From contig DUDG01000007.1 of assembly GCA_012959395.1 (NCBI GenBank), positions 2,501 to 42,721 on the forward strand: a stretch of DNA of 40,221 bases, in the 5' to 3' direction. The notes below the pieces were generated by a model. The model was not told the DNA's origin and made no database searches. It saw only the letters and a list, made by a program, of their open reading frames with translations. The position numbers were made by a program, and so were the translations under genes. Within the stretch, counting starts at the first letter, position 1; every line of letters starts with the position of its first letter. This stretch comes from Flavobacteriaceae bacterium. GTDB taxonomy: Bacteria; Bacteroidota; Bacteroidia; Flavobacteriales; Flavobacteriaceae. Positions 1 to 40,221 of the stretch are shown piece after piece.

Positions 1-338
1 GTCTGGTCCGTGTCTCAGTACCAGTGTGGGGGATCCCCCTCTCAGGGCCCCTACCTATCGTAGTCTAGGTGAGCCGTTACCTCACCTACAAACTAATAGG
101 ACGCATGCCCATCTTTTACCATTAAAACTTTAATCTAAAAATTATGAAACTTAAAGATGTTATAGAGGATTAATCCAAATTTCTCTGGGCTATACTCTAG
201 TAAAAGGTAGGTTGCATACGCGTTACGCACCCGTGCGCCACTCGTCATCTGGTGCAAGCACCAATGTTACCGTTCGACTTGCATGTATTAGGCCTGCCGC
301 TAGCGTTCATCCTGAGCCAGGATCAAACTCTTCATTGT
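1..338 (-). rRNA. rrs: 16S ribosomal RNA, 5' part (continues beyond the left edge)
   Basis: Read on the minus strand, the segment starts with the universal 16S 5' region (GAAGAGTTTGATCCTGGCTC at about 333 downward). It continues through the V1 and V2 regions to the conserved GGTACTGAGACACGGACCAG block next to the window edge. Only about the first 340 nucleotides of the gene are present. The 5' end is placed near 338 by aligning to the start of E. coli 16S; the mature end is accurate only to a few bases. The V1/V2 sequence looks like Bacteroidota. The rest of the rRNA operon lies to the left, outside this window. Confidence 0.97.
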
Positions 339-483
339 AAAACTTTAAATAATTTTAACAACTTGAATTCGAAATGGAATTGTACTCAAAATGGTCTTAC
401 TTAATTTTAAATTATGTAAACATAATTTTACGCTGTCTATCTCAATATTTTCAATGAACTTTATGATTACTACTTTTGTAATG
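339..483 (-). other. Transcribed leader of the 16S rRNA operon
   Basis: This AT-rich, non-coding stretch lies between the predicted transcription start near 483 and the mature 16S 5' end. On the minus strand it holds GTTCATTGAAAATATTGAG (about 453 to 434), which resembles the leader motif I recall from Bacteroidota rRNA operons that is thought to act in antitermination or processing. No open frame of note is present. The start point is inferred from the promoter position. The remaining stretch to 595 holds the promoter and plain AT-rich DNA. Confidence 0.6.
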
Positions 484-489
484 CGAGTG

Positions 490-520
490 CAAATATACAC
501 TGCTTTTTGAATCCCACAAA
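490..520 (-). promoter_or_regulatory. rRNA operon promoter (-33 TTTG, -7 TATATTTG)
   Basis: On the minus strand TTTG (complement of 517-520) is followed after exactly 19 bases by TATATTTG (complement of 490-497). This fits the Bacteroidota vegetative-sigma consensus TTTG-N19-TAnnTTTG perfectly. It faces the 16S gene, and an AT-rich stretch lies upstream at 521-595. It is the best match to the consensus in the window, as expected for an rRNA promoter. Confidence 0.9.
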
Positions 521-595
521 CTTTAATTATAAAAAAATAAATTATTTGTTAATAACATTGTATTTCCTCATATAATTTATTAAAAAAAAATTTAT

Positions 596-1213
596 TTATT
601 TCTTTTTTAAAGACAACTTAATTGACTTATCAGCATATGCTCTTTTAATAACATCTTCAATCATAACATCTTCTACAATATTAATAGGATCATACGCTTC
701 TTTTAAAGAAATATTGAAAAGTTTAGCTAAAGAGCTATAAGAGAAAGCTCTAAATCCATTTCTTAATTTTTTAATCAATCTATATACTGTTTTACCAGTT
801 TCTCTATGAACCAACTTAATTAATATTTGACCTTCTGTTCTAGTAAGTTTTTTTAACTCATCTGAAAACTCCTTCTCTATATATCTTTCAACAATTTTAG
901 TATACTTTTTTTTTCTTGCTCTATTCTTAATTAATGGAAGTCTTTTATTTAACTCCGTTAATCTTTTTGAAGCCAAAATAGCATAAGGATAAACCTTTAA
1001 TGTTTTCCTTTTAATAATATAGTATTTTATTTTATCCTCAATGTTTTTAAATTCAATTGACGGGAAAACAGTTATTTCCTTTAAATTAATTGATTCAGAA
1101 GGAATAGAATCACCTTTTATCATTATAAGTACATCTAGATCTTTATATTTATTTTCTTGTGAATATGAAAAAAAACATAAAAACAAAAAGAGATATACGG
1201 ATATAAATTTCAT
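596..1213 (-). CDS. DUF4294 family secreted protein
   Basis: The 205-residue protein starts with a signal peptide (MKFISVYLFLFLCFFSYSQ, likely cleaved near residue 19), so it is probably periplasmic or envelope-associated. The rest is rich in Lys and Arg and helix-forming, with no catalytic motif I can name. Length, sequence and position next to an M42 aminopeptidase match the DUF4294 family, which I know mainly from Bacteroidota and whose function is unknown. It is read toward the rRNA operon and divergently from the M42 gene. A -7-like box ends only five bases from its start codon. Family assignment is from memory of the sequence pattern, not a search. Confidence 0.8.
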   Translation of the reverse strand: MKFISVYLFLFLCFFSYSQENKYKDLDVLIMIKGDSIPSESINLKEITVFPSIEFKNIEDKIKYYIIKRKTLKVYPYAILASKRLTELNKRLPLIKNRARKKKYTKIVERYIEKEFSDELKKLTRTEGQILIKLVHRETGKTVYRLIKKLRNGFRAFSYSSLAKLFNISLKEAYDPINIVEDVMIEDVIKRAYADKSIKLSLKKK

Positions 1214-1217
1214 TTTT

Positions 1218-1225
1218 CAAAATTA
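1218..1225 (-). promoter_or_regulatory. Candidate -7 box (TAATTTTG) for the DUF4294 gene
   Basis: TAATTTTG on the minus strand matches TAnnTTTG and ends five bases before the ATG whose first base is 1213. If used, the mRNA would begin at or next to the start codon, so it would be leaderless or nearly so. No clear -33 TTTG is visible. Confidence 0.45.
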
Positions 1226-1249
1226 CAGCAATATATTTAAGTATTTGTG

Positions 1250-1257
1250 TATTTTTG
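1250..1257 (+). promoter_or_regulatory. -7 box (TATTTTTG) for the M42 aminopeptidase gene
   Basis: TATTTTTG is a perfect TAnnTTTG match, 18 bases before the ATG at 1276. Its last three bases are the TTG at 1255 that a simple frame search would take as the start codon. The promoter therefore argues for the ATG at 1276. Confidence 0.65.
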
Positions 1258-1275
1258 AAACGAAATTTATTACTA

Positions 1276-2364
1276 ATGGCAACAAAAAAAATACTTAACA
1301 AGAAATCAATTAATTTTTTAGAAGAATACTTAAACAATCCATCTCCTACTGGATATGAATGGGAAGGTCAAAAAATTTGGATGAATTATTTAAAGCCATA
1401 TGTTGATGAATTTATTACTGATACTTATGGGACTGCTGTAGGTGTAATTAATCCTAATTCTAAGTTCAAAGTAGTAATTGAAGGTCATTCAGATGAAATA
1501 TCTTGGTATGTTAATTATATTACTGATAACGGATTGATATATGTCATTAGAAATGGTGGAAGCGATCACCAAATAGCTCCATCAAAATGGGTTGATATAC
1601 ATACAAAAAATGGTGTAATTAAAGGTGTTTTTGGTTGGCCAGCTATACACACTAGAACTCCTGGAAAAGAAGAACAACCAAAATTAGATACTATTTTTAT
1701 TGATATTGGAGCTAAAAACAAAAAAGAAGTTTTAAAAATGGGCGTTCATGTTGGCTGTGTAATTACTTATCCAGATAAATTTCATGTTCTTAATAAAGAT
1801 AAATTTGTTTGTAGAGCTATTGATAACAGAGCTGGTGGATTTATGATTGCAGAAGTTGCAAGATTATTACACGAAAACAAGAAAAAACTTCCATTTGGAT
1901 TATATATAACTAATTCTGTACAAGAAGAAATAGGATTAAGAGGAGCAGAAATGATTACTCAAAGAATAAAACCTGATTTAGCTATAGTAACTGATGTTTG
2001 TCACGATACATCTACTCCAATGATTAATAAAAAATCTCAAGGAGATAACACTATGGGTTGTGGACCAGTAATTTCATATGCACCTGCAATTCAAAATAAA
2101 TTTAGAGAAAGAATAATTGAAACTGCTGAAAAGAAGAAAATTCCATTTCAAAGACATGCTTCATCTAGAATCACAGGAACAGATACTGATGCTTTCGCTT
2201 ATAGTAATGGTGGCGTTGCCTCTGCTTTAATTTCCTTACCATTAAAATATATGCATACAACTGTAGAAATGGTCCAAAGAGATGATGTAGAAAATGTAAT
2301 AAAGTTGATTTACGAAACTCTATTAACAATCAAACCTGGTGAAAATTTTAGCTATTTCGATTAA
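1276..2364 (+). CDS. M42 family metallopeptidase (glutamyl aminopeptidase-like)
   Basis: This is a 362-residue, probably cytoplasmic aminopeptidase with a two-metal active site, predicted to trim residues from peptides. The M42 signature residues are all visible: His-Asp in EGHSDEISW, the bridging Asp in AIDNRAGGFM, the catalytic Glu pair in QEEIGLRGA, Asp in VTDVCHDTS, and the last His in MHTTVEMV. Length is normal for the family. I place the start at the ATG at 1276 (MATKKIL...); a TTG at 1255 also opens the frame but lies inside the promoter box. The gene converges on acs and their stop codons share the four bases TTAA. M42 enzymes are well known; the actual substrate is not shown by the sequence. 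Confidence 0.93.
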   Translation: MATKKILNKKSINFLEEYLNNPSPTGYEWEGQKIWMNYLKPYVDEFITDTYGTAVGVINPNSKFKVVIEGHSDEISWYVNYITDNGLIYVIRNGGSDHQIAPSKWVDIHTKNGVIKGVFGWPAIHTRTPGKEEQPKLDTIFIDIGAKNKKEVLKMGVHVGCVITYPDKFHVLNKDKFVCRAIDNRAGGFMIAEVARLLHENKKKLPFGLYITNSVQEEIGLRGAEMITQRIKPDLAIVTDVCHDTSTPMINKKSQGDNTMGCGPVISYAPAIQNKFRERIIETAEKKKIPFQRHASSRITGTDTDAFAYSNGGVASALISLPLKYMHTTVEMVQRDDVENVIKLIYETLLTIKPGENFSYFD

Positions 2365-4268
2365 AAGTCTTTGGAACCGATAATAATTAGATCTACCACT
2401 TCTGGATTAAGAAGAGTAGAAACATCTCCTATATTATCAATATCATTTGAGGCAATTTTTCTTAAAATTCTTCTCATAATTTTTCCACTTCTAGTTTTAG
2501 GAAGGCCTGGAACAATTTGAATAATATCAGGCTTAGCTATAGGGCCTATTGTTTTTGAAACTAAGTTTTTAATTTCATTTACAATTTCTTTACAATTATT
2601 TTCATCATTTAAAATAACGAAAGCTCTTAATGCATTACCTTTTATTTCATGTGGAAAACCAATTACAGCACTTTCAGCTACATTAGGATGTGAATTAATT
2701 ACATCTTCAATTGGAGCGGTACCTAAATTATGTCCAGAAACTATTACCACATCATCTACTCTGCCTGTTATTCTAAAATTTCCTTTACTATCAATCAAAG
2801 CTCCATCGCCTGGAAAATAATATCCTGGATAAGTAGAAAAATATACATTTTTATATCGATCATGATCTCCATAAATTGTCCTTGCGATTGATGGCCAAGG
2901 GAATTTTATAGCTAATACACCTTCATTATCAGAACCGATTAACTCATTACCTTCTAAGTCTAATAAAACAGGTTGAATCCCAATCATAGGTTTAGTTGCA
3001 TATGTTGGTTTTTGCATAGTTACTCCAGCTAATGAGGATAACATTATTCCACCTGTTTCGGTTTGCCACCAAGTGTCAACTATTGGGCATTTATTATGAC
3101 CTATATTATCATTATACCAATTCCATGCTTCTTTATTTATTGGTTCTCCTACAGAACCTAAAACCTTTAATGAAGACAAGTCAGAGTTCTCAACGTATGA
3201 AATAGGATGTTTAGCTAATGCTCTAATAGCTGTAGGAGCTGTATAAAAATGTGTTATTTTATGCTTTTCACAAATTTTCCAAAACCTGTCAAAGTTAGGA
3301 TACGAAGGAACGCCTTCAAACATTACTGAAGTTGCTCCAGATAACAATGGACCATAGACTATGTAACTATGACCTGTAACCCATCCAATATCAGCAGTGC
3401 ACCAATAAACATCTCCAGGGTTATATTGAAATACATTTAAAAAAGTATAAGCTGTATAAACCATGTAGCCTCCACAAGAATGAACCATTCCTTTAGGCTT
3501 CCCTGTTGAGCCAGAAGTATATAAGATAAATAACATATCTTCTGAATCCATTTCAGTTGCATCACATAATTCATCAACTTTTAATATTTCATCATGCCAC
3601 CATTTTTCATTAGAATTCATTAATACTTTTTGACCAGTCCTTTTTAAAACAATAGTAGTGTCAATAGTATTACAATTTATCAATGCCTGGTCTGCAATTT
3701 CTTTTAAAGCAATTGTTTTGTTTCCTCTAAAACTTCCATCAGCCGTTAATAACATTTTACATTCCGAATCATTTATTCTAGCAGCTAAAGCAGTTGAAGA
3801 AAAGCCAGCAAATACTACAGAATGAACAGCTCCAATTCTAGCACAAGCCAAAACTGCCACAGTTAATTCTGGAACCATAGGCATATAAATACAAACTCGA
3901 TCTCCTTTTTTTATATTGTTGTTTTTTAAAACATTCGAAAATTTACAAACTCTTTGATATAATTCTTTATAGGAAATTTCTTGAGATTTTTCTTTTGGAT
4001 CATTTGGTTCAAATAAAATTGCAGTTTGATCAGCTCTATCGAGTAAATGTCTATCCAAACAATTTTCCGAAATATTAAGTTTACCTCCCACAAACCATTT
4101 AAATTCTGGCTTTTTAAAGTCAAATGATAAAACATTATTCCATTTTTTTCTCCAAACAAAAGTAGAAGCAATTTTTTCCCAAAAAGACTCAGGATTTGAT
4201 ACACTTTGATTATAAAGTTTATTATAATCTTCTAAAGATCTCGCGATATACTTATTAATATTTTCCAA
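2361..4268 (-). CDS. acsA: Acetyl-CoA synthetase
   Basis: The enzyme activates acetate with ATP and CoA to acetyl-CoA through an acetyl-adenylate, letting the cell use acetate. At 635 residues it has the usual length. The P-loop-like motif YTSGSTGKPKG is at 250-260, the acetate-pocket region WWQTETGG follows mid-protein, and the hinge and C-terminal lid GRVDDVVIVSGHNLG comes later. The conserved C-terminal PKTRSGKIMRR carries Lys596, equivalent to the Lys in other Acs proteins that is inactivated by acetylation. It is the last gene of a minus-strand run, 27 bases after pyrD, and could be cotranscribed or have its own promoter; I see no perfect -7 box in the gap. Its stop overlaps that of the M42 gene. 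Confidence 0.97.
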   Translation of the reverse strand: MENINKYIARSLEDYNKLYNQSVSNPESFWEKIASTFVWRKKWNNVLSFDFKKPEFKWFVGGKLNISENCLDRHLLDRADQTAILFEPNDPKEKSQEISYKELYQRVCKFSNVLKNNNIKKGDRVCIYMPMVPELTVAVLACARIGAVHSVVFAGFSSTALAARINDSECKMLLTADGSFRGNKTIALKEIADQALINCNTIDTTIVLKRTGQKVLMNSNEKWWHDEILKVDELCDATEMDSEDMLFILYTSGSTGKPKGMVHSCGGYMVYTAYTFLNVFQYNPGDVYWCTADIGWVTGHSYIVYGPLLSGATSVMFEGVPSYPNFDRFWKICEKHKITHFYTAPTAIRALAKHPISYVENSDLSSLKVLGSVGEPINKEAWNWYNDNIGHNKCPIVDTWWQTETGGIMLSSLAGVTMQKPTYATKPMIGIQPVLLDLEGNELIGSDNEGVLAIKFPWPSIARTIYGDHDRYKNVYFSTYPGYYFPGDGALIDSKGNFRITGRVDDVVIVSGHNLGTAPIEDVINSHPNVAESAVIGFPHEIKGNALRAFVILNDENNCKEIVNEIKNLVSKTIGPIAKPDIIQIVPGLPKTRSGKIMRRILRKIASNDIDNIGDVSTLLNPEVVDLIIIGSKDF

Positions 4269-4295
4269 ATTGTAAATAAATATAGAAAAAATCGA

Positions 4296-5330
4296 CTATT
4301 GATTCAATCTGTAATCAAGTATTGCTTCATTTATTTGCTTAACAATACTTGGACCGCTATAAACAAAACCGGAATATAGCTGAATTAAAGTAGCACCTGC
4401 TTTAATTTTGTCAATTGCATCATTGGAATTCATAACTCCACCAACCCCAATTATCGGAATGGATCCATTACTATATTTATGTAAAAACTTAATAATATTC
4501 GTCGATTTATCTGAAATTGGTTTACCACTTAATCCTCCTTTTTGATTTATCAAATCCTGTGAAGAAACCAAATTATCTCTAGATAATGTTGTGTTAGTAG
4601 CTATAATTCCATCTATAGAAGTTTCTTTAACAACTTTGATTATATCAATTAATTGATCTTCCGTTAAATCAGGAGCTATTTTTAGTAATACTGGCTTTGG
4701 TAAGGGGTAAGATTTATTTTTTTTCTGAATTGCTTTTAAAAGATTCGTAAGTGAGTTTTTTTTCTGTAAATCTCTTAAGTTTTCAGTGTTTGGCGAACTT
4801 ACATTCACTGCAAAGTAATTCACATATGGAAATAACTTCTCAAAACAAATCAAATAATCTCCAATAGAATTATTAATATCTGTATTCTTATTTTTACCAA
4901 TATTCCCTCCTATAATAATATTTTTATTGGTTTTTAGTCTTTCTACTACTTTTTCAACTCCAAGATTATTAAAACCCATTCGGTTAATAATAGCATCATC
5001 TTCAACTAATCTAAATAATCTTTTTTTGGGATTACCATTCTGCTCTGATGGTGTGACAGTTCCAATTTCAATGAAACCAAATCCAAAATGTGAAAATTCA
5101 TTAAAAAGTTTAGCATTTTTGTCAAATCCTGCAGCTAATCCAACTGGATTAGGGAATTTAATACCAAAAACTGTAGTCTCTAACTTAGGGTGTTTTAAGT
5201 TATACACAAGCCTAATGATCGAGAATAAAAAGGGAATTTTGCTAAATAGTTTTAAAATAAAAATTGTTAAATCATGAATTTTTTCTGCATCAAAACAAAA
5301 AAATATAGGTTTTAACAGTTTCTTGTACAT
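4296..5330 (-). CDS. pyrD: Dihydroorotate dehydrogenase (quinone), class 2
   Basis: The enzyme oxidises dihydroorotate to orotate in pyrimidine synthesis and passes electrons to the quinone pool. It is 344 residues long. The N-terminal hydrophobic helical stretch (about 1-50) is the membrane-associating part that marks class 2. The FMN-binding barrel shows [12 protein letters not shown] (61-72), RMGFNN, the catalytic-loop [11 protein letters not shown] (176-186, with Ser178/179 at the position of the catalytic Ser), IATNTT, GGLSGKP and IIGVGG. It sits 22 bases after yajC and 27 before acs in a minus-strand run; the neighbours are not pyrimidine genes. Confidence 0.96.
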
Positions 5331-5352
5331 CTAGAATTATAACAAACTTTTA

Positions 5353-5622
5353 TTATTTCTTTTTATTTATTTTAATACTCATTTCTTGAGATATTGCAGA
5401 AATTTCATATCTAATTTTACCCGCCATCGTTTCTAAAATACAAGTTTCATTGCCATCTATTATTTCAGCTATTTTTCCATGAAGACCACTCTTAGTAACC
5501 ACCCTATCTCCTCTCTTCAATTGAGATAAAAATTTCTTTTCCTTTTTCTGTCTTCTCATTGGGCCCAAAATCATTAGAAAGAAAAGAGCGCCAGCAAATA
5601 GTAATAAAGCAATTGGATCCAT
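5353..5622 (-). CDS. yajC: Preprotein translocase accessory subunit YajC
   Basis: This small 89-residue inner-membrane protein has one N-terminal transmembrane helix (about residues 4-20) followed by the YajC signature: PMRRQKKEKKF, then LKRGDRVVTKSGLHGKIAEI. YajC associates with SecDF and the Sec translocon. It starts three bases after the DUF1573 gene and is almost surely cotranscribed with it and nusB, an order I recall as common in Bacteroidota. Confidence 0.95.
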   Translation of the reverse strand: MDPIALLLFAGALFFLMILGPMRRQKKEKKFLSQLKRGDRVVTKSGLHGKIAEIIDGNETCILETMAGKIRYEISAISQEMSIKINKKK

Positions 5623-5625
5623 ATA

Positions 5626-6102
5626 TTAATTTGATTTAGGTGTTACTATAGCTTTAATGTTTAGCACTTGTTTTCCCTGTAAAGTATTTGTTGTAAGAGT
5701 TACTGTTTTTCTTTGTAAACCAGGCTTGTTTGAAGAATCAAACTTTACTTTAATAACACCAGTTTCACCAGGCTTTATTGGTTGATCTTTTGGATATTCA
5801 GGAACAGTACAGCCACAGCTTCCAGATGCACTTGAAATTATTAAATCTGAAGAACCAACGTTAGTAAATATAAATGCTGTTTCCACTATATCACCTTCTG
5901 AAATTTCTTTAAAATCATGATTAGATTTGTCAAATTCAATTTCAGGAAGAGTATTACTGTTACTTATTCTTTCCATTGTAGATTTAAGATTTTCAGACTT
6001 GATTTTTTTTGAAGGGTCTGACTTACAAGATGTAAGAAAAAAAGCAAGGAAAAACGCAATTAAAAATGCTGTAAATGATAATTTGATGTTTTTATTATTC
6101 AT
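5626..6102 (-). CDS. DUF1573 domain lipoprotein
   Basis: The protein has 158 residues. A lipoprotein signal peptide ends in FFLTSC, with Cys26 as the likely lipidated residue. The mature part (about 50-155) is an Ig-like beta domain of the DUF1573 type, with the typical SGSCGCTVPEYPKDQPIKPG stretch and a closing TVTLTTNT strand. The molecular function is unknown; such domains are common surface or periplasmic modules in Bacteroidota. It lies between nusB (10-base gap) and yajC (3-base gap). Confidence 0.9.
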   Translation of the reverse strand: MNNKNIKLSFTAFLIAFFLAFFLTSCKSDPSKKIKSENLKSTMERISNSNTLPEIEFDKSNHDFKEISEGDIVETAFIFTNVGSSDLIISSASGSCGCTVPEYPKDQPIKPGETGVIKVKFDSSNKPGLQRKTVTLTTNTLQGKQVLNIKAIVTPKSN

Positions 6103-6112
6103 AATTTATTAT

Positions 6113-7072
6113 TTATATCTGATCAAAAATAGTGAATAATTGCAAACCTCTTTTATTTTTATTTATTCTTTTATCAAGTTGCTTAGAAAGTGTATCCATA
6201 ATACCATTTATAAAAATGTTGCTTTTGCTACTTGAATATTCCTTTGCTAACTCTAAATATTCATTAATAGAAACTTTAACAGGAATTGAATTAAAAAATA
6301 AAAATTCAGACAAACACATTTGTAATAGGATTAAATCAATTTGAGCAATCCTTTCATTGTCCCAGTTAGGAGTAATTTTAGCTATCTCATCTTGAAGCAT
6401 TTCTTTATTATTAATTACAGATTTTATTATTTTAATTCCAAATTCAGCATCTTCATCATTCTTATATAGTTTAGTCATAATAAATGAAGTTCTAGACTTC
6501 TTTTGAATTTTTTTTAATGAGTTTAAAACTAAAGTGTTTACTAAAGGATAGTCATTAACCCATGATATTTCCATCTCCTCGTAAAATTCATATAGCTTAG
6601 AATTTGGAGCAATTATCTTCTTAAATAATTTAACAACAAATGATTTATCTTCATCAAAAGTGTTTTTAGAATCATTTGAGTAGTTAATCATTAAATCACT
6701 ATCTTCAATTGCTCTCCATATTGAATTCAAATGCTCAGGATAATCTAACCAGTAATTTATTTTTAAGTTTTCAATCTTATCTAGTAAAATTTGATTAAAA
6801 GATATCTTTTTAAATATAAAATTGTTACATATTTTTTTTAAAGAAATGTCAGAACTATTTTTTAAAAATTTTTTTTCATTCTTTGAATGTAATTTAATAG
6901 CTAATAAATATATTTCTCTAATTAGAGATAAAGATGAAATATAAAGTTTATAAAAATTCTTATTGGAAATTAAAAAGTAATTTAATTGATGATCAATATC
7001 TTTTTCAATAGATTTATCAAAAGCATAGATCACTTCCATAGCTTTGATTCTTAATTGTCGTCTGTTTAACAT
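6113..7072 (-). CDS. nusB: Transcription antitermination factor NusB, long Bacteroidota form
   Basis: At 319 residues this is about twice the length of E. coli NusB. The N-terminal half starts like NusB (MLNRRQLRIKAMEVIYAFD), and the C-terminal 110 residues carry the classic pattern: W-x-R at WDNER, D-LILLQMCLSEFLFF, then PVKVSINEYLELAKEYSS and FINGIMD. The middle is a poorly conserved helical insert. NusB with NusE binds boxA RNA and allows full-length rRNA transcription, which fits the rRNA leader elsewhere in the window. It leads the run to the DUF1573 gene and yajC. I found no perfect -7 box upstream. Confidence 0.92.
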   Translation of the reverse strand: MLNRRQLRIKAMEVIYAFDKSIEKDIDHQLNYFLISNKNFYKLYISSLSLIREIYLLAIKLHSKNEKKFLKNSSDISLKKICNNFIFKKISFNQILLDKIENLKINYWLDYPEHLNSIWRAIEDSDLMINYSNDSKNTFDEDKSFVVKLFKKIIAPNSKLYEFYEEMEISWVNDYPLVNTLVLNSLKKIQKKSRTSFIMTKLYKNDEDAEFGIKIIKSVINNKEMLQDEIAKITPNWDNERIAQIDLILLQMCLSEFLFFNSIPVKVSINEYLELAKEYSSSKSNIFINGIMDTLSKQLDKRINKNKRGLQLFTIFDQI

Positions 7073-7166
7073 TTAAAAGAACTGAAAAATTAATTATAGT
7101 GTAAAATTAAATCTATTTTTTAATAAAAAGACAATAATTTAACAAAGAATTGAATTGTCATTAACG

Positions 7167-7174
7167 TATCTTTG
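7167..7174 (+). promoter_or_regulatory. -7 box (TATCTTTG) for the ABC exporter gene
   Basis: TATCTTTG matches TAnnTTTG exactly. Its TTTG end contains the TTG at 7172 that opens the reading frame, so translation more likely begins at the ATG at 7190, with a leader of roughly 10 bases. Confidence 0.65.
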
Positions 7175-7189
7175 AATCAATACAATTTA

Positions 7190-8935
7190 ATGTTAGAATT
7201 AAAGTACTTAAATAAATACCTTTTAAAGTATAAAACCAAAATTATAATTGGTATTTTAATTACTATTATCGCAAGAATCTTCGCATTAGTTGCCCCAAAT
7301 CTTATAGGAAATTCAATTACAATTATTGAAAATTATATTTTTAAATCATCATCATTAGATATTCAAATTGTTAAAAGTAAATTACTTACCAATATCTTAT
7401 TTATCGTAAGCTCCGCTATCATTGCAGGAATTTTTACTTTCATAATGAGACAAATGCTTATAAATGTTTCAAGATTTATAGAGTTTGATTTAAAAAATGA
7501 AATTTATAAAAAATATCAATCTTTAAATTTTGATTTTTATAAAAATAATAGAACCGGGGATTTAATGAATAGGATTAGTGAAGATGTTAGTAAAGTTAGA
7601 ATGTATATTGGACCTGCTATTATGTATGCAATCACAACATTATCTTTATTTATTATTGTCGTTACCTACATGGTGAATATTGCTCCAAAACTAACCATGT
7701 ATACTTTAATTCCTCTTCCAATTCTTTCATTTATAATTTATAAAATAAGTAAAATAATTAATTTTAAAAGCAAAGTAGTTCAAGAGTTTTTATCAAAACT
7801 CACTACTTATACTCAAGAGTCTTTTAGTGGAATTAAAATCATTAAAACCTATACAATTGAAAAATATATTAACAATGAGTTAATGAATCTGGCAGCTGAG
7901 AGTAAAGAAAAAAACATGTCTTTGGTCAAAATACAAGCTTGGTTTTTCCCACTTATGATTTTATTGATAGGAATAAGTAACGTGATAGTTGTTTATATAG
8001 GGGGGAATCAGTATATGAAAGGTGAGATAGAATTAGGTGTTTTAGCTGAATTCATTATTTATGTCAATATGTTGACATGGCCCGTTGCTACCGTAGGTTG
8101 GATAACCTCAATTGTACAGCAAGCAGAAGCTTCACAAAAGAGAATAAATGAATTTCTTAAAACCAAGTCCTCTATTATTAATGTTTCTAATAAAAAAATG
8201 ATAATTGACGGAAAAATTAATTTCAATAAAGTGTCCCTTACTTTTAAAGAAACTGGAATTAAAGCTTTAAATGACATTACATTTAGTATCAAAAGAGGAG
8301 AATCTATAGCCTTAATGGGAAATGTAGGTTCAGGAAAATCAACCTTACTTGAATTAATATGTAGGGTATATGATCCAAATTATGGAGAAATTCTTTTAGA
8401 CGAAAATAATATTAAAAAAATGAATATCAATGAATTAAGGGATTGCATTGGATATGTCCCTCAATCTACTTTTTTGTTCTCAGATTCAATAATAAATAAT
8501 ATAAAATTTGGAAAATTAGATGCTAGCATGGAAGAAGTTGAAGAATCAGCAGAAACTGCTTGTTTAACAAAAGACATTAAATCTTTTAAAGATAAATATG
8601 AAACATTACTCGGTGAAAGAGGCGTTAATCTTTCTGGAGGACAAAAACAAAGACTAGCTATTGCTAGAGCTATAATTAAAAAGCCAAAGATTTTAATTTT
8701 AGATGATAGTCTATCAGCTGTTGATACAGAGACTGAAGAAAAAATTCTTTCAGGTTTAAGTAATGTTACAAAAAACATGACAGTAATAATTGCTACTCAC
8801 CGAGTTTCTTCTGCGAAAAATTGTGATAAAATATTAATTCTTGAGAACGGATCTATTATAGAATTTGGTTCACATGAAGATTTAATAAATAATAATGGAT
8901 ATTATTCTACATCCTACCAAAAGCAGTCATCCTAA
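7190..8935 (+). CDS. ABC exporter, fused membrane and ATPase domains
   Basis: This 581-residue half-transporter has six transmembrane helices (about residues 15-315) followed by an ATPase domain. The ATPase shows Walker A GNVGSGKST, the Q-loop near YVPQST, the signature LSGGQKQRLAIARA, Walker B ILILDD and the H-loop ATHR. It resembles MsbA/MdlB-type multidrug or lipid exporters; the substrate cannot be read from sequence. One oddity is that the catalytic Glu after Walker B is Asp (Asp506), a replacement typical of the weak site of heterodimeric exporters such as BmrC, yet no partner is encoded here. The start at 7190 is preferred over the TTG at 7172, which lies in the promoter box. A PUR-alpha-like gene follows. 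Confidence 0.92.
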   Translation: MLELKYLNKYLLKYKTKIIIGILITIIARIFALVAPNLIGNSITIIENYIFKSSSLDIQIVKSKLLTNILFIVSSAIIAGIFTFIMRQMLINVSRFIEFDLKNEIYKKYQSLNFDFYKNNRTGDLMNRISEDVSKVRMYIGPAIMYAITTLSLFIIVVTYMVNIAPKLTMYTLIPLPILSFIIYKISKIINFKSKVVQEFLSKLTTYTQESFSGIKIIKTYTIEKYINNELMNLAAESKEKNMSLVKIQAWFFPLMILLIGISNVIVVYIGGNQYMKGEIELGVLAEFIIYVNMLTWPVATVGWITSIVQQAEASQKRINEFLKTKSSIINVSNKKMIIDGKINFNKVSLTFKETGIKALNDITFSIKRGESIALMGNVGSGKSTLLELICRVYDPNYGEILLDENNIKKMNINELRDCIGYVPQSTFLFSDSIINNIKFGKLDASMEEVEESAETACLTKDIKSFKDKYETLLGERGVNLSGGQKQRLAIARAIIKKPKILILDDSLSAVDTETEEKILSGLSNVTKNMTVIIATHRVSSAKNCDKILILENGSIIEFGSHEDLINNNGYYSTSYQKQSS

Positions 8936-8952
8936 AAAGAAATTATTTAATA

Positions 8953-8984
8953 TTTGGTGAGTTTGTTTTTTTTCTTCATTTTTG
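8953..8984 (+). promoter_or_regulatory. Weak promoter candidate for the PUR-alpha-like gene
   Basis: TTTG (8953-8956) is followed after 20 bases by CATTTTTG (8977-8984), one mismatch from TAnnTTTG, 22 bases before the ATG at 9007. The gene could instead be read from the upstream exporter promoter. Confidence 0.35.
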
Positions 8985-9006
8985 AAATACTAAATAAACC
9001 TATATA

Positions 9007-9414
9007 ATGGGAGAAAGAAAATACAACGATGCTGAGGATATTTTTTCGAAAATACTTAGAGCCGGTAGAAGAACATACTTTTTTGATGTTAGATCTACTA
9101 AGGCTGGTGATTATTATTTAACTATTTCTGAAAGTAAAAAATTCACAAATGAAGATGGAACATTTTACTTTAAAAAGCACAAAATATATCTTTATAAAGA
9201 AGATTTTGAAGGTTTTTCAAATCTCCTTGAAGAGATGACTAAATATATTATTGACGAAAAAGGTTTAGAAGTAATAAGTGAAATTCATCAGAAAGATTTT
9301 AAAAGAGAAGAATTCACTAGTGAAACAGATAAGTCGGATAAATCAAATTCTAATGAAAAAGATGAAAAAGATGAAAAAGAAAATTTCACTGATGTTGATT
9401 TTGACGATATTTAA
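9007..9414 (+). CDS. PUR-alpha-like nucleic-acid-binding protein (DUF3276)
   Basis: The 135-residue protein has one PUR repeat at about residues 10-85. It includes FSKILRAGRRTYFFDVRST and YYLTISESKKF, with the second strand set FKKHKIYLYKEDF. This is the DUF3276/PurA family, a bacterial relative of eukaryotic Pur-alpha, which binds purine-rich single-stranded DNA or RNA as a dimer. The C-terminal 45 residues are a highly charged, low-complexity tail built on repeated Glu-Lys units and ending in acidic DVDFDDI. It is probably cytoplasmic. The M14 peptidase gene starts 23 bases downstream. The role in bacteria is not established; binding is inferred from the family. Confidence 0.85.
   Translation: MGERKYNDAEDIFSKILRAGRRTYFFDVRSTKAGDYYLTISESKKFTNEDGTFYFKKHKIYLYKEDFEGFSNLLEEMTKYIIDEKGLEVISEIHQKDFKREEFTSETDKSDKSNSNEKDEKDEKENFTDVDFDDI
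9352..9378 (+). repeat. Triplet of a 9-base in-frame tandem repeat
   Basis: Three consecutive 9-base units, AATGAAAAA then GATGAAAAA twice, encode Asn/Asp-Glu-Lys repeats in the charged tail of the PUR-alpha-like protein. Unit number may vary between strains without breaking the frame. Confidence 0.8.
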
Positions 9415-9437
9415 AAACATTCCTTAACCTAAATATT

Positions 9438-11954
9438 ATGAGATTTTCAAGCTATTTAATCATTTTATTTAGTTTTATTTCTTATTCTCAAGATCAAATT
9501 GATTTAGCTTATTATTTAAACGATTTAGACTCTTATAATCAAAGTATCCCTAAGCCTAGCGATTATTTATTAAATAATAAAGAAGTAGGGAGTTCTCATA
9601 TAAGCCATGATAGACTCGTGCAATATATGTATGCTCTAGCAGAAGCGTCAGATAGAATAACTATTGAAAATAGAGGAACAACATTTGAAGGAAGACCTCT
9701 AATATTATTGACAATTTCGTCAAAAAAAAATCACGAAAATTTAGAATTCATAAGAACGGAACATCTTAGTCTAAACACTATAGATAGTTCAAAAAAAGAT
9801 TTAAGTAATATGCCTGTAGTTATTTATCAAGGTTACTCAATTCATGGAAATGAACCCAGCGGAAGTAATGCTTCTATGATTTACGCATATTATTTAGCTG
9901 CCTCTAAAGGTCCTGAAATTATTAAAACTTTAGAAAACACTATTATATTACTTGACCCATCATTTAATCCAGATGGATTACAAAGATTTGCTCACTGGGC
10001 TAATACAAACAAAAGCATGTACCTAAACTCTGATAATTCAGATAGAGAATTTTATGAAAATTGGCCAGGTGGAAGAACAAATCATTACTGGTTTGATATG
10101 AATAGAGATTGGCTACCTGTTCAGCTTCCTGAGTCAAAAGCTAGAATTAAAACGTTTCATAAATGGTCCCCAAATATTTTAACAGATCATCATGAAATGG
10201 GAAGTAATTCTACTTTCTTTTATCAACCAGGAATTCCAACAAGAGTTAATCCCTTAACACCAAAAGAAAATCAAACAATAACTGCTGAAATTGGAAAGTT
10301 TCATGAAAAAAAACTTAGTGAAATAGGTTCTTTATTCTATAGTGAAGAAGATTATGATGATTTCTATTACGGAAAAGGCTCAACATTTCCAGATATTAAC
10401 GGAAGTGTGGGTATATTATTTGAACAAGCAAGCTCTAGAGGACATCTACAGGATAGTGAAAATGGTAAAATTTCTTTTCCTTTTACTATTCGAAATCAAT
10501 TAACAACTTCTTTTTCAACCCTAGAATCAGCAGAAGCTTTAAGAGAAAAATTATTAGAATACCAAAGAAGTTTTTTTAATAACTCAAGAAAAGATTCATC
10601 GAAAAAAAATAATGAATATTATTTAATTGGCGATAAAACAGATAAGTCAAAATTATTTCATTTTTATGAATTATTAAAAAGCCATAAAATTAAAATAAAG
10701 ACTCTTTCTAAAAATCTAACCATCAACAATATAGAGTTTAAAAAAGAAAATTCTTTTTTAATTCCAAAAAATCAAAATAAAAGTAGATTAATTGAAGCTA
10801 TGTTTGAAGAAAAAACACAGTTCAAAGACAGTCTTTTTTATGATATATCTGCGTGGTCATTTTTACACTCTTTTAATTTAGAGTTTACAAATTACTCTAC
10901 TAAACTTAAAACAGAAGAGCTAAAACTAGAAAAACCCAAGGGAAAAATAATCAACAAAAATAATTATGCTTACCTTTTTTCTTGGGATGACTATTATACA
11001 CCTAAGGCATTATATAAACTTTTAAACAAAGGAATAAGGGTTAAAGTAGCTACAAAAACCTTTAAGGTTGAATCTAAAAATTTTGATTATGGTACTTTAC
11101 TTGTTTCAATGCAAAATCAAGATTTAAATGTTGATCAAATAAATGAAATTCTGATCTCATTAACCAAAGAAACTGGGATATCATTTCATGGCTATAAATC
11201 AAGTAATACATCAGGAATTGACTTAGGAAGCAAACATTTTGTTAAAGTTTCTAAACCTAATATTGCTTTAATAGTTGGAGAAGGAATCAGTAGCTATGAT
11301 GCAGGTGAAATCTGGCACTTACTTGATACTAGATACCAAATTCCAATAACAAAAATTAAAAAATCAAATTTACTTTCTCAAGATCTATCAAAGTATAATA
11401 CCATAATTTTATCTAATGGAAGGTATAATCTTAATAATGATATAATTGAAAAAATAAAAACTTGGGTTAAAAATGGTGGAAATTTAATAGGGTTTAGAAG
11501 TGCTGTTAACTGGTTAAATAAAAATAAATTTATTTCTATTGATTTTAATAACAATAAACCATCAGCAATTGATATTAAATTTAAAGATAAAGGTAATTTT
11601 TATGGCTCTCAATTAACTAGTGGTGCTATTTTTAATACTATTTTAGATAAGTCTCACCCCATCAATTATGGATATTACAAGAACAGTTTGTCTGTGTTTA
11701 GAAATACAAATATTTATATTAAAAATGACTCTGTTAGTTACAATAATCCCATTAAATACTCAAACAATCCACTCATTAGCGGATACATTTCAAAAGAAAA
11801 TTTAAAGTCTATAAAAAACTCTAGACCATTTGCAGTCTTTAATTATGAAAAAGGTAAAATAGCAGTATTTACTGATAATACAAATTTTAGAGCATTCTGG
11901 TACGGAACAAACAAATTAATGATGAATGCTATTTTCTTTGCTGATTTAATGTAA
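9438..11954 (+). CDS. M14 family zinc carboxypeptidase with C-terminal amidotransferase-like domain
   Basis: This 838-residue secreted metallopeptidase has a signal peptide (residues 1-18). The M14 domain spans about 45-380. Zinc ligands are His136 and Glu139 in HGNE plus His251 or His252 in TDHHEMG, and Glu329 in ILFEQ is the likely general base. After a linker, about residues 610-838 form a class-I-glutaminase-like fold (ALIVGEGISSYDAGE, then ISGYISKENL and FAVFNYEKGKIAVFTD), without an obvious catalytic Cys. Large M14 proteins of this layout are common in marine Bacteroidota and probably break down peptides in the periplasm. Its last 70 residues match the second half of the relic at 39303-39653. 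It follows the PUR-alpha-like gene closely and converges on the next gene with one base between stops. Confidence 0.9.
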   Translation: MRFSSYLIILFSFISYSQDQIDLAYYLNDLDSYNQSIPKPSDYLLNNKEVGSSHISHDRLVQYMYALAEASDRITIENRGTTFEGRPLILLTISSKKNHENLEFIRTEHLSLNTIDSSKKDLSNMPVVIYQGYSIHGNEPSGSNASMIYAYYLAASKGPEIIKTLENTIILLDPSFNPDGLQRFAHWANTNKSMYLNSDNSDREFYENWPGGRTNHYWFDMNRDWLPVQLPESKARIKTFHKWSPNILTDHHEMGSNSTFFYQPGIPTRVNPLTPKENQTITAEIGKFHEKKLSEIGSLFYSEEDYDDFYYGKGSTFPDINGSVGILFEQASSRGHLQDSENGKISFPFTIRNQLTTSFSTLESAEALREKLLEYQRSFFNNSRKDSSKKNNEYYLIGDKTDKSKLFHFYELLKSHKIKIKTLSKNLTINNIEFKKENSFLIPKNQNKSRLIEAMFEEKTQFKDSLFYDISAWSFLHSFNLEFTNYSTKLKTEELKLEKPKGKIINKNNYAYLFSWDDYYTPKALYKLLNKGIRVKVATKTFKVESKNFDYGTLLVSMQNQDLNVDQINEILISLTKETGISFHGYKSSNTSGIDLGSKHFVKVSKPNIALIVGEGISSYDAGEIWHLLDTRYQIPITKIKKSNLLSQDLSKYNTIILSNGRYNLNNDIIEKIKTWVKNGGNLIGFRSAVNWLNKNKFISIDFNNNKPSAIDIKFKDKGNFYGSQLTSGAIFNTILDKSHPINYGYYKNSLSVFRNTNIYIKNDSVSYNNPIKYSNNPLISGYISKENLKSIKNSRPFAVFNYEKGKIAVFTDNTNFRAFWYGTNKLMMNAIFFADLM

Positions 11955-11955
11955 A

Positions 11956-12795
11956 TTATTTAAGTGTAGATCTAGGTTTCTCAAAAGGCCTATAAAGTAA
12001 ACTCTTAATACTTTCATTATCTTTTTTATTAAAAAAAGTGTCTATTCCATAAATAATTTTAGATGGATCTAGTTTCATAAACGTACCAAATAACCTATCC
12101 CAAAATGAGAAAATATTTCCATAATTAGAATCAGTAAACGGCATAACATAATGATGATGAATTTTATGCATATCCGGAGAAACAATTATATAACTTATAA
12201 TTTTATCAATTTTTGGATTAAGCTTTATGTTAGCATGATTAAATTGTGATAAGATTAATGAAATAGATTGATATAAAAATACTATTCCAATAGAGGTTCC
12301 TAAAACTATTACTCCAATTAATGTAAAAACAAATCGGATAACACTTTCAAAAGGATGATGTCTATTTGCAGTTGTAGTATCTACATTATGATCCGAATGA
12401 TGGACTAAATGTATTTTCCAAAGGAATTTAACCTTGTGTTGAACATAATGCGGTAAATAAGCTCCTATTAAATCTAATAAGAAAACGCCTAGTAAAACAT
12501 TTAATATTATTGGGATTTCTACAAGATTTAAAATTCCAAAATTATTTGCAATAACCCAATCTGCTGAATTTAATAATAAAAAAGCTAGTGAAAAATTTAC
12601 AATAATAGTGGTTAAAGTGAAAAAAAGATTGGGAATAGCATGCTTAACTTTTTTATATTTAAAATTAAACAGTGGAGCTATGTATTCAATAGACCAAAAA
12701 AAAGTTATCCCTCCTATTAAAATAACCGATCTTTGAAATGAAGTAATATTTTCAAAAAAGCTTATAATTTCTAGCATAAATAAATTTTTAAGCAA
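11956..12795 (-). CDS. Sterol desaturase / fatty acid hydroxylase family membrane protein
   Basis: The 279-residue protein has about four to six transmembrane helices and the di-iron histidine clusters of the family. These are H116-x3-H120, H129-x2-HH133, HH146-147 and, near the end, H210-x2-HHH215. Members use O2 and a di-iron centre to hydroxylate or desaturate lipids; in Bacteroidota the substrate is usually unknown, and sterols are unlikely. Codon 7 is a second Met, so translation could begin there instead. It is divergent from the thioredoxin-like gene and convergent with the M14 peptidase gene. Confidence 0.9.
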   Translation of the reverse strand: MLKNLFMLEIISFFENITSFQRSVILIGGITFFWSIEYIAPLFNFKYKKVKHAIPNLFFTLTTIIVNFSLAFLLLNSADWVIANNFGILNLVEIPIILNVLLGVFLLDLIGAYLPHYVQHKVKFLWKIHLVHHSDHNVDTTTANRHHPFESVIRFVFTLIGVIVLGTSIGIVFLYQSISLILSQFNHANIKLNPKIDKIISYIIVSPDMHKIHHHYVMPFTDSNYGNIFSFWDRLFGTFMKLDPSKIIYGIDTFFNKKDNESIKSLLYRPFEKPRSTLK

Positions 12796-12811
12796 TTTAT
12801 GAAAATTCAGT

Positions 12812-12819
12812 TAAATTTG
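12812..12819 (+). promoter_or_regulatory. -7 box (TAAATTTG) for the thioredoxin-like gene
   Basis: TAAATTTG is a perfect TAnnTTTG match 14 bases before the ATG at 12834, in the short divergent gap with the sterol desaturase-like gene. No clear -33 element is seen. Confidence 0.6.
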
Positions 12820-12833
12820 AATAAATTTTAATA

Positions 12834-13391
12834 ATGGCAAGAACACCTTCAAATATGGTGCCTATTGGATTTGAGGCACCATCTTTTAAATTATATGATA
12901 CTTTAAGCAAGCAAACGCTTGATTCAGATATTCTGTTTGGAGATAAATGCACTTTAATCATGTTTATATGTAACCATTGTCCTTTTGTAAAACATGTAAA
13001 CCAAGAAATTGTTCAATTATCTAAAGATTATAAAAACATGGGAATAAACTTTATTGCTATATCCAGCAATGATGTTGTAAATTATCCTGAAGATTCTCCT
13101 GAAGAAATGACTAAAACAGGAGTTTTTGAAAAATATACTTTTCCTTATTTATATGATGAAACCCAAGAAATTGCTAGAAATTATGATGCGGCATGTACTC
13201 CTGACTTTTATGTTTTTGATAGTAATAAGAAATTAATTTATAGAGGACAATTGGATAACTCAAGACCAGGAAATAATATTCCTTTATCTGGATCTGACAT
13301 AAGAATAGTTTTCGATAGTGTTTTGGAATCTAAACAAATTACAATTAATCAGAAACCTAGTATAGGTTGCAATATTAAGTGGTTTAACTAA
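12834..13391 (+). CDS. Thioredoxin-fold redox protein (AhpC/TSA, redoxin type)
   Basis: The 185-residue protein has no signal peptide and is predicted cytoplasmic. It has a thioredoxin fold with the redox pair Cys46-x-x-Cys49 in FICNHCPFVKHVN, followed by the redoxin-like FIAISSNDVVNYPEDSPE and the cis-Pro region CTPDFYVFD. Members of this subfamily are usually annotated as thioredoxin family or AhpC/TSA proteins. They may act as thiol peroxidase or disulfide reductase, and the partner is unknown. It has its own promoter box. Its stop codon overlaps that of the convergent FKBP gene (CTAA). Confidence 0.9.
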   Translation: MARTPSNMVPIGFEAPSFKLYDTLSKQTLDSDILFGDKCTLIMFICNHCPFVKHVNQEIVQLSKDYKNMGINFIAISSNDVVNYPEDSPEEMTKTGVFEKYTFPYLYDETQEIARNYDAACTPDFYVFDSNKKLIYRGQLDNSRPGNNIPLSGSDIRIVFDSVLESKQITINQKPSIGCNIKWFN

Positions 13392-13759
13392 AGTAATTCA
13401 ATTTCAAAGATAAGAGTTGCGTTAGCAGGAATAACACCTCCTGCTCCACTCTCGCCATAAGCTAAATTTGAAGGAATCACAAATCTTGCTTTATCACCTT
13501 TCTTTAGAAGCATTATACCTTCATCCCATCCAGGAATAACTTGTCCAATACCAACTTTAAATTCAATTGGCTCGTTTCTTTTGTAAGAAGAATCAAATAC
13601 AGTTTCATCTAAAAGTTGTCCTTTATAGTGAACTTTTACTAAGTCACCCTTATTAGGAGAATCACCATTTCCTTTTGATAAAACAGTATACCTTAAACCT
13701 GATTCTGTTTCCAAGTAGCCTTTAGAAACCTCTTCAATCATTTGTTTATTTTTTTGCAT
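13388..13759 (-). CDS. FKBP-type peptidyl-prolyl isomerase
   Basis: This is a 123-residue single-domain FKBP. Family residues are seen in VKVHYKGQLLDETVFDSS, GQVIPGWDEGI, LAYGESGAGGVIPANATLIFEIEL. It catalyses cis-trans isomerisation of prolyl bonds and helps folding. No signal peptide is present, so it is probably cytoplasmic. Its ATG overlaps the stop of the cyclophilin gene by one base (TAATG), which suggests translational coupling. An alternative ATG seven codons later would give 117 residues; I keep the overlapping start. Confidence 0.95.
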   Translation of the reverse strand: MQKNKQMIEEVSKGYLETESGLRYTVLSKGNGDSPNKGDLVKVHYKGQLLDETVFDSSYKRNEPIEFKVGIGQVIPGWDEGIMLLKKGDKARFVIPSNLAYGESGAGGVIPANATLIFEIELL

Positions 13760-14310
13760 TATTTCAGAAATTTCTTTTCTTTTTGAGACTTAAATTCATT
13801 AAATACTTCCAAAGCATTCCAAGAATTTGCTTCACTTCCTTCTCTAATTATTTCAATAGAATTGATTTGATCATCTTGCTTTATTTTGACTACCACATTC
13901 TGACCTTCAACAACTTCTCCAAATATAGTATGTTTATTATCTAACCATTGTGTTGGAACATGAGTTATAAAAAATTGACTTCCATTTGTGGCCTTGCCAG
14001 AATTAGCCATTGAAAGAACACCTGGTTTATCATGCTTTAGATCAGGATGAAATTCATCATCAAACTTATAACCAGGATCACCCATTCCTGTCCCTTGTGG
14101 ACATCCAGTTTGAATCATAAAATCAGGAATTACTCTATGAAATTTGATTCCATCATAAAATGGTTCATTTTTTGATTTAAAAGAATTATCGATTTTACCT
14201 TCAGATAATCCAACAAAATTTGCAACAGTACCTGGTGTTTTTTTATAGTGTAACGTTAATAAAATATCACCTTGATTAGTTTTTATTTTGACATAAATAC
14301 CTTCTTTCAT
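13759..14310 (-). CDS. Cyclophilin-type peptidyl-prolyl isomerase
   Basis: This 183-residue cyclophilin domain fills nearly the whole protein. It shows the catalytic FHRVIPDFMIQTGCPQGTG, then GVLSMANSGKATNGSQFFIT and the NKHTIFGEVVEG tail motif. No secretion signal is seen, so a cytoplasmic folding role is likely. It is the first gene of a two-gene operon with an FKBP isomerase, so two unrelated prolyl-isomerase folds are made together. An 83-base gap separates it from recQ; I see no perfect -7 box there. Confidence 0.95.
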   Translation of the reverse strand: MKEGIYVKIKTNQGDILLTLHYKKTPGTVANFVGLSEGKIDNSFKSKNEPFYDGIKFHRVIPDFMIQTGCPQGTGMGDPGYKFDDEFHPDLKHDKPGVLSMANSGKATNGSQFFITHVPTQWLDNKHTIFGEVVEGQNVVVKIKQDDQINSIEIIREGSEANSWNALEVFNEFKSQKEKKFLK

Positions 14311-14393
14311 TTAGCTATATTAATTAATTTAAAGGCTGCAAGTTAAACTAAAGCTGGGAAATTAAAAAAATATATATTGATAAGATTTAAATG

Positions 14394-16589
14394 TTAATTA
14401 GAAACCTCATTAATAAACTTTATTCTATATAATTTTAAATCTAATTCATCATAATCTCCATCAAACTCATCAATTGCTAAATTGATATCATCAGACTCAG
14501 AATCAATAAAATAATCATACAATTCTTCTTGTTGGTCTTCATCAAAAATCCCATCAATCATATAGCTAATATTCAACTTCGTTCCTGAAAAGACTATAGT
14601 TTCGAGTTCCTTAATTAATTCTGATAGCTCAATTCCTTTAGAATCAGCTATATCATTAGGCTGAAGTTTTCTGTCTATACTTTGAATTATAAATAGCTTC
14701 AATGCAGAATTAGAGCCAGTAGTTTTAATAATCAAATCTTCAGGTCTAGTTATATTATTTTCTTCAACATAATTCTTAATTAAAATAATAAAAGACTGTC
14801 CAAATTTTATAGCTTTTCCATCTCCAACTCCAATAATATTTTTCAATTCATCAATAGAAATAGGATATTTAATTGCCATTTCTTCAATAGAAGATTCTTG
14901 GAAAACAGCATATGGAGGAACTCCTTTAGATTTTGCCAGTTTTTTTCTTTCGGAAAGTAAAATCGAAAATAAAACCTTATCAAAAGAATTTTTTTGAGAA
15001 ATATTTTTTTCACTAACTAATGGGTTTTCCTTCAGATAATTATGGTTTTCCGTAATATAAAAATCAAAAGGATTTATTAAATAATTTTTTGACTTCTCAT
15101 TTAACTTAATTATTCCATATGATTCAACTATTTTATTAACAAAACTTTCTACCAACATATGTCTTATCAATGAGTGCCAAAAAACTTTTTCAAAATTTTT
15201 CCCTATTCCAAAAAAATCGTTTTTGCTAACATTATGAGACCTTAGTAAATTTGTTTCTTCTCCAACAAGATAACCAACTAATTCTTTAATTCTATATTGC
15301 TCTTTAGTTTTTTCAATTAAACCTAAGATCATTATAATTTGATCATTAACTTTTATTTTTGGTTTAGGATTTTTCATATTATCATCCATCATAGCTCCTT
15401 CACCATTTATTTCATCAAAATTTTCTCCAAAATAGTTTAACAAAAATTTCCTTCTAGACATAGATGTTTCTGCGTAAGCAGCCATTTCATCTAATAAAGA
15501 ATAGTTTTGTTCTTGTTCGGCTAAAGGCTTTCCAGACATAAATTTCTCTAATTTTTCAATGTCTTTAAATGAATAAAAAGCCAAACAATAACCTTCTCCA
15601 CCATCTCTACCTGCCCTACCTGTTTCTTGGTAATAACTCTCCAAACTTTTTGGAATATCATGATGAATTACAAATCTCACATCTGGTTTATCTATCCCCA
15701 TTCCAAAAGCAATTGTAGCAACAATTACATCACATTCTTCCATTAAAAACATATCTTGATTTTTCACTCTAGTTTTAGAATCAAGACCTGCATGGTAAGG
15801 AAGTGCATTTATTCCGTTAACCTGTAAAACTTGAGCAAGTTCATTTACACCTTTTCTAGATAAACAATAGATAATACCAGACTTACCATCTCTCTGCTTT
15901 ATAAATGATATAATATCTCTATTTAGATTGGATGTTTTTTGTCTAACTTCATAAAAAAGGTTAGGTCTGTTAAAAGAAGATTTAAAAAGAAAAGCTTCCT
16001 TCATGTCTAAGTTTTTAATTATATCATCTTGAACTTTAGGTGTCGCTGTAGCAGTCAAAGCTATTACCGGAACATCATTCTTTATTTTATTTAAAATTGC
16101 ATTTAAGTTTCTATATTCAGGCCTAAAATCATGACCCCATTCAGAAATACAATGAGCTTCATCTACAGCTAAAAAAGAAATGTCTGATTGGCTTAAAAAA
16201 TCAATATAATCTTGTTTAGCTAAAGATTCTGGAGCTACATATAATAATTTTGTAACTCCATCATTAATATCATTTTTAACATTTTGAATTTCAGTATTGT
16301 TAAGGGTGGAGTTTAAAACATGTGCAATACCATCATTTGAAGAAATCCCTCTAACCACATCAACTTGATTTTTCATTAAGGCTATTAAAGGAGAGACTAC
16401 AAGTGCTGTGCCTTTAGATAATAATGCTGGTAATTGAAAACATAATGATTTACCTGCTCCAGTTGGCATTATAACCATTATACTTTTTTTCTTTAAAACT
16501 GAATTTATTATTTCTTCTTGTTCACCTTTAAAGGAGGAAAACCCAAATATAGTTTTCAATTCTTTTTTTAAATCAAATTCTAAAGCCAT
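14394..16589 (-). CDS. recQ: ATP-dependent DNA helicase RecQ
   Basis: This is a 731-residue superfamily-2 helicase for recombination and repair of stalled forks. Walker A MPTGAGKS is at 41-48, DEAH at 143-146, the RecQ aromatic loop HCISEWGHDFRPEYR follows, and motif VI is QETGRAGRDG. The RQC winged helix lies at roughly 415-525 and an HRDC-like helical domain at about 535-620, followed by an acidic tail. The zinc-binding subdomain after motif VI (about 374-410) has none of the four usual cysteines: it reads MSRRKFLLNYFGE then a Gly/Asp-rich NGEGAMMDDNMKNP. The frame is otherwise intact, so this is a real structural difference. The gene is divergent from kdsD. Confidence 0.95.
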   Translation of the reverse strand: MALEFDLKKELKTIFGFSSFKGEQEEIINSVLKKKSIMVIMPTGAGKSLCFQLPALLSKGTALVVSPLIALMKNQVDVVRGISSNDGIAHVLNSTLNNTEIQNVKNDINDGVTKLLYVAPESLAKQDYIDFLSQSDISFLAVDEAHCISEWGHDFRPEYRNLNAILNKIKNDVPVIALTATATPKVQDDIIKNLDMKEAFLFKSSFNRPNLFYEVRQKTSNLNRDIISFIKQRDGKSGIIYCLSRKGVNELAQVLQVNGINALPYHAGLDSKTRVKNQDMFLMEECDVIVATIAFGMGIDKPDVRFVIHHDIPKSLESYYQETGRAGRDGGEGYCLAFYSFKDIEKLEKFMSGKPLAEQEQNYSLLDEMAAYAETSMSRRKFLLNYFGENFDEINGEGAMMDDNMKNPKPKIKVNDQIIMILGLIEKTKEQYRIKELVGYLVGEETNLLRSHNVSKNDFFGIGKNFEKVFWHSLIRHMLVESFVNKIVESYGIIKLNEKSKNYLINPFDFYITENHNYLKENPLVSEKNISQKNSFDKVLFSILLSERKKLAKSKGVPPYAVFQESSIEEMAIKYPISIDELKNIIGVGDGKAIKFGQSFIILIKNYVEENNITRPEDLIIKTTGSNSALKLFIIQSIDRKLQPNDIADSKGIELSELIKELETIVFSGTKLNISYMIDGIFDEDQQEELYDYFIDSESDDINLAIDEFDGDYDELDLKLYRIKFINEVSN

Positions 16590-16602
16590 TTAATGTCTTT
16601 AA

Positions 16603-16609
16603 CAAGGTA
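16603..16609 (-). promoter_or_regulatory. Weak promoter candidate for recQ
   Basis: On the minus strand TACCTTG (one T short of TAnnTTTG) lies 20 bases after an upstream TTG and 13 bases before the recQ start codon. It is back to back with the kdsD box in the same 75-base divergent gap, so the two promoters may compete. Confidence 0.35.
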
Positions 16610-16614
16610 TTGTG

Positions 16615-16622
16615 TATATTTG
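16615..16622 (+). promoter_or_regulatory. -7 box (TATATTTG) for kdsD
   Basis: TATATTTG is a perfect TAnnTTTG match, identical to the rRNA promoter box, 42 bases before the proposed TTG start of kdsD at 16665. Confidence 0.6.
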
Positions 16623-16664
16623 CTACATACAATATACCATTAAAACATTGTTTAAAAAATTATT

Positions 16665-17630
16665 TTGAATTCAAAATTTGACATATTAAATACAGCTAAA
16701 CAAAGTATAAAAAATCAAGGTGATGCAATTTTAAACTTATCAAAATTTATAAATAAGGAGTTCGAAAATTCAGTTAACGCTATACACTGTATTAAAGGAA
16801 GAGTGATTGTTAGTGGTGTTGGAAAAAGTGCTATTATTGGAAAAAAAATTGCAGCAACTTTTAATTCTACTGGAACACCAGCAATTTTCATGCATGCTGG
16901 TGAGGCTATACATGGAGATTTAGGAGTTGTTCAAAAAGATGATATTATAATCTTGATTTCTAAAAGCGGAAACACAGCTGAAATTAAAAACTTAGTTCCT
17001 TTTTTAAAAAAAACTCATGTTAAATTAATCGCTATATCTTCAGATAAAAATTCTTTTTTAGGAATGAATTCTGATTTTTTTCTAAAAAGTTTTGTTGGTA
17101 AAGAAGCTTGTCCAAATAATTTAGCTCCTACTACAAGCACTACTGCTCAATTAGTTATTGGTGATGCATTAGCTATATGTCTTTCAGAATTAAGTGGATT
17201 TAAAAAAAGTGATTTTGCAAAATATCACCCTGGTGGTTCTTTAGGTAAAGAGTTAAACTTAAAAGTAAAAGAAATTATTTTTAAAAATGAAAAGCCAGAA
17301 GTAAAAGAAAACGCAAATTTAAAAACTATAATTAATGAGATTTCAAAGAAAATGCTTGGTGCTACTGCTATAGTTAAAGACAATAAAGCAATAGGAATAA
17401 TAACTGATGGAGATTTAAGAAGATTTTTTTCATCAGGAAGAGATATGAATTTAATTTCTGCCAAAGAATTTATGTCTAAATCACCTAAAACCATAAATTC
17501 AGATATTTTAGCATCAGAGGCATTACAAATAATGAATAAAAATAAAATAACTCAACTAATTGTTGAAGACAATGATATTTACTTAGGAATTATTCATTTA
17601 CATAATATACTTAACGAAGGATTGTCTTAA
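16665..17630 (+). CDS. kdsD: Arabinose-5-phosphate isomerase, KdsD/GutQ type
   Basis: The enzyme interconverts ribulose 5-phosphate and arabinose 5-phosphate, the first step toward Kdo for lipopolysaccharide. It is 321 residues, close to the 328 of E. coli KdsD. An N-terminal SIS domain (about 40-185) carries GVGKSAIIGKKIAATF, FMHAGEAIHGDLG and ILISKSGNTAEI. Two CBS motifs follow (about 205-321). The start is TTG; there is no upstream in-frame ATG, and the next internal ATG would cut into the SIS domain. The TAA stop overlaps the ATG of tatC by one base. Together with lptB downstream it links this operon to outer-membrane biogenesis. Confidence 0.93.
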   Translation: MNSKFDILNTAKQSIKNQGDAILNLSKFINKEFENSVNAIHCIKGRVIVSGVGKSAIIGKKIAATFNSTGTPAIFMHAGEAIHGDLGVVQKDDIIILISKSGNTAEIKNLVPFLKKTHVKLIAISSDKNSFLGMNSDFFLKSFVGKEACPNNLAPTTSTTAQLVIGDALAICLSELSGFKKSDFAKYHPGGSLGKELNLKVKEIIFKNEKPEVKENANLKTIINEISKKMLGATAIVKDNKAIGIITDGDLRRFFSSGRDMNLISAKEFMSKSPKTINSDILASEALQIMNKNKITQLIVEDNDIYLGIIHLHNILNEGLS

Positions 17631-18439
17631 TGAAAACAACTAAAGTAGATGAAATGTCTTTTTTAGATCATCTTGAGGATTTAAGATGGCACTTAATAAG
17701 ATCTATTTTTGCAATTCTTGTAGCAGGTTCTATAGCTTTTCTAGCCAAAGATTTTATTTTTGATCAAATTCTTTTTGGACCAAAAAATGTAGATTTTTTT
17801 ACATATGACTTGCTTTGTTCATTGTCTAATAAACTCGGATTGGACGATAGTTTTTGCATTAATGAAATGCCTTTTAGGATTCAAAGCAGAACAATGTCTG
17901 GACAGTTTTCGGCTCATATTTGGATGTCAATAACTGCTGGGTTTATAATTTCTTTTCCATATGTTATATATCAGTTCTGGAGCTTTATCAGCCCTGGGTT
18001 ATATGATAAAGAAAAGAATAGTGCTAAAGGTTTTATATTTATTTCTTCAATTTTATTTTTTATTGGAGTTCTTTTTGGATATTATATAGTTACTCCACTT
18101 TCAATTAATTTTTTAGGCTCTTATAGCGTGAGTAAAGAAATATTCAATGACTTTGACCTAGATAGTTATGTTGGTTTAATTAGGGCCGCTGTATTAGCTT
18201 CTGGACTAATATTTGAGCTACCTATTATAATTTATTTTCTAACTAAAATAGGTTTAGTTACACCAGAAATAATGAAAAAGTATAGAAAATTTGCACTTGT
18301 TATTGTTCTAATTTTATCAGCTATTATAACTCCGCCAGATGTGGCTAGTCAGATTATAGTGGCTATTCCAATTGTTGTTCTTTATCAAATTAGTATATAT
18401 ATTTCTAAATTTGTGTTAAGAAAGGAAGAAAAAAAATAA
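17630..18439 (+). CDS. tatC: Twin-arginine translocase subunit TatC
   Basis: This is the 269-residue multi-spanning core of the Tat system, which recognises twin-arginine signal peptides and exports folded proteins. The N-terminal signature EMSFLDHLEDLRWHLIRSI is clear, followed by six predicted membrane helices and the conserved periplasmic FWSFISPGLYDKEK and PLSINFLG region. A longer first periplasmic loop (about residues 45-95) is present, as in other Bacteroidota TatC proteins I recall. No tatA/tatB gene is in the window. It overlaps kdsD by one base and is 26 bases before lptB. Confidence 0.96.
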   Translation: MKTTKVDEMSFLDHLEDLRWHLIRSIFAILVAGSIAFLAKDFIFDQILFGPKNVDFFTYDLLCSLSNKLGLDDSFCINEMPFRIQSRTMSGQFSAHIWMSITAGFIISFPYVIYQFWSFISPGLYDKEKNSAKGFIFISSILFFIGVLFGYYIVTPLSINFLGSYSVSKEIFNDFDLDSYVGLIRAAVLASGLIFELPIIIYFLTKIGLVTPEIMKKYRKFALVIVLILSAIITPPDVASQIIVAIPIVVLYQISIYISKFVLRKEEKK

Positions 18440-18465
18440 AATATAAATCATTAGATTATAGTTCA

Positions 18466-19215
18466 ATGAAATTAAAAGCTAATAGAATATTTAAGTCATA
18501 TAAAGGAAAAAAAGTTGTTAATGAAATTTCTCTTGAAGTCAATCAAGGTGAAATAGTTGGACTGCTTGGGCCAAATGGAGCCGGTAAAACTACTTCATTT
18601 TATATGATTGTAGGATTAATTAAGCCTGAAGGGGGAGTTATCTCATTAAATGATGAAGATATTTCTACATTTCCAATGTATCTAAGGGCGCAAAAAGGAA
18701 TTGGGTACTTAGCTCAAGAAGCTTCTATATTTAGGAAGCTTTCTGTTGAAGATAATATAATGGGCGTTTTAGAATTAACTACATTATCTAAACAAGCTCA
18801 AATAAATAAAATGGAATCATTAATTGATGAATTTAACTTACACAAGATTAGAAAAAATAGAGGGGATTTGTTATCTGGAGGTGAAAGAAGAAGAACTGAA
18901 ATAGCTAGGGCTTTGGCAACAGATCCTAAGTTTGTTCTTTTGGATGAACCCTTTGCAGGAGTAGACCCTATCGCAGTTGAAGACATTCAAAAAATTATTT
19001 CTCATTTAAAAAATAAAAATATTGGAATATTAATTACAGACCATAATGTGCAGGAAACATTAGCTATTACTGATAGAACCTATTTAATGTTTGAAGGAAA
19101 TATATTGAAAGCTGGAATACCAGAAGATTTAGCTAAAGATAAAATGGTAAGAAAATTATATTTAGGTCAAAATTTTGAATTCAGAAAGAAAAATTTAGAT
19201 TTTAATTCTAAATAA
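18466..19215 (+). CDS. lptB: LPS export ABC transporter ATPase LptB
   Basis: This 249-residue ATPase is predicted to drive lipopolysaccharide extraction from the inner membrane with LptF/LptG. Walker A GPNGAGKTT is at 35-43. LptB-typical stretches are GYLAQEASIFRKLSVEDNI, LSGGERRRTEIARALA, LLDEPFAGVDPIAVEDI and ITDHNVQETLAITDR. No permease genes lie nearby. It is third in the kdsD-tatC-lptB run. The final seven codons overlap the end of the convergent pssA gene by 21 bases, so the C-terminus here may be slightly longer than in relatives. Confidence 0.96.
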   Translation: MKLKANRIFKSYKGKKVVNEISLEVNQGEIVGLLGPNGAGKTTSFYMIVGLIKPEGGVISLNDEDISTFPMYLRAQKGIGYLAQEASIFRKLSVEDNIMGVLELTTLSKQAQINKMESLIDEFNLHKIRKNRGDLLSGGERRRTEIARALATDPKFVLLDEPFAGVDPIAVEDIQKIISHLKNKNIGILITDHNVQETLAITDRTYLMFEGNILKAGIPEDLAKDKMVRKLYLGQNFEFRKKNLDFNSK

Positions 19216-19899
19216 ATTAATAAAAATATACAGTAATATTGTTAGAGGAAAGGCTGCCATCTTAAAGGTCAAAAAAAGCACTATAGACAAAGCAATAAAA
19301 ACAAAGACTAAACGATTTTCTTTAAATTTCAAATTCTTTAATTTTAAAGAGAACATTTTCAAATCACAAACCAACAAGTAAGAAGAAATAATTATTATAG
19401 AAATTAGAAAAAAAATATTTTCTAAATAGTGTAATTTATTAATCTGTTCAAAAAAAACAGGAATAAACACTATTAAGATGGCATTTGCAGGAGTTGGCAA
19501 CCCAACAAATTCCGTATTAATTGAATTAATATTAAATTTTGCAAGTCTATATGAAGAAGCTAATGTTATTATAAAAGCTAAGTAAGGGGTTAGGCTAATT
19601 AAAGAATGAGAGGAGTTATTTAAAACAAAACTAGAATTTCCTATTAAGTTTAACATAACAATTGAAGAAGTCATTCCAAAAGTCACTAAATCTGATAAGG
19701 AATCTAGCTGAATTCCAAGTTTTGAATCAACTTTAAATAACCTTGCAAAAAAACCATCAAAAAAATCACATATCAAACCTAAGACTACAAAAAAAGCTAA
19801 GCTTTTAAGGTCACCGTATATTCCATGAACAACAGCAATACAACCAAAAAAAAGGTTTAATAAAGTAAACGTATTAGGAATAAAAGAAAATAGTTTCAT
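19195..19899 (-). CDS. pssA: CDP-diacylglycerol-serine O-phosphatidyltransferase
   Basis: This integral membrane enzyme of 234 residues makes phosphatidylserine, the precursor of phosphatidylethanolamine. The CDP-alcohol phosphatidyltransferase motif D-x2-D-G-x2-A-R-x8-G-x3-D-x3-D is visible as DFFDGFFARLFKVDSKLGIQ then LDSLSD. About six to eight hydrophobic helices span the protein, as in type II bacterial PssA. Its 3' end overlaps lptB by 21 bases. The 103-base gap to lnt upstream holds no perfect -7 box in this direction. Confidence 0.93.
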   Translation of the reverse strand: MKLFSFIPNTFTLLNLFFGCIAVVHGIYGDLKSLAFFVVLGLICDFFDGFFARLFKVDSKLGIQLDSLSDLVTFGMTSSIVMLNLIGNSSFVLNNSSHSLISLTPYLAFIITLASSYRLAKFNINSINTEFVGLPTPANAILIVFIPVFFEQINKLHYLENIFFLISIIIISSYLLVCDLKMFSLKLKNLKFKENRLVFVFIALSIVLFLTFKMAAFPLTILLYIFINLFRIKI

Positions 19900-20002
19900 T
19901 TTTTAAAATTAGTAATTTAAAAGAACTTAGTTTATTGCACTTTAATAATTACTAATTAATTTTTCATTTTGTTAACTTGCCATAATAAATTTTAATAAAA
20001 TT

Positions 20003-21577
20003 TTGAATAATAAATATCTTTTATACAGTGTTTTATCTGGACTTCTTTTAGGGTTTTCTTGGCCTGTGAATGGTTTTGTAATATTCATTTTTATAGCTTT
20101 TGTTCCTCTACTCTATTTAGAAGAACTATTAAGGAACAAGTCTTTAAAAAAGTTATTTTCTTATTCGTTTATTACATTTTTTATTTGGAATACAATTGCA
20201 ACTTGGTGGCTGATACATTCTACTTTATTTGGAATGACTTTCGCAATCCTAGTTAATAGCTTGTTAATGTCCTTAGTTTTTACAAGTTATAGTCTTGTAT
20301 CCAGAAAAGTACATAAGAAACTAGGTCTTGCCTATTTCATTTCTATCTGGATTGTTTTTGAAAAGTTTCATTTATTGTGGGATTTCTCATGGCCTTGGCT
20401 GAATTTAGGCAATGTATTCTCCGAAAGTCACTATTTAATCCAATGGTATGAATTCACCGGATCATTTGGGGGTACTTTATGGGTATTAATTGTCAACCTG
20501 ATGTTTCTAAAGGCTTTTAAATTTTGGATAATAAATAAAAAGATTAATATTAATTCCATTGCTATTTCACTTTTATTTATATCGATTCCTATTATAGCAT
20601 CTTTATTAATCTATAGTACTATTAGCAATGAAAAAAAATATATTGATATTTCTATAATTCAACCAAATATAGATCCTTACACAGAAAAATATGGGAGAAC
20701 AAATTTGTCCATATTAAAGGATTTTGAAAACATGATCAACAACAATGGTTCTACAGGAAATTTAATTATAGCACCTGAAACATATTTTTCTGAAAGTCCA
20801 GGTTTTCAAATTGATCAATTCAAAAACAGTACATTCTATTTAATTCTGAATGATTATTTGAAAAATAAAAACGAAGCTCAATTACTTTCAGGGATTCAGT
20901 TTTATAAAATTTATAATTCTTATAAATCAAAAAGCAAAACTTCAAATTATGTTAAGGACAGCATATGGGTAGATTTATACAATAGTAGTTTTTTATCATC
21001 TAATCTGTCGGAGCCTCAAATATATCATAAATCTAAACTTGTTGTAGGAGTTGAAAATATGCCCTACAAAGAATTTCTTGAACCTATATTAGGAAACGCG
21101 CTATTAAACCTTGGAGGAAGTGTTATGAGTAGAGGGATTCAAGAAAATCGAATAGCACATACATTAAATAACGGAATCAAAGTTGCACCAATTATTTGCT
21201 ATGAATCGGTTTATGGTGAGTATGTAACAGAATATGTTACAAATGGAGCTCAAATGCTTGCTATAATAACAAATGATGGTTGGTGGAAAGAATCTCAAGG
21301 GTTCCAACAACATCTTAGTTATGCTAAAATCAGAGCTATAGAAACACGAAGAAGTATAGCAAGAAGTGCAAATACTGGAGTTTCAGCAATAATTAATAAA
21401 AAAGGAGAAATTATTCAGCAACTTAACTATAACACAAGCGGAATTATAAATTCTAAAATAGGAATTTCAAATAATATTACTTTTTATGTAAAGTATGGAG
21501 ATTTTATCTATAGATTTGCCCTGTTTTTTTCAATAATAATTCTATTATTTTCATTTGCAAAAAAAAAAAAAAATTAA
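20003..21577 (+). CDS. lnt: Apolipoprotein N-acyltransferase
   Basis: The enzyme adds the third acyl chain to lipoproteins in the inner membrane. It is 524 residues long. The N-terminal 210 residues are membrane helices starting MNNKYLLYSVLSGLLLGFSWP. The nitrilase-like domain then shows the catalytic triad: Glu259 in IAPETYF, Lys343 in YHKSKLV (E. coli Lys335), and Cys399 in PIICYESV. The late motif NDGWWKESQGFQQHL is typical. The start is TTG at 20003; no upstream ATG exists and the next in-frame Met falls inside the membrane domain. The gene ends in a run of 15 A, giving a KKKKN tail. Confidence 0.95.
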   Translation: MNNKYLLYSVLSGLLLGFSWPVNGFVIFIFIAFVPLLYLEELLRNKSLKKLFSYSFITFFIWNTIATWWLIHSTLFGMTFAILVNSLLMSLVFTSYSLVSRKVHKKLGLAYFISIWIVFEKFHLLWDFSWPWLNLGNVFSESHYLIQWYEFTGSFGGTLWVLIVNLMFLKAFKFWIINKKININSIAISLLFISIPIIASLLIYSTISNEKKYIDISIIQPNIDPYTEKYGRTNLSILKDFENMINNNGSTGNLIIAPETYFSESPGFQIDQFKNSTFYLILNDYLKNKNEAQLLSGIQFYKIYNSYKSKSKTSNYVKDSIWVDLYNSSFLSSNLSEPQIYHKSKLVVGVENMPYKEFLEPILGNALLNLGGSVMSRGIQENRIAHTLNNGIKVAPIICYESVYGEYVTEYVTNGAQMLAIITNDGWWKESQGFQQHLSYAKIRAIETRRSIARSANTGVSAIINKKGEIIQQLNYNTSGIINSKIGISNNITFYVKYGDFIYRFALFFSIIILLFSFAKKKKN

Positions 21578-21592
21578 TTTTTTAATTTAAAT

Positions 21593-21623
21593 ATTGCAAA
21601 AGTCATTTAAAAAATTATTTTTG
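21593..21623 (+). promoter_or_regulatory. Promoter (ATTG, 19 bases, TATTTTTG) for the DUF2795 gene
   Basis: ATTG (21593-21596) is followed after 19 bases by TATTTTTG (21616-21623), a perfect -7 match at the same spacing as the rRNA promoter. It lies 21 bases before the ATG at 21645. Confidence 0.65.
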
Positions 21624-21644
21624 CAAATAATATAATTTAAAAAT

Positions 21645-21869
21645 ATGTATTGGACATTAGAATTAGCCTCCTATTTAAGTGATGCTCCGTGGCCTGCAAA
21701 TAAAGACGAGTTAATTGATTTCGCTATTAGAACTGGATCTCCATTAGAAGTTGTTGAAAATTTACAAGAAATTGAAGAAGAAGAAGAAGAAACATATGAA
21801 TCAATTTTAGAAATTTGGCCTGATTACCCAACTGATGAAGATTATCTATGGAACGAAGATGAATATTAG
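21645..21869 (+). CDS. DUF2795 domain protein (small, acidic)
   Basis: This 74-residue acidic cytoplasmic protein begins MYWTLELASYLSDAPWPANKDELIDFAIRTG, matching the DUF2795 family, whose members are small and of unknown function. The second half is Glu/Asp-rich (EEEEEE-like run, DYPTDEDYLWNEDEY). It has its own strong promoter and is closed off by an intrinsic terminator before secA, so it is a single-gene unit. Conservation of this gene beside lnt or secA was not checked. Confidence 0.85.
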   Translation: MYWTLELASYLSDAPWPANKDELIDFAIRTGSPLEVVENLQEIEEEEEETYESILEIWPDYPTDEDYLWNEDEY

Positions 21870-21888
21870 ATGTTTCAAAAACTTAACT

Positions 21889-21914
21889 AAAGTCTCTTTC
21901 GAGGCTTTTTTTTT
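21889..21914 (+). terminator. Intrinsic terminator after the DUF2795 gene
   Basis: An 8-bp stem, AAAGTCTC paired with GAGGCTTT (one G-T wobble), encloses the loop TTTC. The T-run following it extends to 21914. It is 20 bases downstream of the stop codon and just upstream of the secA promoter box. Confidence 0.85.
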
Positions 21915-21917
21915 ACT

Positions 21918-21925
21918 TAAATTTG
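21918..21925 (+). promoter_or_regulatory. -7 box (TAAATTTG) for secA
   Basis: TAAATTTG is a perfect TAnnTTTG match starting four bases after the terminator T-run and 20 bases before the secA ATG at 21945. The terminator thus separates the DUF2795 unit from secA. Confidence 0.65.
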
Positions 21926-21944
21926 ACTTAAATATAAAAATCTA

Positions 21945-24900
21945 ATGAGCTTAATAAACTCTATACTTAATGTTTTTGTAGGAAGTAAATCAAAAAAAGA
22001 TTTAAAAGAAGTTGAGGGTATAGTAAAAGAAGTTTTGAGTTTTGAAAGTGCTCTGTCATCACTTAACCATGATGAGCTTAGAAATAAAACTATTGAATTC
22101 AAAGATAAAATTCAATTAGTTAGAACTCCTTTTAATGAAAAAGTTTTAGAATTAAAAAATAGAATAGATTCTTCAAATAACATTGATGAAAAAGATGAGT
22201 TATTTCAAGAAATTGATTCTGTTTTAGAAACGTCAAATTCAAAAGTAGATGAGATGTTAAATGAAATTCTTCCTGAAGCATTTGCAGTTGTAAAAGAAAC
22301 TGCTAAAAGATTTAAAGAAAATTCTGAAATCATGGTAAAAGCATCATCTTTTGACATGAACCTTTCTTCTGAGAAAGCATATATTTCTATTAAAGGTGAA
22401 AATGCTATTTGGTTAAACAAATGGAATGCTGCAGGTAAAGAAGTAACATGGGATATGGTACATTATGATGTACAATTAATTGGTGGAATAGCTTTGCATA
22501 GAGGTAAAATTGCTGAAATGCATACGGGTGAAGGTAAAACTTTAGTAGCTACACTACCCGTTTATTTAAATGCTTTAACTGGAAATGGAGTTCACCTTGT
22601 AACAGTTAATGATTATTTAGCTAAAAGAGACAGCGCCTGGATGGCTCCTATTTTTGAGTTTCATGGACTTAGCATAGACTGTATTGACCATTATAGCCCT
22701 AATTCTGAAGGTAGAAAAAAAGCTTACAATTCTGATGTTACTTATGGAACTAATAATGAGTTTGGTTTTGATTATTTAAGAGACAACATGGCTCACTCTT
22801 CTTCAGATTTAGTTCAAACTAAACGTTCTTATGCTATTGTGGATGAAGTTGATTCAGTTTTAGTAGATGATGCTAGGACACCCTTAATTATTTCAGGGCC
22901 TGTTCCTAAGGGTGATATTCATGAATTTAATGAATTAAAACCTAAAGTTCATTCAATTGTTCAAAAACAAAAACAATTATTAATTCAAGTTCTTTCAAAA
23001 GCAAAAAAATTAATAAGTGAAGGAAATAAAGAAGATGGCGGATTTCATCTGCTTCAAGTTTACAGAGGATTACCAAAAAACTCAGCCTTAATTAAATACT
23101 TAAGCGAAGAAGGGGTTAAACAATTACTCCAAAAAACAGAGAATTTTTATATGCAAGATAATAATCGTGAAATGCCTAAAGTGGATTCAGGTTTATATTT
23201 TGTTATTGATGAAAAAAACAACCAGATAGAGTTAACAGATAAAGGAATTGATAATATTTCAGACAATAAAGATGATTCTCACTTTTTTGTTTTACCTAAT
23301 CTATCAATTGAGCTTGCAGAAATAGAAAACAAAAAATTGGATGTTAATAAAGAGGTTGAAGAAAAAGAAAAAGTATATAACGATTTTGCAATTAAGAGTG
23401 AAAGAATACATACTCTTAATCAATTATTAAAAGCATATACACTTTTCGAGAAAGATACTGAGTATGTTATAATGGATAACAAAGTTAAAATCGTTGACGA
23501 ACAAACTGGAAGGATAATGGACGGGAGACGATACTCTGATGGTTTACATCAAGCTATTGAGGCAAAAGAAAATGTTAAAATTGAAGATGCAACTCAGACT
23601 TTTGCTTCTGTTACACTTCAAAACTATTTTAGAATGTATACAAAACTTTCTGGAATGACAGGAACAGCTATAACTGAAGCTGGAGAGTTTTGGGATATTT
23701 ATAAATTGGATGTTGTTGAAATTCCAACAAATAAACCCATAGCAAGAAAAGATCATAATGATTTGATCTATAAGACCAAAAGAGAAAAATATAATGCAGT
23801 TATTGAAGATGTTGTTAAAGTCTCAAAAGAAGGTCGCCCAGTATTAATTGGAACAACTTCAGTTGAAATTTCTGAACTGTTAGCAAGAATGCTTTCAATA
23901 AAACAAATAAAACATAATGTTCTAAACGCTAAACTACACAAAAAGGAAGCTGATATTGTAACGGAAGCAGGTATTGGAGGGGTTGTTACAATAGCAACAA
24001 ATATGGCTGGTAGAGGAACTGATATAAAAATTAACAAAGAGGTTGTGTCAAATGGAGGTTTAGCAATAATAGGAACTGAAAGACACGATTCTAGAAGAGT
24101 AGATAGGCAGTTAAGGGGAAGGTCTGGTAGACAAGGAGATCCTGGAAGCTCTCAATTTTATGTGTCTCTAGAAGATAACTTAATGAGATTATTTGGATCT
24201 GATAGGGTTGCTAAAATGATGGATAAAATGGGATTAGAAGAAGGAGAAGTTATTCAACATTCTATGATGACAAAGACGATAGAAAGGGCTCAAAAAAAAG
24301 TTGAAGAAAACAATTTTGGAATTAGAAAAAGATTACTAGAATATGATGATGTAATGAACGCACAAAGAGAAGTCATTTACAAAAGACGAAGACATTCTCT
24401 TGAAGGAGATAGATTGAAAGTAGATATCGCAAATATGATTTACGATACGACTGAATTAATAGTTGAAAATAATAAAACATCTAATAATTATAAAGATTAC
24501 GAATTTGATATCATTAGATATTTTTCATTAAGTTCAGAATATTCAGCAAATGATTTTGAAATAACTAATTCAGAAGAAATTATATCTAAAACTTATAAAA
24601 GTGCCTATAAACATTATAATTCAAAAATGGTAATTAGTACTGAAAAAGTGTTTCCTGTTATAAAAAACGTATATGAAAATCCAGCAAATAATTTTGAAAG
24701 GATTGTTGTTCCATTTACTGATGGAAAAAAAACATTAAATGTTGTTTCAGATCTTAAAAAGGCGTATGAATCTAAAGGTGAAACTTTAATTAATGATTTT
24801 GAAAAAAATATATCATTAGCAATAATTGATGAAGCATGGAAAGATCACTTAAGAAAAATGGATGAATTGAAACAGTCTGTTCAATTAGCTGTACATGAAC

Positions 24901-25307
24901 AAAAAGACCCGCTAGTTATTTATAAATTCGAAGCATATGAATTATTTAAATCTATGTTGGGAAGAGTAAACAAAGAAATCATTTCATTTCTCTTTAATGG
25001 ACAATTACCTTCAAAGGATCCGTCAGAAATAAGAGAAGATCGAAAAATGAGAAGACAACAAAAATTAAATATTTCAAAAGAAGAAGTTTTAAATAGCGAT
25101 GAAATAGCTTCAATTAATAGAAAAGTTGGCCAAATGGCATCACAAAGAAACAGTTATGTGGAAACTATTGTAAGAGAAGAGAAAAAAATTGGCAGAAATG
25201 AAAAAGTAACCATTAAACACTTAACTAATGGTGAAGTAAAAACTTTAAAATATAAATTAGCTGAAAATCATTTAAAAAATGGAGATTGGATATTAGTAAA
25301 TGATTAA
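21945..25307 (+). CDS. secA: Preprotein translocase ATPase SecA
   Basis: SecA is the motor that pushes unfolded preproteins through SecYEG. At 1120 residues it is about 220 longer than E. coli SecA; part of the extra length is an insertion after DARTPLIISGP (about residues 325-460), known from Bacteroidota forms. Walker A MHTGEGKT is at about 192-199, Walker B region DEVDSVLVDDART follows, and NMAGRGTDIKI and RQLRGRSGRQGDPG mark the second motor domain. The C-terminus ends in a KVTIKHLTNGEVKTLKYK-type segment and lacks the usual zinc-binding CxCxSG-x-CH tail that binds SecB. A glycosyltransferase gene starts two bases after the stop. Confidence 0.97.
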   Translation: MSLINSILNVFVGSKSKKDLKEVEGIVKEVLSFESALSSLNHDELRNKTIEFKDKIQLVRTPFNEKVLELKNRIDSSNNIDEKDELFQEIDSVLETSNSKVDEMLNEILPEAFAVVKETAKRFKENSEIMVKASSFDMNLSSEKAYISIKGENAIWLNKWNAAGKEVTWDMVHYDVQLIGGIALHRGKIAEMHTGEGKTLVATLPVYLNALTGNGVHLVTVNDYLAKRDSAWMAPIFEFHGLSIDCIDHYSPNSEGRKKAYNSDVTYGTNNEFGFDYLRDNMAHSSSDLVQTKRSYAIVDEVDSVLVDDARTPLIISGPVPKGDIHEFNELKPKVHSIVQKQKQLLIQVLSKAKKLISEGNKEDGGFHLLQVYRGLPKNSALIKYLSEEGVKQLLQKTENFYMQDNNREMPKVDSGLYFVIDEKNNQIELTDKGIDNISDNKDDSHFFVLPNLSIELAEIENKKLDVNKEVEEKEKVYNDFAIKSERIHTLNQLLKAYTLFEKDTEYVIMDNKVKIVDEQTGRIMDGRRYSDGLHQAIEAKENVKIEDATQTFASVTLQNYFRMYTKLSGMTGTAITEAGEFWDIYKLDVVEIPTNKPIARKDHNDLIYKTKREKYNAVIEDVVKVSKEGRPVLIGTTSVEISELLARMLSIKQIKHNVLNAKLHKKEADIVTEAGIGGVVTIATNMAGRGTDIKINKEVVSNGGLAIIGTERHDSRRVDRQLRGRSGRQGDPGSSQFYVSLEDNLMRLFGSDRVAKMMDKMGLEEGEVIQHSMMTKTIERAQKKVEENNFGIRKRLLEYDDVMNAQREVIYKRRRHSLEGDRLKVDIANMIYDTTELIVENNKTSNNYKDYEFDIIRYFSLSSEYSANDFEITNSEEIISKTYKSAYKHYNSKMVISTEKVFPVIKNVYENPANNFERIVVPFTDGKKTLNVVSDLKKAYESKGETLINDFEKNISLAIIDEAWKDHLRKMDELKQSVQLAVHEQKDPLVIYKFEAYELFKSMLGRVNKEIISFLFNGQLPSKDPSEIREDRKMRRQQKLNISKEEVLNSDEIASINRKVGQMASQRNSYVETIVREEKKIGRNEKVTIKHLTNGEVKTLKYKLAENHLKNGDWILVND

Positions 25308-25309
25308 AT

Positions 25310-26416
25310 ATGAAAATTATAATTATTGGTCCATATTTTCCATATAGAGGAGGAATTGCAGATACAAACCAAGAACTGTGCAATGAACTAAAACAAAATG
25401 GACATACTGTAATAGTTCTAAACTTTAAACTACAATATCCTTCATTGTTATTCCCAGGAAAATCTCAATTTTCAAACAAAACATCAGAATTAAAAATAAA
25501 ATCTCAAAGAGTAATTAACTCTATTAATCCTTTTAATTGGATATCAATAGCAAAACTAGTAAATGATATAAATCCAGATTTGGTAATTACTTCTTACTGG
25601 ACAGCCTTTCTATCTCCATGTATATCTTGCATAAACAAATTAATTGATAATAAAATAAATACTATAGGTTTAATTCATAATGCATATCCACATGAAAAAG
25701 GAATATTTCAGAAAAATTTATTAAAACTATTTTTAAAAAGTATTGATAAATACATTAGTTTATCAAAAAATGTATCTAAACAAATTAAATTAGTTGAATC
25801 AAATAAAAAAGGAGAGACATTATTTCATCCTATACCAACAAAGTTTGGTAATCCAATAGAAAAGAAAATTGCAAAAGAAAAATTAGGATTAAATAGCAAT
25901 TATAAATATTTACTATTTTTTGGATTAATTAGAAAATACAAGGGCTTAGATATTTTAATAAAAGCAATGTCAGAAATTATTAAACAAAACAATAAAATAA
26001 AATTATTAGTTGTTGGGGAAAATTATGAATCAATAAATAAATATAAAAAATTAGCTATTGAAGAAAATGTTATTAATAACATTTTCTTCAAAAATGAATT
26101 TATAAAAGAAAATGAGGTTAAATATTGGTTTTGTTCTTCAGATCTAATAATTCAACCATATAAAAGTGCTTCTCAAAGTGGAATAACTCCCCTTTCTGTT
26201 CAATTTGAAGTGCCAACTATATGTTCAGATATAAATGGTCTTTCAGAATATATCATTGACAATAAAGATGGATTTTTATCTAAAACTAATCCAAAAGATT
26301 TGGCAAAAAAAATCTTATTTGCATTGAACTCTGATCTTAATTTAATCAAACAAGGACTAAGAATAAATAAAAAGAAATTAACTTGGAAACGTTTCGTAAA
26401 CAAACTCATATTATAA
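25310..26416 (+). CDS. Family 4 glycosyltransferase
   Basis: The 368-residue protein has a GT-B fold. The N-terminal Rossmann half begins MKIIIIGPYFPYRGGIADTN, with the glycine loop that packs on the acceptor. The C-terminal half has LLFFGLIRKYKGLDILIKA and the nucleotide-sugar region QPYKSASQSGITPLSVQFE (replacing the common E-x7-E). The family transfers sugars to lipids, glycans or exopolysaccharide with retained configuration; the exact substrate is unknown. It is only two bases after secA and ten before msrA, so all three are probably cotranscribed from the secA promoter, although the functions look unrelated. Confidence 0.88.
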   Translation: MKIIIIGPYFPYRGGIADTNQELCNELKQNGHTVIVLNFKLQYPSLLFPGKSQFSNKTSELKIKSQRVINSINPFNWISIAKLVNDINPDLVITSYWTAFLSPCISCINKLIDNKINTIGLIHNAYPHEKGIFQKNLLKLFLKSIDKYISLSKNVSKQIKLVESNKKGETLFHPIPTKFGNPIEKKIAKEKLGLNSNYKYLLFFGLIRKYKGLDILIKAMSEIIKQNNKIKLLVVGENYESINKYKKLAIEENVINNIFFKNEFIKENEVKYWFCSSDLIIQPYKSASQSGITPLSVQFEVPTICSDINGLSEYIIDNKDGFLSKTNPKDLAKKILFALNSDLNLIKQGLRINKKKLTWKRFVNKLIL

Positions 26417-26426
26417 TTAAAACATC

Positions 26427-27026
26427 ATGATAAAAGAAATTTTAATAATTTCAATTTTATTGATTCAGTTTAACCTTAAAACAGAAATAGAAAATCAAAG
26501 TTATCAAAAAGCTTATTTTGCTTCTGGATGTTTTTGGTGTGTGGAAGGAATTTACGAAAATCTAAATGGTGTGATTGAAGTTAATTCAGGATATTCTGGT
26601 GGATTTACAAAAAATCCTAATTATGATCAGGTAATAAGTGGAAGAACGGGGCATGCCGAAACAGTAGAAGTGATTTATGATTCTAATAAAATTGATTTTA
26701 AAATATTAGTTGAAGTATTTTTTGGATCTCATGATCCTTCAACATTAAACAGACAAGGTCCAGATAGAGGGACACAATATAGATCGATAGCATTTTACAA
26801 TTCTAATAATGAAAAAAGTATAATAAAAAATGAAATAGATCGTCTTTTAAAAAATAAAACATATAACGAAATAACAACAGAAATAAAACCATTTAAAGTG
26901 TTTTATATAGCTGAAGATTATCATCAAGATTACAAAAAAAATAATCCTTACGATCTATATATGATAAAAGTGTCTGCTCCTAGAATAAATAAATTCAAAT
27001 TAAACTTTCCAGATTTAATAAAGTAA
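26427..27026 (+). CDS. msrA: Peptide-methionine (S)-S-oxide reductase
   Basis: The enzyme reduces S-form methionine sulfoxide in damaged proteins. It is 199 residues long, with the catalytic motif GCFWCVEG at residues 34-41 (Cys35 catalytic, Cys38 in the CFWC pair). Conserved GYSGG, TGHAETVEV, DPSTLNRQGPDRGTQYRS and EDYHQDY follow. The first 20 residues are hydrophobic and could be a signal peptide or anchor, so repair in the periplasm is possible. It is the last gene of the secA run and converges on the sulfatase gene with one base between stop codons. Confidence 0.95.
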   Translation: MIKEILIISILLIQFNLKTEIENQSYQKAYFASGCFWCVEGIYENLNGVIEVNSGYSGGFTKNPNYDQVISGRTGHAETVEVIYDSNKIDFKILVEVFFGSHDPSTLNRQGPDRGTQYRSIAFYNSNNEKSIIKNEIDRLLKNKTYNEITTEIKPFKVFYIAEDYHQDYKKNNPYDLYMIKVSAPRINKFKLNFPDLIK

Positions 27027-27027
27027 T

Positions 27028-28938
27028 TTAATCTAACTTATTATCTATTATTCTATCCATATAGTCTTGAAAAAAAGCTTTCAAATAAAGTTCTTCTTTA
27101 GAATAATTAATTTTAGACTCTCCTATTAAGTTATTTTCTAAACGCAAATCATTAATATCATAAACTCCTATCACATTGTCTCCATCAAAAACTAAAATGA
27201 AATCTCCCATTGAAAAATGGTAAACAGTCCCAGAATAATGAATAGAAAAAGGAATATCATTAGACTTAGAGAACAAACTCCTTCCCCAAGTGTTTAATGA
27301 CTTATCGTATCCAATTAAGTCAATAATTGATGGGAAAATATCTAGTTGCTGTGAAAGTCCTTTATTTACTCCTTTAAAACTGTTGTTTGGATGATAAAAT
27401 AAAATTGGTATTGCAAATCTATTTATAGGAGCGCTATAGTAAGGATACCAAAATTGGTTACAATGATCAGCGGTAATTACAAATAAAGTATTTTTAAACC
27501 AAGGTTCGTTTTTAGAAGAATTGAAAAACTCTTTTAATGCATTGTCAGAATACCCAACAACTTGATGCATCTGAATATTTCCTGTTGGAAATACGCCGCT
27601 GTACTTTTTAGGAACATTGAAAGGTTCATGTGATGATAAACTAAAAAATGTTGTAAAAAAAGGCTCTTTAAAACTGTCAATTTTGTTTTTCATGAAATCT
27701 AAAAAAGGTTCATCCCAAATACCCCAATATCCATCATATAAAGAATTATCATTAAATTCATTTTTTCCATAATAATTCTGAAAACCTAAAATATTTGACA
27801 AACCTAAAAATCCCATTGAACCATTGGGAGCTCCATGAAAAAAAGAAGTAGAATAGTCAATATCATTAAACACTGAGGCTAATGATTGAATATTTTGACT
27901 TAAATAGGGTGAAGATGTATAAGGGACTTTAAAAGATGGAACACTAGCTAAAATAGAAGGTAATGCTTCTATAGATTGTCTGCCATTGGCAAAAGCATTT
28001 GTAAAGATTAAACTATGATTTGATAAAGAATCTAAAAAAGGAGTATAACTTTCATAATTATCAATAGAATTCTCCTTATTAAAAGATCCTATATATTCTC
28101 TTCCAAAACTTTCCATAACTATTAAAATAACATTAGGTCTTGAAAACAGTGAGTCATTTAATTTTTTTACTGGTCTAATTATAGAATCTACTTTTGAAAC
28201 AGGAATAAAATTTTTCTTTTTGAAATAATTTTTATTATAAGTTCTTATTAAGCAAAAGGGTGAGTTTAATACAAAATCTGCATGAATACCTTTTTTAACA
28301 AACCTATGAGCATCCACCATGTTTATAGGTCTAGTAGCATTACCAATCCCTCCTCTCATTCCTAATACACAAATAAAAATTATAAATAATGACCATAATA
28401 AAGAAAAAAGATAATAATTGAATGAGTTTTTAGAATTAGATTTTTTAAAATCTATTCTTTTATACAAATACAACCAAATAAAAATCAATATAAAAAACAA
28501 AACAAAAACGTGCCAATAATTAATAATAAAAGAACCAGCCAAAGTAGTTATGTTAGTTTCATTTTCTAGAATGTCAAATACTCTAGTAGTTAGCCTAGAT
28601 TGTGAAAATCTATAATATATAAAATCAAAGAAATTTGTAGAGTAAGCTATTATATTGGTTGAAAAATACAACATCATCATTCCTTTTTGAAAAGAAGGAT
28701 TCGAATTGTTTTTAAATGGAATTAAAGAAATTAGTATAAATAAAACATTAGTATATAAAATTGCAGATGTATCGAAAGTCAATCCAATAAAACATAGGTT
28801 AATAAATTCACTAAAACTATCTATTATAATCATGTTACTATTATAAAAATAGAATAGTACTCTAGCAATGAAATAAAATAAATAAGCCAAAGAGATTCTT
28901 AAAAAAAGAGTCCTATATTCATTTACTCTATAAAACAT
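27028..28938 (-). CDS. LtaS-like membrane sulfatase / phosphoglycerol-type transferase
   Basis: This 636-residue protein has five or so N-terminal membrane helices (about 1-200) and an extracytoplasmic alkaline-phosphatase/sulfatase-fold domain. Metal-site Glu276 lies in NVILIVMESFG. The position of the LtaS catalytic Thr is Ser322 in ANGRQSIEALPSI. The late motif VITADHCNQF supplies Asp and His ligands. Gram-negative relatives (MdoB/OpgB, phosphoethanolamine transferases) modify periplasmic glucans or lipid A; since this host is Gram-negative, classic lipoteichoic acid synthesis is unlikely. It ends a five-gene minus-strand run, eight bases after a PAP2 phosphatase gene. Confidence 0.88.
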   Translation of the reverse strand: MFYRVNEYRTLFLRISLAYLFYFIARVLFYFYNSNMIIIDSFSEFINLCFIGLTFDTSAILYTNVLFILISLIPFKNNSNPSFQKGMMMLYFSTNIIAYSTNFFDFIYYRFSQSRLTTRVFDILENETNITTLAGSFIINYWHVFVLFFILIFIWLYLYKRIDFKKSNSKNSFNYYLFSLLWSLFIIFICVLGMRGGIGNATRPINMVDAHRFVKKGIHADFVLNSPFCLIRTYNKNYFKKKNFIPVSKVDSIIRPVKKLNDSLFSRPNVILIVMESFGREYIGSFNKENSIDNYESYTPFLDSLSNHSLIFTNAFANGRQSIEALPSILASVPSFKVPYTSSPYLSQNIQSLASVFNDIDYSTSFFHGAPNGSMGFLGLSNILGFQNYYGKNEFNDNSLYDGYWGIWDEPFLDFMKNKIDSFKEPFFTTFFSLSSHEPFNVPKKYSGVFPTGNIQMHQVVGYSDNALKEFFNSSKNEPWFKNTLFVITADHCNQFWYPYYSAPINRFAIPILFYHPNNSFKGVNKGLSQQLDIFPSIIDLIGYDKSLNTWGRSLFSKSNDIPFSIHYSGTVYHFSMGDFILVFDGDNVIGVYDINDLRLENNLIGESKINYSKEELYLKAFFQDYMDRIIDNKLD

Positions 28939-28946
28939 AATAATGA

Positions 28947-29507
28947 TTATTTAATTTTTTTATTAATAATTGATAAAAATGAATAAAACACATAACCAGA
29001 AAATATTCCAAAAAATATTCCAAAAATAATATCTATAGGATAATGAACTCCAACATAAATTCTACTGTAAGAAACTATTAAAGCCCAAATAAAAAGATAT
29101 TTAAAATGTTTTGAATATTTATTTAATTTGAAATAAAAAAAAGTGGCTATAGCAAAAGAATTGGCTGCATGAGCTGAGAAAAAGCCATACAAACCCCCAC
29201 AACCTTCTTTAACAATTCTAATGTAAGTATTAAGATCTTCATTATGACATGGCCTTAATCTTTCAAAATAAATTTTAAAAAAGTTACTCATTTGATCAGT
29301 AAATAATATTAATAGTGCTATAACTAAAATTGTAAGACTAAAATTTTTTGATTCAGTTTTTTTAAACAAATAAATTAATAGAAAAATATATAGTGGAAAA
29401 GAAGATATTTTATTGGTTACTATAAGCCATAATAAATCAAAAGGTTTACTGCCTAATGAATTTAAAAAAACAAATAAAGACTTATCTAAATCAAATAAAG
29501 TTTCCAA
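28947..29507 (-). CDS. PAP2-family membrane phosphatase
   Basis: This 186-residue integral membrane protein has about five helices and the three PAP2 motifs: KIYFERLRP, FFSAHAANS (in place of the usual PSGH) and SRIYVGVHYPID. Enzymes of this family remove phosphate from lipids such as undecaprenyl diphosphate or phosphatidylglycerol phosphate. Being next to an LtaS-like transferase suggests recycling of a lipid product, but this is inference. Gaps of eight bases on each side indicate an operon. Confidence 0.92.
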   Translation of the reverse strand: METLFDLDKSLFVFLNSLGSKPFDLLWLIVTNKISSFPLYIFLLIYLFKKTESKNFSLTILVIALLILFTDQMSNFFKIYFERLRPCHNEDLNTYIRIVKEGCGGLYGFFSAHAANSFAIATFFYFKLNKYSKHFKYLFIWALIVSYSRIYVGVHYPIDIIFGIFFGIFSGYVFYSFLSIINKKIK

Positions 29508-29515
29508 AGTGTAGA

Positions 29516-30892
29516 TTATTTAATAATTCCGTATTTATCAAACAAATATACAAGTGATGTCATTGCAAATGTTCCTAATTCAAGCTCTCGCTTATTAATT
29601 GCGTCAAAAGTATCGATAGAAGTGTGATGATAATCAAAATATCTTTGAGAATCAGGTCTTAATCCGGCCAAAACATTATAGTCAGTCTTTAATAGTGCTA
29701 TATCTGCTCCACTTCCACCTAGTTCAAATGAATTAATTAAATAAGGTTCAAATATTTTTTTCCAAGATTGAATCATTTTAAAATTATTTTCATTTGAAGT
29801 AAATGAAAAACCCCTAGGTGTAAAACCACCTGCATCGGATTCAAGAGCAAAAATATGATTTAAGTTATTTTTTTTAGCAACTTCAAAATATTTTTTAGCT
29901 CCTCTTGTTCCATTCTCTTCATTCATAAACAAAACAATTCTAATAGTTCTTTTAGGAGTATAATTGATCTTATTAAATATGTTTAACAAATCCATTGACT
30001 GAACAATTCCAGCACCATCATCATGTGAACCATCTCCCAAGTCCCAAGAATCTAAATGACCTCCAATTAGTATTATTTCATTAGGATATTCCGAACCTTT
30101 AATTTCAGCTATTACATTATAAGAAACTACATCCTTTAATTGTTTACACTGTTGTCTTAATAAAAATTTAAGATTTGGATTAATAATTAATAAATCACTT
30201 AATTTTTCAGCAGCATTTGTGCTAATTGCTGCTGCAGGAATTTTTTTACTTGGAGGAAGATTACCATAATTCATAGTGCCTGTATGAGGATAATCATCAA
30301 GTCTTAAACTCATAGATCGTACAATTACTCCAATTGCTCCATATTTAACAGCTTCTACAGCTCCATTTGTTCTTTGATTAACAGCTTTTCCGTAAGCTTG
30401 AAAAGTACTTACCAAATTAGATTGCATCGGACGGTTGAAAAAAACTATTTTACCATCTATTTTATTCTTGCCTAAATTTTTTAATTCCTCAAAACTTTTA
30501 ACTTCTATTACGTTAGCTTTTATACCAACAGATGGTGTAGCTACCGAACCTCCTAGAGCACAAACGTCTACATTAAAAGTAACACCTGGTTGAGTTTCAA
30601 TTAAAGCAAATTCTTTTGGTCCTCTAACCCACTTAGGAACCATTAATTTTTGTAACCATACCTTGTCAAAGCCAATTTTATTTAATTCTTCTTGACCCCA
30701 TTTGACTGCTCTATCTGCATTCAATGATCCAGATAATCTTCCCCCAATTTCATTGGATAAATAATCTAATAATTGATAACTATTACTAAAGTTCATTGAC
30801 GTATCAAATATTTTCTCAATCATTACTTTATCATTTTGAGAAAATACATTTATCGAAAGAAAAAAAGTTAAAAGAGTAATAAAAATTTTCAT
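29516..30892 (-). CDS. M28 family secreted aminopeptidase/carboxypeptidase
   Basis: The 458-residue protein starts with a signal peptide (residues 1-19, ending NVFSQN). A PA-like insert (about 115-240) precedes the M28 catalytic part. Metal and catalytic residues are visible: His279 and Asp281 in GGHLDSWDLG, Asp291/292 in SHDDGAG, the Glu325-Glu326 pair in MNEENGTRG and Asp353 in LESDAGG. It is a periplasmic or secreted dizinc peptidase, similar to carboxypeptidase Q types. It is between the regulator gene (3-base gap) and the PAP2 gene (8-base gap). Confidence 0.93.
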   Translation of the reverse strand: MKIFITLLTFFLSINVFSQNDKVMIEKIFDTSMNFSNSYQLLDYLSNEIGGRLSGSLNADRAVKWGQEELNKIGFDKVWLQKLMVPKWVRGPKEFALIETQPGVTFNVDVCALGGSVATPSVGIKANVIEVKSFEELKNLGKNKIDGKIVFFNRPMQSNLVSTFQAYGKAVNQRTNGAVEAVKYGAIGVIVRSMSLRLDDYPHTGTMNYGNLPPSKKIPAAAISTNAAEKLSDLLIINPNLKFLLRQQCKQLKDVVSYNVIAEIKGSEYPNEIILIGGHLDSWDLGDGSHDDGAGIVQSMDLLNIFNKINYTPKRTIRIVLFMNEENGTRGAKKYFEVAKKNNLNHIFALESDAGGFTPRGFSFTSNENNFKMIQSWKKIFEPYLINSFELGGSGADIALLKTDYNVLAGLRPDSQRYFDYHHTSIDTFDAINKRELELGTFAMTSLVYLFDKYGIIK

Positions 30893-30895
30893 AAA

Positions 30896-32062
30896 TTATT
30901 TTTTGTTAGAATATTTGATAATATCCTCTAGCATTATCACACTGTTATCAGATAAAATAGATAATCTTTCAATTACATTTCTTAATTCTCTAACATTTCC
31001 AGACCAGTCATATTTTTGTAATTCCAAAACAGCTTTATTTTCGATATTTTTCAGAGTTAATTGATTTTCTTTAGAAATATCTTTTAAAAAATGTTGTATT
31101 AAAGCTGGTATATCAGATTTACGATTGTTTAAAGAAGGGACATTTATTTCTATTACAGCGAGCCTATGATACAAATCTTCTCTAAAGTTATTGAGGGATA
31201 TTTCATTTCTTAAATTTTTATTAGTGGCAGCTATAACTCTAACATCAACAATTAAATCTTTTTCACTTCCTACCCTTTGTATTTTATGCTCTTGTAAAAC
31301 TCTTAAAACTTTTGATTGAGCTGACAAGCTCATATCTCCAATTTCATCTAAAAAAATAGTACCACCATTAGCTGCTTCAAATTTTCCCGCTTTATCTTTT
31401 ACAGCTGAAGTAAAAGCTCCTTTAATATGTCCAAAAAGTTCACTTTCGATTAATTCAGATGGAATAGCGGCACAATTAACTTCAATAAAAGGAGCATCAT
31501 TTCTAGAGCTATTTAAATGTATTTGATGAGCTACTAATTCTTTTCCTGAACCATTTGGGCCTTGGATTAAAACTTTAGCATTAGTTAAAGAAACTTTTTG
31601 AATTAAATTCTTTACATCCTGAATTTCATTTGAGTCACCAATTATTTCAAATTCTTTAGACTTTTTTAAATTGGATCTACTTTTCTTTGTAAAGTCATTA
31701 TTTTTTAATGCAGATCTAACTGAATTAAGTAACCTATTCAAATCTGGTGGTTTAGATATATAGTCAAATGCGCCCAATCTCATTGATTCAACGGCTGTTT
31801 CTAGATCTCCATGACCGGAGATCATGATAGTAGGAACTTCAGGGCACTCTTTTATGATAAATTGCAACACTTCTATGCCATCTTTTTTAGGCATTTTAAT
31901 GTCACATAATATTAAATTTAATTTATTGGATTTGATCTTTTCGATTCCTTGGACACCATCTGAAGCTTCAATAAATTGATATTTATTATCTTCCTCTATT
32001 AGAACTTTTTTAAGAACTCTCCTTATAGATTCTTCATCTTCAATTATTAAAATTTTTGACAT
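30896..32062 (-). CDS. Response regulator with AAA+ sigma-54 activator domain, no HTH
   Basis: The 388-residue protein has a receiver domain (1-120) with phospho-acceptor Asp54 in ILCDIKMP, then a sigma-54-interaction AAA+ domain (about 138-375). The latter shows Walker A GPNGSGKE at 168-175, the loop GAFTSA at 215-220 (usual form GAFTGA), and Walker B FLDEIGDM. The chain ends 15-20 residues after the AAA+ domain, so the C-terminal Fis-type DNA-binding helix-turn-helix is missing. The end is a normal stop, not a break, and I recall flavobacterial relatives of the same length. It may act on promoters from solution or through partners. No sensor kinase gene is in the window; the gene follows mscS by six bases. 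Confidence 0.92.
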   Translation of the reverse strand: MSKILIIEDEESIRRVLKKVLIEEDNKYQFIEASDGVQGIEKIKSNKLNLILCDIKMPKKDGIEVLQFIIKECPEVPTIMISGHGDLETAVESMRLGAFDYISKPPDLNRLLNSVRSALKNNDFTKKSRSNLKKSKEFEIIGDSNEIQDVKNLIQKVSLTNAKVLIQGPNGSGKELVAHQIHLNSSRNDAPFIEVNCAAIPSELIESELFGHIKGAFTSAVKDKAGKFEAANGGTIFLDEIGDMSLSAQSKVLRVLQEHKIQRVGSEKDLIVDVRVIAATNKNLRNEISLNNFREDLYHRLAVIEINVPSLNNRKSDIPALIQHFLKDISKENQLTLKNIENKAVLELQKYDWSGNVRELRNVIERLSILSDNSVIMLEDIIKYSNKK

Positions 32063-32068
32063 AATTAA

Positions 32069-32890
32069 TTATTTCTCTAAGTGAACAACTCTTTGAGGAA
32101 ATGGTATTTCAATATTATGTTCTTTAAAACTTTTGTGTATTAAAAACCTAATATCACTTTCAATTAAATTAACTCTAAATCCATTATTATATGTAAAAAT
32201 TAATTGAAAATCTAAAGAACTGTCTCCAAAATTTTTAAAAATTACACGAGGAGAAGGATTTTTCATAAGACGAGAATGAGTGTCAGCTATATCTAATAGA
32301 ATTTTTTTTACTAACTCAACGTCAGAACCATAAGACACTCCCACAGAAACACTCCCTCTTAAAACAGTTCCGTTTTCAGTCCAATTAAATAAAGTTGAAG
32401 TAAGATATTTGTGATTGGGTATAATTAACACTTTATTATCAAAAGTTACTGCTCTAGTAGTTCTTATTTTAATATTTTCTACTCTTCCAACTTTACCATC
32501 AATTTCAATAATATCTCCAACATGTACAGTTTGATCGGCTAATATTAAAATTCCAGAAATAATATCTTGAAAATACGTCTGTAGAGCTAGACCTATACCT
32601 ATAAATAAAGCTGCTGAAGCTGCGAAAATACCAGTTAGATTAATTCCGAAATTCTGAAAAGTAATTAGAATAACAACCAGGTATACAAAATAATTGAAAA
32701 AAGAAAAAACGGATTTAAATTTAAGTTTTCTTTCTTCATCTAGTTTTTTTGTTGCAATTTTTTTGACAAGCTTTAATGAAAAATAAGTGATTAAAAAGAT
32801 TAGTGTAACAATTAAAATTGTTACTATAGAAAACTTTATAGAATCTGTTATAAAAAATTCCTTGTTAATAAATTCAATAAACTTTTTCAT
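32069..32890 (-). CDS. Small-conductance mechanosensitive channel (MscS family)
   Basis: The 273-residue protein has three N-terminal membrane helices. The third is the pore helix (about 85-110), rich in Ala and Gly: LTGIFAASAALFIGIGLALQ. It is followed by the MscS beta domain with VHVGDIIEIDGKVGRVENI and IPNHKYLT, and an alpha/beta C-terminal cage ending PFPQRVVHL. The channel opens under membrane tension and releases solutes in hypo-osmotic shock. It is the first gene of the five-gene minus-strand run, so regulator, peptidase, phosphatase and sulfatase may share its promoter; the 76-base gap before it shows no perfect -7 box. Confidence 0.94.
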   Translation of the reverse strand: MKKFIEFINKEFFITDSIKFSIVTILIVTLIFLITYFSLKLVKKIATKKLDEERKLKFKSVFSFFNYFVYLVVILITFQNFGINLTGIFAASAALFIGIGLALQTYFQDIISGILILADQTVHVGDIIEIDGKVGRVENIKIRTTRAVTFDNKVLIIPNHKYLTSTLFNWTENGTVLRGSVSVGVSYGSDVELVKKILLDIADTHSRLMKNPSPRVIFKNFGDSSLDFQLIFTYNNGFRVNLIESDIRFLIHKSFKEHNIEIPFPQRVVHLEK

Positions 32891-32966
32891 CTGATAATAT
32901 TTTTTTAAATATAATCAAATTGAGAGTAAATATTAAGTGTAAAGACTATATTAACTAAAGATTGTT

Positions 32967-34076
32967 TTATGAGAACATATCTTTCACCTTTTCAAAAAAT
33001 GACTTTTCGCCTTTTTCAGGAGAGGGTATGAAATTTTCATTATTCTTCATTTGTTCAAAAAACAATTTTTGTTCTTTGTTTAAAATTCTAGGAGTCCAAA
33101 CATTAATATGAACTAATAAGTCACCTGCACCATAAGAGTTTAAACTTGTTAAACCTTTACCTCTTAATCTTAAAATTTTTCCAGACTGAATACCTGATTC
33201 AAGCTTAATTCTAACACTTCCAGTTACAGTTTCTATTTCCTTAGATATACCTAAAACAGCATCTGAAATACTTATGTACATGTCATAATGTAAATTATTA
33301 CCTTCTCTCTTTAGGGTTGGATGTTCATTTTCTTGAATTAGAACTATTAAATCCCCAGGTATTCCATCCCCAACAGAATCATTTCCTTTACCAGTAACTT
33401 TTAATTGCATATCATCCTCAACTCCAGCAGGTATTTTAACTAAAACTGTTTCTTCTGAAACAATTAAACCATTAGAATCTGAATTTGAAGGTCTATTAAA
33501 AATTACTTGACCAGAACCATTGCAGCTAGGACATGTGCTAGCTGATTGCATTCTTCCTAAAATAGTATTTGTAATTCTAGTTACTTGACCAGAACCATTA
33601 CAAGAAGAACAATTTTTATAGGATACTCCTTTAGCTTTTATCTTTCTTTTTACTTTAATTTTTTTCTCCACTCCAAGCACAATTTCTTTAAGTTCTAGAC
33701 TTACTCTAATTCTTAAATTACTGCCTTTAGACCTTCTTTGACTACCACCACCGAATCCACCAAATCCACCTCCAAAAGCACTCCCAAAAATATCGCCAAA
33801 TTGACTAAATATATCGTCCATATTCATTCCTCCTCCTCCAAATCCACCACTACCGTCAAATGCAGAATGACCAAACTGGTCATACTTAGATCGTTTCTCA
33901 GAATTACTTAAGACTTCATAAGCTTCGGCAGCCTTTTTGAAATTTTCTTCAGCAAAAGAATCACCAGGATTTTTATCAGGATGATATTTAATAGCTTTCT
34001 TTCTATAAGCCTTTTTAATTTCACTTTCAGAAGCTGATTTACTAATTCCTAGTATGTCATAATAATCTTCTTTCAT
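32967..34076 (-). CDS. dnaJ: Chaperone protein DnaJ, form with two zinc motifs
   Basis: This 369-residue Hsp40 stimulates DnaK. It has a J-domain (1-70) with HPD at 32-34, a Gly/Phe-rich linker (75-112), a zinc region, two beta-sandwich substrate domains and a C-terminal dimer end. Typical DnaJ has four CxxCxGxG motifs; this one has two, CSSCNGSG (Cys156/159) and CPSCNGSG (Cys182/185), so one zinc site instead of two is expected. The same short form occurs, as far as I recall, in other flavobacteria. It lies nine bases after grpE in a heat-shock operon; dnaK is elsewhere. Confidence 0.96.
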
Positions 34077-34085
34077 AAAGTTCTT

Positions 34086-34580
34086 TTAATTTCCTACCAC
34101 TACTTTAGGATATCTAATTATTTTATCTCCTAATTTATAACCACTTTCAATAATATCTATTACTTTACCTTTCATATTACTATCATCAACAGGAATTTGA
34201 GTAATTGCTTCATGAATCTCAACATCAAATTCATCACCTTTTTCAACTTCAATTAAAATCAATCCTTGAAATTTTAAAATTTCTGAAAATTTATTTTTTA
34301 TTAATAAAAAACCTTCCACAAGACCTTTTTCCTTAGACTTGCCAAACTCCAAAGAAGCTCTATTCATATCATCAATGACTGACAAAAGAGCTGTCATTAA
34401 CTCTTGTGAAGCAGTCTTGTATAAATCGAGTCTTTCCTTTGTTGTTCTTTTCTTGTAATTTTCAAATTCAGCAAAAAGTCTTAAAAACTTATCTTTTTCT
34501 TCTTTTAAAGAAATTTCAAGGTTATGTACTTGAACTTTTAAAGTAGGTTTTTTTTTTGATTTTGATTTAGAATCACTCAT
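34086..34580 (-). CDS. grpE: Nucleotide exchange factor GrpE
   Basis: GrpE releases ADP from DnaK and works with DnaJ. The 164-residue protein has a Lys-rich N-terminus, a long coiled-coil (about 20-70, with FLRLFAEFENYKKRTTKER), then the beta domain with HEAITQIPVDDSNMKGKVIDI and ESGYKLGDKIIRYPKVVVG. It leads the grpE-dnaJ operon and has a clear promoter 24 bases upstream with a perfect inverted repeat over the -7 box, a likely operator. Confidence 0.96.
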   Translation of the reverse strand: MSDSKSKSKKKPTLKVQVHNLEISLKEEKDKFLRLFAEFENYKKRTTKERLDLYKTASQELMTALLSVIDDMNRASLEFGKSKEKGLVEGFLLIKNKFSEILKFQGLILIEVEKGDEFDVEIHEAITQIPVDDSNMKGKVIDIIESGYKLGDKIIRYPKVVVGN

Positions 34581-34598
34581 TTCTATTTTTTTAAAAAT

Positions 34599-34619
34599 AT
34601 TGGCAAAAGTACTGCCAAT
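34599..34619. promoter_or_regulatory. Perfect inverted repeat over the grpE-dnaJ promoter (operator candidate)
   Basis: ATTGGCA (34599-34605) and TGCCAAT (34613-34619) form perfect 7-bp arms around a 7-base spacer. The repeat covers the -7 box of the grpE promoter. It differs from CIRCE (TTAGCACTC-N9-GAGTGCTAA), the HrcA operator, in sequence and arm length. Confidence 0.55.
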
Positions 34620-34636
34620 TTTATAAAATTGTCAAA
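34604..34636 (-). promoter_or_regulatory. grpE-dnaJ promoter (TTTG, 21 bases, TACTTTTG)
   Basis: On the minus strand TTTG (complement of 34633-34636) and TACTTTTG (complement of 34604-34611) are 21 bases apart. The -7 box is a perfect TAnnTTTG match and lies 24 bases before the grpE ATG. It is the vegetative type, so heat control, if any, would come from a repressor rather than an alternative sigma factor. Confidence 0.65.
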
Positions 34637-34642
34637 ATGTCA

Positions 34643-34705
34643 TCAAATTATTTTTGAAAGTATTTTTCCAATTAATCCTGAATCTCCTGTTATTAAAAAT
34701 CTCAT
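34643..34705 (-). pseudogene. Stub of an NAD(P)-binding Rossmann-fold (SDR/epimerase) gene
   Basis: On the minus strand an ATG at 34705 opens a 20-codon frame, MRFLITGDSGLIGKILSKII, then TGA. It has the full first beta-alpha unit of an extended SDR or nucleoside-diphosphate-sugar epimerase, with TG-x2-G-x2-G (TGDSGLIG) right after the start. No matching continuation is seen in any frame; grpE's promoter follows at once. An upstream -7 box at 34724-34731 suits it. I read it as the remains of a gene otherwise deleted. A real 20-residue peptide is possible but unlikely. Confidence 0.6.
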
Positions 34706-34723
34706 TATTATTTAATTAATGAT

Positions 34724-34731
34724 CAAAGTTA
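34724..34731 (-). promoter_or_regulatory. Orphan -7 box (TAACTTTG) upstream of the SDR stub
   Basis: On the minus strand TAACTTTG matches TAnnTTTG and lies 18 bases before the ATG of the stub. A TTG 20 bases further upstream (complement of 34752-34754) could be its -33 element. Transcripts could run on into grpE-dnaJ. Confidence 0.5.
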
Positions 34732-34764
34732 ATTTGTAATTTCGCTAATAACAATTGAAATACC

Positions 34765-35808
34765 ATGAAAATTGAAAAGATAAAAAAATCTAATATTTCA
34801 AAAATTGATTTAAATAATTTTGCTTTTGGAAGTATTTTTACAGATCATATGTTTGTTTGTTCTTATAAAGCAGGACAGTGGGTCAATCCAGAAATAAAAC
34901 CATACCAATCATTTTCAATTAGTCCATCCGCTAGCGTTTTTCATTATGGGCAAGCTTGTTTTGAAGGAATGAAAGCTTTTAAAGATGATAATGAAAAAGT
35001 TTGGTTATTTAGACCAAAAGAAAATCATCAACGAATTGTAAAGTCTTCAGAAAGATTAGCTATGCCTGCTTTTCCCGAAGAATTATTCATGGAGGCACTT
35101 ACTTTATTAATTAAAATAGATAAACATTGGATTAAAAAAGGGGTAGGAAATTCTCTTTACATTAGACCATTTATTTTTGCAAATCAAGAAAGTATAGGTG
35201 CAACAGAATCAACTGATTATAAATTCATGATCATTTGCGCTCCTGCCAACACATATTATACTAGTAATGTAAGAGTGAAAATAGAGGACTCTTATAGTAG
35301 AGCTTCAAAAGGTGGAGTTGGTTTCGCAAAAGCTGCAGGAAACTATGCTGCTCAATTTTATCCAACTAATCTAGCTAAAAAAGAAGGATTTCAACAAATA
35401 ATATGGACTGATTCATCTAATCATGAATATATCGAGGAAGCTGGAACAATGAATTTATTCTTTAGAATAAATGACACTTTATTAACTGCCCCAACTAATG
35501 ACAGTATTCTAGATGGCATAACAAGAAAAAGCATCATTGATTTAGCCAAAAAAGAAGGTCTTAAAACAGAAATTAGACCAATCAAAGTGTCTGAATTAAT
35601 TTCTGCTGCAAAAAGTGGAGACTTGAAAGAGATTTTTGGAAGTGGTACTGCAGTGGTAGTATTACCAATAATAGGTTTTGGATATAAAAACACTAATTAT
35701 GATTTACCAATAATTGAAAATTCTTGGGCTATACTTTTGAAGAAAAAATTAAACGATATTCAATATAATATTTCTAATGACCCCTTCAATTGGAGACATG
35801 AAGTTTAA
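34765..35808 (+). CDS. ilvE: Branched-chain amino acid aminotransferase
   Basis: This PLP enzyme moves the amino group between glutamate and the keto acids of Leu, Ile and Val. It has 347 residues, the longer eukaryote-like BCAT type. The PLP Lys is Lys189 in FAKAAGNYA; other family marks are FEGMKAF, LYIRPFIFA, EEAGTMNLFF and GTAVVVLPI. The rest of the ilv/leu pathway is not nearby. A near-match -7 box TAATTTCG is at 34737-34744. Its stop overlaps that of the convergent MazG-like gene (TTAA). Confidence 0.95.
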   Translation: MKIEKIKKSNISKIDLNNFAFGSIFTDHMFVCSYKAGQWVNPEIKPYQSFSISPSASVFHYGQACFEGMKAFKDDNEKVWLFRPKENHQRIVKSSERLAMPAFPEELFMEALTLLIKIDKHWIKKGVGNSLYIRPFIFANQESIGATESTDYKFMIICAPANTYYTSNVRVKIEDSYSRASKGGVGFAKAAGNYAAQFYPTNLAKKEGFQQIIWTDSSNHEYIEEAGTMNLFFRINDTLLTAPTNDSILDGITRKSIIDLAKKEGLKTEIRPIKVSELISAAKSGDLKEIFGSGTAVVVLPIIGFGYKNTNYDLPIIENSWAILLKKKLNDIQYNISNDPFNWRHEV

Positions 35809-36188
35809 TTTAATATTTTTGAAAAATCAGGTTTAAAATAATTAGGACCCTTCATAACTTTACCATCTTCTCTGTATATTGGTTTTCCATCATTGCCTAA
35901 CTTACTCATATTACTTCTTTGAATTTCATCAAAAACTTCTTCTATTTTATCTTGCATTCCATGTGCTATAATTGTTCCATATAAAATATATAACATATCT
36001 CCTAAAGCATCCGCCACTTCAATTAAATCATTATTTTGAGCAGCTTCTAGATATTCTTTATTTTCCTCATCCATTAAATTGAATCTTAAATTAATGGTTG
36101 CAAGATCTAATTTTGCTATTGGACTTTCTTTATAATTTAATTTATATACTTCGTGAAATTTTTTAACGGAATCAATTTGATGCTTCAT
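35805..36188 (-). CDS. MazG-like nucleoside triphosphate pyrophosphohydrolase family protein
   Basis: The 127-residue all-alpha protein has the MazG/phosphoribosyl-ATP pyrophosphohydrolase metal pattern: Glu41-Glu42-x2-Glu45 in MDEENKEYLEA, then Glu57, Asp60 and Asp64 in IEVADALGDMLYIL. The C-terminal third, with GNDGKPIYREDGKVMKGPNY, is typical of a single-domain subgroup that cleaves (d)NTPs to monophosphates, perhaps for nucleotide pool cleaning. It is a lone gene, divergent from the small membrane protein gene. Substrate is not known. Confidence 0.88.
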   Translation of the reverse strand: MKHQIDSVKKFHEVYKLNYKESPIAKLDLATINLRFNLMDEENKEYLEAAQNNDLIEVADALGDMLYILYGTIIAHGMQDKIEEVFDEIQRSNMSKLGNDGKPIYREDGKVMKGPNYFKPDFSKILN

Positions 36189-36202
36189 AATTTATTTAAT
36201 GT

Positions 36203-36210
36203 TATTTTTG
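36203..36210 (+). promoter_or_regulatory. -7 box (TATTTTTG) for the small membrane protein-crcB unit
   Basis: TATTTTTG is a perfect TAnnTTTG match 17 bases before the ATG at 36228, in the 39-base divergent gap with the MazG-like gene. Confidence 0.6.
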
Positions 36211-36227
36211 GACTAAAATAATTAAAT

Positions 36228-36416
36228 ATGTTTAGTAATGGTCAATTACTTTTCGCTGTTTTATTCTTTATATCCTTTATAATTATAATAACTCTTAGCT
36301 ATCAAAAAGATTTAAAAAGTCTTAAAGATTCATATAAAGGTATAAGATGGATGATTATTTGCTTTCTTTCATTTATTTTTTTATTAGTTATTTTAAAAAA
36401 ATTAAGCATTTCATGA
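36228..36416 (+). CDS. Small two-helix membrane protein
   Basis: This 62-residue protein has two hydrophobic helices (about residues 7-25 and 42-59) joined by a basic loop, QKDLKSLKDSYKGIRW. I do not know a function; I recall similar short proteins beginning MFS-GQL in other flavobacteria, so it is likely a real conserved gene. It has a good promoter box. The TGA stop overlaps the ATG of crcB as ATGA, so the two proteins are probably made together. An accessory role to the fluoride channel is conceivable but unproven. Confidence 0.75.
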   Translation: MFSNGQLLFAVLFFISFIIIITLSYQKDLKSLKDSYKGIRWMIICFLSFIFLLVILKKLSIS

Positions 36417-36778
36417 AACAATTTTTATTAGTTTTTTTTGGAGGAGGATTAGGTAGTGTGTTTCGTTACTTAATTTCCAAAATACCTTTATTTAACTTTT
36501 CTAAATTTCCTATACCCACTCTTTTTTCAAATATTATTGGCTGTTTCATCCTAGGTATTATACTGGGTTATGCTATTAAAAATGATCATTTAAGTTCTCC
36601 TCAAACACTTTTACTAGCAACAGGCTTTTGTGGTGGTCTAACCACTTTTTCAGCTTTTGCTTATGAGAATCTTGCTTTTATTAAAAGTGGTGAGATTACT
36701 CAAGTCTTTTTCTATACCTTAATATCTCTTATTTTAGGTTTTTCAGCCATTTTCATAGGTCTTCAACTGTCAAAATAA
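36413..36778 (+). CDS. crcB: Fluoride ion channel CrcB/Fluc
   Basis: This 121-residue, four-helix protein would export fluoride as an antiparallel dimer. Family marks are FFGGGLGSVFRYL (8-20), Asn40 in SNIIGCFILG and GFCGGLTTFSAF (71-82), which holds the pore phenylalanines and the central sodium-site region. The start at 36413 is chosen because it gives the standard family N-terminus and an ATGA overlap with the gene before it; the frame itself opens upstream at 36347. No fluoride riboswitch is seen upstream. Single-subunit type, not a split pair, at least in this window. Confidence 0.93.
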   Translation: MKQFLLVFFGGGLGSVFRYLISKIPLFNFSKFPIPTLFSNIIGCFILGIILGYAIKNDHLSSPQTLLLATGFCGGLTTFSAFAYENLAFIKSGEITQVFFYTLISLILGFSAIFIGLQLSK

Positions 36779-36794
36779 ATTTTTCATAATTAAA

Positions 36795-36808
36795 AATTTG
36801 TGCAAATT
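36795..36808. promoter_or_regulatory. Inverted repeat AATTTG-TG-CAAATT upstream of the ammonium operon
   Basis: Perfect 6-bp arms, AATTTG and CAAATT, flank a 2-base centre, about 116 bases before the -7 box. It could bind a dimeric regulator, but in such AT-rich DNA it may also be chance. Confidence 0.3.
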
Positions 36809-36853
36809 GATAATTTAATCCCCTGCATTTTATTATTATGAAAAATATCATAT

Positions 36854-36866
36854 ACTCAAAATGAGT
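36854..36866. promoter_or_regulatory. Inverted repeat ACTCA-AAA-TGAGT upstream of the ammonium operon
   Basis: Perfect 5-bp arms with a 3-base centre lie 57 bases before the -7 box. The arms are mixed in composition, so this is a somewhat better operator candidate than the AT-only repeat at 36795. The 206-base gap 36779-36984 holds otherwise only AT-rich DNA and the promoter. Confidence 0.35.
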
Positions 36867-36923
36867 TATTCATAAAAATAATAACTAATTCATTATTTTT
36901 TTATTAATAATTAAGTGTTTTGT

Positions 36924-36931
36924 TAAATTTG
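36924..36931 (+). promoter_or_regulatory. -7 box (TAAATTTG) for the porin-PII-Amt operon
   Basis: TAAATTTG is a perfect TAnnTTTG match 53 bases before the ATG at 36985. No -33 TTTG at 19-21 bases is seen, which would fit a promoter needing an activator. Confidence 0.55.
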
Positions 36932-36984
36932 CTAAGAATTTTATACAAAAAATCATCTATAACTATTAAAAATTAAAAAAAATT

Positions 36985-37650
36985 ATGAAAAAAGTAAAAA
37001 ACAAAAGTTTAATTATGACAACAGTTTTAATAACTGTTTTTTCATTTTTAACTACTAATAAATCTACAGCACAAGATTTAGGGGCGGACCTAGTTAGTTC
37101 TTATGTGTGGAGAGGAACTCAATTTGGTTCAGGAGCACATATACAACCATGGGTTTCTTTAAGCACTGGGAACTTAGAGTTTGGAGCATGGGGAAGTTTT
37201 CCAACAACTGCATCAGGAGGTGGAAATGAACTTGATTTATATGCAAGCTATTCATTTGGATCATTTGGATTAACGGTTACTAATTATACATTTCCAGGTG
37301 AAGGTGGAGCTTACAGTTCTGGAGAAGGACTACTAGAAGGAGATTATTTAGAGCTTTCGGGTTCTGCTGAGTTAGGACCAATTAATCTTTTGGTTGGTTA
37401 TTTTACTGAAGTTGAAGCATTATATATAGAAGCATCCTTTTCTGCTGGACCTGTTGATATTGCTTTAGGTTATGGAAATGATAGTGGAGACGCCTGGTAT
37501 GTTAATGGCGGAAGTGGATTAAGTAATATTTCATTAGGAGGAACAAAAGATATTAAAATATCAGAAGACTACTCTTTACCAGTTTTCGGATCACTTGTTT
37601 ATAACCCAAATTCAGAAGCAGCATTTCTTATATTTGGAGTAAGTTTTTAA
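36985..37650 (+). CDS. Outer-membrane beta-barrel porin, TorF/TIGR02001 type
   Basis: This 221-residue protein has a signal peptide (about 1-29, ending in STAQ) and a mature part of alternating short beta strands, opening with LGADLVSSYVWRGTQFG and ending in Phe (FLIFGVSF), the usual C-terminus of an outer-membrane barrel. The VSSYVWRG start is typical of the putative porin family TIGR02001. It leads an operon with a PII protein and an Amt transporter (26- and 15-base gaps), so it probably lets ammonium, or a compound carrying nitrogen, cross the outer membrane. That role is inferred from the neighbours. Confidence 0.82.
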   Translation: MKKVKNKSLIMTTVLITVFSFLTTNKSTAQDLGADLVSSYVWRGTQFGSGAHIQPWVSLSTGNLEFGAWGSFPTTASGGGNELDLYASYSFGSFGLTVTNYTFPGEGGAYSSGEGLLEGDYLELSGSAELGPINLLVGYFTEVEALYIEASFSAGPVDIALGYGNDSGDAWYVNGGSGLSNISLGGTKDIKISEDYSLPVFGSLVYNPNSEAAFLIFGVSF

Positions 37651-37676
37651 CAATTACTAACCTATAAAAAAATAAT

Positions 37677-38015
37677 ATGAAAAAAATCGAAGCAATTATT
37701 AGAAAATCAAAATTTTATAATGTAAAAAAAGCTCTTCATAATATTGAAGTTAACTTTTTTAGTTATTGGGATGTAACAGGTGTCGGTAATGAAAAAGAGG
37801 GGCATGTCTATAGAGGTGTTTCTTATAGCACTTCCAACATTCAAAGAAGATACATTTCTATTGTAGTATCTGATGAATTTGAACAAATAACTATCGATGC
37901 AATTCTAGAATCTGCATATACCGGAGAGGTTGGAGATGGAAAAATATTTGTACTTCCTGCTGAAGAAGCTTATAGAATAAGAACAAAAGAAAAAGGAAAA
38001 ACTTCACTAAACTAA
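37677..38015 (+). CDS. PII family nitrogen regulatory protein
   Basis: The 112-residue protein is a trimeric signal protein that senses 2-oxoglutarate, ATP and ADP. It starts MKKIEAIIRKSKFYNVKKAL, has a T-loop with Tyr50 in YRGVSY, and a B-loop TGEVGDGKIFV (82-92), and ends IRTKEKG. Tyr50 lines up with the uridylylated Tyr51 of GlnB. The T-loop differs from E. coli: the ligand-binding GFGRQKGH is GVGNEKEGH and the tip reads STSNIQRR. Genes beside amt normally encode GlnK, which blocks the transporter when nitrogen is plentiful. Confidence 0.95.
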   Translation: MKKIEAIIRKSKFYNVKKALHNIEVNFFSYWDVTGVGNEKEGHVYRGVSYSTSNIQRRYISIVVSDEFEQITIDAILESAYTGEVGDGKIFVLPAEEAYRIRTKEKGKTSLN

Positions 38016-38030
38016 ATTATTAAAGAAATT

Positions 38031-39263
38031 ATGGAATTATTAACAATTAACAATGTATGGATGATGATCTGTACTGCACTTGTATTTTTTATGCACCTTG
38101 GATTTTCATTTTTAGAAATTGGACTTACAAGACAAAAAAATACAATCAATATTTTATTTAAAAACTTTTTTGTAATTACAATGGGCTTAGTAGTCTACTG
38201 CCTTGTTGGCTTTAATTTAATGTATCCAGGTGATTTTAATTTAATCTCAAGTGGAATACTTGGGTTTGCCGGTTTTGGTTTAGAAGCACCCTTAATTGAT
38301 GGTGGGTTAGATTTAGCATATAGCGAAGGCTACACTTACTGGACTGATTTTTTATTTCAAGGTATGTTTGCTGCTACAGCAGCAACTATAGTTTCGGGAG
38401 CAGTAGCTGAAAGAATTAAAATCAACAGCTTTATGCTTTTTTCAGTTTTATATGTTGGAATAGTATATCCAATTGTAGGCTCATGGAAATGGGGAGCTGG
38501 TTTTTTAGATAGCTTAGGGTTTTATGACTTTGCCGGTTCTACTTTGGTTCACTCAGTTGGTGGATGGGCAGCACTAGTTATAGTTTATTTCCTTGGAGCA
38601 AGAATTGGAAAATTTGATAAAAATGGAAAATCAAGAGCAATTCCAGGTCATAATATTCCTTTAGCATCAGCCGGAGTTCTTATCTTATGGTTAGGTTGGT
38701 TTGGCTTTAATGGAGGATCTGTACTCTCTGCTGACCCAGCAAACACTTCTCTAACTTTAGTAACTACTTGTTTAGCTTCCGCAGCTGGTGGTCTTTCAGC
38801 AGCATTTATCTCAACAATGATGTATAAAAAATTAGATATCACAATGTTTATGAATGGTATTTTGGGAGGTCTTGTAGGAATTACAGCTGGAGCAGATCAG
38901 ATGGGACCAACGAGTTCAATTCTTATTGGAATCATAGCTGGATTAGTAGTGGTACTTTCTATTAGATTTATAGAAAAAAGAAAGCTAGATGATCCTGTTG
39001 GAGCAATTGCTGTACACTTGTTTTGTGGAATTTGGGGAACATTAGCTGTTGGAATATTTGGAAATATGGCAAGTTTTGAACAATTCATAATTCAGTTATC
39101 AGGTGTAGGAGTTGTAGGTTTATTTTGCGTTGTTTCATCTGTAATTCTAATTCTTTTAATTAAAAAAATGTGTGGATTAAGAGTTTCTGAAAAAGAAGAA
39201 AAAGAAGGTTTAGATTTAGCAGAACATGGAATGGATGCTTATGCTGATTTTAGAATAGAATAA
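38031..39263 (+). CDS. amt: Ammonium transporter, Amt family
   Basis: This is a 410-residue, eleven-helix transporter without a cleaved signal peptide. Asp166 and the first pore His174 lie in YDFAGSTLVHSVGGW, and the second pore His329 in GAIAVHLFCGIWG; they match Asp160, His168 and His318 of E. coli AmtB. The transporter brings ammonium across the inner membrane and is probably gated by the PII protein encoded 15 bases before it. The cytoplasmic C-terminus, GLRVSEKEEKEGLDLAEHG, keeps the conserved regulatory tail, and no PII domain is fused to it. Confidence 0.96.
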   Translation: MELLTINNVWMMICTALVFFMHLGFSFLEIGLTRQKNTINILFKNFFVITMGLVVYCLVGFNLMYPGDFNLISSGILGFAGFGLEAPLIDGGLDLAYSEGYTYWTDFLFQGMFAATAATIVSGAVAERIKINSFMLFSVLYVGIVYPIVGSWKWGAGFLDSLGFYDFAGSTLVHSVGGWAALVIVYFLGARIGKFDKNGKSRAIPGHNIPLASAGVLILWLGWFGFNGGSVLSADPANTSLTLVTTCLASAAGGLSAAFISTMMYKKLDITMFMNGILGGLVGITAGADQMGPTSSILIGIIAGLVVVLSIRFIEKRKLDDPVGAIAVHLFCGIWGTLAVGIFGNMASFEQFIIQLSGVGVVGLFCVVSSVILILLIKKMCGLRVSEKEEKEGLDLAEHGMDAYADFRIE

Positions 39264-39302
39264 ATTAAATTTTATACCTATTTTCATGTAAAATTACTTT
39301 TC

Positions 39303-39653
39303 ATGAAAAAAATAAATTATATAAAGCTGCAGTGTATTTCATTTTTTATACTGCAGTTTTTTTTTATAAACTCTCAAGATAATTTCAGTCAAGGTACTTA
39401 TGAACAATTAATTATTAGAGGAGTCACTCTAATAAATGAAAATGGATCCCCTCATATTGATGGATATATTTCCAAGAAAAATATGGAAAAATATTTGAAG
39501 TCATCTGCATCTCTAATAGTTTCAAAAATTGGAAGTGGTAGAGTTGTTTTATTCGCTGATAATCCAAATTTTAGAGGATCTTGGTATGGAACCAACAAAT
39601 TGTTTTTAAACGCACTATTTCTAGGAAGTAACATAAATGTTCCTGGAGAATAA
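39303..39653 (+). pseudogene. Chimeric relic: amidohydrolase N-terminus joined to M14 peptidase C-terminus
   Basis: The 116-codon frame is intact but combines two gene ends. Residues 1-50 (signal peptide, then YEQLIIRGVTLINENGSP) match the start of the amidohydrolase that follows (FEQLIIRGATLINGNGAP). Residues 53-107 (DGYISKKNM, GRVVLFADNPNFRGSWYGTN, KLFLNALF) match the last 60 residues of the M14 peptidase at 9438-11954 (SGYISKENL, GKIAVFTDNTNFRAFWYGTN). Both catalytic parts are absent. The simplest origin is a deletion between an amidohydrolase gene and an adjacent M14 peptidase gene. It may still make a small secreted protein. A terminator-like hairpin lies over its signal-peptide codons. 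The gene stands 39 bases after amt. Confidence 0.75.
39323..39365 (+). terminator. Terminator-like hairpin inside the 5' end of the chimeric frame
   Basis: A 14-bp stem (39323-39336 with 39347-39360, two G-U pairs, core CTGCAG) has a 10-base loop and is followed by a T-run through 39365. It has the shape of an intrinsic terminator, 60 bases after the amt stop codon, and may end the porin-PII-amt transcript. Confidence 0.65.
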
Positions 39654-39678
39654 TTAAACTAATAAATTATTAAACAAA

Positions 39679-40221
39679 ATGAAAAAGATATTATTTATTA
39701 CCCTAATCAATTTATTTTATTACAACTTTTCTATCAGCCAGATAGCAGAAGCTCCTGAACGTTTTAGAGGAGAAGGTCCTTTTGAACAATTAATTATAAG
39801 GGGTGCAACACTAATCAATGGTAATGGAGCACCCCCAATAGGGCCAGTAGATGTAGTAGTTGAAGACAATAAAATAGCAAGCATAAGAAGTGTTGGGTTT
39901 CCAGGTCTTGAAATTAATGAAAACAGAAGACCTAAAGCAATAAAAGGTGCAAAAGAAATTAATGCTCACGGCATGTATTTATTACCTGGCTTTATTGATA
40001 TGCATGGTCATATTGGAGAAACAACCAGAGGAAGAGCGGATTATGTTTATAAACTATGGATGGCTCATGGTATAACAACCATTCGTGACCCTGGATGCGG
40101 AAACGGTTTAAAATGGGTGCTCAAACAAAAAGAAGATAGTAGAAAAAATAAAATTACAGCTCCAAGAATTCTTGCTTATACATGGTTTGGACAAGGTGCA
40201 GAAAATGGAATAAATTCTCCA
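39679..40221 (+). CDS. Amidohydrolase family protein, N-terminal part (cut by window edge)
   Basis: The first 181 codons of a secreted metal-dependent hydrolase are present; the frame is open to the edge. A signal peptide (about 1-20, ending SISQ) is followed by the small beta domain (FEQLIIRGATLINGNGAPP) and the start of the barrel with metal motif His109-x-His111 in PGFIDMHGHIG, then ITTIRDPG. The pattern fits imidazolonepropionase-like amidohydrolases of Bacteroidota, which are often dipeptidase-like. The substrate is unknown. It begins 25 bases after the chimeric relic and shares its N-terminus. Confidence 0.9.
   Translation, partial: MKKILFITLINLFYYNFSISQIAEAPERFRGEGPFEQLIIRGATLINGNGAPPIGPVDVVVEDNKIASIRSVGFPGLEINENRRPKAIKGAKEINAHGMYLLPGFIDMHGHIGETTRGRADYVYKLWMAHGITTIRDPGCGNGLKWVLKQKEDSRKNKITAPRILAYTWFGQGAENGINSP

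Follow-up and report, generated by a model that had tools for sequence, protein, structure and literature searches.

Xenologous gene displacement in situ, in the sense of Omelchenko et al. (2003, as cited in PMC2783167), is the replacement of a native gene by a foreign orthologue at the same place, while the neighbouring genes stay. The joining of foreign DNA at microhomology beside a homologous anchor has been described in natural transformation as homology-facilitated or double illegitimate recombination (de Vries and Wackernagel 2002; Hulter and Wackernagel 2008, as cited in PMC4437187). Literature searches that were not specific to the genomes treated here returned no report on the amt/chimera locus.

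The window, that is the whole stretch of 40,221 nucleotides analysed, corresponds to positions 2501-42721 of contig C7, up to the contig end, in a draft genome of 1.49 Mb and 46 contigs (67.67% complete), here called G000, of the genus g1. Behind the ammonium transporter gene amt it carries a short hybrid ORF and then the start of an amidohydrolase gene (Table 1). With a probability of about 0.85, sequence comparison identifies the hybrid as the left-hand seam of a gene replacement in situ across genus borders, in which an amidohydrolase gene of a relative from genus g160 of the same family (AH-B) would have overwritten the middle of the native one (AH-A).

Table 1. Features of the window, in window coordinates
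Feature	Position	Strand	Evidence or remark
M14-A peptidase of the window	9438..11954	+	Pfam Peptidase_M14; 47% aa to second half of the chimera, a relative and not the parent
amt (ammonium transporter), native left flank	38031..39263	+	Pfam Ammonium_transp, E 4.5e-115; 71-75% aa to genus-mate amt
5' remnant of native AH-A, ~49 codons, signal-peptide-like start	39303..39448	+	84% nt to G007 over 39213-39431 (219 bp); 78-79% to G009, G011, G013, G016, G017
First copy of the 8-bp repeat ATGAAAAA, at the AH-A start	39303..39310	+	Sequence comparison
Left joint, in frame at a shared proline codon	39449..39459	+	3 exact shared bases (39449-39451)
3' remnant of donor M14-B, last 65 codons and stop	39449..39653	+	100% aa, one synonymous difference to L085; 95.7% nt to G195, 91.9% to G382 (longer match)
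Donor spacer between M14-B and AH-B, 25 bp	39654..39678	+	Within the contiguous donor match
Donor AH-B start, cut by the contig end	39679..40221	+	Last 32 codons and right joint on contig C8 of G000 (L212, 1-150)
Second copy of the 8-bp repeat ATGAAAAA, at the AH-B start	39679..39686	+	G008 has the structure expected from loss of the 376 bp that separate the copies

The hybrid frame and its native half

The ORF check of the window recovered a frame of 116 codons at 39303-39653 on the forward strand. Judged from its sequence matches, it is a true chimera of an amidohydrolase 5' end and an M14 peptidase 3' end, as the initial annotation had proposed, and both matches lie far above chance. Residues 1-53 align with the amidohydrolases of genus-mates: the nearest full-length ones show about 70-73% identity (best E 6.2e-20, G009), and G007, whose contig stops there, shows 86% over 43 residues. 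Residues 48-116 share 90% of amino acids with an M14-type peptidase of G195 (E 1.9e-38). The fusion is in frame and keeps the signal-peptide-like start, and both catalytic regions are lost, again as first described. Neither the chimera nor its first half has a Pfam match to the amidohydrolase superfamily (PF01979/PF07969), the core being absent, and the chimera has none to Peptidase_M14 (PF00246), a domain that occupies residues 58-314 of the 841 of full-length M14-B, outside the retained part. No Pfam cut-off is reached by either half or by the whole, and in NCBIfam the whole frame has no match. Failure of either half to reach its parent family in a profile search had been named beforehand as counting against the fusion, so that the initial reading partly fails this check; the parentage rests on the direct matches.

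These matches revise the origin of both halves. The next gene downstream, to which the first half had been matched, is a relative at only 45% amino acid identity, the closest sequences being the genus-mate amidohydrolases that directly follow amt. Similarly, the M14 peptidase of the window, M14-A, is a distant relative of the second half, whose parent is a different gene, M14-B of g160. A parentage from within the window was therefore dropped, since the two genes are relatives and neither is the real parent.

The AH-A start was found in 18 of the 21 other genomes of g1; no amidohydrolase start was found in G003 and G018, and G008 has a different one. It lies directly 3' of amt in all 12 fetched genus-mate loci that have an AH-A start, whether the gene is whole or truncated where a contig stops (11 by a blast match of amt, including the G007 stub, and G012 by ORF order only). 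The ancestral order would be that of the genus-mates, PII - amt - AH-A - (alpha/beta hydrolase) - pyrF - prfA - AIRS-domain gene. The names amt, PII, CrcB, PRA-PH, alpha/beta hydrolase, OMP decarboxylase (pyrF) and peptide release factor (prfA) are based on Pfam, and MazG-like (the PRA-PH gene) and purM (the AIRS-domain protein) are our own labels. In G000 only stubs of AH-A and no intact native copy were found, in an assembly that is 67.67% complete. Upstream of the PII - amt - AH-A block, G010, G005 and G002 (L047, L048 and L049) carry one more amt-like gene, whose product of 427 aa matches the Amt of the window at 42%. In G004 the AH-A start occurs with equal scores on two contigs (C19:11259-11417 and C48:703-861) and may be duplicated or assembled twice.

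AH-A and AH-B are 61-62% alike in protein, and in full length both match the amidohydrolase superfamily; their best NCBIfam match is Xaa-Pro dipeptidase at 79 and 83 bits, far below the cut-off of 500 bits. They are perhaps exported amidohydrolases that degrade exported peptides.

A match to the full 116 residues was found in G000 only, among 100 relatives and, at the DNA level, among 22 genomes of the genus; the same holds among the matches listed for 397 genomes of the family (down to about E 5e-16). No match over the whole chimera was present in the best 80 of 465 candidates from GTDB r220. All of these 80 loci match the second half, with no match to the first half within 90 nt upstream; the 50 second-then-first pairs within 400 nt agree with ordinary tandem M14-B - amidohydrolase genes, and otherwise the first half is absent. 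An old family of short proteins was rejected on this distribution, and the fusion stands as recent, as had been supposed. In viral contigs, the 23 bases spanning the left joint had 0 matches.

The probable donor gene pair and the two joints

Ancestry switches at 39449-39451, with genus-type DNA to the left and g160-type DNA to the right as far as the contig end. The junction had been placed at 39453-39461; it is real, but the switch lies a few bases further left. On the right, a 375-bp match to the GTDB contig CAJWCT010000013.1 (L085) has 99.5% nucleotide identity, and the longer matches to G195 (760 bp) and G382 (761 bp) have 95.7% and 91.9%. Over the 11 bases of the joint, 9 are shared by G011 and G013, 7 by G016, and 6 by G009 and G017, genus-mates that serve as proxies for the parental AH-A of this species. 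Microhomology at this joint is weak, as the exact run of 3 has a P of 0.075, and the 9 of 11, seen in only two of the five proxy genes, a P of 0.0027. Only one draft assembly shows the left joint, which lies there 773 bp from the contig end.

By these matches the second half of the chimera is derived from the M14-B gene of another genus, g160, where M14-B and AH-B travel together. Among the 95 M14-B instances in the fetched loci, which count some genomes twice (e.g. G195 as L086 and L181, G382 as L087 and L182), 62 are directly followed by AH-B and none is preceded by an amidohydrolase, 6 of them having no more than 300 bp of upstream sequence. AH-B of the window shares 94-97% of amino acids with its g160 counterparts, whereas other genes common to both genera share about 56% (pyrF and CrcB), 69% (purM), 71% (MazG-like) and 71-77% (prfA). 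AH-A and AH-B hold an equivalent position relative to pyrF and prfA. In a tree of amidohydrolase N-termini, AH-B of G000 and of G008 fall within the g160 clade (100/100), beside G195 (100/92), and not with the 11 AH-A sequences of their own genus, which form a separate clade. The tree has 73 rows (L086, L087, L121 and L134 were omitted as duplicates, together with rows with too little N-terminus), its g160 branch is oddly long (1.69), and in the row of G008 only 48% of the columns are occupied.

The alignment of M14-B C-termini comprises 39 of the 72 listed, plus M14-A. An AlphaFold model of the last 290 residues of M14-B is of moderate quality (mean pLDDT 61.5), and Foldseek returned low TM-scores with it, GH42 enzymes coming first and the ThuA-like 1t0b at a TMq of 0.44-0.46; the domain is tentatively predicted to be ThuA/GATase-like. 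In L035 (G003) and L036 (G020), M14-B lies away from the amt locus, without an adjacent amidohydrolase.

When G000 was searched with AH-B, the final 32 codons of the gene turned up where another contig, C8, begins, next to a pyrF of the genus type (82% aa to G011). Directly past the AH-B stop, C8 continues with the 3' end of native AH-A, ~14 codons long (KKKENFKIKQPGLD-stop; G017 has KKKENFEIKQPGYN-stop), and then with native genus DNA (82.5% nt to G011 over 2.4 kb, 78.3% over 5.35 kb), so that the AH-B end, the AH-A stub and the native flank stand in one piece. At this right joint the donor and AH-A of G017 share 10 exact bases, for which the random expectation is 2e-5; in the alignment, G009, G011 and G016 share fewer than G017. 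Sequence flanking both joints, the donor clade and a native stub at each end are thus all present. Since the native 5' end of AH-A is in the chimera and its 3' end lies past AH-B on C8, AH-B sits inside AH-A, both ends of which survive as stubs. C7 and C8, which are not physically joined, are probably neighbours, with some 320 codons of AH-B in the assembly gap; AH-B would then have amt on its left and the alpha/beta hydrolase and pyrF on its right.

The locus in a second species

G008 also has AH-B between native flanks, with the same right joint as G000. Of a 138-bp match between the two, the 102 bases of AH-B up to the joint are identical, and all 3 differences belong to the AH-A stub. Close to the start of AH-B the two genomes have 4 differences in 320 bases, none of which changes an amino acid. 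The AH-B stop is TGA in G000 and G008, and TAA in G195 and G382. G008 lacks the chimera: its AH-B opens with the start codon of AH-A, the arrangement that a deletion of the 376 bp from one 8-bp start-codon repeat to the other would leave. Since G008 has the right seam without the chimera, the chimera is dispensable there. The state of G008 could also be the product of an independent import with a different left crossover.

A tentative extension, which we hold to be rather doubtful, is that AH-B is a roaming allele that displaced AH-A at amt in at least two species of the genus (G000 and G008), perhaps independently, with the same right joint and different left joints. The in-frame chimera would then be the immediate product of import, and G008 its cleaned-up state, reached by deletion between the 8-bp repeats.

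The G008 contig that bears the right joint (C125, L213) starts with an AH-B fragment in inverted orientation (1-126), followed by the direct copy; the inverted fragment is probably an artefact of assembly or amplification. Contigs ending inside AH-B are C7 and C8 of G000, C129 of G008, C2 and C23 of G195, and L085, as expected if a near-identical gene in co-occurring species breaks assembly.

Mechanism, alternatives and comparison with known systems

The imported piece, from a g160-type relative, would have begun within the final 65 codons of M14-B, taken in AH-B and ended 3-13 bp beyond the AH-B stop, and would have replaced AH-A from about codon 50 to its last ~14 codons. Pairing between AH-A and AH-B may have guided a homology-facilitated illegitimate recombination, probably completed in one step, and AH-B presumably took over the job of AH-A. 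The chimera would be a passenger that is translated; at most it may serve as a leader, its unbroken frame carrying transcription and translation into AH-B, 25 bp downstream.

The initial annotation had explained the fusion by a deletion within an amidohydrolase-M14-amidohydrolase array of this lineage that joined the first gene to the second, which we now consider scarcely credible. The in-frame joint and the frequent order of M14-B followed by an amidohydrolase (62 of 95) agree with it, but none of the 95 M14-B instances (6 of them with at most 300 bp of upstream DNA) has the upstream amidohydrolase, the DNA to the right of the joint comes from another genus, and the AH-A tail beyond AH-B on C8 would not be left by a simple array deletion, which is contradicted unless C8 is unrelated to C7. 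The same end product would be obtained if a longer M14-B - AH-B piece had entered AH-A and a later deletion had taken most of M14-B and the middle of AH-A, and the two genes do travel together in g160; this is unlikely, as it needs one extra event and as its intermediate was not seen in the 22 genus genomes searched.

Assemblers normally need a shared word much longer than 3 bases. A misjoin of two co-occurring organisms at the left joint, where only 3 exact bases are shared, would have arisen far below that length, even if the closeness of the joint to the contig end, the near-identity of L085 to its right and the lack of the chimera in any other genome all speak for one. Moreover, AH-B lies within native DNA on C8, which is an independent contig, and again in another genome, G008, and the 5' and 3' stubs of AH-A in G000 are mutually consistent, so that we give this explanation little chance. 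We hold it equally improbable that the chimera is a useful small exported protein, a gene born by fusion and retained. It has an open frame, a signal-peptide-like start and an in-frame joint, and the sole difference of its M14 part from L085 is synonymous, but one difference is too few for a test of selection on so young a chimera. What it has of M14 is only a piece of a larger domain, AlphaFold gives no confident fold for the chimera (mean pLDDT 34.9, 17-row alignment), and G008 has the imported gene without the chimera. The chimera is most likely an ordinary trace of gene transfer and not a new working gene, and the locus warns against taking every small in-frame hybrid ORF next to a transferred gene for a new gene, since it may be a seam.

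Replacement of AH-A by AH-B is most likely an in-situ xenologous gene displacement with illegitimate joints, an event of a known kind that is here unusually legible: seams, donor clade and an apparently tidied version in a second species can all be read for a foreign orthologue that took the place of a native gene in uncultured Flavobacteriaceae. As in the displacement outlined by Omelchenko et al. (as cited in PMC2783167), AH-B stands at the place of the native gene and groups with a foreign clade, and the neighbours are kept, on the probable adjacency of C7 and C8. In contrast to that outline, both joints and the native stubs are readable, and the end of a donor neighbour gene was brought along, making the chimera. 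The locus may resemble homology-facilitated illegitimate recombination, as summarized in PMC4437187, in a possible join at microhomology (10 exact bases on the right, 3 on the left) beside a homologous anchor, here the candidate AH-A/AH-B pair, and differs in that both ends, not one, look illegitimate. Finally, as in the M14-B - amidohydrolase gene pair of Flavobacteriaceae, the probable source of the import, the second half of the chimera, the spacer and the next gene match contiguously, but only the last 65 codons of M14-B are present.
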